A stretch of 64,000 nt of DNA, from positions 124,001 to 188,000 of the forward strand of contig JAGVTU010000017.1 of assembly GCA_019136655.1 (NCBI GenBank), written 5' to 3'. Each line of letters opens with the position of its first letter. Within the stretch, counting starts at the first letter, position 1. Positions 1 to 64,000 of the stretch are shown here, piece after piece. The notes under the pieces are model-generated. The model made no database searches and was not told the DNA's origin. It worked only from the letters and a program-made list of their open reading frames with translations. The position numbers and the translations under genes are program-made. The stretch comes from Bacteroidota bacterium. Its GTDB lineage: Bacteria; Bacteroidota; Bacteroidia; AKYH767-A; OLB10.

Positions 1-2
1 AG

Positions 3-848
3 TTTGCAATTTTTATAAAAGACAAAAAGTCTGTCAATCCCATTTCAATTCTATCTGTTGTTTCAAATAACGATGAGGCAGAAGTAAATATACTTAAAAC
101 CAGAAATAAACTCGAAGAATTTGTAAAACAGGCATCGGCATCTGAAACAAAAGTGAATATTATTACAACCATTGATCATAATCCGGCAAGTGGAATTGCC
201 CGAATTTCAAGAGAGATAATGGCTGATATTATTCTGCTTGGATGGCCAAGAAAAACAGGGCTGATTGACAGATTGATTGGCGAAAAGGTGGATAATATTC
301 TAAACAGTACGGATAAATGTACTTTTATATGTCATATAGATAAACCTTTGGTGCTGCACAAAAGAGTAGTGGTTGCAGTGCCTCCCTGGGCCGAGCATGA
401 AAATGGCTTTGAACAATGGCTTCAAAAAATTTCAAAGCTTGCGCAGGAGCTGAGTATTCCAGTTCAGATGTTTTGCAATCAGCAAACAGAAAAAATGGTT
501 CATAAGGCTGCTAAAAGATTAAAACTGTCAACAACTTTTAATGTCTCATTATTTGATGCATGGGATGACTTTTTGATATTGTCAAGAGAAATCAAAAACG
601 ATGACCTTTTGATTTTAATCTCTGCGCGTAAAGGAGCAGCATCTTACATGAATGCACTCGATGGCCTTCCTGTTAAAATTGAAAAATATTTTTCAAATAT
701 CAGCAGAATAGTTATTTATCCGCAACAGTTTACTCAGGATAATAAAATAGAAGGTTTTGAGGATATTACAGTTGAGCCATTAAGTAAGAGTATTGAGACT
801 ATTCAGAAAATTGGAAAAGGGATTGGAAGTATTTTCAAAAAGGACTAA
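3..848 (+). CDS. C-terminal part of a cation:proton antiporter with tandem USP-like domains (5' end outside window)
   Basis: The reading frame is open from the first bases of the window, so the gene starts upstream; the first in-window ATG at 153 is internal. About 281 residues are visible. They look like two universal-stress-protein-type alpha/beta units: the first ends near a MADIILLGW motif (typical USP nucleotide-fold strand), the second starts at VVVAVPPWAEHE. In Bacteroidota this tail is typical of Kef/NhaP-like Na+(K+)/H+ antiporters of about 700 residues, whose membrane part would lie before the window. The antiporter assignment is inference from the tail only; a free-standing double USP is the alternative. 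A strong hairpin terminator follows. Confidence 0.6.
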   Translation, partial: FAIFIKDKKSVNPISILSVVSNNDEAEVNILKTRNKLEEFVKQASASETKVNIITTIDHNPASGIARISREIMADIILLGWPRKTGLIDRLIGEKVDNILNSTDKCTFICHIDKPLVLHKRVVVAVPPWAEHENGFEQWLQKISKLAQELSIPVQMFCNQQTEKMVHKAAKRLKLSTTFNVSLFDAWDDFLILSREIKNDDLLILISARKGAASYMNALDGLPVKIEKYFSNISRIVIYPQQFTQDNKIEGFEDITVEPLSKSIETIQKIGKGIGSIFKKD

Positions 849-912
849 TAGAATAAACATAGGTGTTTTAATGATTCAATTAATTTCCTTAATAAACAGT
901 GATAGAAAATAC

Positions 913-939
913 AAAAGCTGCCTTGTTTAGGCAGCTTTT
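913..939. terminator. Bidirectional intrinsic terminator
   Basis: A perfect 10-bp stem (AAAAGCTGCC / GGCAGCTTTT) with a 7-nt loop lies between the convergent ends of the antiporter gene and serC. The A-rich and T-rich stem ends allow it to work on both strands. Confidence 0.85.
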
Positions 940-963
940 ATTCTGTTTTAATCCTTATGTTAA

Positions 964-2028
964 TTAACCTTTCTTTCTTGCAAATTCTTTCATCACGTCC
1001 ACAAGCACTTTTACACTTTCTAAAGGTAAAGCATTATACATACTTGCTCTGAATCCGCCTACGCTGCGATGGCCTTTAATTCCTACAATGTCAGCAGCCT
1101 TTGTCATTGCTAAAAACTCTTCGTCAAGAGCACTGTCTTTAAGCAGGAAACAGGCATTCATTGGGGAACGGTCTTCAGGGGCAGCAGTGCCGGTAAACAT
1201 TGGATTGTTATCCACTTCATTGTAAAACAAATCATATTTCTGCTGATTGATTTTTTGCATGGCATCTACACCACCAATGGACTTCAGCCATTCCAACACA
1301 TGCATACAAACAAGAATGGCAATAACAGGAGGCGTGTTATAAAGAGAATTATTCTCCAAATGAGTCTTATAATCCATCATGGTTGGTTTCACTCTGTTAG
1401 TTCTGCCAACTGAGTCTTTTTTTATAATTACAAGTGTAACTCCTGAAGGTCCCATATTTTTCTGTGCACCTGCATATATCAAATCAAATTTTGAAACATC
1501 AACAGGACGAGAAAAAATATCGCTGCTCATATCACAAATCATTGGAATAGGAGAGGTGGGGAATGTTTTCACCTGTGTACCATGAATAGTTTCATTCGAA
1601 CAAATGTGCAAATAATCGCAGTCAGTTGGAATGGTGTATCCCTTAGGCTGATAACTGTAATTCTTATCTTTACTTGAAGCAATTACATTTACTTCACCAA
1701 AGAGTTTAGCTTCTTTAATAGCTTTTCCACTCCAGGCGCCCTGATCAATGTAAGCGGCTTTTTTATTGAGGTAATTCATGGGTTCCATTGCAAACTGAGT
1801 GCTGGCACCTCCTTGTAAGAAAAGAATATCATGTGTATCAGGAACCTTTAACAATTCAATTACCAGTGATTTTGCTTTGTTCAAAACAGCTTCAAAATCT
1901 TTGCTGCGATGTGATATTTCCATCACACCCATACCAATTCCGTTAAAGTCTAACAGAGCTTCCTGTGTTTTTTTTAAGGCGTATTCCGGTAAAATTCCCG
2001 GTCCTGCTCCAAAATTATGTTTGCGCAT
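964..2028 (-). CDS. serC: Phosphoserine aminotransferase
   Basis: Catalyses the PLP-dependent transamination of 3-phosphohydroxypyruvate with glutamate in serine biosynthesis; it can also serve pyridoxal phosphate synthesis. The 354-residue length is normal for SerC. The N-terminus HNFGAGPGILP is the family start, and the PLP lysine is K190 in the AGAQKNMGPSG motif. The start is the ATG that places HNFGAGP at residue 4. It is the last gene of a minus-strand run after the ferredoxin and a hypothetical. The partner serA, often adjacent in Bacteroidota, is not next to it here, because the downstream neighbour is the convergent antiporter. Confidence 0.95.
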   Translation of the reverse strand: MRKHNFGAGPGILPEYALKKTQEALLDFNGIGMGVMEISHRSKDFEAVLNKAKSLVIELLKVPDTHDILFLQGGASTQFAMEPMNYLNKKAAYIDQGAWSGKAIKEAKLFGEVNVIASSKDKNYSYQPKGYTIPTDCDYLHICSNETIHGTQVKTFPTSPIPMICDMSSDIFSRPVDVSKFDLIYAGAQKNMGPSGVTLVIIKKDSVGRTNRVKPTMMDYKTHLENNSLYNTPPVIAILVCMHVLEWLKSIGGVDAMQKINQQKYDLFYNEVDNNPMFTGTAAPEDRSPMNACFLLKDSALDEEFLAMTKAADIVGIKGHRSVGGFRASMYNALPLESVKVLVDVMKEFARKKG

Positions 2029-2093
2029 AGTTTTATTATTTTGTTTTTTATGTACAATTCAAGAGTGCTAAAGTAAGTGTTTAAAGACAATTT

Positions 2094-2969
2094 TCATTTG
2101 TGTAACTCAGAATCTTTTACTGGGGCTATTTTCTTACCGTCAGTGTTGTTTTTGTTTCTAATGTCTATATCGGCTATACCGTTCCATTTTCCTTTCTTCC
2201 ATTTGAAAGCATCATAGCTCATGTCAGGCCCATAAAATTCTTCTAAACCTTTAAGAGATTCTTTGGAAGGGCTGATATGGTCAAAAACAATCTGCTTTTT
2301 GTTTGGGTAATATTTCAGACTCATCACTGCATTGGCATTGTATTCAAATATTATTCTGGTGCACTTGCTTGCCTGCAGTACCGGCAACATCTTGGGTGGA
2401 GCAGTAAATATTTTTTTGCCGAAAACAGGTTTGTTATTTTTAAAAGTTAAGACATCAATCACTTTCAGACTGGTACGTGGAGTATTTCCCCGCCATCCCA
2501 ATAAGGTATAGATTGTTTTTTTTCCTGTTTTTAGAGGAATGATGCTGTAATATACAGCTGCAAAATATCCTTCAGGAGTTAATATTTTTTCTGAAACAGT
2601 GTATTTATCTTCATTGATATCAGTAAGTGGCCAAACCTGCAAGGTTTTGGTTTTTTTATCCTGAACCTGCATAAATCCATAAATCTGAAATGTATTACTT
2701 TCCATTAATGGCATAGCCCATTGGTAAAACCGGATGATACCGTCTGATGATTTGATGGTGGAAATTGATTTTACAGAGTCGAATGAAGTAGTAAATGATT
2801 TATCGGTTTTAAGAAAATCGGTCATCTGATGCAACAGCATGTTATTTGATGAAATGCGCACCGAGTCTGTACTTCCTCTGAGCACACTGTCTGCAAGTTG
2901 CCTTATTTGTGCCTGTAATGGCAGCGCCAACAAAACACAGATTATCAGGTTCAGAATTTTTTTCATCAT
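2094..2969 (-). CDS. Conserved hypothetical secreted protein
   Basis: A 291-residue protein with a signal peptide (KKILNLIICVLLALPLQAQ, AQ-type cleavage), so probably periplasmic or surface located. The second Met may be the true start. The middle and C-terminal parts carry aromatic-rich segments (YTLLGWRGNTPRTSLKVIDV, IIFEYNANAVMSLKY, FYGPDMSYDAFKW) that I associate with an uncharacterised Bacteroidota family. No catalytic motif is visible. It lies between the ferredoxin gene and serC on the same strand, but a terminator separates it from the ferredoxin, so it may be transcribed with serC. Function unknown. Confidence 0.75.
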   Translation of the reverse strand: MMKKILNLIICVLLALPLQAQIRQLADSVLRGSTDSVRISSNNMLLHQMTDFLKTDKSFTTSFDSVKSISTIKSSDGIIRFYQWAMPLMESNTFQIYGFMQVQDKKTKTLQVWPLTDINEDKYTVSEKILTPEGYFAAVYYSIIPLKTGKKTIYTLLGWRGNTPRTSLKVIDVLTFKNNKPVFGKKIFTAPPKMLPVLQASKCTRIIFEYNANAVMSLKYYPNKKQIVFDHISPSKESLKGLEEFYGPDMSYDAFKWKKGKWNGIADIDIRNKNNTDGKKIAPVKDSELHK

Positions 2970-2984
2970 GCTTTATAAACGAAA

Positions 2985-3014
2985 AAATCCGCCAAAAGTA
3001 TTTCAGGCGGATTT
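2985..3014 (-). terminator. Intrinsic terminator after the ferredoxin gene
   Basis: A 9-bp stem (AAATCCGCC / GGCGGATTT) with a 12-nt loop lies 20 nt after the ferredoxin stop. Read on the minus strand it is followed by a T run. Confidence 0.8.
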
Positions 3015-3034
3015 ATATTTTTAAAGGCTAAAGA

Positions 3035-3382
3035 TTAAAAGTGCATTCTGTTTTTCTTAGCCAAAAGTTCTTCTTTTGTCTCTCGTACATTTTCATCATC
3101 AACACAGCAATCTACCGGACAAACTGAGGCACATTGTGGTTCATCGTGAAAACCTACACACTCTGTACATTTATCGGGAACAATGTAATAATGATCCATA
3201 TTTACAGGTTCTTGAGCTGCATCGCTGTCAATTTCTGTTCCATTCATTCTTTGAAATGGGCCTCTCAAAGAAGTACCATCAGAAAAACGCCATTCGGCTC
3301 CGCCTTCATAAATTGCATTATTCGGGCACTCGGGTTCGCAGGCTCCACAGTTTATACATTCATCGGTTATGATAATTGCCAT
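3035..3382 (-). CDS. Two-cluster 4Fe-4S ferredoxin
   Basis: A small cytoplasmic electron carrier of 115 residues. The first cluster motif is C9-x2-C12-x2-C15-x3-C19-P; the second is C72-x2-C75-x8-C84-x3-C88-P. The longer spacing in the second motif and the C-terminal extension resemble the Allochromatium-type 2[4Fe-4S] ferredoxins. An insertion of about 45 residues separates the motifs. It is divergent from the acyl-CoA reductase gene, a pairing I recall as common in Bacteroidota. Redox partner unknown. Confidence 0.92.
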   Translation of the reverse strand: MAIIITDECINCGACEPECPNNAIYEGGAEWRFSDGTSLRGPFQRMNGTEIDSDAAQEPVNMDHYYIVPDKCTECVGFHDEPQCASVCPVDCCVDDENVRETKEELLAKKNRMHF

Positions 3383-3411
3383 AATTTTGTTGTTTTTAAA
3401 AAGTGTTGGGG

Positions 3412-3419
3412 CAAATATA
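3412..3419 (-). promoter_or_regulatory. Putative -7 element for the ferredoxin gene
   Basis: Reads TATATTTG on the minus strand and matches the Bacteroidota consensus TAnnTTTG, 29 nt before the ferredoxin ATG. No well-spaced -33 TTTG was found. Confidence 0.5.
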
Positions 3420-3489
3420 ATAGATACAGAACAAGAAAAAACGTTTATTTATTTGTTTTTAACAAACAATAGTTAACTAATATTGGCAT

Positions 3490-4521
3490 ATGCTTACATT
3501 ATCAGAGCGGTTAAACGCTTTTGCCCACTTAGGGGGTTACCTCGATAAAACATTAAAGGATTCTGACCATTCTCAAAAGGACTTAGATTCGGTATTGCAA
3601 AGAGCAGAGAGAATTAATCCCTGGTTTACGAAGGAATATCAATTAATGGCACTAAATGCTATTGCTCAGATGCTTAAGTCTGACGTGCTTCTGCACTGGA
3701 CAGAAAATTACCTGATAAACGACAAAACCGGTTCTGTGGGTTTGATTATGGCAGGCAATATTCCGGCTGTAGGGTTTCATGATTTACTTACCGTTTTAAT
3801 TGCAGGCAGAAAAGCCATTGTCAAACCTTCATCAACTGACAGTGTGCTGATGGAATTTCTGGCTGCTAAGCTTACCGAATTTGAGCCCCGACTGAAAGAC
3901 TACATTGAATTTGTGGATAAACTTCTGAAACCTGAAGCAGTTATTGCTACCGGTTCAGATAATTCAGCAATGTACTTCGAACATTATTTTAAAAACATCC
4001 CTCATATCATCCGCAGAAACAGAAACAGTGTAGCTATACTCTCAGGTGATGAATCTAAAGAAGAATTATCGTTTTTGGGAAAAGATATTTTTACCTATTT
4101 CGGGTTGGGCTGTCGCAATGTGTCCAAACTTATGGTGCCTGAAGGTTATGATTTCAGGAATTTTTTTGAAGCAATTCAGCAGTATGGTGACAAGTTGATG
4201 CAGCATACCAAATACATGAATAACTATGATTATTACCGGGCTATTTTCCTGATGGAACAAAAGCCATTTCTGACTAACAATTTTCTGCATCTTGTCGAAG
4301 ATGCAAAAATAGCATCACCGGTTTCGACACTGCACTATCAGTTTTATCGTTCAAATGATGATCTGAGGCAATCTCTAACATTTAATCTCGATAAAATTCA
4401 GTGTATAGTAAGTCATAAACCTTTGTTAGGCGATGAAGTGGCTTTTGGCCGGTCACAATATCCTGCAGTTACCGACTATGCCGATGGCGTTGATACGCTG
4501 GAGTTTTTACTGTCAGTTTGA
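3490..4521 (+). CDS. LuxC-like acyl-CoA reductase
   Basis: A 343-residue protein resembling the LuxC family (PF05893) of NAD(P)H-dependent acyl-CoA reductases, which give fatty aldehydes. Visible motifs are the dinucleotide-binding-like segment GSVGLIMAGNIPAVGFHD, the IRRNRNSVAIL segment, and the likely catalytic cysteine in FGLGCRNVSK, as in aldehyde dehydrogenase-fold enzymes. The family is widespread in Bacteroidota outside any lux context, and its substrate there is not established. It is divergent from the ferredoxin gene and convergent with lpdA, with only 10 bp between stops. Confidence 0.8.
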   Translation: MLTLSERLNAFAHLGGYLDKTLKDSDHSQKDLDSVLQRAERINPWFTKEYQLMALNAIAQMLKSDVLLHWTENYLINDKTGSVGLIMAGNIPAVGFHDLLTVLIAGRKAIVKPSSTDSVLMEFLAAKLTEFEPRLKDYIEFVDKLLKPEAVIATGSDNSAMYFEHYFKNIPHIIRRNRNSVAILSGDESKEELSFLGKDIFTYFGLGCRNVSKLMVPEGYDFRNFFEAIQQYGDKLMQHTKYMNNYDYYRAIFLMEQKPFLTNNFLHLVEDAKIASPVSTLHYQFYRSNDDLRQSLTFNLDKIQCIVSHKPLLGDEVAFGRSQYPAVTDYADGVDTLEFLLSV

Positions 4522-4531
4522 TAAACTCTTT

Positions 4532-5920
4532 TTACAGGTGAATCACTTCGCCATAGGCAGCTGCAGCAGCTTCCATGATAGCTTCGCTCATGGTAGGATG
4601 CGGGTGTACAGCCTTTATAATTTCATGACCTGTAGTTTCCAGTTTGCGGGCAAGTACAAGTTCTGCAATCATCTCCGTAACGTTGGCACCAATCAGATGT
4701 GCACCTAACAGTTCACCGTATTTAGCATCAAAAATCAGTTTTACAAAACCATCACTGCTACCTGCTGCTTTGGCTTTACCGGATGCGCTGAATGGAAATT
4801 TACCAACCTTAATTTCCAATCCTGCATCTTTAGCTGCTTTTTCAGTCATGCCAACCGATGCAATTTCAGGAGAGCAATAAGTACATCCCGGAATATTGTT
4901 GTAATCGAGCGGTTGTGGATGATGTCCTGCAATTTTCTCAACGCAAATAATGCCTTCGGCTGAAGCTACGTGTGCAAGTGCCTGACCTTTTACAATATCA
5001 CCAATTGCGTAAATGCCCGGTATGTTGGTTTGGTAATAATCATTCACTATTACCTTGCCTTTATCGGTGATGATGCCACAGTCTTCCAAACCTATGTTTT
5101 CGATATTGGGAGTGATACCGACAGCCGACAATACAATGTCACATTCAATAGAACTTTCTCCTTTGGCAGATTTAACTTTTACCTTACACAATGCACCTGA
5201 TGTATCTACGGCTTCTACTGAACTGCCTGTAAGAATTTCCATGCCTGATTTTTTGAATGTGCGTTCCAATTGTTTGCTTACTTCCTCATCTTCCACCGGA
5301 ACGATGTTGGGCATATATTCAACAATGGTAACCTTGGTGCCCATTGCATTATAGAAATAAGCAAACTCAACTCCTATAGCTCCTGATCCAACTACAACCA
5401 TTGATTTAGGTTGGGAGGGAAGGTTCATTGCTTCGCGATAGCCAATAATTTTTTTACCATCCTGCTTCAGATTAGGTAATTCTCTTGACCGGGCTCCTGT
5501 TGCCAGTATGATATGTGGTGCACTGTAATTTGTTTTCTTACCATCAGCACCTGTTACTTCCACTTGTTTTCCGGGTAACACTTTACCTGTTCCTGTGATA
5601 ACATCAATCTTATTTTTTTTCATCAGGAACTGTACACCTTTACTCATTCCCTCAGCTACACCACGGCTGCGTTTGATTACTGCACCAAAGTCTGACTTTG
5701 AGTCAGAAACAGTAATTCCATAATCAGCAGCATGTTGAATATATTCAAAAACATTTGCACTTTTTAAGAGAGCTTTTGTTGGTATGCAACCCCAGTTCAG
5801 GCAAATACCTCCCAGATTTTCACGTTCAATTACTGCAGTCTTAAGTCCTAACTGTGAAGCTCTAATGGCGGCTACATAACCTCCCGGGCCGCTGCCTATG
5901 ATGATTAAATCGTAATTCAT
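4532..5920 (-). CDS. lpdA: Dihydrolipoyl dehydrogenase (E3)
   Basis: A flavoprotein disulfide reductase of 462 residues that reoxidises dihydrolipoamide in 2-oxo-acid dehydrogenase complexes and the glycine cleavage system. It shows the N-terminal FAD-binding GSGPGG, the redox-active disulfide C40-x4-C45 (GGICLNWGCIPTK), a second Rossmann motif GSGAIGVEF, the FAD motif AIGDIV, and the C-terminal catalytic HPHPTMSEA (His/Glu dyad). Length is typical. No E1 or E2 gene is adjacent, so it probably serves several complexes. Confidence 0.96.
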   Translation of the reverse strand: MNYDLIIIGSGPGGYVAAIRASQLGLKTAVIERENLGGICLNWGCIPTKALLKSANVFEYIQHAADYGITVSDSKSDFGAVIKRSRGVAEGMSKGVQFLMKKNKIDVITGTGKVLPGKQVEVTGADGKKTNYSAPHIILATGARSRELPNLKQDGKKIIGYREAMNLPSQPKSMVVVGSGAIGVEFAYFYNAMGTKVTIVEYMPNIVPVEDEEVSKQLERTFKKSGMEILTGSSVEAVDTSGALCKVKVKSAKGESSIECDIVLSAVGITPNIENIGLEDCGIITDKGKVIVNDYYQTNIPGIYAIGDIVKGQALAHVASAEGIICVEKIAGHHPQPLDYNNIPGCTYCSPEIASVGMTEKAAKDAGLEIKVGKFPFSASGKAKAAGSSDGFVKLIFDAKYGELLGAHLIGANVTEMIAELVLARKLETTGHEIIKAVHPHPTMSEAIMEAAAAAYGEVIHL

Positions 5921-6088
5921 TTTACTTGTTAATTTGTGTGCGAATTTAACGACTTATTGGATATTTTTCACACACACAATAAAAGTCATTAGTTCAAGGT
6001 TAAACTTTTGTTTTATTGCAATTGTTAAACTCCTTGTTCACAATGGATTGATGAGTACATTCAATTACTTAGTCTCAAATATTTTATC

Positions 6089-6550
6089 ATGCATCTGAAA
6101 TTTGTCATGACTTTAATTATTGCAACATCATTATCTTGCAATGCTCAAAATTCAAAAAAGATGGAATACAACAAACTTACACCACAGGAAGAACGTGTAT
6201 TATTACATAAGGCTACAGATATGCCTTTTACAGGAGCTTATTATAAAATGAAAGATACCGGAACCTATCTCTGCCGAAGATGTAATGCCCCACTGTACAA
6301 AAGTGAGGATAAGTTTGATTCAGGTTGTGGATGGCCCAGCTTTGATGACGAAATAAAAGGAGCAGTGAAACGGGTGCCTGATGCAGATGGTATGCGTACT
6401 GAAATTATATGTACAAATTGCGGTGGTCATCTCGGCCATGTATTTACAGGTGAAGGTTTGACAGATAAAAATGTTCGCCACTGTGTAAATACCAGTTCAT
6501 TGCGATTTGTACCTCAGGGAGCAGTTTTACCTCCTGTGATAAAACCATAA
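6089..6550 (+). CDS. msrB: Peptide-methionine (R)-S-oxide reductase, exported
   Basis: Reduces the R epimer of methionine sulfoxide in proteins. The 153-residue protein begins with a hydrophobic signal (residues 1-20, ending SLSCNAQ), so it likely acts in the envelope. Four zinc cysteines are visible (C62, C65, C108, C111). C132 in [11 protein letters not shown] is the catalytic cysteine, with His where Tyr is usual. C80 in SGCGWPSF may be the recycling cysteine. The last residues abut the sugar dehydrogenase gene on the other strand, with 4 bp between stops. An exported MsrA is encoded 51 kb further on. Confidence 0.93.
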
Positions 6551-6554
6551 TCTG

Positions 6555-7976
6555 TTAATCACAAACCGTGATTTTTTTAGTGAGAATAAACCTTTCGGAA
6601 ATTATTCTGATGATATAGGTGCTATTGGCTAATTTAACAGGAAACTGTAGTTGATTATTTCCTTTGTGCAGACTTGAAAATTGCTTTAATAACTGCCGGC
6701 CATTCAAATCCAATAATTCAACATGAATAAAATTAGCATCTGTGTTATGTATAGAAATATTAATTACATTTTCTTTAACAAAATAACTCACATTTGCAGA
6801 TGGATTAATGTCATTCACACCAGTGGGTGACCACACAATTTTATAAAGTGTTCCATTATTGTTATCTCCCAGATAAAGCTCACCACTGTCATCTTCTCCA
6901 AAGGTGCTGAAAAAATTTCCTGAAAATGTTCCGGCAGTGACAACAGAATTTTGGTTGTTGGGATCCAAGGCATAGACTGAACCATTACAATAATCAGCAA
7001 AAAAATAAATTCCCTGCATGGAAGGATTTTGTATTCCTCTGTAAACATACCCTCCGGTTACAGAACAACCTCCTGTTACGGAATGGCTGTAATCATACAC
7101 CGGTGAAGTATAGGAGCCATTGCATCCAGCCGAAGTATTAAATGTGGCATTACCCTCATAACATCTCCACCCATAGTTTTCTCCACCTGTTGATGATGCA
7201 GGTTGAAAATCTATTTCTTCCCATGTTGATTCACCTACATCACCAATCCATAAATCATGTGTAAGTTTATCAAAGCTAAACTTCCATGGATTTCTGAAAC
7301 CAGAAGCCCAGATTTCCTGTTTTGCTCCAACTACACTGTAGTAAGGATTGGTTGCAGGGATGGTATATCCGGTTGGTTGCGAACTGACATCTATTCTCAG
7401 AATTTTTCCAAAATACTCATTCATATTTTGAGCAAGGTTACCCGGGTCGCCATTGCTGCCACCATCACCTAAACCTAAATACAAAAAACCGTCATTTCCG
7501 AACTTAAGACAACCTCCGTTATGATTGGTATATGGTTGTTGAATATCCAACAATATTTCTTCGCTAAGTGAGTCTGCAATATCAGGATTGGAGGTCACTT
7601 TATATCGCGCAAGAATACTGTTTCCTATGCCTGATTTGTTGGTGTAATAAATATAAAATGTCTGATCGTTTGCATAGTCAGGACTGAAAGCAAGTCCCAA
7701 TAAACCTTGTTCTCCCGTATTGTTTACTGAAGTAGGAGTAACTTTTGGTTGTATGTTTAAAAATGGTACAGAATTCAGCACACCACCCTGATTGATAATA
7801 TAAATTGATCCCATTTGAGTAGTAACATAAAGTCTTCCGTCACCATTGGTGGCAACATCAGATATTCTCCCGTTTATTCCGGTGCAATATGGAGTAATAT
7901 ACACTTGCGGCTGCGCAGAAACCAAAAGTGTACTGATAAATGAAAAAATGAGAACTGCGGTTAATCTTTTGCTCAT
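6555..7976 (-). CDS. Secreted PQQ-dependent glucose/sorbosone dehydrogenase-like protein with T9SS sorting domain
   Basis: A 473-residue six-bladed beta-propeller of the GSDH family (PF07995), likely oxidising sugars extracellularly with PQQ. It has a signal peptide (residues 1-21, ending SAQ), GEQGLLGLAFSPDY, NHNGGCLKFG with the family's conserved histidine, and LYLGLGDGGSNGDPGN. The last ~75 residues form a beta-sandwich with LLDLNGRQLLKQF and end in a positively charged ITKK-type tail, as in T9SS type A C-terminal domains. PQQ biosynthesis genes are not in the window, so cofactor supply and substrate are unknown. An Hhip/HIPL-like non-enzymatic role cannot be excluded. Confidence 0.85.
   Translation of the reverse strand: MSKRLTAVLIFSFISTLLVSAQPQVYITPYCTGINGRISDVATNGDGRLYVTTQMGSIYIINQGGVLNSVPFLNIQPKVTPTSVNNTGEQGLLGLAFSPDYANDQTFYIYYTNKSGIGNSILARYKVTSNPDIADSLSEEILLDIQQPYTNHNGGCLKFGNDGFLYLGLGDGGSNGDPGNLAQNMNEYFGKILRIDVSSQPTGYTIPATNPYYSVVGAKQEIWASGFRNPWKFSFDKLTHDLWIGDVGESTWEEIDFQPASSTGGENYGWRCYEGNATFNTSAGCNGSYTSPVYDYSHSVTGGCSVTGGYVYRGIQNPSMQGIYFFADYCNGSVYALDPNNQNSVVTAGTFSGNFFSTFGEDDSGELYLGDNNNGTLYKIVWSPTGVNDINPSANVSYFVKENVINISIHNTDANFIHVELLDLNGRQLLKQFSSLHKGNNQLQFPVKLANSTYIIRIISERFILTKKITVCD
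6557..6579 (+). terminator. Terminator of msrB lying inside the neighbouring coding end
   Basis: Stem AATCAC / GTGATT with a 5-nt loop followed by a run of T. It begins 6 nt after the msrB stop and overlaps the last codons of the convergent sugar dehydrogenase gene. Confidence 0.6.
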
Positions 7977-8005
7977 ACGACATTAAAATTATTGAATAAA
8001 AATAA

Positions 8006-8035
8006 CAAAAGCCATGATGTTCACCATGGCTTTTG
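8006..8035 (-). terminator. Intrinsic terminator of the M36 peptidase gene
   Basis: An 11-bp perfect stem (CAAAAGCCATG / CATGGCTTTTG) with an 8-nt loop, 25 nt after the peptidase stop and followed on the minus strand by a U-rich tract. Confidence 0.85.
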
Positions 8036-8060
8036 CAAATAGTTCAGTTTTTCTGCAGCT

Positions 8061-10976
8061 TTATCTTATCACAGAAATTTTTTCGGACTTAACGAAATTT
8101 TCTCCTTTAAGCTGAAGTGTGTAAATTCCATCAGCAATATTTCTTAATGAAATATTTTCATTTACTGACTGACCGTTATAAGTTTGTTGAAACACCACTT
8201 GTCCTGCATAGTTAAGTAAAGTTACTTTCACTTGCTGATCATTACCTTTCCAACCAAAACGAATATAATCTTTAGCAGGATTTGGGTATGCATACCATGA
8301 TTGTAAAGGAGGTTGATTCAATCCTGTTGGTTCTGCACTCCATATTTCAATATCATCAATCATGGCTTCAATCAAACTGCCGTCATTGGCATCTTCGGCT
8401 ACAAATTTTAATCTGACATTTGCTGTTGGTGTCAGGTGATCTGCAACACGAAATGCAAACCTGCGCCAGTCATGATCTGCCACATCCGTGTTTTCTAAAG
8501 GTATGTAGGTAGCTCCGCCATCATTACTTAAATAAACTTGCCAGAAATCAGTACCTGGAGTTGCTCCCTGATCATTGGAATACATTCTCCAGTAACTAAT
8601 AGCCGGATTGCTATAAGCTGATAAGTCAAATACCGGTGATACCAAAGAAGTCTTACCATCATCAACGTCATTTGTTCCTGCTGGATCATTTACTCCTGCA
8701 TTGCCGGTAACTGCACAAATATTATTATTGGTAGGAGTGTGGTCAACAGGTAACTGAACATAAATAGTAGGAGAGGAGCCTTGGTTCAAATCAGTGCCTA
8801 CAGTTGAAGCAATGGTCCACATTCCTGTAGTGGCATCATCACCCGCAAGAGAAGTTGTCCATCCCTGACTGTTGCCGGTATCGAAGTAATCACTGTGCAC
8901 AAGGCTATAGCCAACTAATGTGAAATATGGAATATTAGGATTGCTTGCATTGGCAAGGCTTGGCATTACATTAAAATGAGTTCCACACTGATCATTTGCA
9001 TCAATGTAATATTCAATGATAGTTCCATTGGGTTGTGCAGGTATATTTCCTTGAAATACAGTTCCGTTATAAGTGAATGTAAAATTATTCCATGAACCGG
9101 TACCATTCAGACGATAATATCCATTAACACCAGAACCTGTTGCTGTAGCAAAAGAAGCCGGAGCAGTCACGTTCAATGTCACTTGTTGTTGTCCTGCAGA
9201 GCTAAGTAATGGTGAATGAGTTAATAATGTACCTGCACCATACATCACAATTCCATGAATGGCAAATGCTGATGTGATTGCACAGTAGTTAGGGGTTCCG
9301 TTAGTAAGATCCCCATCATTGTCATCATTAGTCAATGCTTCAATAAGTATATCTGTGAATAACTGACCTTCCTGCCCGTCAGGATACATTAAAGTTGCAG
9401 CATAAGTTTCAAAGAAAAGGTCCTGACGTTGCTGAACATTGTTGAAGTTTAAAGCTACATCCCACCATGCACCTGCAATAATTTCTCCATCGGCATGAGA
9501 TTCACCCATAATATCCTGAGGATAAACTTTCTTATCAATGTCGTATCGTCTTACAAATCCGTTAGGATCATTCGAAAAAAATCCAATTCCTAAAATCGGG
9601 TCTTCTGTCAATCCGTTAGCCCACGTATCAGCATAACCTTCATGTAGTGCACCATTGCTGAAAAAACCTCCGTAATAATCATAAATATATTCATTCAAAC
9701 CATGACCATATTCATGATACACGACATCATTTACAGTGGATGTAGCATTACAATTTCCTCCGGCAGCATAAAAATTTAAGTTGCCATCATAAAAAGCATT
9801 ACAGGTACCGGAAACATCAATGTAGCTTTGCATCTGAAAATCCATTATTGCCTCAGCCCCTGAACCCATTGCTTTCATTACATAATAATCATGAATTTCA
9901 TTAACAAAATTGTAAGCCGATAACTCTCTGATATTGGCACTGGAAAAGGTGATATTGTTAACACCCGGATTTAAAGTTGCTGTAAACTGTGGTGTTGTAT
10001 TACCGGTAATTATTTTAGCCCAGGTTCCTTCAAGTTTGAAAGTAGCATTAGTAGGTGATGTGTTAGCCAAACCAAGATATCCGTTGGCATCGGTTACAAA
10101 CTGTACACTTGAAGAAGTTACATATAGATTGGGTAATGGTTTTACGGCAGTAGGCTGATAAGGATTGGTTGCATATACAGTAGCCGTAAGATTGATATCT
10201 GTATTTGCAAAATAACTAACGTTATTGTGACGGTAAAGAACTTCACCATTATGAGCATCTACCAGTGTATAATATTCTCGTGGGAACCCTTCGCTGTCAG
10301 TAGCTTTTACAGTTACTTCATATACCAAATGGTAAATATTTTTTCCGGTTGAAGGTACAGGCAGGATTTTCAAATCGCTGTTTGCGGATGTGGAATTAAT
10401 AGTAAGATTCAATCCATTGGAAGCTGATGAAATTGCAGCTTGCGAACTTAATGTTGGATGGATGTTTACATGGATGTCTTTATAAGCATCACAAATAAAC
10501 TGATTTACTCGGCCGTCCTTTGTGATTTTAATCTGCACTCTTGACCAAAGTACTTCGAGTTTGTTGTATTTCTGAGTATAATTCACATAATAATACTTTT
10601 TGTTCTGAGCAGTATTTCTGAAATACAAATCGTTCAATGGCAATTGAAACGGAGCGAGTTTGCTGCTGATAAAAGCCCATGCTGTAGATTGTGGATCAAG
10701 TGGAAGGCCCATCATCACAGGTTTGCCATAAGCATTATGTGGAAGTCCTGTTTCTTCATTGAAAATTGCCATCCATCCTCCGTTTTGTTCAGAGAATTGT
10801 TTCCAGATTTGGGTTTCTGAAAGTTGCAATTGTTTATTTGCATCAGGCACACGTTTAATGTCTTTTACAAATACTTTTAAATAAGGGTCATAATTATGAT
10901 CAAAACGATTAAAATCATGCGATGCCACCAGCATCATTGGCGTTAATAACGCCATGAGTAGAAATTTGAATTTCAT
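8061..10976 (-). CDS. Secreted M36 (fungalysin) zinc metallopeptidase with T9SS sorting domain
   Basis: A 971-residue extracellular protease. Order: signal peptide (1-19), FTP-like propeptide region (~30-250), a PA-like insert, then the peptidase with HEYGH at 421-425 and the third zinc ligand E446 in ALHEGYAD. A jelly-roll-like adhesion region follows (~700-880), and a T9SS type A domain occupies the last ~75 residues (YPNPAKDYIRF to VKSEKISVIR). The propeptide should be cleaved off during activation. It is monocistronic: own promoter with a -33 match and own terminator. With the exported dehydrogenase and DPP-IV nearby, it fits a lifestyle of degrading external polymers. Confidence 0.93.
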   Translation of the reverse strand: MKFKFLLMALLTPMMLVASHDFNRFDHNYDPYLKVFVKDIKRVPDANKQLQLSETQIWKQFSEQNGGWMAIFNEETGLPHNAYGKPVMMGLPLDPQSTAWAFISSKLAPFQLPLNDLYFRNTAQNKKYYYVNYTQKYNKLEVLWSRVQIKITKDGRVNQFICDAYKDIHVNIHPTLSSQAAISSASNGLNLTINSTSANSDLKILPVPSTGKNIYHLVYEVTVKATDSEGFPREYYTLVDAHNGEVLYRHNNVSYFANTDINLTATVYATNPYQPTAVKPLPNLYVTSSSVQFVTDANGYLGLANTSPTNATFKLEGTWAKIITGNTTPQFTATLNPGVNNITFSSANIRELSAYNFVNEIHDYYVMKAMGSGAEAIMDFQMQSYIDVSGTCNAFYDGNLNFYAAGGNCNATSTVNDVVYHEYGHGLNEYIYDYYGGFFSNGALHEGYADTWANGLTEDPILGIGFFSNDPNGFVRRYDIDKKVYPQDIMGESHADGEIIAGAWWDVALNFNNVQQRQDLFFETYAATLMYPDGQEGQLFTDILIEALTNDDNDGDLTNGTPNYCAITSAFAIHGIVMYGAGTLLTHSPLLSSAGQQQVTLNVTAPASFATATGSGVNGYYRLNGTGSWNNFTFTYNGTVFQGNIPAQPNGTIIEYYIDANDQCGTHFNVMPSLANASNPNIPYFTLVGYSLVHSDYFDTGNSQGWTTSLAGDDATTGMWTIASTVGTDLNQGSSPTIYVQLPVDHTPTNNNICAVTGNAGVNDPAGTNDVDDGKTSLVSPVFDLSAYSNPAISYWRMYSNDQGATPGTDFWQVYLSNDGGATYIPLENTDVADHDWRRFAFRVADHLTPTANVRLKFVAEDANDGSLIEAMIDDIEIWSAEPTGLNQPPLQSWYAYPNPAKDYIRFGWKGNDQQVKVTLLNYAGQVVFQQTYNGQSVNENISLRNIADGIYTLQLKGENFVKSEKISVIR

Positions 10977-11004
10977 GTTATGATAGATTTGATTTTTGGG
11001 AAGA

Positions 11005-11034
11005 CAAATTTATTCATAAAAAGTTTAGATGCAA
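11005..11034 (-). promoter_or_regulatory. Promoter of the M36 peptidase gene
   Basis: Minus-strand TTG (11034-11032), 19-nt spacer, TAAATTTG (11012-11005): a good match to the Bacteroidota -33/-7 consensus, 28 nt before the ATG. Confidence 0.65.
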
Positions 11035-11059
11035 GAGCTTTTAAGTCAATCGTTAAACT

Positions 11060-11067
11060 TATTTTTG
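11060..11067 (+). promoter_or_regulatory. Putative -7 element very close to the DUF4159 start
   Basis: TATTTTTG ends only 6 nt before the ATG at 11074. If used, the mRNA would be almost leaderless. No clear -33 was seen. Confidence 0.45.
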
Positions 11068-11073
11068 GGCTTT

Positions 11074-11757
11074 ATGAAATTCATCAAGTGCATAGGTTCA
11101 GGCAAGGTGATTTTAATGGCAGGATTGCTGTTAGTTATCAGTTCATTCAAGCCTGCGGATTATACCATTAAACTGGCAAAACTCAAGTATGCAGGGGGTG
11201 GCAACTGGTACGTAAGCCCTACAGCATTGCGCAATCTGGCTCAGTTTTGTAATCAGAATCTCGGCACCAATATCAATCCCGAAGAGGCAGTGGTTGAGCC
11301 TGGAAGCCCTGAAATTTTTAATTATCCATTTGTGCACATGACAGGCAACGGACGCTTTGTGTTTAGCAATGCAGAAGCAGAAAACCTGAGAAAATATCTT
11401 ATAGGAGGTGGATTTTTAAACATCAACGATAGTTATGATATGGACAAATATGTGCGTCCTGAAATGAAGAAAGTATTTCCCGAGCTGGACTTTGTAGAAC
11501 TGCCTTTTAACCATCCGATTTATCACCAAAAATTTGATTTCCCTAATGGATTGCCAAAAATTCATGAACACAATGGCAAACCACCTCAGGGTTTTGGGTT
11601 AATTTATAACGGCAGACTTGTGTGCTTTTATGAATATGAAAGTGATATTGGCGATGGGTGGGAAGATCCCGAAGTTCACCATGATACACCTGAGTCAAGG
11701 CTTAAGGCATTGCGCATGGGAGCCAATATCTTGCAGTATGTGTTTTCAGGAAATTGA
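11074..11757 (+). CDS. DUF4159 family protein
   Basis: A protein of about 227 residues with a signal peptide or anchor (MKFIKCIGSGKVILMAGLLL). The ATG at 11074 is preferred over the upstream ATG at 11029 because it gives a normal signal sequence and directly follows a -7 box. The body carries YAGGGNWYVSPTALRNL, a GGGFLNINDSYDMD segment and a C-terminal EYESDIGDGWEDPEVHHD, features of the DUF4159 family, whose fold resembles class I glutamine amidotransferase-like or von Willebrand-associated domains. Function unknown. It is divergent from the M36 gene and its stop abuts the stop of the next minus-strand gene. Confidence 0.75.
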   Translation: MKFIKCIGSGKVILMAGLLLVISSFKPADYTIKLAKLKYAGGGNWYVSPTALRNLAQFCNQNLGTNINPEEAVVEPGSPEIFNYPFVHMTGNGRFVFSNAEAENLRKYLIGGGFLNINDSYDMDKYVRPEMKKVFPELDFVELPFNHPIYHQKFDFPNGLPKIHEHNGKPPQGFGLIYNGRLVCFYEYESDIGDGWEDPEVHHDTPESRLKALRMGANILQYVFSGN

Positions 11758-12030
11758 TTAACGACCCATACCCAGATTCATCAGGCTGTCAATCTTAATA
11801 TCTTCGAGGTAGGGAGCTAGCAAGGCTGAGTTTTCAAAAGCTTTTATTTTTTTAATGCTGTTTTCCTGAATGCTGTACCATAACTCAATATAGTAACCGT
11901 TGAATGAAAACAGGTTTACACGATAACCATACACTTCGCGCACATGCAGGTGAATAGCGCCATTCCAGATATACCAGGTTTGTTCATCATGGCTCAGGCT
12001 GTTAAAATCTTTGCAGGTAATCATTGACAT
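11758..12030 (-). CDS. Small hypothetical protein (90 aa)
   Basis: A 90-residue protein without signal peptide or membrane segment, rich in aromatics (WYIWNGAIHLHVREVYGYRV) and ending MNLGMGR. Its stop is directly adjacent to the stop of the DUF4159 gene, which argues for a real gene end. I recognise no family, and it looks like a small mixed alpha/beta cytoplasmic protein. A TATATTTG (minus strand, 12180-12173) lies about 140 nt upstream and could be its -7 element. Confidence 0.6.
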   Translation of the reverse strand: MSMITCKDFNSLSHDEQTWYIWNGAIHLHVREVYGYRVNLFSFNGYYIELWYSIQENSIKKIKAFENSALLAPYLEDIKIDSLMNLGMGR

Positions 12031-12313
12031 AATTTCTTCGATTTAAATTTCTTGTATTGTTATGTTTCCAAGATGCATAATTGGCAATGACACTATGAAT
12101 ACCATTTGGCGAATATCAATTTTAATGTGGTAAATAGTAACATAAAGTATGTTGAGTAGTAAAGGGTCGTTTCAAATATATTAAATATTTATAAAAAATG
12201 GACTTCAATCAAAAATCTAATGACCTCCAATGAAGTAAAGAAAAGTGAATTCAAAATTTAGTGATTTGCAGATTTTGAGAATAGTATCAAAAAAACAAAA
12301 TTCAAAATCTCAA
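12031..12313. other. AT-rich intergenic region, 283 bp
   Basis: No ORF with gene character. It contains a possible minus-strand -7 box (12173-12180) and a 9-bp inverted repeat AGATTTTGA / TCAAAATCT (12270-12278 and 12302-12310) just after the end of the barrel gene. The latter could be a weak transcript end, although no T run follows on the minus strand. Confidence 0.4.
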
Positions 12314-13225
12314 TTACAAACCATTGCCTGCATTGCCCCACCAACCTTTACGTCCTGTAAACATTTTTTTGAAAGCACCGGGGCCACGATAACGGGTTGG
12401 GTTTTGCCTTTGAGGGTTGTAAACAATTCCAATACCAACATGGATGTAATTGTCGTTGCGGGTAGCGTTGGAACGATTGTAACCTTTGGGGTTAGGAGGT
12501 GATTTTATTTTTCTTCTGTCAGAAAAATATACTGCAAGTTCGCCTTTTGGAGTTTGTGCCAATGCATCCATATCAGGATATTTTCCACTGGCATCATCCA
12601 GATAATCTGTGAAAGTAAAATGTTCTGCGAACTCTACTTTAATTCTCCATTTCTGATTTATTCTGAAATAAGTTCCAATACCAATGGGAATTACTGCCTG
12701 ATAAAGTTTATAAGGCTCAGGATGTTCGCCTTCGGTAAGGTATTGTCCTTCTGTACCCAGAGGTTGAAGAGATATCAGTTGCCCGTAATAATCAGGATTG
12801 CTTCCATAGTAACGAGCTTTGGGGTTGAAGAAAAATATTCCTCCTCCCGCAAAAACATAAGGTATGGCAAGCTTTTTAGTACGGTTTGAAAATAGACTTA
12901 ATGAAAACAACATTGATATTTCATCAATGCGTGATTCGAAACTAAGGTTACGTTTTTTATTGTCACTTTCCTTTGTCAGAGAATCTACTCCCTCAACACT
13001 TCCATGATAATAATTCAACTGCACATTCAAATGTCTTGTTATATGTGCACCAATAGAAACATTCCCATAGTTTCTGAAGATTTGTGTTGACGGAACAATA
13101 CTTTTATCATTCAAATCACCATTGTAATAGAGTATCCCTCCCGACAATGAAAAAAACATTCTGCTCTGACTATGTGATGATAAACCGGCAGAAACTAAAA
13201 TAAGAATAATAATAATTCTTTTCAT
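12314..13225 (-). CDS. DUF6089-like outer-membrane beta-barrel protein
   Basis: About 303 residues, signal peptide MKRIIIILILVSAGLSSHSQ, then alternating hydrophobic strands ending in aromatics. GGILYYNGDLND near the N-terminus and KRNLSFESRIDEI are hallmarks I associate with the DUF6089 family of Bacteroidota outer-membrane proteins. The ATG at 13225 is preferred over a TTG three codons upstream. The C-terminus (GWWGNAGNGL) is not a classical barrel end. Function unknown; possible roles are envelope structure or T9SS accessory. Confidence 0.7.
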   Translation of the reverse strand: MKRIIIILILVSAGLSSHSQSRMFFSLSGGILYYNGDLNDKSIVPSTQIFRNYGNVSIGAHITRHLNVQLNYYHGSVEGVDSLTKESDNKKRNLSFESRIDEISMLFSLSLFSNRTKKLAIPYVFAGGGIFFFNPKARYYGSNPDYYGQLISLQPLGTEGQYLTEGEHPEPYKLYQAVIPIGIGTYFRINQKWRIKVEFAEHFTFTDYLDDASGKYPDMDALAQTPKGELAVYFSDRRKIKSPPNPKGYNRSNATRNDNYIHVGIGIVYNPQRQNPTRYRGPGAFKKMFTGRKGWWGNAGNGL

Positions 13226-13240
13226 GTTTGTCAATCAGCA

Positions 13241-13271
13241 CAAAGGTAGCAAGGTGCTCTGATTGAACAAA
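13241..13271 (-). promoter_or_regulatory. Promoter of the barrel protein gene
   Basis: Minus-strand TTTG (13271-13268), 19-nt spacer, TACCTTTG (13248-13241), 15 nt before the ATG: an exact consensus match. Confidence 0.7.
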
Positions 13272-13317
13272 ATCACTCAGTCTATGTTATAAACACAACT
13301 TTGTTAACTCTGCTGAA

Positions 13318-14838
13318 CTATTGAAGCAGCGATTGTCCTGTCATTTCAGAGGGAGCCTGCACATTCATCAGTTTTAAAACAGTAGGAGCAAGGTCTGCAA
13401 GAATTCCGTTTTTCAGTTTGTGTGTTTGATTTTTCTCAATCAGAAACAATGGAACAGGATTGGTGGTATGTGCAGTGTTTGGCGTACCATCATCATTGAT
13501 CATATAATCTGCATTGCCATGGTCAGCAGTTATTAAAAATGAATAACCATTTTGCAAACCACATTCTACAATTTCTTTTACGCAAGAGTCAACGGTTTCA
13601 ACAGCTTTTACCGCAGCACTGAAAACGCCTGTATGTCCAACCATATCGGCATTGGCAAAATTGATGCACACAAAATCTGTTTCACCTTTTTTGAGTTCTG
13701 CCACCAAAGCATCTTTCACCAAATATGCACTCATCTCAGGTTGCAAATCGTATGTTGCCACCTTGGGTGATGGTATCAGAATTCGTTTTTCTCCTTTGAA
13801 TTCATTCTCTCTTCCTCCCGAAAAAAAGAAAGTAACGTGCGGATATTTTTCAGTCTCTGCAATTCTTATTTGCTTCTTGCCTGCATTCTGCAACACTTCT
13901 CCAAGTGTGTTGTTCAGGTTATCTTTTGTAAAAATCACCTGCACATTTTTGTATTTATCATCATACACCGTCATGGTTACATAATGCAAATTCAGGGTGT
14001 GCATGTCCTGTTCAGGAAAATTTTGCTGGGTGAGTGCCATGGTAATTTCGCGGCAGCGGTCAGTACGGAAATTGAAACAGATTACAGCATCACCATCTTC
14101 AATCACTGCAACGGGTTTTCCGTCTTTCACAATGCTGATGGGTTTAATGAATTCATCAGTAACATTGTTTTGATATGAAGATTCAATACCCTCTTCAGCT
14201 TTTGAAAAAGTCTGACCTTTGCCATGCACAAGCAAATCGTAAGCAAGTTTTACACGTTCCCATCTTTTATCTCTGTCCATGGCATAATACCTTCCTACAA
14301 CAGATGCTATTTTTCCTCCTGCTTTCTCCAGATGTTTTTCCAAGTCATTCACAAAACCTTTTCCACTTTTAGGGTCGCAGTCGCGTCCATCAGTAAATGC
14401 ATGAATATAAAAATCACTCACTCCGTTTTTCTGAGCAATGCTGCACAGTCCTTTCAAATGTTCAATGTGTGAATGAACTCCTCCGTCACTCACCAAACCG
14501 ATGAAATGCAACTTGCGCTGCTTTGATTTTACATAGTTGAATGTATCTAACAAAACTGGATTTGTATCAATGGTATGTTCTTCAACTGCTTTATTGATAA
14601 GTGCCAGTTCCTGATAAACCACACGACCGGCACCTATATTGAGGTGACCTACTTCACTGTTGCCCATTTGCCCGTCAGGAAGCCCCACATATTTTCCGGA
14701 AGTCAGCAGCTCGCTGTGTGGATATTTGTTGTAACACGAATCTATAAAAGGTGTCTGTGCATTGAAAATTGCATCGGATTTATCTTTGCGGCCTTCGCCC
14801 CAGCCATCCATAATTATCAGAACTACTTTGTTGCTCAT
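13318..14838 (-). CDS. gpmI: 2,3-bisphosphoglycerate-independent phosphoglycerate mutase
   Basis: Interconverts 3- and 2-phosphoglycerate in glycolysis via a phosphoserine enzyme with two manganese ions. 506 residues, the usual length. It shows N-terminal VVLIIMDGWG (metal Asp), catalytic Ser61 in MGNSEVGHLNIGAGR, HAFTDGRDCDP, and the C-terminal metal motifs NFANADMVGHTG and ITADHGNAD. It is the last gene of the GT2-GT4-uvrC-kinase-gpmI run, with 1 bp between its start and the kinase stop. It is probably cotranscribed, which is an odd place for a glycolytic enzyme. Confidence 0.97.
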   Translation of the reverse strand: MSNKVVLIIMDGWGEGRKDKSDAIFNAQTPFIDSCYNKYPHSELLTSGKYVGLPDGQMGNSEVGHLNIGAGRVVYQELALINKAVEEHTIDTNPVLLDTFNYVKSKQRKLHFIGLVSDGGVHSHIEHLKGLCSIAQKNGVSDFYIHAFTDGRDCDPKSGKGFVNDLEKHLEKAGGKIASVVGRYYAMDRDKRWERVKLAYDLLVHGKGQTFSKAEEGIESSYQNNVTDEFIKPISIVKDGKPVAVIEDGDAVICFNFRTDRCREITMALTQQNFPEQDMHTLNLHYVTMTVYDDKYKNVQVIFTKDNLNNTLGEVLQNAGKKQIRIAETEKYPHVTFFFSGGRENEFKGEKRILIPSPKVATYDLQPEMSAYLVKDALVAELKKGETDFVCINFANADMVGHTGVFSAAVKAVETVDSCVKEIVECGLQNGYSFLITADHGNADYMINDDGTPNTAHTTNPVPLFLIEKNQTHKLKNGILADLAPTVLKLMNVQAPSEMTGQSLLQ

Positions 14839-14839
14839 T

Positions 14840-15799
14840 TTATGCGTTTAATGGAAATTTAATTTCGAAAATACTTCCTTGCGGATAATTGTCTTTAACA
14901 GCCATAGTTGCTTTATGTTTTAAAGCAATGAAGCGGCAAATATACAACCCTAAACCGGTACCCTTGGAGCTTCGGGTTTCTTCGTTGCCTATGCGATAAA
15001 ATTTCTCAAAAATTTTTCTCTTTTCACTGTCAGGAATCCCGGGTCCCTGATCACATACCTGCAAAAACACATCATTATTTATTCTGCTGAGTTTAATCTC
15101 AATGGGAGTGGTTGCGGGAGTATATTTTTCTGCATTTTCTACCAGATTCATCACCAGAGAAATTATAGCATTCTTATCGGCCATGATATGTATATCAGGA
15201 TCTATCATTCCACTGAAGGTGTGATTTGCTTCAGAAGATTTTTTTGTCTGAAGATAATCTGAAATGGTTTTTGATAAGTCAATATCGGTCAGGTGCAACT
15301 CCATATTGGCTGCTTCAATTCGGGTTGCAGTCAGAATATTTTCTACTAAAAAATTGATTCTGTCAGTTTCATTCAAAGCCCGTTGCAAAACAGTTGTTTG
15401 TTTTTCTCTTTCCATATCCCGTTTTAGCAAGGTTTCCACACTTAATCTAATACCTGCAATTGGCGATTTAAACTCATGTGTAATACTCATCATAAAGTTT
15501 TTCTGCTGCTGCGCCACCTGAAATTCTTTCAGATAAGCTTTTCGCGCCTGGTAAATTCCAAAACCAAGAAGCGATAAAAACACAATTCCCTCACCGGCTA
15601 CCATCAAATATTTTTCGTTCAGCCGTTTTTTCAGCCGGGCAATTTCACTTACGGTTTCAGTAGTTTGTTCCTGAGTAAGAATATGGTTGATCTTGGTTTC
15701 ATAGTAATCTTTGTTCAGGTCAACCAGCAGATATGACCACCAGCCCAATTGCAGAACAACATATAAAACGAGTAAATAAAATATATTAATGGGTTTCAT
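14840..15799 (-). CDS. Orphan membrane sensor histidine kinase
   Basis: A 319-residue two-component kinase. TM1 is ~6-26, a short extracytoplasmic loop of ~40 residues is followed by TM2 ~67-83, then a HisKA domain with phospho-acceptor H108 (SITHEFKSPIAG) and an HATPase domain with N box NAEKYT, G1 DQGPGIP and G2 GTGLGLYI. The small sensor loop leaves little room for a ligand domain. No response regulator is adjacent; it overlaps uvrC by 14 bp and is followed by gpmI. The partner must be encoded elsewhere or beyond the window. Confidence 0.92.
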   Translation of the reverse strand: MKPINIFYLLVLYVVLQLGWWSYLLVDLNKDYYETKINHILTQEQTTETVSEIARLKKRLNEKYLMVAGEGIVFLSLLGFGIYQARKAYLKEFQVAQQQKNFMMSITHEFKSPIAGIRLSVETLLKRDMEREKQTTVLQRALNETDRINFLVENILTATRIEAANMELHLTDIDLSKTISDYLQTKKSSEANHTFSGMIDPDIHIMADKNAIISLVMNLVENAEKYTPATTPIEIKLSRINNDVFLQVCDQGPGIPDSEKRKIFEKFYRIGNEETRSSKGTGLGLYICRFIALKHKATMAVKDNYPQGSIFEIKFPLNA

Positions 15800-17639
15800 C
15801 AGCAGTGCTGTTTAGTTTTTGAAAATAAGTATGTATGATGCCGGCTTTTTGTTTGCCAACTACCTGTTCAATTTCTTCTTCTGTTGATTCTTTTAGTTTT
15901 TTCACACTCTTAAAAGCAATCATCAGTTTTTCGAATGTGGATGGACCTATTCCCGGAATTTCAAGAATTTCAGACTGAAGAAAACTGCGGCTGCGTTTGT
16001 TGCGGTGATGCGTGATGCCAAACCGGTGCACTTCATCACGAAGTTGCTGAATGATTTTAAGCGTTTCACTTTTTTTGTCTAAATACATTGGAACAGGGTC
16101 AGAAGGGTAGTAAATCTCTTCAAGTTTTTTTGCAATACCAATGGTTTGTATCTGATGACGGAGTCCTAATTTTTCGAGGCTTGCAAGTGCAGCATTCAGC
16201 TGACCTTTTCCTCCATCAATTACAATCAGTTCAGGCAAGGGTAGTTTTTCTTCAAGCACTCTTTTATACCGTCTGTAAATTACTTCTTCCATTGAGGCAA
16301 AATCATCAGGACCTTCAACGGTTTTTATTGTAAAATGTCTGTATTCTTTTTTTGCAGGTTTGCCATTGATAAAAACACTCATTGCAGCCACTGCATTTGT
16401 TCCCTGAAAATTGGAGTTGTCGAAACATTCTATTCTTCTTGGCTGCACCTTCATACGCAAATCGGTTTTCATTTTATCCATCAGCCTGTTGATCTTATGA
16501 TCGGGATTCACTTTATCATATTGCTCTAATTTCTCGAGCATATAATAGCGAGCATTTTTCTCCGACAAGCTCAGTAAATGTTTTTTGTCACCGATTTTCG
16601 GAACCGTACACTCCAGATCTTCAGGCAGCGAATCGGGGATAACGTTTACCAATAATTCTTTTGAATCACTTTCAAAACGTTGCCTCAGTTCAGTGATGGC
16701 AAATGCTATCAGTTGCGAATCACTCTCATCCAGTTTTTTCCTCAACTCAATGGTTTGCGACTGCAGTATAGCTCCATTAATTACTTTCATATAATTTACA
16801 AAGCCATAATTTTCGTCAGAAATAATGCTGAATACATCTACATTGTTGATGTTGGGATTAACAACAACCGATTTACTCTTAAACCTCTCGAGAATTTCTA
16901 TTTTTTCTTTTATCACCTGCGCTTTTTCAAATTCAAGATTCTGAGCTAATGTCTGCATGTTGGATTCGAGATAACGGATAACCTGATTGATATTTCCTTT
17001 CAGAATCTGACGGATATTTTCAATATTGGCATTGTAATCTTCTTCAGTTTGCAACCCTACACATGGCCCGAGACAATTGCCCACAAAATATTCCAGACAC
17101 AACCTGAATTTCTTTTTCTGAATATTCTCTTCCGACAAAACCAGATTGCAGTTTCTAAGTTTAAAAAGCTGATGTATCAGGTCGAGCAATACATTAATCA
17201 TTTTCACTGATGCATAAGGACCAAAATACTGCGAACCGTCATTTATTTTGTTGCGTGTATAAAATACTCTCGGGAAACGTTCATTTTTAATGCAAATCCA
17301 TGGGTATGTTTTGTCATCCTTCAGCAGAATGTTGTAGCGCGGCTGATGTTTTTTTATCAGATTGTTTTCAAGCAACAGTGCATCAAGTTCAGTCTCTGTG
17401 ATGATGAATTTTATATCAGTAATCTGTTTCACCAGCACTGCTGTTTTCCCGCTTACATGCTGTTCTTTGTGGAAATAACTCGATACACGTTTTTTCAGAT
17501 TTTTTGCCTTCCCCACGTAAAGAAGCTTATCACTCTTGTCAAAAAACTGATACACTCCCGGCATCCCCGGCAGATTCTCAAGAATTGATTTTATGTGATC
17601 ACTGTTTTTCAAAATGGCAAAGAATGAAATGTTACTCAA
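15786..17639 (-). CDS. uvrC: Excinuclease ABC subunit C
   Basis: Performs the dual incision of damaged DNA in nucleotide excision repair with UvrAB. 617 residues, typical. The N-terminal GIY-YIG nuclease (GVYQF..LLYVGKAKNLKKRVSSYF) is followed by a cysteine pair region (CLEYFVGNCLGPC), a UVR motif (~205-240), the RNase H-like domain (ECFDNSNFQGTNAVAAMSVF, IDGGKGQL) and C-terminal helix-hairpin-helix repeats (EIPGIGPSTFEKLM). It overlaps the upstream glycosyltransferase by 4 bp and the downstream kinase by 14 bp, so translation is probably coupled. Confidence 0.97.
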   Translation of the reverse strand: MSNISFFAILKNSDHIKSILENLPGMPGVYQFFDKSDKLLYVGKAKNLKKRVSSYFHKEQHVSGKTAVLVKQITDIKFIITETELDALLLENNLIKKHQPRYNILLKDDKTYPWICIKNERFPRVFYTRNKINDGSQYFGPYASVKMINVLLDLIHQLFKLRNCNLVLSEENIQKKKFRLCLEYFVGNCLGPCVGLQTEEDYNANIENIRQILKGNINQVIRYLESNMQTLAQNLEFEKAQVIKEKIEILERFKSKSVVVNPNINNVDVFSIISDENYGFVNYMKVINGAILQSQTIELRKKLDESDSQLIAFAITELRQRFESDSKELLVNVIPDSLPEDLECTVPKIGDKKHLLSLSEKNARYYMLEKLEQYDKVNPDHKINRLMDKMKTDLRMKVQPRRIECFDNSNFQGTNAVAAMSVFINGKPAKKEYRHFTIKTVEGPDDFASMEEVIYRRYKRVLEEKLPLPELIVIDGGKGQLNAALASLEKLGLRHQIQTIGIAKKLEEIYYPSDPVPMYLDKKSETLKIIQQLRDEVHRFGITHHRNKRSRSFLQSEILEIPGIGPSTFEKLMIAFKSVKKLKESTEEEIEQVVGKQKAGIIHTYFQKLNSTADETH

Positions 17640-18730
17640 CTGTTTTCGCCTGTCACTTCCTTATAAACCTGAAGCGTCTTTTTTGCAGTTGTACTGTAGG
17701 TGAAACCATCAACAAAATTAAACGCATTATCGGTCAATCGGTTTTTTAATTCTTTATTTTCAATCAATTTTATAACCTGACGCGACAGATTATCAGCATC
17801 TCCCACATCAGCAATCAAACCTGTAAATCCATCCTGCACAATTTCGCTGATGCCACCTGCATTGGTTGCCACTACAGCAACTTTTGCAGCAAAGGCATCC
17901 AGCAGGGTAGTTCCCAATCCCTCTGTTTTAGAAGTCATCAGAAAAATATCAAGTTCCGGAAGAATTTCAGCCACATCATTTCTGAAACCTGTAAATAATA
18001 AAACCTGTTCCAGTTTTTTATTTTTCACATCTGCCTCCAGTGCTGCACGTTCAGTCCCTTCGCCAATCAGAAAAAAACGAACTTGGGGCATAGCTGCATT
18101 TATTTTTTCTGCTGTTGCAATAAAGGTAAACAAGTCTTTATGATCGGCTAATGCTGATACATTGCCTACTAATGGTGAATCATTGCTTAAATTAAATTCA
18201 GAACGTAGTTTGTTATTAATCTGTTTCAGGTTAAATTTATTTTTATCAATTCCGGAGTGAACAACTGTTAGCTTGCTTTTGTCGCTGATGGCAGGTGCTG
18301 TAAGTTTTTGGATAGCTGCTGAAACACAAATAATTTTTTTGATGCAGGGATGATTGTATTTCATTCTGGAAAAGAAATTTCCTGATACTGCAAAATCAAC
18401 CCTTCTGCTTACTATGATTGGTGTCTTATTTCCAAACATCCATGCTGAAATAAAAGCAGCAGTGTGTGCATGTGAATCGTGTGTATGGATGAGTGAAATT
18501 TGGTTGGTGATGCATATTTTTTTAATCTGCCCGGCTAAAGAAAAATTTAATGAACCCTTTTTCTGATAAGTAAAAACATGTGGGCAGGATGCTCTTTTTT
18601 GAATTTCGCTTCCTTGGGGGCAAAGCAGCACCGTTTCAACATTCAGTTGCTGAAGTTCTGCAATCAGATAAGTGGCCTGTTGTTCGCCACCGCGCCATCC
18701 GGTAGCCGTTGAAATATGCAGCACCTTCAT
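17636..18730 (-). CDS. Glycosyltransferase family 4
   Basis: A 364-residue GT-B glycosyltransferase acting at the cytoplasmic face, probably in lipopolysaccharide or polysaccharide assembly. The N-terminal domain starts LHISTATGWRGGEQQ, where GWRGGEQQATYL is the usual acceptor loop. The C-terminal domain has VGNVSALADHKD and the donor-site EXE-like segment MTSKTEGLGTTLLDAFAA. Its start overlaps the end of the GT2 gene by 4 bp (ATGA) and its end overlaps uvrC. With the preceding GT2 (WaaE/KdtX-like) it may act on LPS core, but acceptor and donor sugars are unknown. Confidence 0.88.
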   Translation of the reverse strand: MKVLHISTATGWRGGEQQATYLIAELQQLNVETVLLCPQGSEIQKRASCPHVFTYQKKGSLNFSLAGQIKKICITNQISLIHTHDSHAHTAAFISAWMFGNKTPIIVSRRVDFAVSGNFFSRMKYNHPCIKKIICVSAAIQKLTAPAISDKSKLTVVHSGIDKNKFNLKQINNKLRSEFNLSNDSPLVGNVSALADHKDLFTFIATAEKINAAMPQVRFFLIGEGTERAALEADVKNKKLEQVLLFTGFRNDVAEILPELDIFLMTSKTEGLGTTLLDAFAAKVAVVATNAGGISEIVQDGFTGLIADVGDADNLSRQVIKLIENKELKNRLTDNAFNFVDGFTYSTTAKKTLQVYKEVTGENS

Positions 18731-19497
18731 AAGTATTGTTTTAGTTTTGAAAAGTTGCGTTTTTCCAAAAGCGAATAACGCAAGTAAACACTTTTAGCGG
18801 AATATTTAGCAATGAGCCATCCATAATATCCGTCCAGAAAGCCTGCTTTGACAATATAGGTTTTAAGAAATCTTACTGCTGCATGCAACAGTGTTTTCAG
18901 GCGATTGGAAGTTTCGTTTCTGTGGTATTTGGCTTTAGCGCTTATGATGGCAAATTTCGTTGCCTGTTCTTTGTGCTGTTCAATGCTGTCAATACTGTAA
19001 TGCAGCAAATCGCCTCTGAGATGTTTGGTTTTGCATCCGCTTTGCATGATGATTTTGTCATGCGGATTTGTGCCACCCCAGGCACCTTTGGTTTTGTCGA
19101 AGAGCCTGAGCTTGGTATCGGGATACCAGCCTGAATGATGAATCCATTTGTCACAATAGCGTGTCAGGCGATTCATGGTATAGCCATCGTGTGTGTGGTT
19201 TTGTTTTATTTCTAAAATTGATTTTGCCAGTTCATCCGACAAACATTCATCAGCATCAAGTGACAAAACCAGATGGTGTGTTGCAAGCGAAAGCGCATGG
19301 TTTTTCTGTTCTATGTATCCCAGGAATTTTTGTTTGACAAACCTGACTCCGTAAGCAGCACAAATTTCTTCAGTGCGGTCTGTTGACAAAGAGTCAAGTA
19401 CCACAATTTCATCAACAACAGGTAAAATGCTTTTCAGACATTGTTCAATCTTTTTTTCCTCATTGAAAGTGATGATTACCCCAGAAATGGCTGTCAT
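18727..19497 (-). CDS. Glycosyltransferase family 2, WaaE/KdtX-like
   Basis: A 256-residue GT-A inverting glycosyltransferase. N-terminal SGVIITFNEEKKIEQCL, nucleotide-binding VVLDSLSTDRTEEICA, metal-binding SLDADECLSDEL, and HHSGWYPDTKLRLFDK match the family that adds sugars to the inner core of LPS (WaaE/KdtX group). The C-terminal ~60 residues include a hydrophobic stretch typical of this group. First gene of the operon leading to gpmI, with its own -7 element 20 nt upstream, divergent from meaB. Confidence 0.85.
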   Translation of the reverse strand: MTAISGVIITFNEEKKIEQCLKSILPVVDEIVVLDSLSTDRTEEICAAYGVRFVKQKFLGYIEQKNHALSLATHHLVLSLDADECLSDELAKSILEIKQNHTHDGYTMNRLTRYCDKWIHHSGWYPDTKLRLFDKTKGAWGGTNPHDKIIMQSGCKTKHLRGDLLHYSIDSIEQHKEQATKFAIISAKAKYHRNETSNRLKTLLHAAVRFLKTYIVKAGFLDGYYGWLIAKYSAKSVYLRYSLLEKRNFSKLKQYL

Positions 19498-19517
19498 ATA
19501 CTGTTGTTGATATGTTG

Positions 19518-19525
19518 CAAAAATA
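19518..19525 (-). promoter_or_regulatory. Putative -7 element of the GT2-GT4-uvrC-kinase-gpmI operon
   Basis: TATTTTTG on the minus strand, 20 nt before the GT2 ATG. No clear -33 found. Confidence 0.5.
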
Positions 19526-19573
19526 ACATTCCTTGTGCAGCATCTGGTTGATGGTTGTATGGTTAAGCTATTC

Positions 19574-19581
19574 TATATTTG
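19574..19581 (+). promoter_or_regulatory. -7 element adjacent to the meaB start
   Basis: TATATTTG ends 5 nt before the ATG at 19587, implying a nearly leaderless mRNA. Candidate -33 TTG motifs at 19548 and 19555 have spacers of 23 and 16 nt, neither ideal. Confidence 0.5.
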
Positions 19582-19586
19582 CAGAC

Positions 19587-20486
19587 ATGAGTATATATAA
19601 ACTCAACAAAGACGAAATAAAAGCAGGCAACTACCGTCAGCTTGCCAAAGCCATATCAGCCGTTGAAAACGAGTATCAGGGTTATTTTGAGTTTCTTGAG
19701 AACCTGCAGATTGACTACAGCGTTCCTGTTGTTGGAATCACTGGCCCTCCAGGTGCAGGCAAAAGTTCACTGCTGAATGCCATATTAAAAGAGTTGAGTT
19801 CAGATAAAAAGATAGCTATTTTGGCAGTGGATCCGTCATCACCGTTTACTCACGGAAGTGTACTTGGCGACAGGTTCAGGATGAATGATTTTTTTGAGCA
19901 TCCAAATGTTTACATCCGTTCATTGGCTACAAGAGGCAACCTCGGAGGTCTTTCACCAAAATCTATTGAAATTTCAGATGTGTTGAGGTCTGCAGGTTTT
20001 GATATAATTTTTATTGAAACCGTTGGAGTAGGACAGAGCGAGGTTGAAATAGCCATGCTGGCTGACACCACAGTGTTGGTGCTTAACCCCGGTGCCGGTG
20101 ACGACATCCAGGCACTTAAGTCGGGTATTCTCGAGGTGGCAGATATATATGTGATTAATAAATCTGATCAACCACATGCGGATACCTTGGCTAAACATTT
20201 ATATAATATGCTCAATTTGCGCAAAACAGAAGGGTGGATGCCACCTGTATTAAAGACTGTAGCAACGGGTTCAGAGGGAATTAAGGAATTATTGAAATCG
20301 GTATTTGAACATCAGAAACAACATGATATTCATAAAAGAACCAGTTTGTTATATGAGAAAGCATTACGACTGATTACGGCAGAAAAGATGAGAGGATTTG
20401 ATTTCAGTAAGCTGAAAAACGAAATTAAAGGGGTTCATTCTGATAATATGAACTTCTATCGTTTCCTGAGGGAAAAGTACTTTTAA
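19587..20486 (+). CDS. meaB: MeaB/ArgK-family G3E GTPase, B12 mutase chaperone
   Basis: Gates cobalamin loading and protects methylmalonyl-CoA mutase in a GTP-dependent way. ~299 residues from the ATG at 19587. An in-frame TTG at 19533 would add a spurious hydrophobic leader. Motifs are Walker A GPPGAGKSS, switch-region DPSSPFTHGSVLGDRFRM, the FIETVGVGQSE Walker B-like motif and the base-recognition NKSD. C-terminal dimerisation helix at the end. It is divergent from the glycosyltransferase operon. The fused mutase at 58.4 kb carries its own G domain, so this free MeaB suggests a separate methylmalonyl-CoA mutase elsewhere in the genome. Confidence 0.93.
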   Translation: MSIYKLNKDEIKAGNYRQLAKAISAVENEYQGYFEFLENLQIDYSVPVVGITGPPGAGKSSLLNAILKELSSDKKIAILAVDPSSPFTHGSVLGDRFRMNDFFEHPNVYIRSLATRGNLGGLSPKSIEISDVLRSAGFDIIFIETVGVGQSEVEIAMLADTTVLVLNPGAGDDIQALKSGILEVADIYVINKSDQPHADTLAKHLYNMLNLRKTEGWMPPVLKTVATGSEGIKELLKSVFEHQKQHDIHKRTSLLYEKALRLITAEKMRGFDFSKLKNEIKGVHSDNMNFYRFLREKYF

Positions 20487-20630
20487 TTTGCTGAATCAGA
20501 GCGAAAAATGAATCATGAATTAATACATAATATTGGTTTATGAAGGATTTTATGAATAAAAAATCGAATAAAAATTTGTGATTTGAAGTTTTTTACATTG
20601 TTTTGTGCACGTTAATACCTAAACGCAGTT

Positions 20631-20975
20631 ATGCAGGAATCAGAAAATAATGGTAACTCCAGGGAAGTTATCTTTACAAAAGCGGTTAAAGCCGGAAAGA
20701 GAACGTATTTTTTTGATGTAAAGTCAACGAGAGCGAATGATTTCTTTGTGACAATTACCGAGAGCAAGAAGAAGTTTAACATGGGTGACGAAAAGCCCTT
20801 TTACGAAAAACATAAAATCTTTCTTTACAAAGAAGATTTCGAAAAGTTTATCGAAGGGTTGAATGATGCCATCACGCATATCAAAGCCAATGGGCTGAAT
20901 GGGAATAGCGAAGGCTCATCATCTGAACCTGACAAGGGCTCAAATCCCTTTACAAACGTGTCATTTGACGAATAA
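20631..20975 (+). CDS. PUR-alpha-like DNA/RNA-binding protein (DUF3276)
   Basis: A 114-residue single PUR-repeat protein. The region FTKAVKAGKRTYFFDVKSTRANDFFVTITES followed by EKHKIFLYKEDFEKFIEGL gives the beta-sheet-plus-helix pattern of the bacterial PUR-alpha family (also known from Borrelia), which binds single-stranded nucleic acid as a dimer. The C-terminal ~25 residues are low-complexity and probably disordered (NGNSEGSSSEPDKGSNP). Likely a regulatory or nucleoid role; targets unknown. Possibly ended by a weak hairpin at 20987-21005. Confidence 0.85.
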   Translation: MQESENNGNSREVIFTKAVKAGKRTYFFDVKSTRANDFFVTITESKKKFNMGDEKPFYEKHKIFLYKEDFEKFIEGLNDAITHIKANGLNGNSEGSSSEPDKGSNPFTNVSFDE

Positions 20976-20986
20976 GATGAATACTT

Positions 20987-21009
20987 CACCCAAAATATCA
21001 GGGTGTTTA
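20987..21009 (+). terminator. Weak terminator-like hairpin after the PUR-alpha gene
   Basis: CACCC / GGGTG stem with 9-nt loop followed by TTTAT, 11 nt after the stop. The stem is short, so efficiency is doubtful. Confidence 0.35.
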
Positions 21010-21040
21010 TCAATCTGTTAATAACTTTGAGCAATTAAAA

Positions 21041-21071
21041 TTTGAATTTATAAATATCTGACCTATATTTG
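21041..21071 (+). promoter_or_regulatory. Promoter of the 68-residue protein
   Basis: TTTG (21041-21044), 19-nt spacer, TATATTTG (21064-21071), 21 nt before the ATG: one of the best consensus promoters in the window. Confidence 0.75.
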
Positions 21072-21092
21072 GGTCAACAAAAATTAATAACC

Positions 21093-21299
21093 ATGGCAGT
21101 TATATCTCTTTCAAAAGCAGAATTGCAAGGCATTCAGAAAATAGGCTCAATGCTTGCCGGTCTCTCTAAAGTTATTGGAGATGAACAAATGAATGAGTTT
21201 AAAATGTATGATGAAATTGAAGCTGAAAAAGCAGCTTCCAAATCATCAGCGAGAAAGCAGATGTACTCTGCTAAGTCAACGATTGAACGTTTAATGTAA
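21093..21299 (+). CDS. Small hypothetical protein (68 aa), strongly promoted
   Basis: A 68-residue, mostly helical, charged protein (MAVISLSKAELQGIQKIGSM to STIERLM) with no signal peptide or cysteine. The ATG at 21093 is chosen over an upstream in-frame TTG because a consensus promoter ends 21 nt before it. It has its own terminator, so it is a single-gene transcript, suggesting that it is made in quantity. The sequence has no motif I recognise; a basic C-terminal half (KSSARKQMYSAKS) might bind nucleic acid or a partner protein, which is speculation. Confidence 0.7.
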   Translation: MAVISLSKAELQGIQKIGSMLAGLSKVIGDEQMNEFKMYDEIEAEKAASKSSARKQMYSAKSTIERLM

Positions 21300-21320
21300 T
21301 ATTTCCATAAGATTGAATTT

Positions 21321-21360
21321 ATCCGCATCCTGAATAAGGGTGCGGATTTTTATTTTTTTA
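21321..21360 (+). terminator. Intrinsic terminator of the small-protein gene
   Basis: Stem ATCCGCATCC / GGGTGCGGAT (one G-T wobble) with a 7-nt loop, followed by a long T-rich tract. Confidence 0.85.
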
Positions 21361-21445
21361 TCCGGACTAAACTAACCTGTTCCTCTTACTCTGAAACTTC
21401 AATAATCTTTGTAGGTTTGAGGCTTCATTTCAATGATTTTTTAAT

Positions 21446-23605
21446 ATGATTAGAAAAGCAACGTGGCTTATCGTTTTAGCAGTTTTAGCCTCTGCAAATC
21501 TGTATGCACAAAAGAATCTGACCTATGCCGATATCTGGGGTAGCAGTCAGTTTTCGGCACGTACCGTTTCTGAACTGAAGAGTATGAAGGATGGCAAAAG
21601 CTATTCAGACATGGATTCAGATGGAAATCTGATAAAATATGATTTCAGAACCGGAAAAATGCTGGACACACTGATGAATAAAAGAGATATCAATGGTCAT
21701 ATTGCCGGCTTAAGAGTCAGCGATTATCAGTTTAGCAATGACGAAAAAAAGATTCTTTTGACAACAGAAGTTGAGTCTATCTACCGCCATTCTACAAAAG
21801 CCAATTACTATGTATTCAACCGTTCCGATAAATCATTTAAGAAGGTTTCTGAGAATGGAAAACAAATGTATGCACAGTTCAGTCCTGACGCTTCTCAAGT
21901 AACTTTTGTTCGCGACAACAATCTGTTTATTAAAAATTTAATCAACGGAACTGAAACAGCCATTACTAAAGATGGGAAAAAGAATGAAATCATCAATGGT
22001 GCCAACGACTGGGTTTATGAGGAAGAATTTTCTTTCAGTCAGTCTTATCAGTGGTCGCCCGATGGAAGATATATCGCCTATTACCGCTTTGATGAATCAC
22101 ATGTAAAAGAGTTTACACTGACTTATTATGATAGTCTTTATCCCAGGGAAGAAAAGTATAAATATCCCAAAGCCGGTGAAGAAAATTCAGTGGTTGAAAT
22201 TTATATCTATGATTTGAAGTCCGGTAAAACTGTCAAAGCAGATTTGGGTACAGAAAAAGATCAGTACATCCCAAGGATAAAATGGACTTATAATGATGGG
22301 GTTTTATGCATTTTGCGAATGAACCGCTACCAAAATATACTGGATTATCTGTTGTGTGATGTTGCTACAGGACACTGCCGCACTTTGATGACAGAGAAAA
22401 GTAAAACCTATATCGAAATAAACGATGATTTGACTTTCCTGAAAGACAAAGTCCATTTTATTTACAGCAGTGAAAAGGGTGGCAGTAATCAGTTATATTT
22501 TGCAAGTCTCACCGGAGGCCCTGAAGTGCAGCTGACCAAAGGTGGCGATGTGATGACGTATTATGGTTATAACGAAAAACAAAAAACATGTTTTTATCAG
22601 TGTGCAGAGCCAACACCTATGGACAGACAGGTATATGCTGCTGATTTAAATGGAAAACGTAAATTGCTTTCTCCGGCAAATGGTACTGCAGCTGCCACAT
22701 TCAGTGAAGGTTTCAGATATAGTGTGATAACTTACAGCAGCATGAGAATGCCTTTTGAATGTTATGTGCAGGATGCCAATGCAAAAAAAATACGTGTACT
22801 CGAAAACAATCAAAAAGTAAAGAATGCACTTGACGAATTTGCTATTTCGCCTGCATCGTTTTTCAAGTTTAAGACATCAGAGAATATTGAGCTGAATGGC
22901 TGGATGATAAAGCCACCATCGTTTGATGCTTCAAAAAAATATCCTGTAATAGTGTTTGTGTACGGAGGTCCTCACGTTCAAACTGTACTTAACAAATGGA
23001 CTGGAACAAGGTATTTATGGCATCAGATGCTGGCTCAGAAAGGATTTATTGTGGTGTCGGTTGACAACAGAGGAACACCTGCTCGCGGAAAAGAATTTGC
23101 AGATTGTATTTATAAAGATTTAGGGAATAAGGAAGTAGTTGATCAGATAGAGTTAGCAAGGTATTTAGGTACGCTAAATTATGTTGATAAAGAGCGTATA
23201 GGAGTTCACGGATGGAGCTTTGGCGGATACATAACATCACTGCTGCTGACCAAGGGAGCTGATTATTTTAAAACAGGAGTTGCTGTGGCACCGGTAACCA
23301 ACTGGAGATATTACGACTCTATTTATACTGAACGTTATCTTTCGTTGCCTCAGGAAAATGCAAAAGGATATGATGAAAACTCTCCTGTGTTTTATGCAGA
23401 CAAACTGAAGGGAAAGTTTTTACTGATTCATGGATTGACAGATGACAATGTACATTTTCAGAACAGTGCAGAACTTGTTTTGGCACTTTTGAAAAACAAG
23501 AAACAGTTCGATTCATTTTATTACCCCAATCAGGCACATGGCATTAGCAGTTACAGAGGGCATGTTTATGAAATGATGACAGAATATTTTCTGAAAAACT
23601 TATAA
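21446..23605 (+). CDS. Dipeptidyl peptidase IV (S9B)
   Basis: Removes X-Pro/X-Ala dipeptides from peptide N-termini, here outside the cytoplasm. 719 residues with signal peptide (1-21, LYAQ). The N-terminal beta-propeller has the DPP-IV double-glutamate motif in DWVYEEEF (E192-E194) that holds the substrate amino end. The C-terminal alpha/beta hydrolase has S591 in GWSFGGY, the Asp in GLTDDNVHF (~666) and H698 in QAHGI. It precedes hutI by 26 nt, so extracellular peptide use and histidine catabolism may share a transcript. Confidence 0.93.
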   Translation: MIRKATWLIVLAVLASANLYAQKNLTYADIWGSSQFSARTVSELKSMKDGKSYSDMDSDGNLIKYDFRTGKMLDTLMNKRDINGHIAGLRVSDYQFSNDEKKILLTTEVESIYRHSTKANYYVFNRSDKSFKKVSENGKQMYAQFSPDASQVTFVRDNNLFIKNLINGTETAITKDGKKNEIINGANDWVYEEEFSFSQSYQWSPDGRYIAYYRFDESHVKEFTLTYYDSLYPREEKYKYPKAGEENSVVEIYIYDLKSGKTVKADLGTEKDQYIPRIKWTYNDGVLCILRMNRYQNILDYLLCDVATGHCRTLMTEKSKTYIEINDDLTFLKDKVHFIYSSEKGGSNQLYFASLTGGPEVQLTKGGDVMTYYGYNEKQKTCFYQCAEPTPMDRQVYAADLNGKRKLLSPANGTAAATFSEGFRYSVITYSSMRMPFECYVQDANAKKIRVLENNQKVKNALDEFAISPASFFKFKTSENIELNGWMIKPPSFDASKKYPVIVFVYGGPHVQTVLNKWTGTRYLWHQMLAQKGFIVVSVDNRGTPARGKEFADCIYKDLGNKEVVDQIELARYLGTLNYVDKERIGVHGWSFGGYITSLLLTKGADYFKTGVAVAPVTNWRYYDSIYTERYLSLPQENAKGYDENSPVFYADKLKGKFLLIHGLTDDNVHFQNSAELVLALLKNKKQFDSFYYPNQAHGISSYRGHVYEMMTEYFLKNL

Positions 23606-23631
23606 TATAAGCACGATTAGAAGAGAGCAGT

Positions 23632-24867
23632 ATGAAGGTGTTTATCAATATTAAAAAACTGGGTGGTGCAGGACATGCATCAGTGAAGAAGGGAAAAGAA
23701 ATGTCGGAATTTCATTACCTCGAAAATGCATTTATGTCCATCAGCAATGGGAAAATTGAAGACCTGGGGTTGATGAAAGATTATGATGCCGGTAAATTCA
23801 GCAAGTATGAAATAGTGGATGTAAAAGGAAGGTTTGTGATGCCGGGCTGGTGCGATTCGCATACTCATTTGGTTTATGCTGCTTCGCGTGAAGAAGAGTT
23901 TGTTGACAGAATAAATGGATTGACCTATGAAGCCATTGCCAAAAGAGGAGGAGGCATACTGAACTCTGCCAAAAAACTGGCTGCTGCTTCTGAAGAAGAA
24001 TTGTTTCAGTCGGCATGTGAGCGCATACAGTCCATGATTGCAAAAGGAACAACCTCACTTGAAATAAAAAGCGGTTATGGATTAAGTTTTGAAGGTGAAA
24101 TGAAAATGCTGAGAGTGATTAAGCGGCTGAAAGAGCATTTTCCTATGATTATCAAATCAACTTTTCTGGGTGCGCATGCAGTACCTGAGTCATTCAAAAG
24201 AAACAAGCAAGGCTACATTGATTTGCTTACGAATGAACTGATGCCTGCAATTAATGCTGAAAAACTTGCTGATTTTTGTGATGTGTTTTGCGAGCAAAAT
24301 TATTTCAGTCGTGATGAAACCATTCATATTCTCAGCGAAGCAAAAAAATATGGAATGATTCCAAAAGTTCATGCCAATCAGATGAGCAGTTCAGGAGGTG
24401 TGCAGGCCGGAGTAACCTGCAATGCCATCAGTGTTGATCATCTGGAATATGTAGGTGACGAAGAAATCAGTTTGCTCAAAGGCAGCAGCACCATGCCTGT
24501 GGTTTTGCCGGGAGCTGCATTTTTTTTAGGACTGCCACTGCCACCTGCGCGTAAAATGATAGATGCAGGATTGCCTGTGGCTGTTGCAACCGATTTTAAT
24601 CCCGGAAGTTCACCCACCGGTGATATGAATTTTATGGTAGCGTTATTATGTATTCAGTATAAACTTAATCCCGATGAAGCATTCAATGCAGCAACAATAA
24701 ATGCTGCTTATGCCATGGATGCAATAAGCGAAACAGGAAGTTTAAGTGTCGGGAAAAGGGCTGATTTTTTTATAACAAAACAAATACCTTCAACTTCGTA
24801 TATCCCGTATTCGTTCAATGAAAACACAATTGACGAAGTGTATATTGGCGGAAAAAAAGCACATTAA
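23632..24867 (+). CDS. hutI: Imidazolonepropionase
   Basis: Third step of histidine degradation: hydrolyses imidazolone-5-propionate to N-formimino-L-glutamate. A 411-residue amidohydrolase with the metal motif DSHTHLVYAASREEEF, KSGYGLSFEGEMKML, FLGAHAVPESF, KVHANQMSSSGG and the metal Asp in ATDFNPGSSPT. Length fits the family. It is followed after 3 nt by hutG and then ftcD. The first two enzymes, HutH and HutU, are not encoded in the window. Confidence 0.95.
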   Translation: MKVFINIKKLGGAGHASVKKGKEMSEFHYLENAFMSISNGKIEDLGLMKDYDAGKFSKYEIVDVKGRFVMPGWCDSHTHLVYAASREEEFVDRINGLTYEAIAKRGGGILNSAKKLAAASEEELFQSACERIQSMIAKGTTSLEIKSGYGLSFEGEMKMLRVIKRLKEHFPMIIKSTFLGAHAVPESFKRNKQGYIDLLTNELMPAINAEKLADFCDVFCEQNYFSRDETIHILSEAKKYGMIPKVHANQMSSSGGVQAGVTCNAISVDHLEYVGDEEISLLKGSSTMPVVLPGAAFFLGLPLPPARKMIDAGLPVAVATDFNPGSSPTGDMNFMVALLCIQYKLNPDEAFNAATINAAYAMDAISETGSLSVGKRADFFITKQIPSTSYIPYSFNENTIDEVYIGGKKAH

Positions 24868-24870
24868 TGT

Positions 24871-25935
24871 ATGAACCATCTTGTTATTTATACCAAACAG
24901 GATCTCCTGAATGAAACCCGTATCCGTGATAATGAAACTAAGGTAGGAGAAAATATGCAGGTGTTGCCTGATGAAGGCAATACTTTGTTGGAACGGTTAC
25001 AGAAATCAACAGCACGCTTTGTATTACTCGGATTACCTGAAGATATTGGCGTTAGAGCAAATTATGGTCGCGGTGGTGCTTACAGCGCATGGAAACCTGC
25101 ATTATTCAGTTTGCTGAATGTGCAGAGCAATATATTTGGTGATGGAAGTAATATGATGGTTTTAGGACATGTTGCTTTTGATGATCTGATGCTTGCTGCC
25201 GACAGTATCAACTTTAGAACTAAAAAAGGATTGGAAAAAGCACGTAAACTTGTGGCACAGGTTGATGAAAGAGTTATACCTGTCATACGTGATATTATCC
25301 GTTCGGGAAAAGAAGCAATCATCATTGGCGGTGGCCACAACAATTCATATCCCAACATCAGAGGAGCAGCTGAAGGACTACAACTTGCAGGTAAAATAAA
25401 ACATGCTGCAATTAACTGCATCAACAGCGATGCACATTCTGATTTTCGTGACATGGAAGGGCGACACAGCGGAAACGGATTTCGCTATGCGTTTGAAGAA
25501 GGATTTCTTAAAAATTACAGCATAGTAGGTCTGCATGAAAGTTACAATGCAGGCAATGTGCTTGATACAATGAATGCAGAGAAGAAAAGAATCTCGTTAA
25601 GTTTTTTCGAAGATATTTTTATACGCGAAAACATTTCGTTTAAAGAAGCTGTTCAGCAAGGTATCAGCCATGTGAATGACGGATACTGTGGTATTGAGAT
25701 TGACATGGACACGATTCAGAATATTCCTGCAAGTGCCCGTACTTCGAGTGGACTGAGCACTATTGATGCTAGAAAGTATGTAACATGGACGGCACAGAAT
25801 CTCAAAGCCTGTTATTTTCATATTGCTGAAGCAGCGCCTGTATTGTCACACATCAAAACCGACAACAAGAGTGGAAAACTGATTGGTTATCTGATTGCTG
25901 ACTATATCAAAGCAAGAATTTCAGCAGCAGAATAA
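24871..25935 (+). CDS. hutG: Formimidoylglutamase-like ureohydrolase (arginase family)
   Basis: A 354-residue manganese ureohydrolase. All six metal ligands can be placed: H156 (GGGHNNSY), D187, H189 and D191 (SDAHSDFR), D278 and D280 (EIDMDTIQN). The GGGHN in place of the arginase GGDHS is typical of the formimidoylglutamase side of the family. The GRHSGNGFRYA segment lies in the substrate region. Position between hutI and ftcD supports hydrolysis of N-formimino-glutamate to glutamate and formamide. Because ftcD handles the same substrate by another route, a different amidine substrate remains possible. Confidence 0.82.
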   Translation: MNHLVIYTKQDLLNETRIRDNETKVGENMQVLPDEGNTLLERLQKSTARFVLLGLPEDIGVRANYGRGGAYSAWKPALFSLLNVQSNIFGDGSNMMVLGHVAFDDLMLAADSINFRTKKGLEKARKLVAQVDERVIPVIRDIIRSGKEAIIIGGGHNNSYPNIRGAAEGLQLAGKIKHAAINCINSDAHSDFRDMEGRHSGNGFRYAFEEGFLKNYSIVGLHESYNAGNVLDTMNAEKKRISLSFFEDIFIRENISFKEAVQQGISHVNDGYCGIEIDMDTIQNIPASARTSSGLSTIDARKYVTWTAQNLKACYFHIAEAAPVLSHIKTDNKSGKLIGYLIADYIKARISAAE

Positions 25936-26094
25936 TTGTTTTCTCTTTTTTTCAGGAGGTGATTCTCAGTAAGTAACTTTAAGTTGTTAAAATTTAAAGC
26001 ATGCAGAGAGATTCAATATTACCTTTGTTTTTTTCTTTGTAAGATAATAGAGTTGAGGTTTGTTTATTTTGTAAGAAAATTATAATCCTTTTAT
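25936..26094. other. Intergenic region between hutG and ftcD
   Basis: 159 bp without ORF. It holds TACCTTTG at 26020-26027, a possible -7 element 67 nt before ftcD without a good -33. It also holds AGGAGGTGAT at 25954-25963, a Shine-Dalgarno-like string with no start codon at usable distance. Confidence 0.4.
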
Positions 26095-27777
26095 ATGATA
26101 CAATTAATTGAATGTGTTCCTAATTTCAGTGAAGGCAATGATCTGGGAATAATCAAACAAATAACAGATGCAATAGAAAGTGTTGAAGGCGTTAAGCTCC
26201 TGAATGTAGATCCGGGCAAAGCTACCAACAGAACTGTGGTAACTTTTGTAGGCACACCCGAAGCAGTTTGCGAAGCAGCATTCAGAGGTATTGCCAAAGC
26301 AACACAGGTAATTGATATGAGCAAGCATCATGGCGAACATCCGCGAATGGGTGCTACGGATGTTTGTCCTATGATTCCTGTTGCCAACATTTCAATGCAG
26401 GAAACAGCAGAGTGGGCACGTAAACTGGGGCAGCGTGTGGGCAAAGAATTAAAAGTTCCTGTTTATCTCTACGAAGAATCGCAACCCGATAAAAAAAGAA
26501 GTAATCTTTCTGTTATTCGTGCAGGAGAGTACGAAGGCTTTTTCAAAAAAATAAAACTACCGGAGTGGAAACCTGACTTTGGTCCGGCAGAATTGCCTGC
26601 GCAAAGCGGAGCCACTGTAATTGGTGCACGCGATTTTTTGATTGCTTACAATGTAAATCTGAATACCAAATCAGTAAAACGTGCCAACTCTATTGCATTT
26701 GATATTCGCGAAGCAGGAAGAGTAAAAACAGATGACAAGGGTAAAAAAATGCTTGATGCTGATGGCAAAGAAATTCGTATTCCGGGAAAGCTGAAAGGTG
26801 TTAAAGCCATCGGTTGGTATATCGAAGAATATGGTATTGCACAGGTGTCGATTAACATAACCAAATTCAGAGATACACCATTGCATATTGTTTTTGAAGA
26901 GTGTGCAAAAAGTGCTTTTGAAAGAGGTTATCGCGCCACCGGAAGTGAGCTGGTGGGGTTGGTACCATTAAGTGCCATGCTTGATGCAGGACGTTATTTT
27001 CTGCATAAGCAACGGTTGTCTTCAGGAGTGAGTGATGCCGAACTCATACATATTGCTGTGAAGTCAATGGGATTGGATGAACTTTCGCCATTTGATCCTC
27101 GTCAGCGAATTATTGAATATGTAATGGCTGATGATAAGTCGTCACCTCTGGTGAATATGAAATTGAATGCTTTTGCTGATGAAACTGCAAGCGAATCACC
27201 GGCTCCGGGAGGAGGATCTATCTCTGCCTATTGCGGAACCTTGGGTATTGCACTCGCAACCATGGTAGCCAACCTTTCTGCATCAAAAAAAGGATGGGAG
27301 ACAAGATGGAAAGAATTTTCAGACTGGGCTGATAAAGGACAGACGTTACAAAAACAATTACTTGCCTGCGTTGACGAAGATACTGTTGCATTCAATAAAA
27401 TTATGGATGCATTTAAACTTCCAAAATCCAGTGATGAGGAAAAAGCTGTAAGATCAAAAGCAATTGCAGAAGCAACACGTTATGCCATTGAAGTGCCATA
27501 CAAAGTGATGAAGCTCTCCTTGCAAAGTATGGAAATTATTCAGGCAATGGCTGAAACCGGAAACGCTAACTCTGTTTCGGATGCCGGTGTAGGAGCGTTG
27601 TGTGCACGAACTGCCGTTCTTGGTGCAGGACTCAATGTTCGTATCAATGCCATGTCGTATAACGACAAAGATTATGTGCAGGCCATTCTCACTCAGGTGA
27701 AGCAGATGGAAAATGATGCCATGACGGCTGAACAAAAGATTTTAAAAACAGTAAATGATAAGATTTCAGGCTTATAG
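26095..27777 (+). CDS. ftcD: Glutamate formimidoyltransferase / formimidoyl-THF cyclodeaminase fusion
   Basis: A bifunctional cytoplasmic enzyme of 560 residues. The first ~330 residues are the formiminotransferase (IECVPNFSEGND, SKHHGEHPRMGATDVCPMIP). The last ~210 are the cyclodeaminase (FADETASESPAPGGGSISAY, AETGNANSVSDAGVGALCA). Together they pass the formimino group of formiminoglutamate to tetrahydrofolate and release ammonia, giving methenyl-THF. The two-domain layout is that of the mammalian enzyme and of many Bacteroidota. It follows hutI-hutG after 159 nt. Confidence 0.95.
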   Translation: MIQLIECVPNFSEGNDLGIIKQITDAIESVEGVKLLNVDPGKATNRTVVTFVGTPEAVCEAAFRGIAKATQVIDMSKHHGEHPRMGATDVCPMIPVANISMQETAEWARKLGQRVGKELKVPVYLYEESQPDKKRSNLSVIRAGEYEGFFKKIKLPEWKPDFGPAELPAQSGATVIGARDFLIAYNVNLNTKSVKRANSIAFDIREAGRVKTDDKGKKMLDADGKEIRIPGKLKGVKAIGWYIEEYGIAQVSINITKFRDTPLHIVFEECAKSAFERGYRATGSELVGLVPLSAMLDAGRYFLHKQRLSSGVSDAELIHIAVKSMGLDELSPFDPRQRIIEYVMADDKSSPLVNMKLNAFADETASESPAPGGGSISAYCGTLGIALATMVANLSASKKGWETRWKEFSDWADKGQTLQKQLLACVDEDTVAFNKIMDAFKLPKSSDEEKAVRSKAIAEATRYAIEVPYKVMKLSLQSMEIIQAMAETGNANSVSDAGVGALCARTAVLGAGLNVRINAMSYNDKDYVQAILTQVKQMENDAMTAEQKILKTVNDKISGL

Positions 27778-27824
27778 AAACTTATATGGGATAGTTGCGT
27801 AAAATAATATTACAGTATTTGAGA

Positions 27825-30062
27825 ATGAAGAATCCTGTTTTAAGAACAATATATTATTCCTTTCCGGTGCAGCTGATTATTCTGCATGTTAAAAAGGGGC
27901 AGTTGTTGTTGTTATACTGGATTTTTTTATTTGCCTGTGTGATTCAAAACTTCGGCAACAACTTTGGAATTCCATATCTATTTCTCGACCCTGAATATAT
28001 GGGCAAGGTTAGCTGGCTCGCTTTTTTTATCATTGGTGTATGTCTTGGAATTTTTATCATGGCATATAACATTTCAAGCTATATGCTCAACAGTTTCAGG
28101 TTCCCTTTTTTAGCCTGTTTGTACAAAACATTCGAGAAATACTGCTACAACAATGCTGTGATGCCTGTGTTGTTTACTCTGACCTATATCATCAGCATAT
28201 ATCATTTTCAGCTGAAGAATCAGTTGTTGCCATTCTGGATGATTACCATTCAGGTGATGTCGCTCCTGGCAGGAATATCTTTTGTGATATTCTCAACGCT
28301 GAAATATTTTCAGCATACCAATAAGGACATTTACAAACTCTTTGGTGTTGCCACACATGACGGAACACATGATGATGTAAAGGTGATTTCTCCGATTCGC
28401 GATACACATCTGAAAAAACAAAGACGCAGAGGATGGCGTGTGGATACCTACATTACATTTCCTTTCAAACTTCGTTTGGTGCGCAGCACTTCGCACTATA
28501 AATCATTTATGTTAGCATCGGTATTTCGTCAGAATCATATCAATGCAGCGGTGCTGGAGATGGTAATATTTTTACTTTTTATCATCCTTGGATTATTTCG
28601 CGATTACAAAGTATTCAGAATTCCTGCCGGAGCGAGTATATTACTTTTATTCACCATGATAATCATGATTGGCGGAGTGTTTCGCTTTTGGTTACGTGGT
28701 TGGGCTTATACAGTACTTGCACTGTTGCTCATTGTCATCAATTTCTTATCCGGGTTCGAAGTTTTTAATTTCAAGAACAAAGCGTATGGACTGAATTATG
28801 ACACCACGCCTGCAGTGTATTCCATAAAATCACTCGAAGAAAAACTCAGCGACTATCAGTTGCAGAAAGATTACGAAACCGGAATTGTTAGCCTCGAAAA
28901 CTGGAAGAAAAAATGGCAGGCCAGGGGAGTGGAAAAACCCAAGCTTGTAGTACTCAATGTGAGTGGTGGAGGTGTACGTTCGGCATTGTACACTTTTAAT
29001 ACGCTTGCAGAGATTGACAGCTCTATGAACGGGCAACTGTTGCAACATGCACAACTCATTAGCGGATCATCAGGAGGACTGATTGGAGCTTCATATTATC
29101 GTGAACTGTTTCTGCGGAATAAAGGTGCTTCGGAAATATTGAATCATAAACAGAAATACCTTAACAATATTTCGAAAGATTTGCTCAATGCAACGGCATT
29201 CAGTTTTATCATCAGCGATTTGTTTTTAAATTTTCAGCAGTTTAAGTACAACGGACAGACTTATTTAAAAGACCGTGCTTATGCATTTGAAGAACAATTA
29301 AATGAAAACACAGGACATATTCTCGATAAGAAAATCAGTGAGTATTACCTTCCTGAACTGAAAGCTGATATCCCACGACTGATAATCACACCAACGATTG
29401 TAAATGATGGCCGCTCTATGGTAGTTTCACCATTGCAATCATCCTATTTATTAAAAAGCAAAAACAACAGCGAATACAAAGAAGCATTAGCTGATGGCAT
29501 GGACTTCATGTCGTTTTTCGAAGGACAGGATGCGCAGAATCTGCGTTACCTCACAGCATTACGAATGAATGCGACATTCCCATACATCATGCCTGCAGCA
29601 CAACTTCCTTCTGATCCGGCATTTCAGGTGATGGACGCAGGTGCTCGTGATAATTATGGTGTTCAGATTTCCATTCGCTATCTGATTGCTTTCAGGCAAT
29701 GGATATTGCAAAATACATCGGGAGTTGTGTTTGTTCAGATTCGCGATAACAACAAATATGAACAGAGCCAGATGAAAACAATTCGTTCTTTATGGGAAAA
29801 AACCATGTCGCCATTCAAAAATCTGAGCAGCAACCTGATTGTTATGCAGGATTATGTGAATGATAGCTTTTCAGAATATCTGAAAACACTCTATGGTGAT
29901 AATATCAATTTTGTGGATTTTCAGATGCACCAGAATGAAGACAGGGTTTCGCTTAGCTGGCACCTGACTGAAAAAGAAAAGCAATATGTTATTCAGCAGG
30001 GAAGCAGTTCCGACAATATCGCTGCCATTAAGTACCTCAAGTCCATACTAAAAGAAAAGTAA
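27825..30062 (+). CDS. Membrane-anchored patatin-like phospholipase
   Basis: About 745 residues from the ATG at 27825; an in-frame TTG at 27795 is less likely. The first ~330 residues hold several hydrophobic segments (about six to eight membrane passes). The C-terminal half is a patatin domain with an oxyanion loop SGGGVRSA, a nucleophile elbow SGSSGG (~residue 412) and the catalytic Asp in VMDAGARDNYG (~603), giving the Ser-Asp dyad of lipid acyl hydrolases. A role in membrane lipid turnover is likely but unproven. It follows ftcD by 47 nt and may be cotranscribed. Confidence 0.85.
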   Translation: MKNPVLRTIYYSFPVQLIILHVKKGQLLLLYWIFLFACVIQNFGNNFGIPYLFLDPEYMGKVSWLAFFIIGVCLGIFIMAYNISSYMLNSFRFPFLACLYKTFEKYCYNNAVMPVLFTLTYIISIYHFQLKNQLLPFWMITIQVMSLLAGISFVIFSTLKYFQHTNKDIYKLFGVATHDGTHDDVKVISPIRDTHLKKQRRRGWRVDTYITFPFKLRLVRSTSHYKSFMLASVFRQNHINAAVLEMVIFLLFIILGLFRDYKVFRIPAGASILLLFTMIIMIGGVFRFWLRGWAYTVLALLLIVINFLSGFEVFNFKNKAYGLNYDTTPAVYSIKSLEEKLSDYQLQKDYETGIVSLENWKKKWQARGVEKPKLVVLNVSGGGVRSALYTFNTLAEIDSSMNGQLLQHAQLISGSSGGLIGASYYRELFLRNKGASEILNHKQKYLNNISKDLLNATAFSFIISDLFLNFQQFKYNGQTYLKDRAYAFEEQLNENTGHILDKKISEYYLPELKADIPRLIITPTIVNDGRSMVVSPLQSSYLLKSKNNSEYKEALADGMDFMSFFEGQDAQNLRYLTALRMNATFPYIMPAAQLPSDPAFQVMDAGARDNYGVQISIRYLIAFRQWILQNTSGVVFVQIRDNNKYEQSQMKTIRSLWEKTMSPFKNLSSNLIVMQDYVNDSFSEYLKTLYGDNINFVDFQMHQNEDRVSLSWHLTEKEKQYVIQQGSSSDNIAAIKYLKSILKEK

Positions 30063-30187
30063 AATTATATACTTTTCCTTATTGGAATCCATACCTGAAA
30101 AGGTGCTTAATTTACTCCTGAAATAGTTGTTTTTTTAAAAAAGGAATACTTGTCATTTGCTTGATCAAAAGATAAGGTATATTTCCA

Positions 30188-30195
30188 TATTTTTG
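30188..30195 (+). promoter_or_regulatory. Putative -7 element of the ATP-grasp cassette
   Basis: TATTTTTG, 21 nt before the ATG. A TTG at 30161 lies 24 nt upstream, slightly long for a -33 spacer. Confidence 0.5.
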
Positions 30196-30216
30196 TAAGA
30201 TATTAATTTTCGAACG

Positions 30217-31215
30217 ATGAAAAAAATTGGTATTTTATTTGGGCAGGAAAATAGTTTTCCGCCTGCTGTTGTTGAACGTATCAACTCAAAAAATGTATCA
30301 GGAGTAATGGCTGAAGCTTTGATAGTGGATAAAGTGGTGCAAGGCGAAGCTATGGATTACGCTGTAATTGTTGACCGCATTTCACATGATGTTCCTTTCT
30401 ATCGTGGTATGCTCAAGAATGCAGCTATCTGTGGCACTGCAGTACTCAATAATCCATTCTGGAACAGTGCTGACGAAAAATTTTTCAATAACTGTCTTGC
30501 AACTAAAATTGGTGTTCCTGTACCAAAAACTGTTTTGTTGCCAAGTAATGTGCATCCACCTGATACCAATGCCAATTCATTCCGAAATCTTAAAATGCCT
30601 CTCGACTGGGAAAGCATTTTTAAGTACATTGGTTTTCCGGCCTACATGAAACCTTTTGCAGGAGGAGGATGGAAAAATGTGTATAAGTGTACCGACCCTG
30701 CTGACTTTTATACCAAACATCAGGAAACAGGGCAGCTGGTAATGCTGCTTCAGGAAGAAATTGTTTTCGAAAATTATTTCCGTTGCTATTGCATTGGAGG
30801 AAAGCGTATCAAGATTATGCGTTATGAACCACGCAATCCGCATCACTTACGTTATGTAGTTGAAGGCCCTCAGCCCGACCAGCGTATTTTAAATATTGTA
30901 GAAGAATATACATTTAAACTTTGTAATGCTTTAGGTTACGACATCAACACTGTTGAATTTGCAGTGCGCGATGGTATTCCTTATGCCATTGATTTCTGCA
31001 ATCCTGCTCCCGATGCCGACCGTCACAGCGTTGGCGAAGAAAACTTTAACTGGGTGATTGAAGCTGTCGCAGATATGTGTATTGAACGTGCTTTGGCACA
31101 TCAACCCGGAAAAGACAACCTTACCTGGGGTGCATATATCAAGCAGGCTGCACAGGGAAATATTGTAAGCAAGAGCAACATGGACTCTATGCTCGAAACG
31201 TATATGGTAAAATAG
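30217..31215 (+). CDS. ATP-grasp carboxylate-amine ligase
   Basis: A 332-residue RimK-like ATP-grasp enzyme. K145 (PAYMKPF) and the glycine-rich loop AGGGWKNVY are the ATP-binding signatures. LLQEEIVFENYFRCYCIGG is the central sheet. E247, D259 and N262 (TVEFAV, IDFCNPAPDAD) are the metal ligands. Such enzymes activate a carboxylate as acyl phosphate and join it to an amine. The N-terminal ~90 residues would bind the carboxylate substrate. First gene of a three-gene cassette with a GCS2-type ligase (14 nt downstream) and a class I amidotransferase-like protein. Substrate unknown. Confidence 0.85.
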   Translation: MKKIGILFGQENSFPPAVVERINSKNVSGVMAEALIVDKVVQGEAMDYAVIVDRISHDVPFYRGMLKNAAICGTAVLNNPFWNSADEKFFNNCLATKIGVPVPKTVLLPSNVHPPDTNANSFRNLKMPLDWESIFKYIGFPAYMKPFAGGGWKNVYKCTDPADFYTKHQETGQLVMLLQEEIVFENYFRCYCIGGKRIKIMRYEPRNPHHLRYVVEGPQPDQRILNIVEEYTFKLCNALGYDINTVEFAVRDGIPYAIDFCNPAPDADRHSVGEENFNWVIEAVADMCIERALAHQPGKDNLTWGAYIKQAAQGNIVSKSNMDSMLETYMVK

Positions 31216-31229
31216 TTTCAGGATAATTT

Positions 31230-32381
31230 ATGGTTTACTTAAAAAGGAAAATTAATCTCCCCGCATTTACCATTGGAATAGAAGAAGAGTTTCAGGTAAT
31301 AGACCCGCACACCAGAGAGCTTCGCTCGCACATGCATCAGATTGTTGAAGGTGGCAAAGTTGTTCTTAAGGAACAGGTAAAAGCCGAAATGCATCAGAGT
31401 GTAGTGGAAGTAGGAACCAACATCTGTAAAGATGTGAAAGAAGCACGCAAAGAAGTTACCTATCTGCGCCAGATGGTAGCCAAACTTGCCCACAAGCAAG
31501 GGCTTGTTATAGCTGCAGCAGGCACACATCCTTTTTCGCGCTGGCAGGATCAGCTTATCACCGACCATCCGCGTTACGAAGAAATTATTCGTGAAATGCA
31601 GGATGCAGCACGCAGCAATCTTATCTTCGGATTACACGTGCATGTTGGAATTGAAGACCGTGAAACAGGAATACGACTGATGAATCAGGCACGTTATTTT
31701 CTGCCACACATTTTTGCTTTGTCAACCAACTCTCCTTTCTGGGAAGGGCGTAATACAGGATTCAAGTCTTTTCGTACCAAGGTTTTTGATAAATTTCCCC
31801 GTACAGGTATTCCTGATGAGTTTTTCAGTGCTACGCAATATGATGATTACATCAAACTGCTCATCAAAACAAAATGTATTGACAATGCCAAGAAAGTATG
31901 GTGGGATATTCGCCTGCATCCTTTTTTCAATACCATTGAGTTCCGCATCTGCGATATACCCATGCGTATTGAAGAAACCATTACGCTTGCAGCCATCATG
32001 CAGGCCATCATTGCCAAACTCTACTGGCTGATGCAGTACAACCTGAGTTTCCGTACCTATTCCCGTGCCTTAATCAACGAAAACAAATGGCGTGCTGCCC
32101 GTTATGGAATCGAAAATAAACTCATTGATTTTGGAAAAGAAAAAGAAGTTGAAACCACTCAGCTTATTGAAGAGTTGGTAGAGTTTATTGACGATTTGGT
32201 GGATGATTTAGGCTCTCGTAAGGAAGTAAATCATGTTTTTGACATGATGAAAAAAGGTACCGGTGCCGACCGCCAACTGGATGTGTATGCCAAAACAGGC
32301 GACCTGAAAAAAGTAGTAGATTACATTATTAATGAAACTAATATTGGAATTAGCGTAAAAAAGGAAAAAAACAAAGCATGA
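31230..32381 (+). CDS. GCS2/YbdK-type carboxylate-amine ligase
   Basis: A 383-residue member of the glutamate-cysteine ligase 2 family. GIEEEFQVID (E18-E20) is the metal and ATP site signature; AEMHQSVVEVGTNIC, AAAGTHPFSRW and FGLHVHVGIED are family motifs. E. coli YbdK has weak glutamate-cysteine ligase activity, but the natural product of stand-alone family members is mostly unknown. It is flanked by an ATP-grasp ligase and overlaps the amidotransferase-like gene by 4 bp (ATGA), so the three are almost surely co-translated and act in one pathway. Confidence 0.88.
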   Translation: MVYLKRKINLPAFTIGIEEEFQVIDPHTRELRSHMHQIVEGGKVVLKEQVKAEMHQSVVEVGTNICKDVKEARKEVTYLRQMVAKLAHKQGLVIAAAGTHPFSRWQDQLITDHPRYEEIIREMQDAARSNLIFGLHVHVGIEDRETGIRLMNQARYFLPHIFALSTNSPFWEGRNTGFKSFRTKVFDKFPRTGIPDEFFSATQYDDYIKLLIKTKCIDNAKKVWWDIRLHPFFNTIEFRICDIPMRIEETITLAAIMQAIIAKLYWLMQYNLSFRTYSRALINENKWRAARYGIENKLIDFGKEKEVETTQLIEELVEFIDDLVDDLGSRKEVNHVFDMMKKGTGADRQLDVYAKTGDLKKVVDYIINETNIGISVKKEKNKA

Positions 32382-33214
32382 ATATAACACCAGTTCGCGT
32401 TGCTGTTCTCGATATGTATCAGGGCGAACCTAATGAAGGGATGCGCAATATAAAGGCAATCCTTGAACGATTTAAGAAGTTTATAGATTACACAGTTTAT
32501 GATGTGCGTACTGCATTTCAGGTGCCGGGTTTGGAGTATGACATCTATATTTCATCAGGAGGACCCGGCTGTCCGTTGCCGGTAGGTGAGGAGTGGGAGC
32601 AACCTTTTTTCAACCTGTGGGATTCGCTACTGGCACACAATGCCACTGAAGGCACACGAAAAAAGTATGCGTTTTTAATTTGCCATTCTTTTCAGATGAT
32701 GGCACATCATCTTGGTTTTGGAAAAGTAAGTGAGCGTCATTCACCTTCTTTTGGAATATTTCCTGTTCACAAAACCGAAGATGGATTTAAAGATTCGATT
32801 ATTGGCAGATTGCCGGAACCATTCTATGCAGTTGACTCCCGCGAGTGGCAGGTTACCACACCTGATATTGGTAAAATAGTGCAAACAGGAGGCAGTGTGC
32901 TTTGCCTTGAAAAAATAAGACCACATGTACCCTATGAACGTGCCATTATGGGAGTGCGTTTCAGCAATGAAATGCTGGGAGTACAGTTTCACCCGGAAGC
33001 AGATGCAGAAGGAATGTATCGTTACTTTGCACGACCTGATAAGAAAGAAAAAATCATTGAACATTACGGCTTGGACAAGTACAATGAAATGATTAATTCA
33101 CTCACCGACCCCAATAAAATTGAATTAACACATCATGCCATTATACCATGTTTTCTTTCAGATGCCATTGAGTATTTCTACCCGCAGTTAAGTTCTGTAG
33201 GTGTGAAAATATGA
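32378..33214 (+). CDS. Class I glutamine amidotransferase-like hydrolase
   Basis: A 278-residue GATase1-fold protein with triad C102 (FLICHSFQ), H205 and E207 (VQFHPEAD) and the oxyanion segment SSGGPGCP. The nucleophile elbow is atypical: Ser replaces the Gly usually found two residues after the Cys (C-x-G-x-Q), while the Gln is kept. There is no synthetase domain to accept ammonia. The C-terminal ~60 residues lie outside the fold and may bind a partner. In this cassette it could supply ammonia to a ligase, or hydrolyse a gamma-glutamyl or related amide as a peptidase. Confidence 0.82.
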   Translation: MNITPVRVAVLDMYQGEPNEGMRNIKAILERFKKFIDYTVYDVRTAFQVPGLEYDIYISSGGPGCPLPVGEEWEQPFFNLWDSLLAHNATEGTRKKYAFLICHSFQMMAHHLGFGKVSERHSPSFGIFPVHKTEDGFKDSIIGRLPEPFYAVDSREWQVTTPDIGKIVQTGGSVLCLEKIRPHVPYERAIMGVRFSNEMLGVQFHPEADAEGMYRYFARPDKKEKIIEHYGLDKYNEMINSLTDPNKIELTHHAIIPCFLSDAIEYFYPQLSSVGVKI

Positions 33215-33361
33215 TTTTGGTTTAAGTAAACTTTCTAATATAAGCCGAAGTGAGAAGTCAGCATAGCTGATTTATCAGAAAAACAGTTCGAATTATTATT
33301 TAAAGGTATTTCCTGAAAACTAATAGTTATACCTGAAATTTAAGTTTTGTATGAAATAAAA

Positions 33362-33403
33362 TTAAACAAATGATTAAAATATTTGCTTAATACAAATGCT
33401 TAA
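33362..33403 (+). promoter_or_regulatory. Operator-like dyads in front of tetR
   Basis: TTAAACA-AA-TGATTAA (33362-33377) is a one-mismatch version of the perfect 16-bp dyad before tolC. A second related element TTAATACAAATGCTTAA (33387-33403) has a counterpart TTAATACAAATTATTAA before tolC. Both overlap or flank the tetR -33/-7 elements, as expected for autorepression. Confidence 0.65.
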
Positions 33404-33413
33404 ATTATATTTG
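33382..33413 (+). promoter_or_regulatory. tetR promoter
   Basis: TTTG (33382-33385), 20-nt spacer, TATATTTG (33406-33413), 20 nt before the ATG; it overlaps the second operator-like element. Confidence 0.75.
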
Positions 33414-33433
33414 TGCCGATAATTTGGAATATT

Positions 33434-34066
33434 ATGGCAGCTAAGAATAATGAGAAGTCAGCAGAACTCACAACAGAAGAAAGAATAAAAGAAGCAGCGC
33501 GCAAAGTATTTCACAGGAAAGGTTTTGCAGCTACACGTACCAGAGATATAGCTGATGAAGCAGGTATCAATCTTGCATTGCTTAATTACTATTTCCGCAG
33601 TAAAGAGAAGCTGTTTGAAATAATTATGCTTGAAACTTTATTTGGATTTATGCAAAGTCTTGCCTTAATTATGAATGATGAAAAAAGTACGCTTCAAACT
33701 AAGGTTGAACAGATTGCCTCAGGATATATAGACTTTATCATCGAGAACCCAAACGTTCCGTTATTTATGCTGAGTGAGATTAGAGCCAATTCAGGAGGAC
33801 TCATGAATAAACTTCCGATCAAGCAAATGGTATCGAATTCAGTATTTCTGAAACAGCACCGGAAAGCTGTTGAAGAAGGAAAGATTGCAGAGCCGCATCC
33901 TTTACACTTTTTAATGAATCTGCTGGGCCTGATTGTTTTCCCATTCATAGGTAAACCATTATTGCAGGGCATAAGCGGAGTGAGTGATCATCAGTTTAAG
34001 AAACTGATGATGCAAAGGAAGAAGTATATTCCGGTCTGGATTAACGCTATGATGAAAATAAGATAA
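33434..34066 (+). CDS. TetR-family transcriptional repressor of the efflux operon
   Basis: A 210-residue TetR regulator. The ATG at 33434 is chosen because the upstream in-frame GTG at 33413 is inside the -7 box. N-terminal helix-turn-helix: ERIKEAARKVFHRKGFAATR, then DIADEAGINLALLNYYFRSKEKLF. The C-terminal ~140 residues are the ligand-binding and dimerisation part. By analogy with CecR (YbiH) and the ybhGFSR genes of E. coli, it probably represses the downstream tolC-hlyD-ABC genes and itself through the AT-rich dyads, responding to an unknown toxic compound. Confidence 0.88.
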   Translation: MAAKNNEKSAELTTEERIKEAARKVFHRKGFAATRTRDIADEAGINLALLNYYFRSKEKLFEIIMLETLFGFMQSLALIMNDEKSTLQTKVEQIASGYIDFIIENPNVPLFMLSEIRANSGGLMNKLPIKQMVSNSVFLKQHRKAVEEGKIAEPHPLHFLMNLLGLIVFPFIGKPLLQGISGVSDHQFKKLMMQRKKYIPVWINAMMKIR

Positions 34067-34082
34067 AAATTATAAAAATTAG

Positions 34083-34112
34083 TTAATCAAATGATTAATA
34101 CAAATTATTAAT
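34083..34112 (+). promoter_or_regulatory. Operator-like dyad in front of tolC
   Basis: A perfect 16-bp inverted repeat TTAATCA-AA-TGATTAA (34083-34098) partly overlaps TTAATACAAATTATTAA (34095-34111). It lies between the tetR stop and the tolC start at 34123 and shares CAAATGATTAA with the site before tetR. Confidence 0.7.
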
Positions 34113-34122
34113 AATATAACGC

Positions 34123-35403
34123 ATGTCTGATTTCAAGTATAAATTCAAATTTCTGTGTGTATTACTCATAAGTAGTCATTTTGCTTCAGCTCAGAACAGT
34201 AAAAGTTTAACCCTTGCCGGATGTGTGGAGATGGCTAAGAAAAACTATCCTGTAGTAAAGCAATATTCACTGATAGAAAAATCCAATGGCTATTTAGTGG
34301 CAAATGCAAAAAAAGGTTATCTGCCCCAGTTTAATATTTCAGGTCAGGCAACCTATCAGTCAGATGTAACAGAAATACCGATTAATCTTCCGGGTTTGAA
34401 TATTCCGACAATGAGCAAGGATCAGTTCAGGATATATGGAGAAGTGTCGCAGTCTGTTACAGATCTTTTTACCATTAAAGATCAAAAGTCTTCTTTAAAT
34501 AATGCGAGTGATATAGAAGCTAAGAAGACAGAAGTTGAGTTGTATAAACTTAATGACCGCATAAACAATTTGTATTTCGGAATATTGCTGATTGATGCTC
34601 AGCTGAAGCAAAACCAACTGATTCAATCTGACATTCAGAGAGGAATTGAAAAAGTGAATGTTGCCATAGCCAACGGTGTTGCATTAAAAAGTTCAGCAGA
34701 TAATCTGCAAGCAGAATTACTGAAGGCACAGCAACATTCCATCGAATTAGAATCAACAAGGAAGGGATATGCTGATATGCTGGCATTGTTTATTGGTAAT
34801 CCAGTTGATGAAAATACAGTACTTGAAACACCTCAGATTTTGGTGCTTTCAGATTCAATTAATCGTCCTGAATTAAAAATTTTCGATTTGCAGTATAAAT
34901 CATATGAAATACAGAAGAAATTAGTCGCTGACAAAAACTACCCCAGGATAAGCTTATTTTTTCAGGGAGGATTAGGCAAACCCGGATTAGATATTCTGAA
35001 TACTAAGGTTGCAGATTATTATATGGGAGGAGTAAGGTTAAGCTGGAATTTTGCAGGACTTTATACATACAGAAATGAAAGAAGAATAGTTGATTTAAAT
35101 AAGAAAGCAACAGACATTCAACGCGAAACATTCATGTTTAATACCAATCTCACATTAAAACAACAAAACAGCGAAGTTCAGAAAATGCTGAGATTAATTG
35201 AAACTGACAAAAGTATAATTGCTCTGCGTGAAAAAGTAAAGTTAACGGTGCAAAATCAGCTTAGCTATGGCACAGCAACAACTAACGATTACCTAAAGGC
35301 GGTAAATGACGAAGACCAGGCAAAACAGAATAAGATACTGCACGAAGTACAGCTTTTAATGTCAGAATATAACACACAAATAGCGTTAGGAATTGAGAAT
35401 TGA
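34123..35403 (+). CDS. TolC-family outer-membrane efflux protein
   Basis: A 426-residue outer-membrane channel subunit with signal peptide (ending FASAQ, ~24) and two OEP repeats of long coiled-coil helices (residues ~30-230 and ~240-420). KNYPRISLFFQGGLGKPG is a typical segment at the start of the second repeat. It forms the outer part of a tripartite exporter with the HlyD and ABC-2 components encoded next. Its last codons (GAATTGAGAATTGA) lie in a repeat-like sequence shared in inverted orientation with the hlyD 5' end. Confidence 0.9.
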   Translation: MSDFKYKFKFLCVLLISSHFASAQNSKSLTLAGCVEMAKKNYPVVKQYSLIEKSNGYLVANAKKGYLPQFNISGQATYQSDVTEIPINLPGLNIPTMSKDQFRIYGEVSQSVTDLFTIKDQKSSLNNASDIEAKKTEVELYKLNDRINNLYFGILLIDAQLKQNQLIQSDIQRGIEKVNVAIANGVALKSSADNLQAELLKAQQHSIELESTRKGYADMLALFIGNPVDENTVLETPQILVLSDSINRPELKIFDLQYKSYEIQKKLVADKNYPRISLFFQGGLGKPGLDILNTKVADYYMGGVRLSWNFAGLYTYRNERRIVDLNKKATDIQRETFMFNTNLTLKQQNSEVQKMLRLIETDKSIIALREKVKLTVQNQLSYGTATTNDYLKAVNDEDQAKQNKILHEVQLLMSEYNTQIALGIEN

Positions 35404-35417
35404 AAGTGAACGATAAT

Positions 35418-36401
35418 ATGAAAATGAATTTAACCAAGAATAAATTAATTGCAATGAATACTGATAAAAAACTACTGAACAATAGAAGTGATTTTCACTT
35501 CTCAATTCTAAATTTTCCATTTAAAATACTTGCAATGGCAATTATTTTGTCGTCCTGCAACAGTAATAAAGTTTCATTTGATGCTTCCGGAAGTTTTGAA
35601 GCTGATGAAACCATTGTTTCCGCAGAAGCCACAGGAGTGATAAAAGAGTTTAATGTTGAAGAAGGTCAGCTTTTAAAATCAGGTCAGCTTATAGGTTATA
35701 TTGACAGCACACAATTGTATTTAAAGAAAAAACAACTGGAAGCTCAGGTTGCTGCGCTTAAAGGAAAAACTCCTGATATTCCGGTTCAGCTATCGGCTTT
35801 AAACCAACAATTGAAAACTGCCGAGAAGGAAAGAGACAGGGTTGTTAATCTAGTAAAGAATGATGCAGCAACCCCAAAACAACTGGATGATGCAAATGCA
35901 CAGGTGGAAGTTTTGAAAAGGCAGATAGAAGCTCAAAAATCTACTCTGAACATATCGAGCACAACTATTCAAAAAGATGTACTTCCGCTGCAAATGCAGA
36001 TTGAACAGCTGAATGATCAACTTGCAAAATGCAATATCATCAATCCGATAAATGGAACGGTTCTTTCCAAATATGCTGAAATGAATGAAATGACATCGGC
36101 AGGTAAACCACTTTATAAAATTGCTGATTTGACTTTTATCACATTACGTGCATACATCACAGGCAATCAGTTGCCGGAAGTTAAGTTGGATCAAAAAGTG
36201 AAAGTCTTAACAGATGATGGCAAAGGAGGCTACATAAAAACAGAAGGTACTATAACCTGGATCAGTGACAAAGCTGAATTTACTCCGAAAACCATTCAGA
36301 CAAAAGAGGAACGTGCAAATTTAGTTTACGCAATAAAGGTGAAGGTAAAGAATGATGGTACTTACAAAATAGGAATGTATGGGGAAATAAAATTTCAATA
36401 A
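35418..36401 (+). CDS. HlyD/YbhG-like membrane fusion lipoprotein
   Basis: Periplasmic adaptor linking the ABC permease to TolC. Candidate starts are TTG 35400 (overlapping tolC), ATG 35418 and ATG 35454; I use 35418 but 35454 gives a more normal signal. A lipobox IILSSC lies ~40-45 residues in. Next come a biotinyl-lipoyl domain (ATGVIKEFNVEEGQLLKSGQ), a coiled-coil hairpin (~residues 90-180) and a beta-barrel with INPINGTVLSKYAEMNE. The N-terminus before the signal is unusually long and is partly encoded by repeat-like DNA with an 8-bp hairpin (35484-35502). Confidence 0.87.
   Translation: MKMNLTKNKLIAMNTDKKLLNNRSDFHFSILNFPFKILAMAIILSSCNSNKVSFDASGSFEADETIVSAEATGVIKEFNVEEGQLLKSGQLIGYIDSTQLYLKKKQLEAQVAALKGKTPDIPVQLSALNQQLKTAEKERDRVVNLVKNDAATPKQLDDANAQVEVLKRQIEAQKSTLNISSTTIQKDVLPLQMQIEQLNDQLAKCNIINPINGTVLSKYAEMNEMTSAGKPLYKIADLTFITLRAYITGNQLPEVKLDQKVKVLTDDGKGGYIKTEGTITWISDKAEFTPKTIQTKEERANLVYAIKVKVKNDGTYKIGMYGEIKFQ
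35484..35508. repeat. Hairpin and inverted repeat within the hlyD 5' end
   Basis: AGAAGTGA-TTT-TCACTTCT forms an 8-bp stem with a 3-nt loop. The adjoining TTCTCAATTC (35499-35508) is the exact reverse complement of GAATTGAGAA at 35390-35399 in the tolC 3' end. Confidence 0.65.
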
Positions 36402-36403
36402 GA

Positions 36404-37318
36404 ATGGCAGACGTTGTATTAAATAACATTGTAAAGACCTACAATAAAGGCGAAGTAAAGGCGGTAAACGATGTTTCTTTTGAAGTAAGGAAAGGTGAGT
36501 TGTTTGGTTTGATTGGGGCAGATGGTGCCGGGAAAACAAGTATTTTCAGGATACTTACAACCTTGCTTTTGCCTGATAGTGGAACAGCTTACGTGGATGG
36601 TTGTGATGTTGTAAAAGATTATAAAACTATTCGCAAGAAAGTAGGTTATATGCCCGGTAAATTTTCACTCTATCAGGATTTGTCGGTTGAAGAGAACCTC
36701 CACTTTTTTGCCACGGTATTTGATACTACTGTTGCTGAAAATTATGATTTGATAAAGGATATATATGTACAGTTGGAGCCATTCAAAACACGAAGGGCTG
36801 GTAAATTATCAGGTGGAATGAAACAGAAATTGGCATTATGTTGCGCTCTGATTCATCGTCCAAATGTTTTGTTTTTAGATGAGCCCACCACAGGAGTGGA
36901 TGTGGTTTCGAGAAAAGAATTTTGGGAAATGCTGAAAGGCTTAAAACAGCAGGGCATTACTATTTTGGTTTCAACACCTTATATGGATGAAGCTACACTT
37001 TGCGAACGCATTGCATTGATTCAAAGCGGGAGCATGATGATGATTGACACACCCGACCAAATCATCAAAAAGTTTCCTGATAAATTATATGCAGTGAAAG
37101 CAAATAACATGATCCGCTTGCAAACTGAACTGCGAAACAATTCACAAATTAAGAGTTGCTATTCATTTGGCGACTATCATCACATAACAATGGAGAATGA
37201 GCAATTGACAATCGATAATCTGAGGGCTTCGTTACAGAATGAAGGGCTTTATAATTTGGAAGTAAAGGAAATTACACCAACGATTGAAGATTGTTTTATG
37301 AGTTTAATGAACAGATGA
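36404..37318 (+). CDS. ABC transporter ATPase (first half of split YbhF-type pair)
   Basis: A 304-residue nucleotide-binding subunit. Walker A is GADGAGKTS (Asp where Asn is common), Q-loop at YMPGKFSLYQD, signature LSGGMKQKL, Walker B VLFLDEPTTGVD, with a serine-type H-loop region VSTPYMDEA lacking the usual His. The C-terminal ~80 residues are a DrrA-type extension. MADVVLNNIVKTY starts 2 nt after the hlyD stop. In E. coli YbhF the two ATPase domains are fused; here they are separate genes. Part of the C-terminal extension (MENEQLTIDNL) is encoded by a repeat-like string. Confidence 0.92.
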   Translation: MADVVLNNIVKTYNKGEVKAVNDVSFEVRKGELFGLIGADGAGKTSIFRILTTLLLPDSGTAYVDGCDVVKDYKTIRKKVGYMPGKFSLYQDLSVEENLHFFATVFDTTVAENYDLIKDIYVQLEPFKTRRAGKLSGGMKQKLALCCALIHRPNVLFLDEPTTGVDVVSRKEFWEMLKGLKQQGITILVSTPYMDEATLCERIALIQSGSMMMIDTPDQIIKKFPDKLYAVKANNMIRLQTELRNNSQIKSCYSFGDYHHITMENEQLTIDNLRASLQNEGLYNLEVKEITPTIEDCFMSLMNR

Positions 37319-37352
37319 GAATGGAGAATTTCTTTCAACAAAAAAAAAGAAG

Positions 37353-38156
37353 ATGAAATTAAATAAGGATAATCCTAAATCTTTGTCAGCTGCCAACTCA
37401 CAATTGTCAGTTGAAAGGGAAGAGGTTATAAAAACAGATAAACTGACCAAACGTTTTGGAGATTTCGTTGCAACAAATCAAGTTACATTTGAAGTATATG
37501 CAGGTGAAATATTTGGTTTTTTAGGTGCAAACGGAGCAGGAAAAACTACTGCAATGAAAATGCTTTGCGGACTTTCAAAACCTTCGTCAGGTAATGCAAC
37601 CATTGCAGGGTTTGATATTTATAAGCAAACTGAGCAGATTAAGAAAAACATCGGCTATATGAGTCAGAAATTTTCATTGTATGATGACCTGACTATAGTG
37701 GAAAATATTCAATTCTTCGGAGGTATATATGGATTGTCTGACCAACAATTGAAAACAAAAAGTAATGAGTTAATAGAGACTTTAGGGTTGCAAAATGAAG
37801 CGAATAAATTGGTGAATTCATTGCCATTGGGATGGAAACAAAAATTAGCATTTTCAGTAGCGGTGTTACACGAGCCTCGTATCGTTTTCTTAGACGAACC
37901 AACAGGAGGTGTTGACCCGATTACAAGGCGTCAGTTTTGGGATTTAATTTATCAGGCTGCCGAAAAAGGGATTACCATTTTTGTGACAACTCACTATATG
38001 GATGAAGCTGAATACTGTAACAGAATTTCGATGATGGTTGATGGTGAAATAAAAGCACTTGACACTCCGGCTAACTTAAAACAAAAGTATGCAGTGAGTT
38101 CTATGGACGAAGTTTTTTATGAATTGGCAAGAGGAGCAAAAAGAGCAGTTAGCTAG
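37353..38156 (+). CDS. ABC transporter ATPase (second half of split YbhF-type pair)
   Basis: A 267-residue nucleotide-binding subunit with Walker A GANGAGKTT, Q-loop YMSQKFSLYDD, a degenerate signature LPLGWKQKL in place of LSGGQ, Walker B IVFLDEPTGGVDP and H-loop FVTTHYMDEAE. The altered signature is usual for the second domain of YbhF-type transporters, so one ATP site may be non-hydrolytic. The domain starts around residue 24; the preceding residues (SAANSQLSVERE) come from repeat-like DNA. The last three codons and stop lie in a repeat block that continues up to the next gene. Confidence 0.92.
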   Translation: MKLNKDNPKSLSAANSQLSVEREEVIKTDKLTKRFGDFVATNQVTFEVYAGEIFGFLGANGAGKTTAMKMLCGLSKPSSGNATIAGFDIYKQTEQIKKNIGYMSQKFSLYDDLTIVENIQFFGGIYGLSDQQLKTKSNELIETLGLQNEANKLVNSLPLGWKQKLAFSVAVLHEPRIVFLDEPTGGVDPITRRQFWDLIYQAAEKGITIFVTTHYMDEAEYCNRISMMVDGEIKALDTPANLKQKYAVSSMDEVFYELARGAKRAVS

Positions 38157-38196
38157 TGGCTATCAGTTAATAGCCAGCAGCCAAAAGCTAATAACC
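38148..38196. repeat. GCTAAT/AGCC-type repeat block upstream of the four-helix-bundle gene
   Basis: Degenerate units in both orientations (TTAGCTAG, GGCTATCAGTTAATAGCC, CAGCCAAAAGCTAATAACC). The block contains the stop codon of the preceding ABC gene. Similar units occur at 38558-38620. Confidence 0.65.
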
Positions 38197-38216
38197 AACA
38201 ATTTAAAAAAAGAAAA

Positions 38217-38606
38217 ATGAAAAACTATCAGGAATTAAATGTTTGGCAAAATGGAATTGAAATAGTGAAAGAAGTTTTCAGCTTATCCAAACAATTGCCT
38301 ATAACAGAAAAGTATGGAATGATTTCACAAATGACTCGTTTAGCCGTATCCATACCCGCTAACATTGCAGAAGGCAGCAGTCGGAACAGTGATAAAGATT
38401 ACGCTCGCTTTCTTCAGATTGCTTTAGGCTCTGCCTTTGAACTTCAAACTTATTTAGTGATAATAAAAGAATTGGAATGGGCAAATTCAGATTTAGAGAA
38501 ATTGGAATTATCATTAGAACAGGAAATTAAGATGATACACAGTTTCCTTAAAGCAATCAGCCAACAGCCTTTTGCTAATGATTATTCGCTAAAGGCTAAC
38601 AGCTAA
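38217..38606 (+). CDS. Four-helix-bundle protein, 23S rRNA-intervening-sequence (S23) family
   Basis: A 129-residue protein of the S23/IVP family (TIGR02436): LNVWQNGIEIVKEVFSL, ITEKYGMISQMTRLAVSIPANIAEGSSRNSDKDYARF and ALGSAFELQTYL are the family blocks of a four-helix bundle that forms pentamers. Related proteins are encoded inside 23S rRNA inserts, or serve as the Avd accessory of diversity-generating retroelements. Here it stands alone inside an efflux operon, between ATPase and permease genes. The last ~10 residues (NDYSLKANS) are encoded by the flanking repeat. No reverse transcriptase or rRNA is near. Function unknown; it looks like an inserted module. Confidence 0.88.
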   Translation: MKNYQELNVWQNGIEIVKEVFSLSKQLPITEKYGMISQMTRLAVSIPANIAEGSSRNSDKDYARFLQIALGSAFELQTYLVIIKELEWANSDLEKLELSLEQEIKMIHSFLKAISQQPFANDYSLKANS

Positions 38607-38620
38607 TATCTAAAAGCTAT
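38558..38620. repeat. GCTAAT/AGCC-type repeat block downstream of the four-helix-bundle gene
   Basis: Units CAGCCAACAGCC, TTTTGCTAATGATTATT, GCTAAAGGCTAACAGCTAAT and CTAAAAGCTAT. The block encodes the C-terminal end of the S23-type protein and ends 4 nt before the next permease gene. Confidence 0.65.
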
Positions 38621-38624
38621 CAAA

Positions 38625-39731
38625 ATGAAACAGTTTTTATCATTTGTTAAAAAAGAGTTTTTTCATGTTTTTCGTGATAAGAAATCATTGTTGATGTTAT
38701 TCGGTATGCCCATAGTTCAGATTTTGCTATTCGGTTTTGCTCTGACCAATGAGATAAAGAATGCTAAGATTGTAATTTGTGATTATTCAAATGATGCGGC
38801 CACTCAGCAAATCATCAACAAATTAGAGGCAAGTAAAAGTTTTGAAGTGCAACGAGTAGTGTCAGATCATTTTCAGATAGAAAATTCTTTTAAGTCAGGC
38901 GATATCAAACTCGTAATAATCTTTCCAGAAAATTTCAATCGGGATTTATTGCATCTGAATAGTGCACAGGTGCAGATTATTGCTGATGCTTCCGACCCAA
39001 ATGCTGCAAATACATTAACCGGCTACGCCACGAATATCATTAGGAGTTATCAGCAAGAATTAAGAAGCAATTCTTCGGCTCCGATTCAAATTGTTCCTGA
39101 AGTGCGGATGCTGTATAATCCTCAGTTAAAAGGAGCAACAAATTTTGTTCCCGGAGTGATGGCACTTGTGCTAATGCTTGTTTGCGTGCTGATGACATCT
39201 GTTTCCATCGTCAGGGAAAAGGAGAGAGGAACGATGGAAGTGTTACTGGTGTCGCCTATCAATCCTGTACTGGTGATTATTGCCAAAGCCATTCCGTATT
39301 TATTACTTTCAGTCATAAACTTAGTTGTCATCATTTTAATGAGCGTTACATTGCTGGATATGCCTGTAAACGGCAATATTGTATTGTTGTTTGTTGAAAG
39401 TATCCTGTTTATCATTACTGCTCTTGCATTAGGATTATTGATATCAAATTCAGTTGAATCGCAACAGTCTGCCATGCTGATATCCATGATGGGAATGTTG
39501 GTGCCAACAATGTTGTTTACCGGATTCATGTTCCCCATTGAAAATATGCCTGTTGCTTTGCAGTTAATCAGCAATATCATTCCCGCAAAATGGTATTATA
39601 TCATTGTAAAATCAATCATGATAAAAGGACTCGGATTAGCTTCGGTATGGAAAGAAACTTTAATTCTTACCATAATGGCCGCTGTTATTTTGGTAATAAG
39701 TTTTAAAAAATTTAAAATCAGACTTGAGTAA
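38625..39731 (+). CDS. ABC-2 type permease (YbhS-like)
   Basis: A 368-residue inner-membrane permease. One N-terminal TM (~20-40), a periplasmic domain (~45-170), then five C-terminal TMs. The cytoplasmic elbow motif VREKERGTMEVLLVSPI follows the second TM, as in ABC-2 permeases. FVKKEFFHVFRDKKSLLMLFGMP is the standard start of YbhS/YbhR proteins. It pairs with the following permease and the two ATPases to move drugs or other amphiphiles through HlyD and TolC. Confidence 0.92.
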   Translation: MKQFLSFVKKEFFHVFRDKKSLLMLFGMPIVQILLFGFALTNEIKNAKIVICDYSNDAATQQIINKLEASKSFEVQRVVSDHFQIENSFKSGDIKLVIIFPENFNRDLLHLNSAQVQIIADASDPNAANTLTGYATNIIRSYQQELRSNSSAPIQIVPEVRMLYNPQLKGATNFVPGVMALVLMLVCVLMTSVSIVREKERGTMEVLLVSPINPVLVIIAKAIPYLLLSVINLVVIILMSVTLLDMPVNGNIVLLFVESILFIITALALGLLISNSVESQQSAMLISMMGMLVPTMLFTGFMFPIENMPVALQLISNIIPAKWYYIIVKSIMIKGLGLASVWKETLILTIMAAVILVISFKKFKIRLE

Positions 39732-39770
39732 TTTATACGGTTAGTAGATGATTAATGAAAATTTAGACAG

Positions 39771-40892
39771 ATGCGTGAACTGAAATTTTTATTGCAAAAA
39801 GAGTTCAAACAGATTTTTCGAAACAAGGGTTTGCTGCCTCTGATTTTTGTAGTGCCTTTTGTGCAGTTACTTATACTGCCATTGGCTGCAGATTATGAAG
39901 TGAAAAACATCAACATTTCAATAGTAGATCAAGATCATTCTTCTTACTCGCAGCATTTGATTTCAAAGATTACATCTTCAGGATATTTCAAACTTGCAGG
40001 TTATGCCCCGACATTTAATGAGGGATTCAAGCAAATAGAAAATGGTCAGGCTGATTTAATACTGGAAATACCCACAGGTTTTGAACGAAATTTAATTCGT
40101 GAGAATCAACAAAAATTATTTATTGCCATCAATGCCATCAATGGTGTTAAGGCAGGATTAGGCGGTAATTATCTTTCTCAGATAATCTCTGATTATAACA
40201 GCGATATCCGCGTGCAATGGATTCGGCCCGGAAGGTTCAAGGAAGCACCAACCATACAGTTGGTATCATCAAACTGGTTCAATCCATTTATGAACTACAA
40301 TTATTTTATGGTTCCGGGAATCCTGGTTGTGTTGGTCACCATGGTAGGCTCCTACATGTGTGCTTTAAATATTGTTAAAGAAAAAGAAGCAGGAACAATT
40401 GAGCAAATCAATGTAACACCCATAAAGAAGTATCAGTTTGTATTAGGAAAACTGATTCCATTCTGGATTATTGGTATGATGGTTTTTACTATTGGTTTGT
40501 TCATTGTAGCACGACTGGTTTATGGTATTGTTCCGGTGGGAAGTGTATTGCTTTTGTATGGATATCTGGCAATATATCTGATAGCATTATTAGGCTTGGG
40601 ATTACTCATTTCAACATTTGCTGAAACACAACAGCAGGCTATGTCAGTAGCATATTTTTTTATTATGATATTTATGCTGATGAGCGGATTGTTCACCCCA
40701 CTTGACGGAATGCCGCAATGGGCTTATGTAATTGCCAAAATTAATCCTGTTACTTATTTTATTGATGTGGTGCGAATGATCATTCTCAAAGGAAGCGATT
40801 TTTCAGATTTGGTTTATCACTTTACAATTATGACAGGATTTGCCTTAGTGCTGAATGGTCTTGCTATTTGGAACTACCGTAAAACGAGTTAA
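39771..40892 (+). CDS. ABC-2 type permease (YbhR-like)
   Basis: A 373-residue paralogue of the preceding permease with the same layout: N-terminal TM after LLQKEFKQIFRNKGLLP, periplasmic domain ~50-170, then five TMs with the elbow motif VKEKEAGTIEQINVTPI. The pair probably forms a heterodimeric channel. Last gene of the efflux operon. A 311-bp stretch follows with a small ORF but no clear terminator. Confidence 0.92.
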   Translation: MRELKFLLQKEFKQIFRNKGLLPLIFVVPFVQLLILPLAADYEVKNINISIVDQDHSSYSQHLISKITSSGYFKLAGYAPTFNEGFKQIENGQADLILEIPTGFERNLIRENQQKLFIAINAINGVKAGLGGNYLSQIISDYNSDIRVQWIRPGRFKEAPTIQLVSSNWFNPFMNYNYFMVPGILVVLVTMVGSYMCALNIVKEKEAGTIEQINVTPIKKYQFVLGKLIPFWIIGMMVFTIGLFIVARLVYGIVPVGSVLLLYGYLAIYLIALLGLGLLISTFAETQQQAMSVAYFFIMIFMLMSGLFTPLDGMPQWAYVIAKINPVTYFIDVVRMIILKGSDFSDLVYHFTIMTGFALVLNGLAIWNYRKTS

Positions 40893-41203
40893 GCCGAACA
40901 GTTTCAATCCGAAATTCAATGATTAATTACCTTGTCTGATTTAAAATTTTAGGCAATTGATGAATGAATTAATTTTTCAGATATACAGTTAAACCAATTC
41001 ACAAAATAAACGTCTAACCGTATATGATTAAATGCTCCATCCTGACTTTCGCTTTTCTTTTCAGCATTTTTAGCCTCAATGCTCAGCTTTACACCGGTCC
41101 GATTCTAAAAATCAACAATCGTAAAAGGGAACTGAGCTGATAAAAAAAATTAACAGACAACATTAATCTGCATCATTACATCAAAAAAAATATCTATTGT
41201 AAA
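40893..41203. other. Intergenic stretch with one small ORF
   Basis: 311 bp between the efflux operon and the serine hydrolase gene. Apart from the 38-codon ORF at 41024-41140 nothing is recognisable: no strong hairpin and no exact TAnnTTTG element noted. Confidence 0.4.
41024..41140 (+). CDS. Possible secreted micropeptide or gene remnant (38 aa)
   Basis: A 38-codon ORF whose first ~21 residues form a convincing Bacteroidota signal peptide (MIKCSILTFAFLFSIFSLNA, then Q) followed by 17 polar residues (LYTGPILKINNRKRELS). It is too short for standard gene finding. It may be a small exported peptide or the surviving 5' end of a decayed secreted-protein gene; no homologous continuation was found downstream in any frame by eye. 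On the same strand as the serine hydrolase 63 bp later. Confidence 0.35.
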   Translation: MIKCSILTFAFLFSIFSLNAQLYTGPILKINNRKRELS

Positions 41204-42511
41204 ATGAAAAAACTTTTCACCATCATCCTAACATTCTTTTTTGCAAATTCCATACATGCACAATCACTCTATTTTCCTCCGCTTACAGGTAGTGCATGGG
41301 ACACAATATCTCCAACAACACTAAACTGGTGCCAGGATAAGATTGACAGTCTCTATACGTATCTGGATACGAATAATACCAAAGCTTTCATTCTGTTAAA
41401 AGATGGTAAAATAGTTCTCGAAAAATATTTCGGCACACAAACACAAAACTCAGTTTGGCAATGGGCTTCGGCAGGTAAAACACTTACTTCATTCTTAGTA
41501 GGCATGGCGCAACAGGAGGGACATTTATCAATTACAGATACTTCTTCTCAATACCTTGGTCAAGGTTGGACGAGTTGCACACCCGCGCAGGAAGAAAAAA
41601 TTACAATCAGGAATCAGCTCACCATGACCTGCGGACTGGATGATGGTGTACCTGATAACCATTGTACATACGATTCATGTCTGGTTTATTTAGCAGATGC
41701 AAGCACACGATGGGCCTATCACAATGCACCATACACTTTGCTTGACAGTGTTCTATACTATGCCACCGGCATGACCATGAATGCCTATGCTACTCAGAAA
41801 CTGAAAAACCCAACAGGCATGACGGGAGCATTTATACCTATTGGATATGACAACGTTTATTTCAGCAATGCTCGCAGTATGGCACGCTTTGGCCTTTTGA
41901 TTCTGAATAATGGTAACTGGAATGGCAATCAGATAATGACAGATACTGCATACTTTAGTCAGATGACCAACACTTCGCAAATGCTCAATAAGTCATACGG
42001 ATATTTGTGGTGGCTCAATGGTAAGGCATCTTATATGTTACCGAGTACTCAATTTGTGTTTCCCGGATATTTGAATCCGCATGCACCTGCCGATATGATT
42101 GCTGCATTAGGAAAAGATGGCCAGTTTTTAAATGTAATTCCAAGTGAGAACATGGTTTGGGTAAGAATGGGAGAAGCACCTGACAGTCTTCCTGTCCCTT
42201 ATCTGATGAACGATGTGATATGGCAATACATCAATGATCTCAATTGCAGTACAGGCCTGAATGAAATGAATGAGAAGGTTCCGTCTATTCAGATATTTCC
42301 TAATCCGATAAGTTCGGAATTGAATCTGAAATCGGATGAAACCATTAGCAAGATTGAAATCATTAATCTGCAGGGGCAAACAATAACAACTGAAACTGTG
42401 CAAAGCAAGTCAGTCAAAATTCAAAACCTTACACTGCCGGGTGGATTTTATTTTGTAAGAGCATACCTGACCAATGGAAATGTGTGGACGGGAAAGATGT
42501 TGAAGGAGTGA
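41204..42511 (+). CDS. Secreted serine hydrolase (beta-lactamase/class C fold) with T9SS sorting domain
   Basis: A 435-residue exported protein with signal peptide (1-20, SIHAQ). The serine hydrolase fold shows the S-x-x-K motif S89-A-G-K92 and the Y172-H-N174 motif; the third motif is not clear. The last ~75 residues (IFPNPISSELNLKS to GNVWTGKMLKE) are a T9SS type A domain, so it should be at the cell surface or released. Likely an esterase or D-aminopeptidase-type enzyme rather than a resistance lactamase. Stands alone between the efflux operon and a convergent gene. Confidence 0.87.
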   Translation: MKKLFTIILTFFFANSIHAQSLYFPPLTGSAWDTISPTTLNWCQDKIDSLYTYLDTNNTKAFILLKDGKIVLEKYFGTQTQNSVWQWASAGKTLTSFLVGMAQQEGHLSITDTSSQYLGQGWTSCTPAQEEKITIRNQLTMTCGLDDGVPDNHCTYDSCLVYLADASTRWAYHNAPYTLLDSVLYYATGMTMNAYATQKLKNPTGMTGAFIPIGYDNVYFSNARSMARFGLLILNNGNWNGNQIMTDTAYFSQMTNTSQMLNKSYGYLWWLNGKASYMLPSTQFVFPGYLNPHAPADMIAALGKDGQFLNVIPSENMVWVRMGEAPDSLPVPYLMNDVIWQYINDLNCSTGLNEMNEKVPSIQIFPNPISSELNLKSDETISKIEIINLQGQTITTETVQSKSVKIQNLTLPGGFYFVRAYLTNGNVWTGKMLKE

Positions 42512-42547
42512 GAGTATTTTAATTCTCAGAATTAATATTGTGCTGCC

Positions 42548-43543
42548 TCAGCTAAAATCAATCTCAGTACTGTCGCCAATGTTTAGACTTTGGCTTAATC
42601 CTTTAAGATAGGCATCGCTGCCGATAACGGAATGATGCAATACAGCAGTTTCGAGTTGTGAGTAGGAGCCAATGATAGAATCCTTGATGACAGAACTTCG
42701 CACAATGGTATGTTCGCCAATGGAAACATCCGGCCCGATGATGGAATCTGCAATATCACAGTTGTAGGCTATACTTACCGGAGGAATGATGATGGTATTC
42801 GGAAATTTTTGAGTGGTAGGATGCGCTTCTTCCATTCGGCTGAGCAATGTGGCATTGGTTTCGAGCAGGCTGTCCTTGCCTCCGCAGTCGAACCAGTTGC
42901 CTACCTGAAACACTCCTGTTTTGGCACCCTGTTCAATCATGCGCATAATGCCATCGGTAAGATGATATTCGCCAAGAGTCTTTATCTGATTGTCAATAAG
43001 CACCTGCAATTCATTAAATAAACTTCCTGCATGTTTGATATAATAAATTCCCACCAAAGCAAGATTGGATTTTGGAATCACAGGTTTCTCATACAATTTT
43101 TCTACAAAGCCATCATCATCCAGTTCTACCACACCAAAGTTGCGGGGGTCTTCCACTTTTTTTACACCAAGCAAATTATGTTTAGCTCCCTGAAAAACTT
43201 TAATGTCAAAATCAATAATCGTATCACCAAGTATAATCAGCATCTCATCGTCAGCATGCACACTGTTGCGGGCACACCAAACAGAGTGGCCTGTTCCTTC
43301 GCGGGGTTCCTGAACTACAAAAGCTGTTTTCAGCGAAGGGTATTTGGTGTTTACAAACTCTTCAATTTTTTCGCCCATATAGCCGATGATAAAAACAAAC
43401 TCATCATATCCCGACTCTACAAAGTAATCAATGATATGTGCCAGTATAGGTCTTCCGGCTACAGGTACCAGCGTCTTGGGTTGTGTATGTGTATGCGGCC
43501 TCAGTTTGGTGCCAATTCCGGCAACAGGTATTACTATTTTCAT
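42548..43543 (-). CDS. Sugar-phosphate nucleotidyltransferase with C-terminal left-handed beta-helix
   Basis: A 331-residue enzyme resembling the long glucose-1-phosphate thymidylyltransferase (RmlA2) group. The N-terminal signature IPVAGIGTKLRPHTHTQPK contains the pyrophosphorylase G-x-G-T-x-R/K-x-x-P-x-T core, VPVAGRPILAHII follows, and GTGHSVWCA and LGDTIIDFD mark the active site. The last ~85 residues carry hexapeptide repeats (SIIGPDVSIGEHTIV). It makes an NDP-sugar from a sugar 1-phosphate and NTP for surface glycans, but base and sugar specificity are not readable by eye. Divergent from the aldolase gene. Confidence 0.85.
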   Translation of the reverse strand: MKIVIPVAGIGTKLRPHTHTQPKTLVPVAGRPILAHIIDYFVESGYDEFVFIIGYMGEKIEEFVNTKYPSLKTAFVVQEPREGTGHSVWCARNSVHADDEMLIILGDTIIDFDIKVFQGAKHNLLGVKKVEDPRNFGVVELDDDGFVEKLYEKPVIPKSNLALVGIYYIKHAGSLFNELQVLIDNQIKTLGEYHLTDGIMRMIEQGAKTGVFQVGNWFDCGGKDSLLETNATLLSRMEEAHPTTQKFPNTIIIPPVSIAYNCDIADSIIGPDVSIGEHTIVRSSVIKDSIIGSYSQLETAVLHHSVIGSDAYLKGLSQSLNIGDSTEIDFS

Positions 43544-43633
43544 TTCTGTTATCTAAAAAATCCGGCATAAAAGTATTAAACTATGGCTTAAAGAGAGTTA
43601 CATTTTACGGCCTGATACAATCGGGAAAAAATG

Positions 43634-43641
43634 TAGTTTTG
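43634..43641 (+). promoter_or_regulatory. Putative -7 element of the aldolase gene
   Basis: TAGTTTTG, 35 nt before the ATG at 43677. No clear -33. Confidence 0.45.
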
Positions 43642-43676
43642 CAGTCATTAACTAAAAAAGCGAAATAATTTAATTT

Positions 43677-44732
43677 ATGCTCAAGAAAATAACAGAACTC
43701 TTAGGCAAAGATGCCGACTCACTGTTGAACCATGTATGCAAAACAGTACCCAAGGATTCACTTCATCAGCCGGGTGCCGATTTTGTTGACCGCATTTTTA
43801 TTCCTTCCAACCGCAACAATCAAACGGTGAGAAGTATTCAGTCATTGTACAATCATGGCCGACTTTCAGGAACAGGCTATATGTCTATTCTGCCTGTTGA
43901 CCAGGGTATAGAACATTCTGCTGGTGCGTCATTTGCTCCCAATCCAATGTTTTTCGATCCTGAAAATATTGTAAAACTTGCCATTGAAGGCGGTTGCAAT
44001 GCAGTGGCTTCTACCTATGGAGTGCTGGCATCGGTGTCGCGAAAGTATGCTCATAAAATTCCTTTCATTGTAAAAATCAATCACAACGAGTTTCTTACTT
44101 ATCCGAATAAATTCGATCAGATAATGTTTGGCTCAGTTGACGAAGCATGGAATATGGGAGCAGCAGCCGTTGGTGCCACCATTTATTTCGGAAGCGAAGA
44201 GTCATCACGACAAATTGTGGAAGTGGCGCAGGCATTTGAACGTGCTCATGAACTGGGCATGGCAACCATTCTGTGGTGCTATCTGCGTAACAGCGGTTTC
44301 AAGAAAGATGGTGTGGATTATCATACTGCCGCTGACCTTACAGCACAGGCAAATCATATTGGTGTAACTATTCAGGCTGATATCATCAAACAAAAACTTC
44401 CTACCAACAATGGTGGATATACAGCGATCAATTTTGGCAAAACACATAAGGATGTGTATGCAAAACTTACTTCAGATCATCCAATTGACCTTTGTCGTTA
44501 TCAGGTACTTAACTGTTACAATGGTCGCATGGGGCTGATTAATTCAGGTGGCGAATCCAAAGGCGCTACCGATATGGCCGAAGCAGTGACTACTGCCGTT
44601 ATTAACAAGCGTGCCGGTGGTCAGGGTCTTATTTCAGGTAGAAAAGCGTTTCAAAAACCGTTTAAAGAAGGTGTTGAAATGCTGAATGCCATCCAGGATG
44701 TTTATTTGTCAAAAGAAATTACTTTAGCCTGA
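43677..44732 (+). CDS. fbaB: Class I fructose-bisphosphate aldolase (FbaB/DhnA type)
   Basis: A 351-residue Schiff-base aldolase that splits fructose 1,6-bisphosphate. Blocks recognised: [39 protein letters not shown]-like segment, [37 protein letters not shown] (probable Schiff-base lysine) and the phosphate-binding [13 protein letters not shown] and [13 protein letters not shown]. Length and motifs fit the archaeal-type class I family common in Bacteroidota. It lies 75 nt upstream of accD. Confidence 0.9.
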
Positions 44733-44807
44733 GAAATTCTGCCGGTACCCAACCATCCGAATTAAGGATTAAGCAGGTATGAGTTTCTTTTAATTAAATT
44801 AAACAGC

Positions 44808-45653
44808 ATGTCGTGGTTTAAACGAATAAAAGAAGGTATTACAACTTCTACCAAAGAAAAAAAAGAAACACCCGAAGGACTGTGGTATAAATGCCCGTCA
44901 TGTAAATCTATTGTGGCATCGTCTGACCATGAGGAAAGCAAATATGTTTGCCCCAACTGCGGATTTCACGAGCGTATTGGCTCTGAAGAATATTTTGCCA
45001 TTCTTTTCGATAACAATCAGTTCAAGGAGTTTAATGAGAATATTACTTCAGGTGATCCGCTGGATTTTGTGGATACCAAGAAATATAAAGACAGACTTCG
45101 TGATACGATGTCTAAAACACATCTGAAAGATGCTATACGCACTGCTCATGGTCAGGTGTATGGACATGATTTGGTGATTGCCTGTATGGATTTTGAATTC
45201 ATTGGTGGAAGTATGGGCTCTGTGATGGGTGAAAAAATTGCGCGTGCAATTGATTATTGTCTGCAGCATAAACTTCCGTTGATGATCATCAGCAAATCGG
45301 GAGGAGCACGAATGATGGAAGCAGCTTTCTCGCTGATGCAAATGGCTAAAACTTCAGCCAAGCTTACTCAGATGTCGGAAGCAAAACTTCCTTACATCAG
45401 TTTGCTTACCGATCCAACAACAGGAGGTGTTACAGCATCGTTTGCCATGCTTGGCGATTTAAACATTGCTGAACCCGGTGCTTTGATTGGCTTTGCAGGG
45501 CCTCGCGTGGTGAAAGAAACCATCGGAAAAGATTTGCCCAAAGGATTTCAGACGGCAGAGTTTGTACTCGAACATGGTTTCCTCGATAAAATAATTGACA
45601 GAAGAAATTTGAAAGACAGTCTTGCTAAATTGTTGGTGATGCTGAAAAGCTGA
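44808..45653 (+). CDS. accD: Acetyl-CoA carboxylase carboxyltransferase beta subunit
   Basis: Transfers the carboxyl group from biotin to acetyl-CoA with AccA, the first step of fatty acid synthesis. 281 residues. N-terminal zinc ribbon C29-x2-C32 and C48-x2-C51; the crotonase-like domain shows [58 protein letters not shown] and [13 protein letters not shown]. The start MSWFKR is the family norm. Its stop is in a small hairpin shared with the convergent gene. Confidence 0.96.
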
Positions 45654-45676
45654 TGACTCAGCGTTTCTTCTTCTTT
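45649..45676 (+). terminator. Hairpin spanning both stop codons of accD and the convergent gene
   Basis: GCTGA-TGAC-TCAGC contains the accD stop and the start of the opposite gene's stop, followed on the plus strand by a T-rich tract (GTTTCTTCTTCTTTT). Confidence 0.4.
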
Positions 45677-46611
45677 TCAGGAACAATCAGATAGGTTGCT
45701 ATCAGTGACCCATCTAAAAAAATGTTAATTGATTTTTTCCTTTTTGAGCTGTTCAGATAATCAAACTGAATCACATTATCGCTTTGTCTGAAGGTAACAG
45801 GAATGCGCTCAGACTTTTTTCCTTCGGTGATTTCAATCTTTCCCACCTGAAGGCTGTCCATTGTTTTGAAATAAAATTTCTTGAGCTGACCATTCTTCAA
45901 TTCTACAATACCATCAGCTGGAGTAAGTGCATAGAGTCCGTTTTCGAAAAATGCATCATACACTTCAGGAAAATTAAAAAATGTTTTTCGGTCAACCAGG
46001 GTGTCAAGATACTGGCGGCTGCTGTTCATAGGTAGATGTGTGAGAATAATCTGCCGCGGATGCAGTGCATAATACATATCGTTGAATCGTTTGGTGAACA
46101 CACGTCCTTTCCTTTCGGTAAATCCGCTGGCAAGTGTCACGTCCAGCAAATACCACTTGTTGTATAACTTAACTGTATTCCAGCAATGATTCATTTTCTT
46201 CAGCGATTTTCCGGGCAGTAATCCTTTGCGTAAAAACCCCGGCACTGTTTCAGATTGTATTTTCATCTTAGCACAGAGTGCATTCAGCAGATTACAGTAT
46301 CCTTCGGCATTTGCCTTTCTCAATCTGAAAACTTCCTGTGCAGAGGCAGCAGGCTTTTTCGAACGCACATCATACTGTATGTTTTCGCCAATCCATCTGA
46401 AAGCAACTCTTAAACGGAAGTGCGGCTTGTCATACTCGCGCATAATGCGTGCAGCAAGCGTATCTGCATTGTCAATATTTTGCGCTGAAAGTTTTATGGC
46501 AAACTCATCCATAGGGCTGTAATCAAGCACAGGCACACGTATGCGTGTTTGCGCATTGCTGCTGAGGCTGAAGATTACTGCAATAAAAGTAATAAGTCTT
46601 GAAACAGACAT
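45658..46611 (-). CDS. Secreted transglutaminase-like (kyphoscoliosis-type) cysteine protease family protein
   Basis: A 317-residue exported protein, signal peptide ending SSNAQ (~21). The transglutaminase-like core has C106 (EGYCNLLNALC), H142 (KMNHCWNTV) and D157 (KWYLLDVTLASG), an intact triad. The C-terminal ~100 residues form a separate beta domain. This family is usually called transglutaminase-like or kyphoscoliosis peptidase; activity may be proteolytic or cell-wall related. Convergent with accD, and upstream lie lgt and mtaB on the same strand. Confidence 0.83.
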   Translation of the reverse strand: MSVSRLITFIAVIFSLSSNAQTRIRVPVLDYSPMDEFAIKLSAQNIDNADTLAARIMREYDKPHFRLRVAFRWIGENIQYDVRSKKPAASAQEVFRLRKANAEGYCNLLNALCAKMKIQSETVPGFLRKGLLPGKSLKKMNHCWNTVKLYNKWYLLDVTLASGFTERKGRVFTKRFNDMYYALHPRQIILTHLPMNSSRQYLDTLVDRKTFFNFPEVYDAFFENGLYALTPADGIVELKNGQLKKFYFKTMDSLQVGKIEITEGKKSERIPVTFRQSDNVIQFDYLNSSKRKKSINIFLDGSLIATYLIVPEKKKKR

Positions 46612-46659
46612 TCGGTTTTGCTGAAAAGAATTGGCAAGTTAACTAAAAACATGATGCCG

Positions 46660-47817
46660 TCAACGTGGGGCAACAGTTTTTTTCTTTTTCAGATACAGAA
46701 TGAGTACAATAGAAATTAAGATTAAAAATGAAGAGATCAGTTCAGCCTGTGTGATGCCATGACCGAAAATATGATACTTGGTATTTACACGAATTTGTTC
46801 AATGAGTAATCGTTCCACTCCGGTAAACAGCAGATAAACGCCAAACAACATTCCGGGGATGTGAATTTTCTTACGCAACTGCCACAAAACAAAAAACAGA
46901 ATAATACATGCAACTGCTTCATAGAGTGGGGTAGGAAAAACCGGAGGCACCAACTGAAAACAATGATTGCCTGTGCAACCTTCGATAGGAACTCCTTCGT
47001 TGATGACATTATGCGGATAATTGTAACTCCACATCCAGTCGGGAAAGGGAAACCATGATGGTTTGGCAGCAGCATTCACAATTCCCCAGTCTCCATCACC
47101 TGCAAGATGACAACCTAAGCGACCGGTACCATAAGCAAGCATCAGCCCGGGAGCAGTGGCATCGCAGATGACCCATGCAGGCACTTTTAATTTCTTACCG
47201 CTATACCACAACACTGCAGCTGCTCCGCAGATAAGCCCTCCGAAAAATGTAAGTCCACTGAATGAAATCAAAGCATCAACAGGGTCGCGCATGAAATCAT
47301 CAATGTTTTCGAGGTTGTGAAAAATTTTAGCACCAACCAGTCCGGCAAGTGCAGCAGCCATTGTTATGTTCATCACAAACTGATGCGGGTAACCCGTTTC
47401 GGTGATGGTTTGTGGTACTGCTAACTGTTGTTTTTTCTTCTCATTGTATTTGCTCCATGCAGAATATGCTGCTGCCAGCAATCCTCCCCAGATATTTCCT
47501 CTGGAAGACAATAAAAACTCCTGCGGATTATTTACCAAATCGTTATAATTCAATATTGCTTCCAGAAGTTTAAATCCGATAATAAAACCTACAATCCCTG
47601 CAACAATTAATTCACTCATGGTAGCAGGTTTTCCTTTTACGTAGCTGTAAGTAAAAGACTTTAGTAATCCGTTTTTCTCTTTTCGTCTTAACTCAAGCGT
47701 GAGTGTGTAAGCAGCTAAAAAAAACGACAAAGCCATCATCAGCCCAAAAGTCTGAATCGGCAAAGGCAGGTTTATTCCGAAAAGGTCGTTCAATAAATCG
47801 GAGAGTGTAGGATACAT
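46660..47817 (-). CDS. lgt: Prolipoprotein diacylglyceryl transferase
   Basis: Transfers diacylglycerol from phosphatidylglycerol to the lipobox cysteine of prolipoproteins in the inner membrane. 385 residues, longer than the E. coli enzyme (about 290), as is common in Bacteroidota. Several TMs. YGTGRLGCHLAGDGDWG corresponds to the Lgt signature GRxGNFxNGE region, and PTPLYEAVACIILF to the conserved C-terminal part. A central insertion holds the charged loop SKYNEKKKQ. It follows mtaB by 15 nt. Client lipoproteins in the window include HlyD and MsrA. Confidence 0.92.
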   Translation of the reverse strand: MYPTLSDLLNDLFGINLPLPIQTFGLMMALSFFLAAYTLTLELRRKEKNGLLKSFTYSYVKGKPATMSELIVAGIVGFIIGFKLLEAILNYNDLVNNPQEFLLSSRGNIWGGLLAAAYSAWSKYNEKKKQQLAVPQTITETGYPHQFVMNITMAAALAGLVGAKIFHNLENIDDFMRDPVDALISFSGLTFFGGLICGAAAVLWYSGKKLKVPAWVICDATAPGLMLAYGTGRLGCHLAGDGDWGIVNAAAKPSWFPFPDWMWSYNYPHNVINEGVPIEGCTGNHCFQLVPPVFPTPLYEAVACIILFFVLWQLRKKIHIPGMLFGVYLLFTGVERLLIEQIRVNTKYHIFGHGITQAELISSFLILISIVLILYLKKKKTVAPR

Positions 47818-47832
47818 CAGTATGAAAAGCAG

Positions 47833-49161
47833 TTAAGCAGTTTGTAGTGATAAAATTTCACAGGACATCTCATTATATCTGTCGGGGGCAATTAGTCTGC
47901 ATGGCTCCAGCGCATTAATCAACTCAGGGTTGAATGGTGTTTTTACTTTCACATAGTTTTCAGTGAAGCCGTGCATCCAACCATTCTTGTTGTCGCTTTC
48001 AAACAACACATTCATGATTTTATTTTCCTGCCGGGAGTAAAAATAGCGCAGTTTCTTTTCAGACAAAATACGCAGCATCTGAGTTCGTTTTTTACGCTCT
48101 TTCAGAGGTACTTTTCCCTGCATGTCTGCTGCAAGTGTATTGGCTCTTTCGGAATAGGTGAACACATGTAAATAAGAAATGTCAGCCTCCTGAAGGAAAT
48201 TGTAAGTCTTCAGAAACTCTTCTTCTGTTTCACCCGGAAAACCTGTAATCACATCCACACCTATGCAGGCATGTGGCATCAGCTCTTTTATTTTGTTGAT
48301 GCGTGAAGTGTAAAGGTCGGTAAGATAGCGTCTGCGCATCAGTTTGAGTACAGTATCAGAACCACTCTGCAGCGGAATATGAAAATGAGGCATAAATTTC
48401 TGAGAGCGGCTAACCCATTCAATAATTTCATCTTTTAGCAAATTGGGCTCTATAGACGAAATGCGATATCGCATTTGCAATGGTTGCTCATCGAGGGCAC
48501 GTACCAGGTCAAAAAAATCATACTGATGTCTGCCTTCTGAATCCTGTTTTCCAAAATCGCCAAGGTTTACTCCGGTAAGTACAATTTCTTTTGCACCACG
48601 TGCAGCAATAGCTTCAGTTTGCTGCAGTACATGTTCAATGCTGTCGCTGCGGCTTTTGCCACGCGCCAATGGTATAGTGCAGTAGGTACAGGTGTAATCA
48701 CATCCGTCCTGAACTTTCAGAAACACACGTGTGCGGTCACCTGATGAATAGCTGCTTACAAATGTGTGATGGGTAGCAATATCACAGGAAAAAATCTGCG
48801 CATCAGTTTTTTCTTTCAGATGATGTATGTAGTTGGCTACATTGAATTTTTCAGTAGCTCCCAGCACCAGACTCACTCCCGGAATGGATGCAATTTTTTC
48901 GGGCTTCAGCTGTGCATAGCAACCTATCACCACCACATGTGCTTCGGGGTTCGACTGCAGAGCGCGGTTTACCCAGGTCTGACATTCGCGGTCGGCACTT
49001 TCAGTAACTGAGCAAGTGTTGATTACATACACATCAGCAAAGTCATTATAATCAACACGCTGGCAGCCATTGTCCATCAGTTCGCGGGCAATGGTCGAAG
49101 TCTCTGCAAAGTTTAGCTTGCAGCCCAAGGTGTGAAAAGCAACTTTTAATGTGGGATTCAT
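47833..49161 (-). CDS. mtaB: tRNA t6A37 methylthiotransferase
   Basis: Radical SAM enzyme converting t6A to ms2t6A at position 37 of tRNAs. ~442 residues from the ATG at 49161, chosen because it starts MNPTLKVAFHTLGCKLN; upstream in-frame codons to 49281 lack family similarity. N-terminal UPF0004 domain with three cysteines (TLGCKLN, NTCSVT, GCYAQ), radical SAM CxxxCxxC in CDYTCTYCTIP, LTGVNLGDFG, and a C-terminal TRAM-like domain. LGCKLN marks MtaB rather than MiaB. First gene of an mtaB-lgt pair. Confidence 0.92.
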   Translation of the reverse strand: MNPTLKVAFHTLGCKLNFAETSTIARELMDNGCQRVDYNDFADVYVINTCSVTESADRECQTWVNRALQSNPEAHVVVIGCYAQLKPEKIASIPGVSLVLGATEKFNVANYIHHLKEKTDAQIFSCDIATHHTFVSSYSSGDRTRVFLKVQDGCDYTCTYCTIPLARGKSRSDSIEHVLQQTEAIAARGAKEIVLTGVNLGDFGKQDSEGRHQYDFFDLVRALDEQPLQMRYRISSIEPNLLKDEIIEWVSRSQKFMPHFHIPLQSGSDTVLKLMRRRYLTDLYTSRINKIKELMPHACIGVDVITGFPGETEEEFLKTYNFLQEADISYLHVFTYSERANTLAADMQGKVPLKERKKRTQMLRILSEKKLRYFYSRQENKIMNVLFESDNKNGWMHGFTENYVKVKTPFNPELINALEPCRLIAPDRYNEMSCEILSLQTA

Positions 49162-49168
49162 GAGTGTG

Positions 49169-49176
49169 CAAAAGTA
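49169..49176 (-). promoter_or_regulatory. Putative -7 element close to the mtaB start
   Basis: TACTTTTG on the minus strand ends 7 nt before the mtaB ATG, implying a very short leader. Confidence 0.45.
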
Positions 49177-49301
49177 ACAAATACCAACGGCATGAAGCTT
49201 CGTGAGGTATAAAAATTCATAACAATTTCCTGCATTATTTTGAATTGACGACATATAGAGGCAAATTTGCAAACTGCTCAATCATCTTATATCCTAACAT
49301 T

Positions 49302-51071
49302 TTGTCGTCAAGCGGATCTGCATTTAACTGGAAACTACTCAAGCGGGTGATGGTATTCGTCATGCCGTTTAAGTTATTTTTTATTCTCACCATACTCATC
49401 ACTTTAGCTCTTGCAGCACTTGCACCGGTCATGCCATGGCTTACTCAAATTGCACTTGACGATTATATTGCAAAGGACGACATGCAGGGATTGTTGAGGA
49501 TTACTTTAATCATGTCGGCAGTGTTGTTGTCGCAAGGTATTCTGCAATACATTTATACAACACTCACCAACAGACTGGGGCAGGAGGTGATTTATTCCAT
49601 GCGCAAAACTTTGTTCGACCGTATTGTTAGGTTTTCTTCTTCTTACTTCGACAAATCACCTGTTGGAATAACCATCACAAGACTGGTAAGCGATATGGAA
49701 ACTATTGCTGATATTTTTTCAGATGGAATTATACTTATCATCAGCGATTTGCTGCAGGTAGTGGTCATCATCGTCATCATGTTTTATATTGATTTCAAAC
49801 TTGCATGTATCAGTCTGATTACGCTGCCTGTGCTGATGATAGCCACACGAGTATTTCAGAAAAATATACGAATCACTTTTAATGATGTACGCACACAGGT
49901 GGCACGGCTGAATGAGTTTATACAGGAACATCTCACCGCCATGCGCATCGTTCAGATATTTAACCGCGAAGAACAGGAAATGCATAAGTTCGAAAAAATA
50001 AATGCATCACACCGCGATGCCAACATACGCTCCATTTGGTTCTACAGTTTGTTTTTTCCTGTTGTCGAAATTCTTTCAGCCACTTCCATCGGACTCATTG
50101 TGTGGTATGGTGGAGGCAGTGCCATCAAAGGTCTTGCTTCCTTCGGAATTCTGGTAGCTTTTATACAATATATCAACCAGTTGTTTCGGCCAATACGTCA
50201 ATTAGCTGATAAATTTAATACGCTGCAGATGGGCATGGTAAGTTCCGAGCGCATTTTTAAACTCTATGACGAAACCCACAGCGAAGTGAATGAAGGTAAG
50301 CTTGCTGCTGAAAATATTAAAGGCAAGATTGAATTCAGAAATGTGTGGTTTGCTTACAAAGAAAATGAATGGATACTCCGTGATTTATCCTTCGTAATTC
50401 CTGCAGGTCAGTCAGTAGCTATTGTTGGTCACACCGGAGCAGGAAAAACCACTATTATCAACCTGATCAACAGACTTTATGAAATACAGAAAGGAAACAT
50501 TCTCATTGATGATGTTGATATTCGGGAGTATGATCTTCAGTCGCTGCGAAAAGTGATAGGTATTGTACTTCAGGATGTGTTTTTATTTTCCGACAGTATT
50601 TATCAAAATGTTGCATTATACGATTCTTCCATCACCGAGTCAGAAGTACAATTAATTTTAGAAAAAACCGGTGCATGGGAATTTATCAGTCAGCTTCCCG
50701 AGGGACTTGACTATAATCCCGGTGAAAGAGGAGGATTGTTGAGTACAGGACAGCGGCAACTTATTTCTTTTGCAAGAGTACTTGCACATAAGCCTCAGCT
50801 TATCATTCTTGACGAAGCCACCAGCAGTGTTGATTCAGAACTTGAAAATATGCTGGTAAAAGCTACAGAAATGGTTACTCATGGACGCACATCATTGATT
50901 ATTGCCCACAGGCTGTCCACCATCAAAAATGCTTCGCGCATCATGGTTATGGAACGTGGAAAAATAATTGAAGAAGGAAACCATCAAACCTTACTTGCAC
51001 TGAAAGGTGTTTATTTCCATCTGTACAACATTCAGTTCAGAGTAATGGAAGCGCAGGATTCCGGTTCGTAA
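49302..51071 (+). CDS. MsbA-like ABC exporter (fused permease and ATPase)
   Basis: A homodimeric type IV exporter with six TMs (~residues 15-320) and an ATPase domain: Walker A GHTGAGKTT, Q-loop VLQDVFLFSD, signature LSTGQRQ, Walker B LIILDEATSSVD, H-loop IIAHRLSTI. Probably flips lipids or exports drugs. The start is uncertain: family similarity already begins at SGSAFNWKLLKRV, upstream of the first in-frame ATG (49350). A non-ATG start is therefore likely: TTG 49302 used here, or TTG 49245. Divergent from mtaB. Confidence 0.85.
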   Translation: MSSSGSAFNWKLLKRVMVFVMPFKLFFILTILITLALAALAPVMPWLTQIALDDYIAKDDMQGLLRITLIMSAVLLSQGILQYIYTTLTNRLGQEVIYSMRKTLFDRIVRFSSSYFDKSPVGITITRLVSDMETIADIFSDGIILIISDLLQVVVIIVIMFYIDFKLACISLITLPVLMIATRVFQKNIRITFNDVRTQVARLNEFIQEHLTAMRIVQIFNREEQEMHKFEKINASHRDANIRSIWFYSLFFPVVEILSATSIGLIVWYGGGSAIKGLASFGILVAFIQYINQLFRPIRQLADKFNTLQMGMVSSERIFKLYDETHSEVNEGKLAAENIKGKIEFRNVWFAYKENEWILRDLSFVIPAGQSVAIVGHTGAGKTTIINLINRLYEIQKGNILIDDVDIREYDLQSLRKVIGIVLQDVFLFSDSIYQNVALYDSSITESEVQLILEKTGAWEFISQLPEGLDYNPGERGGLLSTGQRQLISFARVLAHKPQLIILDEATSSVDSELENMLVKATEMVTHGRTSLIIAHRLSTIKNASRIMVMERGKIIEEGNHQTLLALKGVYFHLYNIQFRVMEAQDSGS

Positions 51072-51176
51072 AGTTCCGGGAATTGTCAATAAATAATGGC
51101 TGTTTTATTGTAAGTTGATCCAATCAGCAAAAAAGTATTTTACTTTCTTTGCATAAGATTAAAATAATTAAGGTTG

Positions 51177-51821
51177 ATGAAAATATTTTTTTACGCCATG
51201 ACATCCGTGTTGCTGTGCATGCCGTTTTTTTCTGTAGCTCAGGATATTCAAAGTGCTCCTGCAGATAATGTAACACCTGTTGAATCTTATTTTGCTGACG
51301 GAGTATATTTCACGCTGTCCGACTTGCAGCATCACAAACCTTCAGTTTCGAGAGATCAGTTGGCAAAGTCAGGCAGTGATAATTCCGGTTTCAGCATTGG
51401 GCAATGGGCTGCTACACAAAACCTGTTTTACTTCGACAGTCAGGGTGTGAAACGCAAAATGGAGCGCGACAGTTTGTGGGGATATGTAGAGAATGGAACA
51501 CCTTATATTTTTCTCAACGATCGTTTTCACCGTTTCTCTGCCATTGGTCCGGTTTCTATTTTCAAAGAAAGTTATCCCACCATCAGAGCAGGACTGGCAC
51601 CTGTGGTAACCGAAGCCAATGCAAGTATGACCATTAACCTGTTTATTTTAGCTACAGGCCAAATCATGGAACTCACACCTGAAAATGTTGCTACTGCTAT
51701 TTCCGATAATGAATCATTGTATAATGAATTTACAGCACTTAGATCCGGAAAAATAAAGCGTAAGAAAATGTATAGATTTGTAGAGAGATACAATGAACAA
51801 AAAACAGGATATGGGTTGTGA
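51177..51821 (+). CDS. Hypothetical secreted protein (~214 aa)
   Basis: Signal peptide MKIFFYAMTSVLLCMPFFSVAQ; the ATG three bases upstream (51174) is equally possible. The body starts with GVYFTLSDLQHHKPSVS and contains RKMERDSLWGYVENGTPYIFLNDRFHRF, a pattern reminiscent of uncharacterised Bacteroidota secreted proteins (DUF6563-like, from memory). A basic KIKRKKMYRFVERYNEQ tail follows. No enzymatic motif. Monocistronic, 105 nt after the exporter gene and convergent with the methyltransferase. Confidence 0.7.
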   Translation: MKIFFYAMTSVLLCMPFFSVAQDIQSAPADNVTPVESYFADGVYFTLSDLQHHKPSVSRDQLAKSGSDNSGFSIGQWAATQNLFYFDSQGVKRKMERDSLWGYVENGTPYIFLNDRFHRFSAIGPVSIFKESYPTIRAGLAPVVTEANASMTINLFILATGQIMELTPENVATAISDNESLYNEFTALRSGKIKRKKMYRFVERYNEQKTGYGL

Positions 51822-51904
51822 AGAATAAAAATTTCAAATTCAACTAGGTTTCAAGAAGTTGAGTTATTATCAGGACAAGGATATAGGCCTTCGTTACATG
51901 ACAT

Positions 51905-52765
51905 TTAATTTATTTGCAACCAATAAGAACCACCATGTTTTTCTACATTATTCAAGTTAGGATGATTCCAAATTGGTGCAATAACTTTTGACAATTCAGA
52001 ATCTTCACTAATAAAAAAGTTGGGTAAAATAGTTTTATATTTTTCAGGATTTGCCAGAAGAAATGCCGAAAGAAAGTATTGCTCATTGTAATATCTGTCA
52101 CACATGAATTGAGGGTAATCATAAGGAATATAAATATCATGGATATGCACAATAACTCCTTTTCTTAATAAGGGAAGTAATTCCAGAAAACAAATCATAG
52201 CATCTGAGTTTGGAAACACTCTGTGAGAATTATCAATAAATAAAATATCATTTTCATTTAAGGTTTCGATAATAAAACTATTATCCTTTAAGTTTTCAAA
52301 TGGCTGCCTTATAACGTGGTCAGCTAAATGATCTATGTTTGCACGTGGGTATGGGTCAATAGAAGTAATCTCGGTTTTTAAATTATTCTCGACAATTGCT
52401 TTACGAGCAACCTTAGTTGAATTTCCTGATCCTATTTCAATATATTTAGATGGTTTATAATTTGCAATTATGCCATATATTCCAACTATATCAAGACCTG
52501 GCAAAAAGCCGTTATTCCAGGAGGGGTTATTTTCATCTTTTTCAAATTCAGAATTTTTTATAGACTGAATTCTTTCAAGATATTGCAAGAATGATGTTAA
52601 TAGTTCATTATATAATGCTCTGTTTTTGTTTACGGTTTCTAATAATAGAGTATGTGCTGGAAATCCATGTCCATATCTGGGCTTGGGAGATACCTTGTAT
52701 TCAAGTTGTATATTTTGGTATTTTGGAGATAGAAACTTATATATTGTTTTTAGTTTTTCTAACAT
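51905..52765 (-). CDS. Class I SAM-dependent methyltransferase
   Basis: A 286-residue protein with a Rossmann methyltransferase core: motif I YIEIGSGNSTKVARKA (~112), motif II TSIDPYPRANID, and DILFIDNSHRV at strand 4. It resembles methyltransferase domains found in surface-polysaccharide loci. The N-terminal ~100 residues are helical. DNA here and in the next gene is visibly more AT-rich than the neighbours. It follows the membrane protein by 26 nt on the same strand. Substrate unknown, possibly a glycan or lipid-linked sugar. Confidence 0.78.
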   Translation of the reverse strand: MLEKLKTIYKFLSPKYQNIQLEYKVSPKPRYGHGFPAHTLLLETVNKNRALYNELLTSFLQYLERIQSIKNSEFEKDENNPSWNNGFLPGLDIVGIYGIIANYKPSKYIEIGSGNSTKVARKAIVENNLKTEITSIDPYPRANIDHLADHVIRQPFENLKDNSFIIETLNENDILFIDNSHRVFPNSDAMICFLELLPLLRKGVIVHIHDIYIPYDYPQFMCDRYYNEQYFLSAFLLANPEKYKTILPNFFISEDSELSKVIAPIWNHPNLNNVEKHGGSYWLQIN

Positions 52766-52791
52766 AGATTTTTATTATTAGTTTTTGATTG

Positions 52792-54543
52792 CTATTCAAC
52801 CGTTAAAACAATTTTGTCTTTAATATCACACCACTTTTTGCCTTCAAACATTATATCGAATTCAAAAATACAATCCCCTTTGACATCCGGGGCGTTAATT
52901 TTAACATACTGCGTTAAACTAGATTTAATGTCAGTTAATAATGGTGTGCGTAGTCCATCCCAAACAAAATTGCCTTTACTGTCTATATAGTGATATGAAA
53001 TGAATATCTGATCATTACCTAAACCGCTTGCTATAGGCTGTTTATTATTATTATAAATTGTAACCGGTACATAAGCTTCTTTACCTGCTTTAAGAGTGTA
53101 TTTATTAGTAAAGAAACTGATGTTATCCCTGAATAAAGAATCAGGCAGATGACTCTGTTCACCATAGGAATTTAAATTTACAAATGGTGTTATACTCATC
53201 TTAAAATATCTTGAATTAATTGCTGAATAATTTTTCACCCACCAGGGAAAGAAGAAATATTGATCATCAGATAATTCCTTAATCTTATTTTCCGGGATAT
53301 CTCCTGTTGTGGCTAATTGAATTATAGGTTTGTCATTAATTGCGCATAAAATGGGGGTTTCATTAGTTAATATCCAACCTGACATTAAAAATGGATTCAA
53401 ATTGTTAGAGTTAAGATAAAACTTTTGGTAAGGTTGTTGGCTTGCACTTTCAATTATCCACTGTATCATTGTGTAACGTTGACTTAGAATAGTGCCAAAT
53501 TCTATTCTTCTGGCTACTTGAAAAATAACTCCAATGACTAACAAGATGAATGCTAAAGAAGAAATTCGTATGTCAATTATCACACTAAGTATAATACAAC
53601 TAAACATTAATATCGGGAAAATGAATCGCTCAAAAGGCTCTGGCGTCTCAGGGAAAATCAAACCAAACTTTATTATAACAATGTATAACCAAAGTATCAA
53701 AAAAGTTGTGAAAGTTAATAATATTCTTTTGTGAGTAAAAGTGAACAATACAGTTAATAAAACCAGAATCAGTGCTCCTGTATATTTAAAAATTGTGTAA
53801 CTAAGAAAGGTTCCAAATCTGAATTTGGTCAGATTGTATAAAGCACCTTTTCCTGCTCCTGGATTGACATTTTCTAAAGGAGAATTTTCGTAAGTGTCAA
53901 AGCCGATGTATCTCACAATGATTGTAATAAGTACCAGGCTAAAGAGAATAATCTCTTGTTTGTTCGGGTAACGATTCTTACTTAAATATAAAGTTGCAAC
54001 ACATAACGGCACAAACATATTATAAATCGGATGACTGTATAGAACAATAACAATCAAGAGATAATTAATTAAATACTGATAGAATTTGTGTAGCCCATTA
54101 GATAAATTAATGACTATAATAAGTAATAAAGGGAAACCTTGTATTAGTTCCGATACCGGGCTGTAAAATGACCAAGTTAAACTTACGGTCAATGTTATCC
54201 ATAATAATCCGAATGCAGTCTTGTTTTTTTGAATTAAAAGAAGAATTAAAGAGCATATAAAAAAATATAGCCAGTCATTAAAAAAAAAGGAATAAAACAC
54301 GACTTTAGGATGCAAAGAAAGTTTAGTGAATATTACAGGTAAGATTTGAGCAAATACAGATACAAATCTTTTGTGCATCACAGCAAAACTTTCGTTATTC
54401 ATTATTTGAAAGAGATAACCTGCGGAATCACTAAAGAGTCTTTCGCGCGCAAATACCAAACCCATTACCAAATACGTAACTGAGGCGATGTACCCTAAAT
54501 AAAGAAGGGCGTTATTTCGATTACTTGTTGTTTGAATATTCAT
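52792..54543 (-). CDS. Polytopic membrane protein of glycan-assembly type, function unknown
   Basis: A 583-residue protein with about ten hydrophobic segments in residues ~10-370 and a soluble, probably extracytoplasmic C-terminal part of ~200 residues. MNNESFAVMHKRFVS in the first large loop and long aromatic TMs recall GT-C-type or O-unit membrane proteins, but I see no decisive catalytic motif. AT-rich like the following methyltransferase gene. It lies between a DPM1-like GT2 and the methyltransferase, suggesting one glycolipid pathway. Confidence 0.65.
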   Translation of the reverse strand: MNIQTTSNRNNALLYLGYIASVTYLVMGLVFARERLFSDSAGYLFQIMNNESFAVMHKRFVSVFAQILPVIFTKLSLHPKVVFYSFFFNDWLYFFICSLILLLIQKNKTAFGLLWITLTVSLTWSFYSPVSELIQGFPLLLIIVINLSNGLHKFYQYLINYLLIVIVLYSHPIYNMFVPLCVATLYLSKNRYPNKQEIILFSLVLITIIVRYIGFDTYENSPLENVNPGAGKGALYNLTKFRFGTFLSYTIFKYTGALILVLLTVLFTFTHKRILLTFTTFLILWLYIVIIKFGLIFPETPEPFERFIFPILMFSCIILSVIIDIRISSLAFILLVIGVIFQVARRIEFGTILSQRYTMIQWIIESASQQPYQKFYLNSNNLNPFLMSGWILTNETPILCAINDKPIIQLATTGDIPENKIKELSDDQYFFFPWWVKNYSAINSRYFKMSITPFVNLNSYGEQSHLPDSLFRDNISFFTNKYTLKAGKEAYVPVTIYNNNKQPIASGLGNDQIFISYHYIDSKGNFVWDGLRTPLLTDIKSSLTQYVKINAPDVKGDCIFEFDIMFEGKKWCDIKDKIVLTVE

Positions 54544-54565
54544 GTTTATAAATTTTCACATAATG

Positions 54566-55288
54566 TTAATAGACGATTCTATATTTAAAAATACACCACA
54601 ACGCTCTGAATCCGTCTTTCCAGCCGATTTTTTTTCCTTCGGCATAGGTGCGTCCGTAATAGGAGATGCCTACTTCGTAAATACGTACATTGGGTATTCG
54701 TGATATTTTGGCGGTAACTTCCGGCTCAAAACCAAAACGCCTTTCTTTTAGTTTGAGAGATTGCACCATTTTGGTGTTGAATAATTTGTAACATGTTTCC
54801 ATGTCCGTAAGGTTGAGGTTGGTAAACATATTACTCATAAAGGTGAGAAATTTATTACCTATGGAATGCCAGAAAAATAATATACGATGTGGGTTGCCAC
54901 CAAGAAACCTTGAACCATATACCACATCAGCAAAACCAGATAAAACAGGTTTGAGCAACAGATTATACTCTTCAGGATCATATTCCAAGTCGGCATCCTG
55001 AATGATGAGAAATTCGCCTGTGGCAAGTTCAATACCTTTATGCAAAGCAGCTCCTTTGCCTTTATTCACCGGTTGGTTAAACAACCGCATGCTGACATCA
55101 GGATGCGATGCCATATATTTTTCAATAGTCTCTTTGGTTTGGTCTTTGGAACAATCGTTCACAAGAATAATTTCCTTTTCAATGCCATCAGGTAGTTTCA
55201 CAGCAAGCACCTTATCCAGTATCAGATGGATGGTTTTTGCCTCATTGTAAGCAGGGATAACGATTGAAAGTTTAGAGATTATTTTCAT
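54566..55288 (-). CDS. DPM1-like family 2 glycosyltransferase
   Basis: A 240-residue GT-A enzyme of the dolichyl/polyprenyl-phosphate sugar synthase type: [64 protein letters not shown] (metal-binding) and [12 protein letters not shown]. It lacks C-terminal TMs, as in soluble DPM1. It probably transfers a sugar to polyprenyl phosphate, a donor for the polytopic membrane protein encoded next (22 nt downstream). First gene of the trio, with a -7 box 4 nt before its ATG. Confidence 0.88.
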
Positions 55289-55292
55289 TTGG

Positions 55293-55300
55293 CAAACATA
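55293..55300 (-). promoter_or_regulatory. Putative -7 element adjacent to the GT2 start
   Basis: TATGTTTG on the minus strand ends 4 nt before the ATG, the shortest such distance in the window. Confidence 0.45.
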
Positions 55301-55402
55301 TTAAAATATAGGAGATTGTTGTCAGGGAATCGTGCGTTTAAACACTTGCATTAAGGGGAGTAGCTTCTCTGGAGTTAATATATAAAATACACGCTGAATG
55401 AT

Positions 55403-55410
55403 TACTTTTG
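55403..55410 (+). promoter_or_regulatory. Putative -7 element of prfC
   Basis: TACTTTTG, 24 nt before the ATG at 55435. Its final TTG overlaps an alternative in-frame start, which argues for the downstream ATG. Confidence 0.5.
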
Positions 55411-55434
55411 TGCCCCTTATTTATACAGAAAGAA

Positions 55435-57039
55435 ATGTCGCTAAAGACGGAAATAGAAAAACGAAAAACCTTTGCCATCATATCGCACCCTGATGCCGGT
55501 AAAACAACGCTTACAGAGAAGTTGTTGCTTTTTGGCGGAGCCATTCAGGTAGCAGGTGCTGTAAAGTCAAACAAGATAAAGAAAACTGCAGCCAGCGATT
55601 TTATGGAAATTGAAAAGCAACGGGGTATTTCTGTCGCAACTTCGGTGATGACATTTTTTTATAAAGGCACCCAGATTAATCTTCTCGATACTCCGGGCCA
55701 TAAAGATTTTGCTGAAGATACTTACCGCACACTCACTGCTGTTGATAGTGTTATTCTGGTAATTGACTCTGTAAAAGGTGTGGAACCACAAACCGAAAAA
55801 CTGATGGAAGTTTGCCGTATGCGAAATACTCCGGTAATCATTTTCATCAACAAAATGGACAGAGAAGGGCAGAACCCTTTCGACCTGCTGGATGAACTGG
55901 AAGAGAAATTATTTATTCATACCCGCCCGCTGAGCTGGCCTATAAGCAGTGGCTCTACTTTTCAGGGAGTTTACAATCTTCACCATAAAAGTCTGATGCT
56001 TTTCAGAGCTAACCAGAAAGCCACTGAAGAAGATGTACTTCCGATAAAAGATGTGAATGATCCTGTGCTGGATAAGCATCTTGGAAGATATGTTCAGCAG
56101 TTGCGCGAAGATGTGGAACTGATAGAAGGTGTTTACGAACCTTTCGACAAGCAACTTTATCTTGAAGGTTTGCTCGCTCCTGTATTTTTTGGAAGCGGTA
56201 TCAATAATTTCGGTGTGAAAGAATTGTTGGACACCTTTATTGAAATTGCGCCTGCACCAAAACCGCGCACTACCGACCTCAGAGTGGTGAAACCCGAAGA
56301 AGATAAATTTTCAGGGTTTGTGTTTAAAATTCATGCCAACATTGACCCACGCCATCGCGACAGAATTGCTTTCCTGCGTGTGTGCTCCGGTACTTTTGAA
56401 AGAGGAAAATTTTATCACCATGTGCGACTGAACAAAGATGTTCGGTTCAACAACCCTGCAACATTTCTTGCTCAGGAAAAAAGTATTATTGACCATGCAT
56501 TTCCGGGTGATGTGATTGGATTGTACGACACAGGAAATTTTAAAATTGGCGACACACTTACAGAAGGAGAGGATATGATGTTTAAAGGAATACCGAGTTT
56601 CTCTCCTGAAATTTTCAAAGAGCTCATCAATACCGACCCGATGAAAACAAAGCAGCTTGAAAAAGGAGTGGAGCAGCTGACGGATGAGGGAGTTGCGCAG
56701 TTGTTTGTACAGAATGGAGGCAACAGAAAAATTATCGGCACCGTGGGCGAACTTCAGTTTGAAGTTATTCAATACCGTTTGCAGAATGAGTATGGTGCAT
56801 CGTGTAAGTTTATTACACAGAATATAGCCAAGGCATGCTGGCTGACTTCAAAAGACAAAGTGAAACTGGAAGAGTTTATGCGATTTAAGATGAACAACAT
56901 TGCTTATGACAAAGACAACAATCCGGTTTATCTTGCCGATTCGCAATGGATGCTCGATCAGATGATTAAAAATTATCCTGAAGTGCAGTTTCATTTTACC
57001 AGCGAATTTAAAATGGAGACATCTCCTTCACAGGCTTAA
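55435..57039 (+). CDS. prfC: Peptide chain release factor 3
   Basis: A translational GTPase that recycles RF1/RF2 from the ribosome. 534 residues from the ATG at 55435 ([20 protein letters not shown]), close to the usual ~530. G1 HPDAGKTTL, switch I with [13 protein letters not shown]3 DTPGHKDF, G4 NKMDREG, G5 region WPISSG; domain 2 begins [19 protein letters not shown], and the C-terminal domain contains [15 protein letters not shown]. Followed after 42 nt by the FMN reductase gene. Confidence 0.96.
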
Positions 57040-57081
57040 AATTTTATTACTTTTATAAGCGATATTTTTTTTCGTTTTAAA

Positions 57082-57639
57082 ATGGACATCAGTATTATCA
57101 GTGCAAGTGTAAGGCAAGGACGCAACAGCCACCGTGTAGCATTGTTTTTTCAGAAATTTCTTGCTGAGCATTATCATGCAGCCATTACCATTCACGATTT
57201 GAATGAGTTGAATTTTCCTTTGTTTGATGAGCGGTTGCGTTTTCAGCAAAATCCTTTGCCGGAAGTGAAAGTGTTTTCTTCGCAGATACATGCCAGTGAC
57301 GGAGTGGTGATTGTTACACCGGAGTATAACGGAGGTTATCCTGCATCACTTAAAAATGTGATTGACCTTTTGTATGACGAATGGCATCGCAAGCCGGTTG
57401 CTATTGTAACTGTTTCTGACGGAACTTTTGGTGGCATGCAGGTGATTACTTCCCTTCAATATGTTTTGTGGAAAATACGTGCTTTTACGGTTCCTGCCAT
57501 GTTTCCTGTGCCTTTAGTGCTTGAGCAGTTTACTGAAGACGGTACGCCATTGAATCCGGAATCCATAAAACGGAGAGCGCAAAAGTTTTGTGATGAACTG
57601 GTGTGGTGCATCAATGCCGTACGCAAGATGAAAAGCTGA
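57082..57639 (+). CDS. NADPH-dependent FMN reductase-like flavoprotein
   Basis: A 185-residue flavodoxin-fold protein. VRQGRNSHRVA is the FMN phosphate loop region and TPEYNGGYPASLKNVIDLLYDEW is the conserved block of the family that includes chromate and azo/quinone reductases. Probably a cytoplasmic homodimer or tetramer reducing quinones with NAD(P)H. It lies between prfC and msrA on the same strand. A redox-protective role beside msrA is plausible but only inferred from position. Confidence 0.88.
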   Translation: MDISIISASVRQGRNSHRVALFFQKFLAEHYHAAITIHDLNELNFPLFDERLRFQQNPLPEVKVFSSQIHASDGVVIVTPEYNGGYPASLKNVIDLLYDEWHRKPVAIVTVSDGTFGGMQVITSLQYVLWKIRAFTVPAMFPVPLVLEQFTEDGTPLNPESIKRRAQKFCDELVWCINAVRKMKS

Positions 57640-57704
57640 TTAATCAGAGTAAAGCCGCAGACGAATAAAAACCATTTAACAGTTGCTGTTGTTATCTTCG
57701 TCAG

Positions 57705-58337
57705 ATGTTTTATAAATCACTGATTATTCTTTGCTGCAGTCTGTGGGCTTGCGGCAATGTTACTCAATCCGCAACAACTATGTCAACAGATCAAATGCCG
57801 ACTGCAGGTGCTGATACAGCAACTTTTGGAACAGGATGTTTCTGGTGTACTGAGGCTGTTTTCCAAACGCTGAAAGGTGTGGAAAAAGCTGTTTCAGGGT
57901 ATTCAGGAGGCACGGTAAGCAATCCAACTTACGAGCAGGTGTGTACAGGAAACACAGGCCATGCTGAATGTATTCAGGTAATTTACGATCCGAAAATTAT
58001 TTCATACAAAGAATTGCTTGAAGCATTTTGGGCAAGTCATGATCCTACAACCCTCAACCGTCAGGGTGCTGATGTTGGCACACAATACCGCTCTGTAATT
58101 TTTTATCACAATGCCGAACAGGAAAAAGAAGCCGAAGCCTATAAGCAAAAGCTCAATTCAGAAAAAGCATTTGAAAATCCTGTTGTAACAGAGATAGCTC
58201 CATTCAAAGTTTTTTATAAGGCTGAAAATTATCATCAGGATTATTACCGCTTAAACGGACATGCACCATATTGTCAGTTTGTGATTAAACCCAAACTCGA
58301 CAAGTTCAGAAAGGTTTTTCACGACAAGATGAAATAA
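57705..58337 (+). CDS. msrA: Peptide-methionine (S)-S-oxide reductase, lipoprotein form
   Basis: Reduces the S epimer of methionine sulfoxide. 210 residues. The N-terminal [16 protein letters not shown] has a lipobox-like LWAC (C16), so the enzyme is likely membrane-anchored in the envelope. Catalytic C45 sits in [43 protein letters not shown] and [15 protein letters not shown] follow. The exported MsrB at 6.1 kb would complement it; many bacteria fuse the two. An 8-bp hairpin follows the stop. Confidence 0.94.
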
Positions 58338-58360
58338 ATTACGAAGTAATGTTTCGTAAT
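58338..58360. terminator. Hairpin between the convergent msrA and icmF ends
   Basis: ATTACGAA / TTCGTAAT, 8-bp stem with a 7-nt loop. On the minus strand it is followed by a moderately T-rich tract, so it may mainly serve icmF. Confidence 0.4.
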
Positions 58361-58367
58361 GGTTCAA

Positions 58368-61300
58368 TTACATATTTCTTCTGTACTGTCCGCCCACTTC
58401 AAAGAGGGCATTGGTAATTTGACCGAGAGAACAATACTTGCTTACTTCCATCAGTTTTTCAAACATATTCTCATTGTGAATGGCTGTAAGCTGCAAATCA
58501 TGCAACAGTTTGCCTGAAAGAGATTCATTCTTCTTATTGAGGTTGCGTAATGTTTCTATCTGATGTTGTTTTTCTTCTTCAGTTGCACGAATTACTTCCT
58601 TAGGCAAAATAGTTGGAGAGCCTTTGCTTGATAGGAAAGTATTTACACCGATGATTGGATATTCTCCTGTATGTTTCAGCTTTTCGTAATAAAGACTTTC
58701 TTCCTGAATTTTTCCGCGCTGATACATGGTTTCCATTGCACCAAGAACGCCACCGCGCTCGGTGATGCGGTCAAACTCCATGAGTACGGCTTCTTCAACG
58801 AGGTCAGTAAGTTCTTCGATGATGAATGAACCTTGCAGCGGATTTTCGTTTTTCGCCAATCCCAATTCGTGATTGATGATAAGCTGAATGGCCATGGCCC
58901 TGCGCACACTTTCCTCAGTAGGAGTGGTGATGGCTTCGTCATAGGCATTGGTGTGAAGCGAATTGCAGTTGTCGTAAATAGCATACAGTGCCTGCAGGGT
59001 GGTACGTATATCGTTAAAGTCAATTTCCTGAGCATGCAAACTTCTTCCGCTGGTTTGAATATGATACTTCAGCATCTGTGAACGCTCATTGGCTTTGTAT
59101 TTTAACTTCATGGCTTTTGCCCAGATTCTTCTTGCAACTCTTCCAATCACTGAATATTCCGGATCAATACCATTGCTGAAGAAAAACGAAAGGTTAGGAG
59201 CAAAGGCGTTGATGTCCATGCCGCGGCTGAGGTAATATTCCACATAAGTAAAGCCATTGCTTAGTGTAAATGCAAGCTGCGAAATTGGGTTGGCACCAGC
59301 TTCGGCAATATGATAACCACTGATGGAAACAGAATAAAAATTACGGATACCTTCATTAATAAAATATTGCTGCATATCGCCCATCAGTCGCAGTGAAAAT
59401 TCTGTTGAGAAAATGCAGGTATTCTGTGCCTGATCTTCTTTCAGTATGTCGGCCTGCACCGTACCGCGAACCTGTTTTAACGTGTCTGATTTTATTTTTT
59501 CATACACCTCTTTTGGCAAAACCTGATCTCCGGTAACGCCAAGCAACATCAGTCCAAGTCCGTCATTTCCCTCCGGAATTTCGTAATTGTAGGCAGGGCG
59601 TTTTATTTTTTTATCCTGATAAATTTCTGAAATCTTTTTTTCTACTTCTTTTTCAAGCTGATGTTGTTTGATGTACAACTCACATTGCTGGTCAATGGCA
59701 GCATTCATAAAATAAGCACACAGGATGGATGCAGGACCGTTGATGGTCATTGATACCGATGTGGCAGGATTGCATAAATTGAATCCACTGTAAAGTTTCT
59801 TTGCATCATCAAGGCAGCAAACACTCACTCCGCTGTTTCCTATTTTACCATAAATATCAGGACGTAAATCAGGATCATTGCCATACAATGTAACACTGTC
59901 AAAAGCAGTTGAAAGTCTTTTGGCAGGCATACCGAGCGAAACGTAATGAAAACGTTTGTTGGTACGTTCCGGGCAACCTTCACCTGCAAACATTCGTGTG
60001 GGGTCTTCGCCTTCGCGTTTGAAACGGAACACACCTGCAGTGTAGGGAAATTCTCCGGGAACATTTTCCTGAAGTATCCACTTGAGCAAATCGCCCCAGG
60101 CTTTGTATTTCGGAAATGCTACTTTGGGAATACGGTTATGAGATAACGATTCGCTGTAAGTTTTAATCTTCAAGACTTTCTCACGTACTTTAAATTCGTA
60201 GAAATCTTTTTTGTATTCATCAACTTTTACAGGAAAATCTTCGAGCAGCTTTTTGTTATTGCCATCAAAATTTCGCTCCAGAGTTTCGTATTGTTTTTTC
60301 AGTACATCAGCAACAGCAGCATCTTTTACCATCTGCAACGACTCATGCAGTGCATACAGTTTCTGAGCGAGTGTACTTTGTTCTTCAACCCATTTGTCGT
60401 AGCCACGGTTGTTTTCGGCAATTTCAGAGAGATAACGTGTGCGCCCCGGAGGGATGATATACACTTTCTCACTCATCTCTTCCGAAGTGTGATAATCACT
60501 CTTCAGATCGGCACCGGTTTTTTCGGCAATGGTATTCATCACAGCTTTGTAAAGCTGATTCATTCCCGGATCGTTAAACTGCGAAGCAATGGTTCCGAAT
60601 ACCGGAATTTTAGAATCGTCTATATCAAAAAGTTTGTGGTTGCGTTTGTATTGTTTTCTCACATCGCGCAAAGCATCCAGTGCACCACGTTTGTCAAATT
60701 TGTTGAGGGCAATGAGGTCGGCAAAGTCAAGCATGTCAATTTTTTCGAGCTGAGATGCTGCTCCGTATTCCGGTGTCATCACATATAAACTCACATCGCT
60801 ATGCTCTGTAATTTCAGTATCGCTTTGTCCGATGCCTGATGTTTCAAGAATGATTAAATCAAACTGAGCTGCCTTGAGAATATTCAATGCTTCATCCACA
60901 CTTTTACTCAGTGCAAGGTTGCTTTGTCTTGTTGCCAGTGAGCGCATATACACTCTCGGATTGCGAATACTGTTCATGCGAATGCGATCACCAAGTAATG
61001 CACCACCTGTTTTTCTTTTGCTCGGGTCAACAGAAATGATTGCAATATTTTTTCCTTTGGTTACGTCATCAGGGTCTTTAAATTCAAGAAGAAATCTCCT
61101 TACCAACTCGTCAATGAGGCTTGATTTTCCTGCTCCACCGGTGCCGGTGATTCCGAGTACGGGAGTAACTTTTTTCTTCTTCTCTTTTCCTTCAAGTATC
61201 TGAGGATAAATTTTGTCGAATTCAGCCTGATTATTTTCTGCACATGAAATAAGCTGTGCTATGGTCTTAGGATTTTTCTCAGCAAGTTTTTTCACTTCGC

Positions 61301-61757
61301 CATTCAGATGGCATCCGGTTGCAAAATCACATTGTTGAAGCATGTCGTTAATCATTCCCTGCAAACCCATGGCGCGTCCGTCATCGGGGTGATAAATCCG
61401 TGCAATGCCGTACTGCTGCAGTTCCTTGATTTCTTCGGGGAGAATGGTTCCTCCGCCACCGCCAAAAATTTTAATATGTCCGCAGCCGCGCTCCTTCAGC
61501 AGGTCGTACATGTATTTGAAATATTCCATGTGGCCGCCCTGATAACTTGTCATGGCTATGGCATTGGCATCTTCCTGAATGGCACATTCCACCACTTCGA
61601 GCACACTGCGGTCGTGACCGAGATGAATCACTTCAGCACCGCTGCCCTGAATAATCCGCCTCATGATGTTGATAGCCGCATCATGACCATCAAATAACGA
61701 AGCTGCCGTAACAATTCTTATTTTATGTTTGGGTGTATATACTTTTGGCTCCTGCAT
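58368..61757 (-). CDS. icmF: Fused B12-dependent acyl-CoA mutase (IcmF type)
   Basis: An 1129-residue fusion that interconverts isobutyryl- and n-butyryl-CoA by coenzyme B12 radical chemistry. Order: B12-binding domain (~10-145) with H25 in DGHDAAIN and [11 protein letters not shown]; MeaB-like G domain (~195-410) with P-loop GTGGAGKS (205-212), [28 protein letters not shown] and NKFD; linker; TIM-barrel mutase domain (~535-1129). F577 (TAGVF) and Q778 (QAQNT) match, by memory of the Geobacillus enzyme, the residues that separate IcmF from methylmalonyl-CoA mutase (Tyr, Arg). Own -7 element 21 nt upstream. Confidence 0.92.
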
Positions 61758-61778
61758 ACTTACTGATAATTATGAGTG

Positions 61779-61786
61779 CAAATTTA
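61779..61786 (-). promoter_or_regulatory. Putative -7 element of icmF
   Basis: TAAATTTG on the minus strand, 21 nt before the icmF ATG. No clear -33. Confidence 0.5.
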
Positions 61787-61879
61787 AAATTTAACACGGA
61801 TAAAACACGAATCTTTCATCCGTTTGCCAAATGTTTGTTTTGCATGGTGATGAAACCTGATTTCATAGCTTAAAGATTG

Positions 61880-61887
61880 TATTTTTG
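61880..61887 (+). promoter_or_regulatory. Putative -7 element close to the OstA-like gene
   Basis: TATTTTTG ends 8 nt before the ATG at 61896, implying a very short leader. Confidence 0.45.
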
Positions 61888-61895
61888 CCACCTGA

Positions 61896-63407
61896 ATGAA
61901 CAAATTTCAGACCTTACTTTTCTTGTTGCTGTTCCAGTGTTTTCTGACGGCTTCGGCACAGTCGCCATCAAAAATTGAACTGGTGCATGCCAATATTCTT
62001 GAAGGTGATGATCAGTTTGGAAAAGATGTAAGAAGGCTTTTAGGTGATGTAACTTTTAAGCAGGAAAATACCTTCATGTACTGCGACAGTGCGTATCTGT
62101 ATGCATCTACCAACAGTCTGGATGCTTACGGCCATGTGCGCATTGTGCAGGGCGATACCATCAATCTGACAGGTGATGTACTGAAGTATAACGGAAACAC
62201 CCGTCAGGCACGGCTGCTCAACAACATTATTCTCAGAGACAGAACCATGACTCTCACTTCTCAAAATCTGAATTACAACCTCGACACCGGTGTTGCCGAT
62301 TACAGCGAAGGAGGAAAAATTGTTGACGCAGACAATGTGCTTACCAGCGATCTGGGATATTATTTTTCAAAAGAAAAAAAACTCTCTTTCAGAAAAAATA
62401 TAGTGCTGCTGCATCCCGGCTACCGAATGGAAACGGACACACTGGTTTATTACACGATTTCAAAAATATCGGAGTTCTACGGACCATGTTATATTCGCTC
62501 CAACGACAGCTCCTACATTTACTGTGAGAATGGTTGGTACAATACCATTACCGATAAATCTTTTTTCAGCCGCAATGCCTACATAAGCAGCAAGGAGCAG
62601 ACACTGAAAGGCGACAGTTTGTTTTATGACAATAAACTACAGCGTGGCGAAGCTTTTTCAAATGTGCTGATTAGCGATACTCTTCAGAAAATAGAAGTGT
62701 TTGGCGACTATGGATTTTACAACCGTGCAACAGGCAAATCTTTCATCACCGGCCATCTGCTGATGAAACGTGCATTTGATACTGACACTTTGTATGCTCA
62801 TGCTGATTCCATTCATATTTTTGAAGATACACTGACGCATCAGAAATCAGTTTTTGCATACCATCATGTGCGCATGTATAAAAAAGATCTTCAGGCTGTG
62901 TGCGACTCTGTAGTTTATAGTTCAGTGGACAGCACCATGAGGATGTATGTGAATCCTGTTTTGTGGAGCGATAAAAATCAGCTTACTGCCGATTCAGTTT
63001 CACTCGTTGTTTCCAACAAGAGCATGGAAAGAATGTATCTGTACAATACGGCCTTCATCACCTCAATGGAAGACACCATCAGGTTTAACCAGCTCAGAGG
63101 GAAAAACATGATTGGATTTTTTACCGACAATAATCTTACCCGCATTGAAGTTTTCGGAAATGGACAGAGTATTTATTATGCAAGAAATAAAAAAGACCAG
63201 CTTACAGGTGTGAACCGTGCAGACTGCAGCAATATGATTATTCTGATAAAAGACAACAAAGTATCTAAGCTGAAACTGATAGAAAAACCGGATGCAACTT
63301 TTTATCCAATCAATGAACTGTCGCCAAATGAACTGAAGTTAAAAGGTTTTACATGGCAGGAAGAAAAAAGACCGGTTGATAAGAATGATATTTACAGAAA
63401 GAATTAA
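61896..63407 (+). CDS. OstA/LptA-like LPS-transport protein
   Basis: A 503-residue exported protein, signal peptide ending ASAQ (~22). The body is a long series of beta-strand repeats of the OstA/LptA beta-jellyroll type (VTFKQENTFMYCDSAYLYASTN, YGHVRIVQGDTINLTGDVLKY, and similar D/N-rich strands up to ~440). LptA-like proteins form the periplasmic bridge that carries LPS to the outer membrane. This Bacteroidota form is much longer than E. coli LptA (~185) but lacks the LptD barrel. It is followed after 5 nt by miaE. Confidence 0.82.
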   Translation: MNKFQTLLFLLLFQCFLTASAQSPSKIELVHANILEGDDQFGKDVRRLLGDVTFKQENTFMYCDSAYLYASTNSLDAYGHVRIVQGDTINLTGDVLKYNGNTRQARLLNNIILRDRTMTLTSQNLNYNLDTGVADYSEGGKIVDADNVLTSDLGYYFSKEKKLSFRKNIVLLHPGYRMETDTLVYYTISKISEFYGPCYIRSNDSSYIYCENGWYNTITDKSFFSRNAYISSKEQTLKGDSLFYDNKLQRGEAFSNVLISDTLQKIEVFGDYGFYNRATGKSFITGHLLMKRAFDTDTLYAHADSIHIFEDTLTHQKSVFAYHHVRMYKKDLQAVCDSVVYSSVDSTMRMYVNPVLWSDKNQLTADSVSLVVSNKSMERMYLYNTAFITSMEDTIRFNQLRGKNMIGFFTDNNLTRIEVFGNGQSIYYARNKKDQLTGVNRADCSNMIILIKDNKVSKLKLIEKPDATFYPINELSPNELKLKGFTWQEEKRPVDKNDIYRKN

Positions 63408-63412
63408 TAAAA

Positions 63413-63994
63413 ATGTTTAAGTTAAAATTGCCAACAGACCCACGATGGGTAAATATTGTAGAGAAAAATATTTCTGAAATACTTACCGACCATGCATGGT
63501 GCGAGCAAAAAGCTGCAAGCAATGCAATATCGTTAATTGTTCGGTTTCCTGAATACACAGAAATGGTGAAAGTGTTGTGTGATATTTCGAGAGAAGAAAT
63601 GGAACACTTCAGAATGGTAGTGGAGAAAATTGAAAACAGAGGCTGGACGCTTGGCCCTGAGCGAAAGGATGAATATGTAAACGAAATTTACCAGTTTCAG
63701 CGCAAAGGCGGAACACGTAACCAACGTTTAGTAGATCATCTGTTGTTTGCTGCTATGATTGAAGCACGAAGCTGCGAGCGATTCAGGGTGCTGAGTGAAA
63801 ACATCAACGACAAAGAACTTGCAGAATTTTACCGGGAGCTGATGATTAGCGAGGCCGGACATTACACAACTTTTATCAACTTTGCACGCAAGTACGCCAC
63901 CGAAGATGATGTTGATAAACGCTGGGAAGATTATCTGGAGTATGAAGCTAAAGTTATTGCCCGTTTCGGAAAGAAAGAAACGGTACACGGTTAA
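63413..63994 (+). CDS. miaE: tRNA-(ms2io6A)-hydroxylase (MiaE-like diiron protein)
   Basis: A 193-residue ferritin-like diiron oxygenase hydroxylating the isopentenyl group of ms2i6A37 in tRNA. Iron ligands can be placed at E31, E62 and H65 (EEMEHF), E117 (IEARSCERF), E147 and H150 (SEAGHYTTF). Length matches the family. It is probably cotranscribed with the OstA-like gene. Together with mtaB it is the second position-37 tRNA modification gene in the window. The start MFKLKLPTD and a complete stop are both inside the window. Confidence 0.9.
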   Translation: MFKLKLPTDPRWVNIVEKNISEILTDHAWCEQKAASNAISLIVRFPEYTEMVKVLCDISREEMEHFRMVVEKIENRGWTLGPERKDEYVNEIYQFQRKGGTRNQRLVDHLLFAAMIEARSCERFRVLSENINDKELAEFYRELMISEAGHYTTFINFARKYATEDDVDKRWEDYLEYEAKVIARFGKKETVHG

Positions 63995-64000
63995 CATGTA

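Follow-up and report, generated by a model that had tools for sequence, protein, structure and literature searches.

Gene neighborhoods in which an amide-forming ligase adjoins a thiol peptidase were described by Iyer, Aravind, and colleagues, who proposed peptide synthesis by systems that place a GCS2 or glutamine synthetase-fold ligase beside a peptidase of the GATase fold (PMC2588565). As a general kind, the non-ribosomal amidoligase operon with a GATase-fold peptidase is already known. The locus analyzed here resembles the system set out in the relevant passages of that paper in having a carboxylate-amine ligase next to a GATase-fold hydrolase, and differs from it in that the ligase treated in those passages is of a different family and comes from proteobacteria and firmicutes. 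A second relative is E. coli YbdK (PDB 1r8g), which has gamma-Glu:Cys ligase activity and is homologous to the middle protein of our locus; unlike YbdK, this protein falls in the NF010039 subfamily and is encoded inside a multi-ligase cassette. The full gene set discussed below, EST1-AG1-GCS2-GAT-F5, was not found described in a full-text literature search, and a 2009 amidoligase survey that lay outside this search may list it.

Layout and conservation of the trio

The window, by which we mean the whole 64,000-nucleotide stretch of Bacteroidota DNA that was analyzed, contains three consecutive genes (C2:154217-157214 in this genome), hereafter the trio, and a candidate upstream element:

30188..30195, + strand: candidate Bacteroidota -7 promoter element (TAnnTTTG), TATTTTTG, identified by motif presence
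30217..31215, + strand: AG1, a RimK/LysX-like ATP-grasp ligase of 332 aa, identified by a RimK-family match and a predicted ATP-grasp fold
31230..32381, + strand: GCS2, a YbdK-type carboxylate-amine ligase of 383 aa, identified by PF04107, NF010039, and PDB 1r8g
32378..33214, + strand: GAT, a Cys hydrolase of the class I amidotransferase fold, 278 aa, identified by PF00117 at its cut-off, predicted fold, and triad

As initially annotated, the three open reading frames lie on one strand, with a 14-nt gap between AG1 and GCS2 and a 4-bp overlap between GCS2 and GAT. The -7 element that had been placed ahead of them is present 22 nt 5' of the AG1 ATG, but the motif is no commoner than chance, with 58 occurrences in the window against 80 expected (no enrichment). 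Because of this, and because the closest TTG 5' of TATTTTTG is 24 nt distant, our grading of a promoter role for the candidate element stops at plausible.

Gene order was compared in 100 AG1 loci sampled across the phylum, examined with up to 9.8 kb on each side and spanning 34 taxonomic families, and in the 80 nearest named loci, which include Pedobacter, Algoriphagus, Belliella, Flavobacterium, Sediminibacterium, and Saprospiraceae. AG1 is followed by GCS2 in 55 of the sampled loci, the contiguous AG1-GCS2-GAT order occurs in 29, and most loci examined from the window's own family carry the contiguous trio. EST1, a predicted esterase, precedes AG1 in about 49 of the 100, and F5, a candidate ligase, and GAT are linked to it in about 48 and in 45, respectively. 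The corresponding counts in the 80 named loci are 73 for GCS2 (AG1-GCS2 adjacency), 48 for GAT, 46 for F5, and 47 for EST1, with a divergent second esterase in 53. The proposal that these genes form a conserved order is borne out by these counts, and rare adjacency, which would have spoken against it, is refuted. In its fullest form, EST1-AG1-GCS2-GAT-F5, the cassette is a single run with small gaps at many loci, and a further esterase lies close by.

Co-occurrence was scored in 296 Bacteroidota genomes, counting AG1 at E below 1e-25. AG1 was found in 107 of them, and its orthologs retain 57-71% identity between distant families; such identity, combined with presence in about one third of the sampled genomes, is the pattern of a useful, old pathway. 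F5 is almost always accompanied by AG1 (88 of 91 F5 genomes, phi 0.84), EST1 occurs in 104 of the 107 AG1 genomes (phi 0.83), and GAT shares a genome with AG1 in 69 of 70 cases, covering 69 of the 107. The initial annotation had treated the three genes as the whole unit, a view that these associations do not support, since F5 and EST1 co-occur with AG1 and lie outside the window. Judged by gene content and order, the trio belongs to a larger multi-enzyme set, also conserved, of which it forms the core. In this genome, EST1 (C2:44673-45374) is unlinked to the trio at a distance of about 109 kb, and F5 (C13:99007-100194) is alone on contig C13 and likewise unlinked.

The putative ligases and EST1

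AG1 matched no family above cut-off in a Pfam search. Its best profile and fold group consists of the RimK/LysX alpha-L-glutamate or aminoadipate ligases: against NCBIfam it matches rimK_fam (E = 8e-8) and LysX (E = 6e-6), and the closest fold to its predicted structure is RimK (Z 15.0, 250 aligned residues, 3.6 A rmsd), followed by LysX/ArgX and then graspetide ligases, the model having a pLDDT of 70.6 from a shallow alignment of 8 sequences. It differs from these enzymes in scoring only 32 bits against TIGR00768 (RimK-family alpha-L-glutamate ligase), where the subfamily cut-off is 143, and in having no sequence-level match to a solved structure, either from the sequence alone (at E 0.1) or in a profile search (below E 0.05). 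By its profile score, AG1 is a distant relative of the TIGR00768 family that lies outside its membership.

GCS2 matches PF04107 (E = 2e-65) and is a firm member of the NCBIfam family NF010039, "carboxylate-amine ligase," scoring 555 bits where the cut-off is 371; the control genomes, E. coli and Caulobacter among them, stay under this value. Residues 12-320 align with the YbdK structure 1r8g (E = 5.5e-50), glutamate-cysteine ligases are among its family relatives in the NCBIfam matches, and it is the sole copy of its type in this genome. Active-site alignments were built with orthologs from the 80 named and 100 phylum-sampled loci. AG1 residues K145, E247, D259, and N262 are unchanged in 180 of 180 orthologs, and the GCS2 positions E18-E19-E20, E53, E60, H136, H138, R228, E237, and R239, which are nearly all of the Glu, His, and Arg positions compared, are fixed in 126 of 126. 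We take these residues, from general family knowledge, to be the ATP and metal ligands, and the conserved GAT residues described below to be catalytic; this supports the earlier claim that both ligases retain intact ATP and metal ligands.

F5 (395 aa) is a candidate for a second ATP-grasp-type ligase. Neither Pfam nor NCBIfam returned a match above cut-off, hence no substrate lead, and its sequence-level leads are confined to the pre-ATP-grasp model of glutathionylspermidine synthase (E = 0.003, in 1 of 2 F5 proteins) and the structure of the acid-amine ligase YgiC. The first of these is below the Pfam cut-off and the second is at E = 0.8; F5 is a distinct family, and its profile assignment as a ligase is weak. 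In the nearest relative of this genome (G001:C48:72521-73710), F5 was matched in two pieces (query 2-126 and 131-394), which suggests a frameshift or an assembly error. EST1 is an alpha/beta-hydrolase of family PF00756 in which the Ser, Asp, and His residues are invariant.

The hydrolase slot and the proposed pathway

GAT reaches PF00117 with 22.8 bits, exactly the cut-off value. Its predicted structure (pLDDT 80.5, from a shallow alignment of 5 sequences) matches 1o1y at Z 21.2 and gamma-glutamyl peptidase 1 (GGP1; 9k7l) at Z 21.1, and GGP1, amidotransferases (1o1y, DnfC), and homoserine acyltransferases all fall within about 1 Z of one another. The Cys-His-Glu triad noted at the outset is real, with C102, H205, and E207 kept in 91 of 91 orthologs, and the oxyanion SGGP motif is intact. 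Arabidopsis GGP1 and the class I glutamine amidotransferases share this fold and triad with GAT, but identity to them is about 12-16%, and their G-x-C-x-G nucleophile elbow is absent from all 91 orthologs. Nearly all of these have I-C-H-S-[FY]-Q instead, and the residue at C+2 is Ser in every one.

In 6 genomes from 5 families (G133, G295, G311, G095, G291, and G248), the cassette is associated with a clade of Peptidase_M29 proteins (64.7 and 55.8 bits in the 2 proteins scanned, cut-off 27), and in 5 of these 6 the M29 gene occupies the GAT slot itself, giving GCS2-M29-F5. This clade is found in 6 of 36 genomes without GAT versus 0 of 44 with it (Fisher p = 0.006, uncorrected for relatedness). 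A quick AG1 tree places M29 carriers (f35, f43, and f51) nested in a GAT-bearing clade, and its starred branches force at least 3 changes of label. This replacement, together with the GGP1-like fold and the non-canonical elbow, makes hydrolysis the better account of GAT: as far as sequence and modeled structure indicate, a role as peptidase or gamma-glutamyl hydrolase is likelier for it than the supply of ammonia. Because GAT is missing in 38 of the 107 AG1 genomes, most of which also lack the M29 replacement, the hydrolase would be either dispensable or substituted by another protein.

On balance, we think it somewhat probable that the three genes form the center of a Bacteroidota-wide pathway to a small, soluble, peptide-like metabolite, probably of the gamma-glutamyl type. 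GCS2 would convert a carboxylate to its acyl phosphate and couple it to an amine, the group so activated probably being the gamma-carboxylate of glutamate; the RimK/LysX-like ligase AG1 would add a further residue; and F5 might form a third acid-amine bond, so that these proteins together could account for up to three amide-forming steps. GAT would cleave an amide of an intermediate or of the finished compound, in maturation or recycling and without feeding ammonia, and EST1 would act as a Ser hydrolase upon the same compound. The model takes as given the protein families, intact active sites, conserved gene order, co-occurrence, and GAT-to-M29 replacement, all of which are read from sequence; from there we infer the substrates, the order of the steps, the direction of the hydrolase GAT, and a product that is small and not attached to protein. 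The gamma-glutamyl nature of the carboxylate is suggested by analogy with the usual activity of the GCS2 family. A peptide-like or gamma-glutamyl compound with trimming, as first envisaged, fits this model, but the two bonds and three genes then allotted to it are too few. The addition of F5, EST1, and M29 gives a concrete gene set for asking which small molecule is made. More tentatively, and in our estimation possible rather than probable, the product could be a phylum-wide orphan metabolite built by three non-ribosomal amide ligases and processed by interchangeable, unrelated peptidases (a GATase-fold Cys hydrolase or M29), perhaps a new general-purpose cofactor, protectant, or conjugate.

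If GAT were instead a true glutaminase, the ammonia it supplied could lead to an amidated peptide, by a logic like that of the osmolyte N-acetylglutaminylglutamine amide. The GATase fold, the intact triad and SGGP motif, the PF00117 score at cut-off, and fold matches tied with the amidotransferases 1o1y and DnfC would all suit such an enzyme, but the glycine of the C-x-G elbow is replaced by Ser in all 91 orthologs, and the M29 metallopeptidase that fills the same slot in other lineages cannot, by any known chemistry, supply ammonia from glutamine. Since a swap of a glutaminase for a metallopeptidase is unexpected, whereas a peptide-cleaving step is replaceable, the earlier suggestion of an ammonia supplier is disfavored, and we consider this reading unlikely. 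The cassette might alternatively make a glutathione-like low-molecular-weight thiol, with GCS2 forming gamma-Glu-Cys and either AG1 or F5 extending it by one residue; the glutamate-cysteine ligases among the relatives of GCS2 and the faint similarity of F5 to glutathionylspermidine synthase point that way. AG1, however, is matched by RimK and LysX models, with no glutathione synthetase model among its NCBIfam matches at E 0.1, so that in a comparison with gshA/gshB the GCS2 part is there and AG1 is not GshB-like, in keeping with the earlier statement that standard glutathione genes do not fit the trio. No Cys-specific enzyme is linked to the cassette, and BshC, of bacillithiol synthesis, is present in 290 of the 296 genomes, this one included, all of which makes a thiol product quite unlikely. 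Replacement of bacillithiol by the cassette was considered separately and rejected: with bshC near-universal, an anticorrelation is impossible, and the cassette is unlikely to stand in for a missing thiol.

Catabolic use of an amine, in which GCS2 would gamma-glutamylate the amine and GAT would later hydrolyze the product as in PuuA/PuuD-type pathways, shares the logic of a ligase with a GATase-fold hydrolase, and the resemblance of the GAT fold to gamma-glutamyl hydrolases would agree with it. We nevertheless judge it quite improbable, given the two or three ligases of the cassette and recurrent neighbors that include no linked oxidase, dehydrogenase, or aminotransferase. The closest folds to AG1, namely RimK, LysX/ArgX, and then the graspetide ligases, would also be compatible with modification of a protein or ribosomal peptide by RimK/LysW-type tagging, the other enzymes acting on the tag; this has very little probability in our view, as neither a small carrier protein nor a precursor peptide is conserved among the recurrent linked families (ORFs of at least 90 aa).

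Variant clusters and lineage-specific neighbors

In 14 of the 100 sampled loci, from 9 families, and also at L136, L138, and L142, AG1 is followed by a circularly permuted ATP-grasp protein of family PF14403. GCS2 and F5 are missing from these clusters, GAT comes next in 13 of the 14, and most have a further esterase. Some operons, among them some of family f10, have the form AG1-GAT-F5 without GCS2; for those at L182, L175, and L195, a search for GCS2 in the respective genomes (G104, G198, and G077) gave no match at E 1e-60. Remoter AG1 relatives with 35-46% identity occur without the cassette at L143, L144, L145, and L146 and may have a different function.

Histidine-degradation genes lie near AG1 in several lineages. 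Upstream of the trio, and separated from it by a patatin-like gene, the window carries an ftcD-fchA fusion together with hutI and a formiminoglutamase-like gene, hutG (23632-27777); among the family-f1 loci examined, this block is common only to the near-identical genome G001, and its position beside the trio is probably a coincidence. In 8 of 8 f29 loci (L206, L207, L209, L210 in genome G099, L211 in G141, L213, L214, and L218), the gene that immediately follows AG1, in the same orientation, is hutH (histidine ammonia-lyase), and hutG/hutI are close to one f9 locus. These neighbors were judged lineage-specific, and a link to histidine degradation or a histidine-derived product was rejected. 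Just 3' of the trio, at 33413-40892, the window contains an efflux operon (TetR, TolC-like, and HlyD-like proteins, 2 ABC ATPases, and 2 ABC-2 permeases), whose families are absent among those recurrently linked to AG1 elsewhere. Recurrent near the cassette in some families are Asparaginase_2 proteins and a PF13535 ATP-grasp protein, the latter matching BacD/DdaF-type dipeptide ligases weakly.
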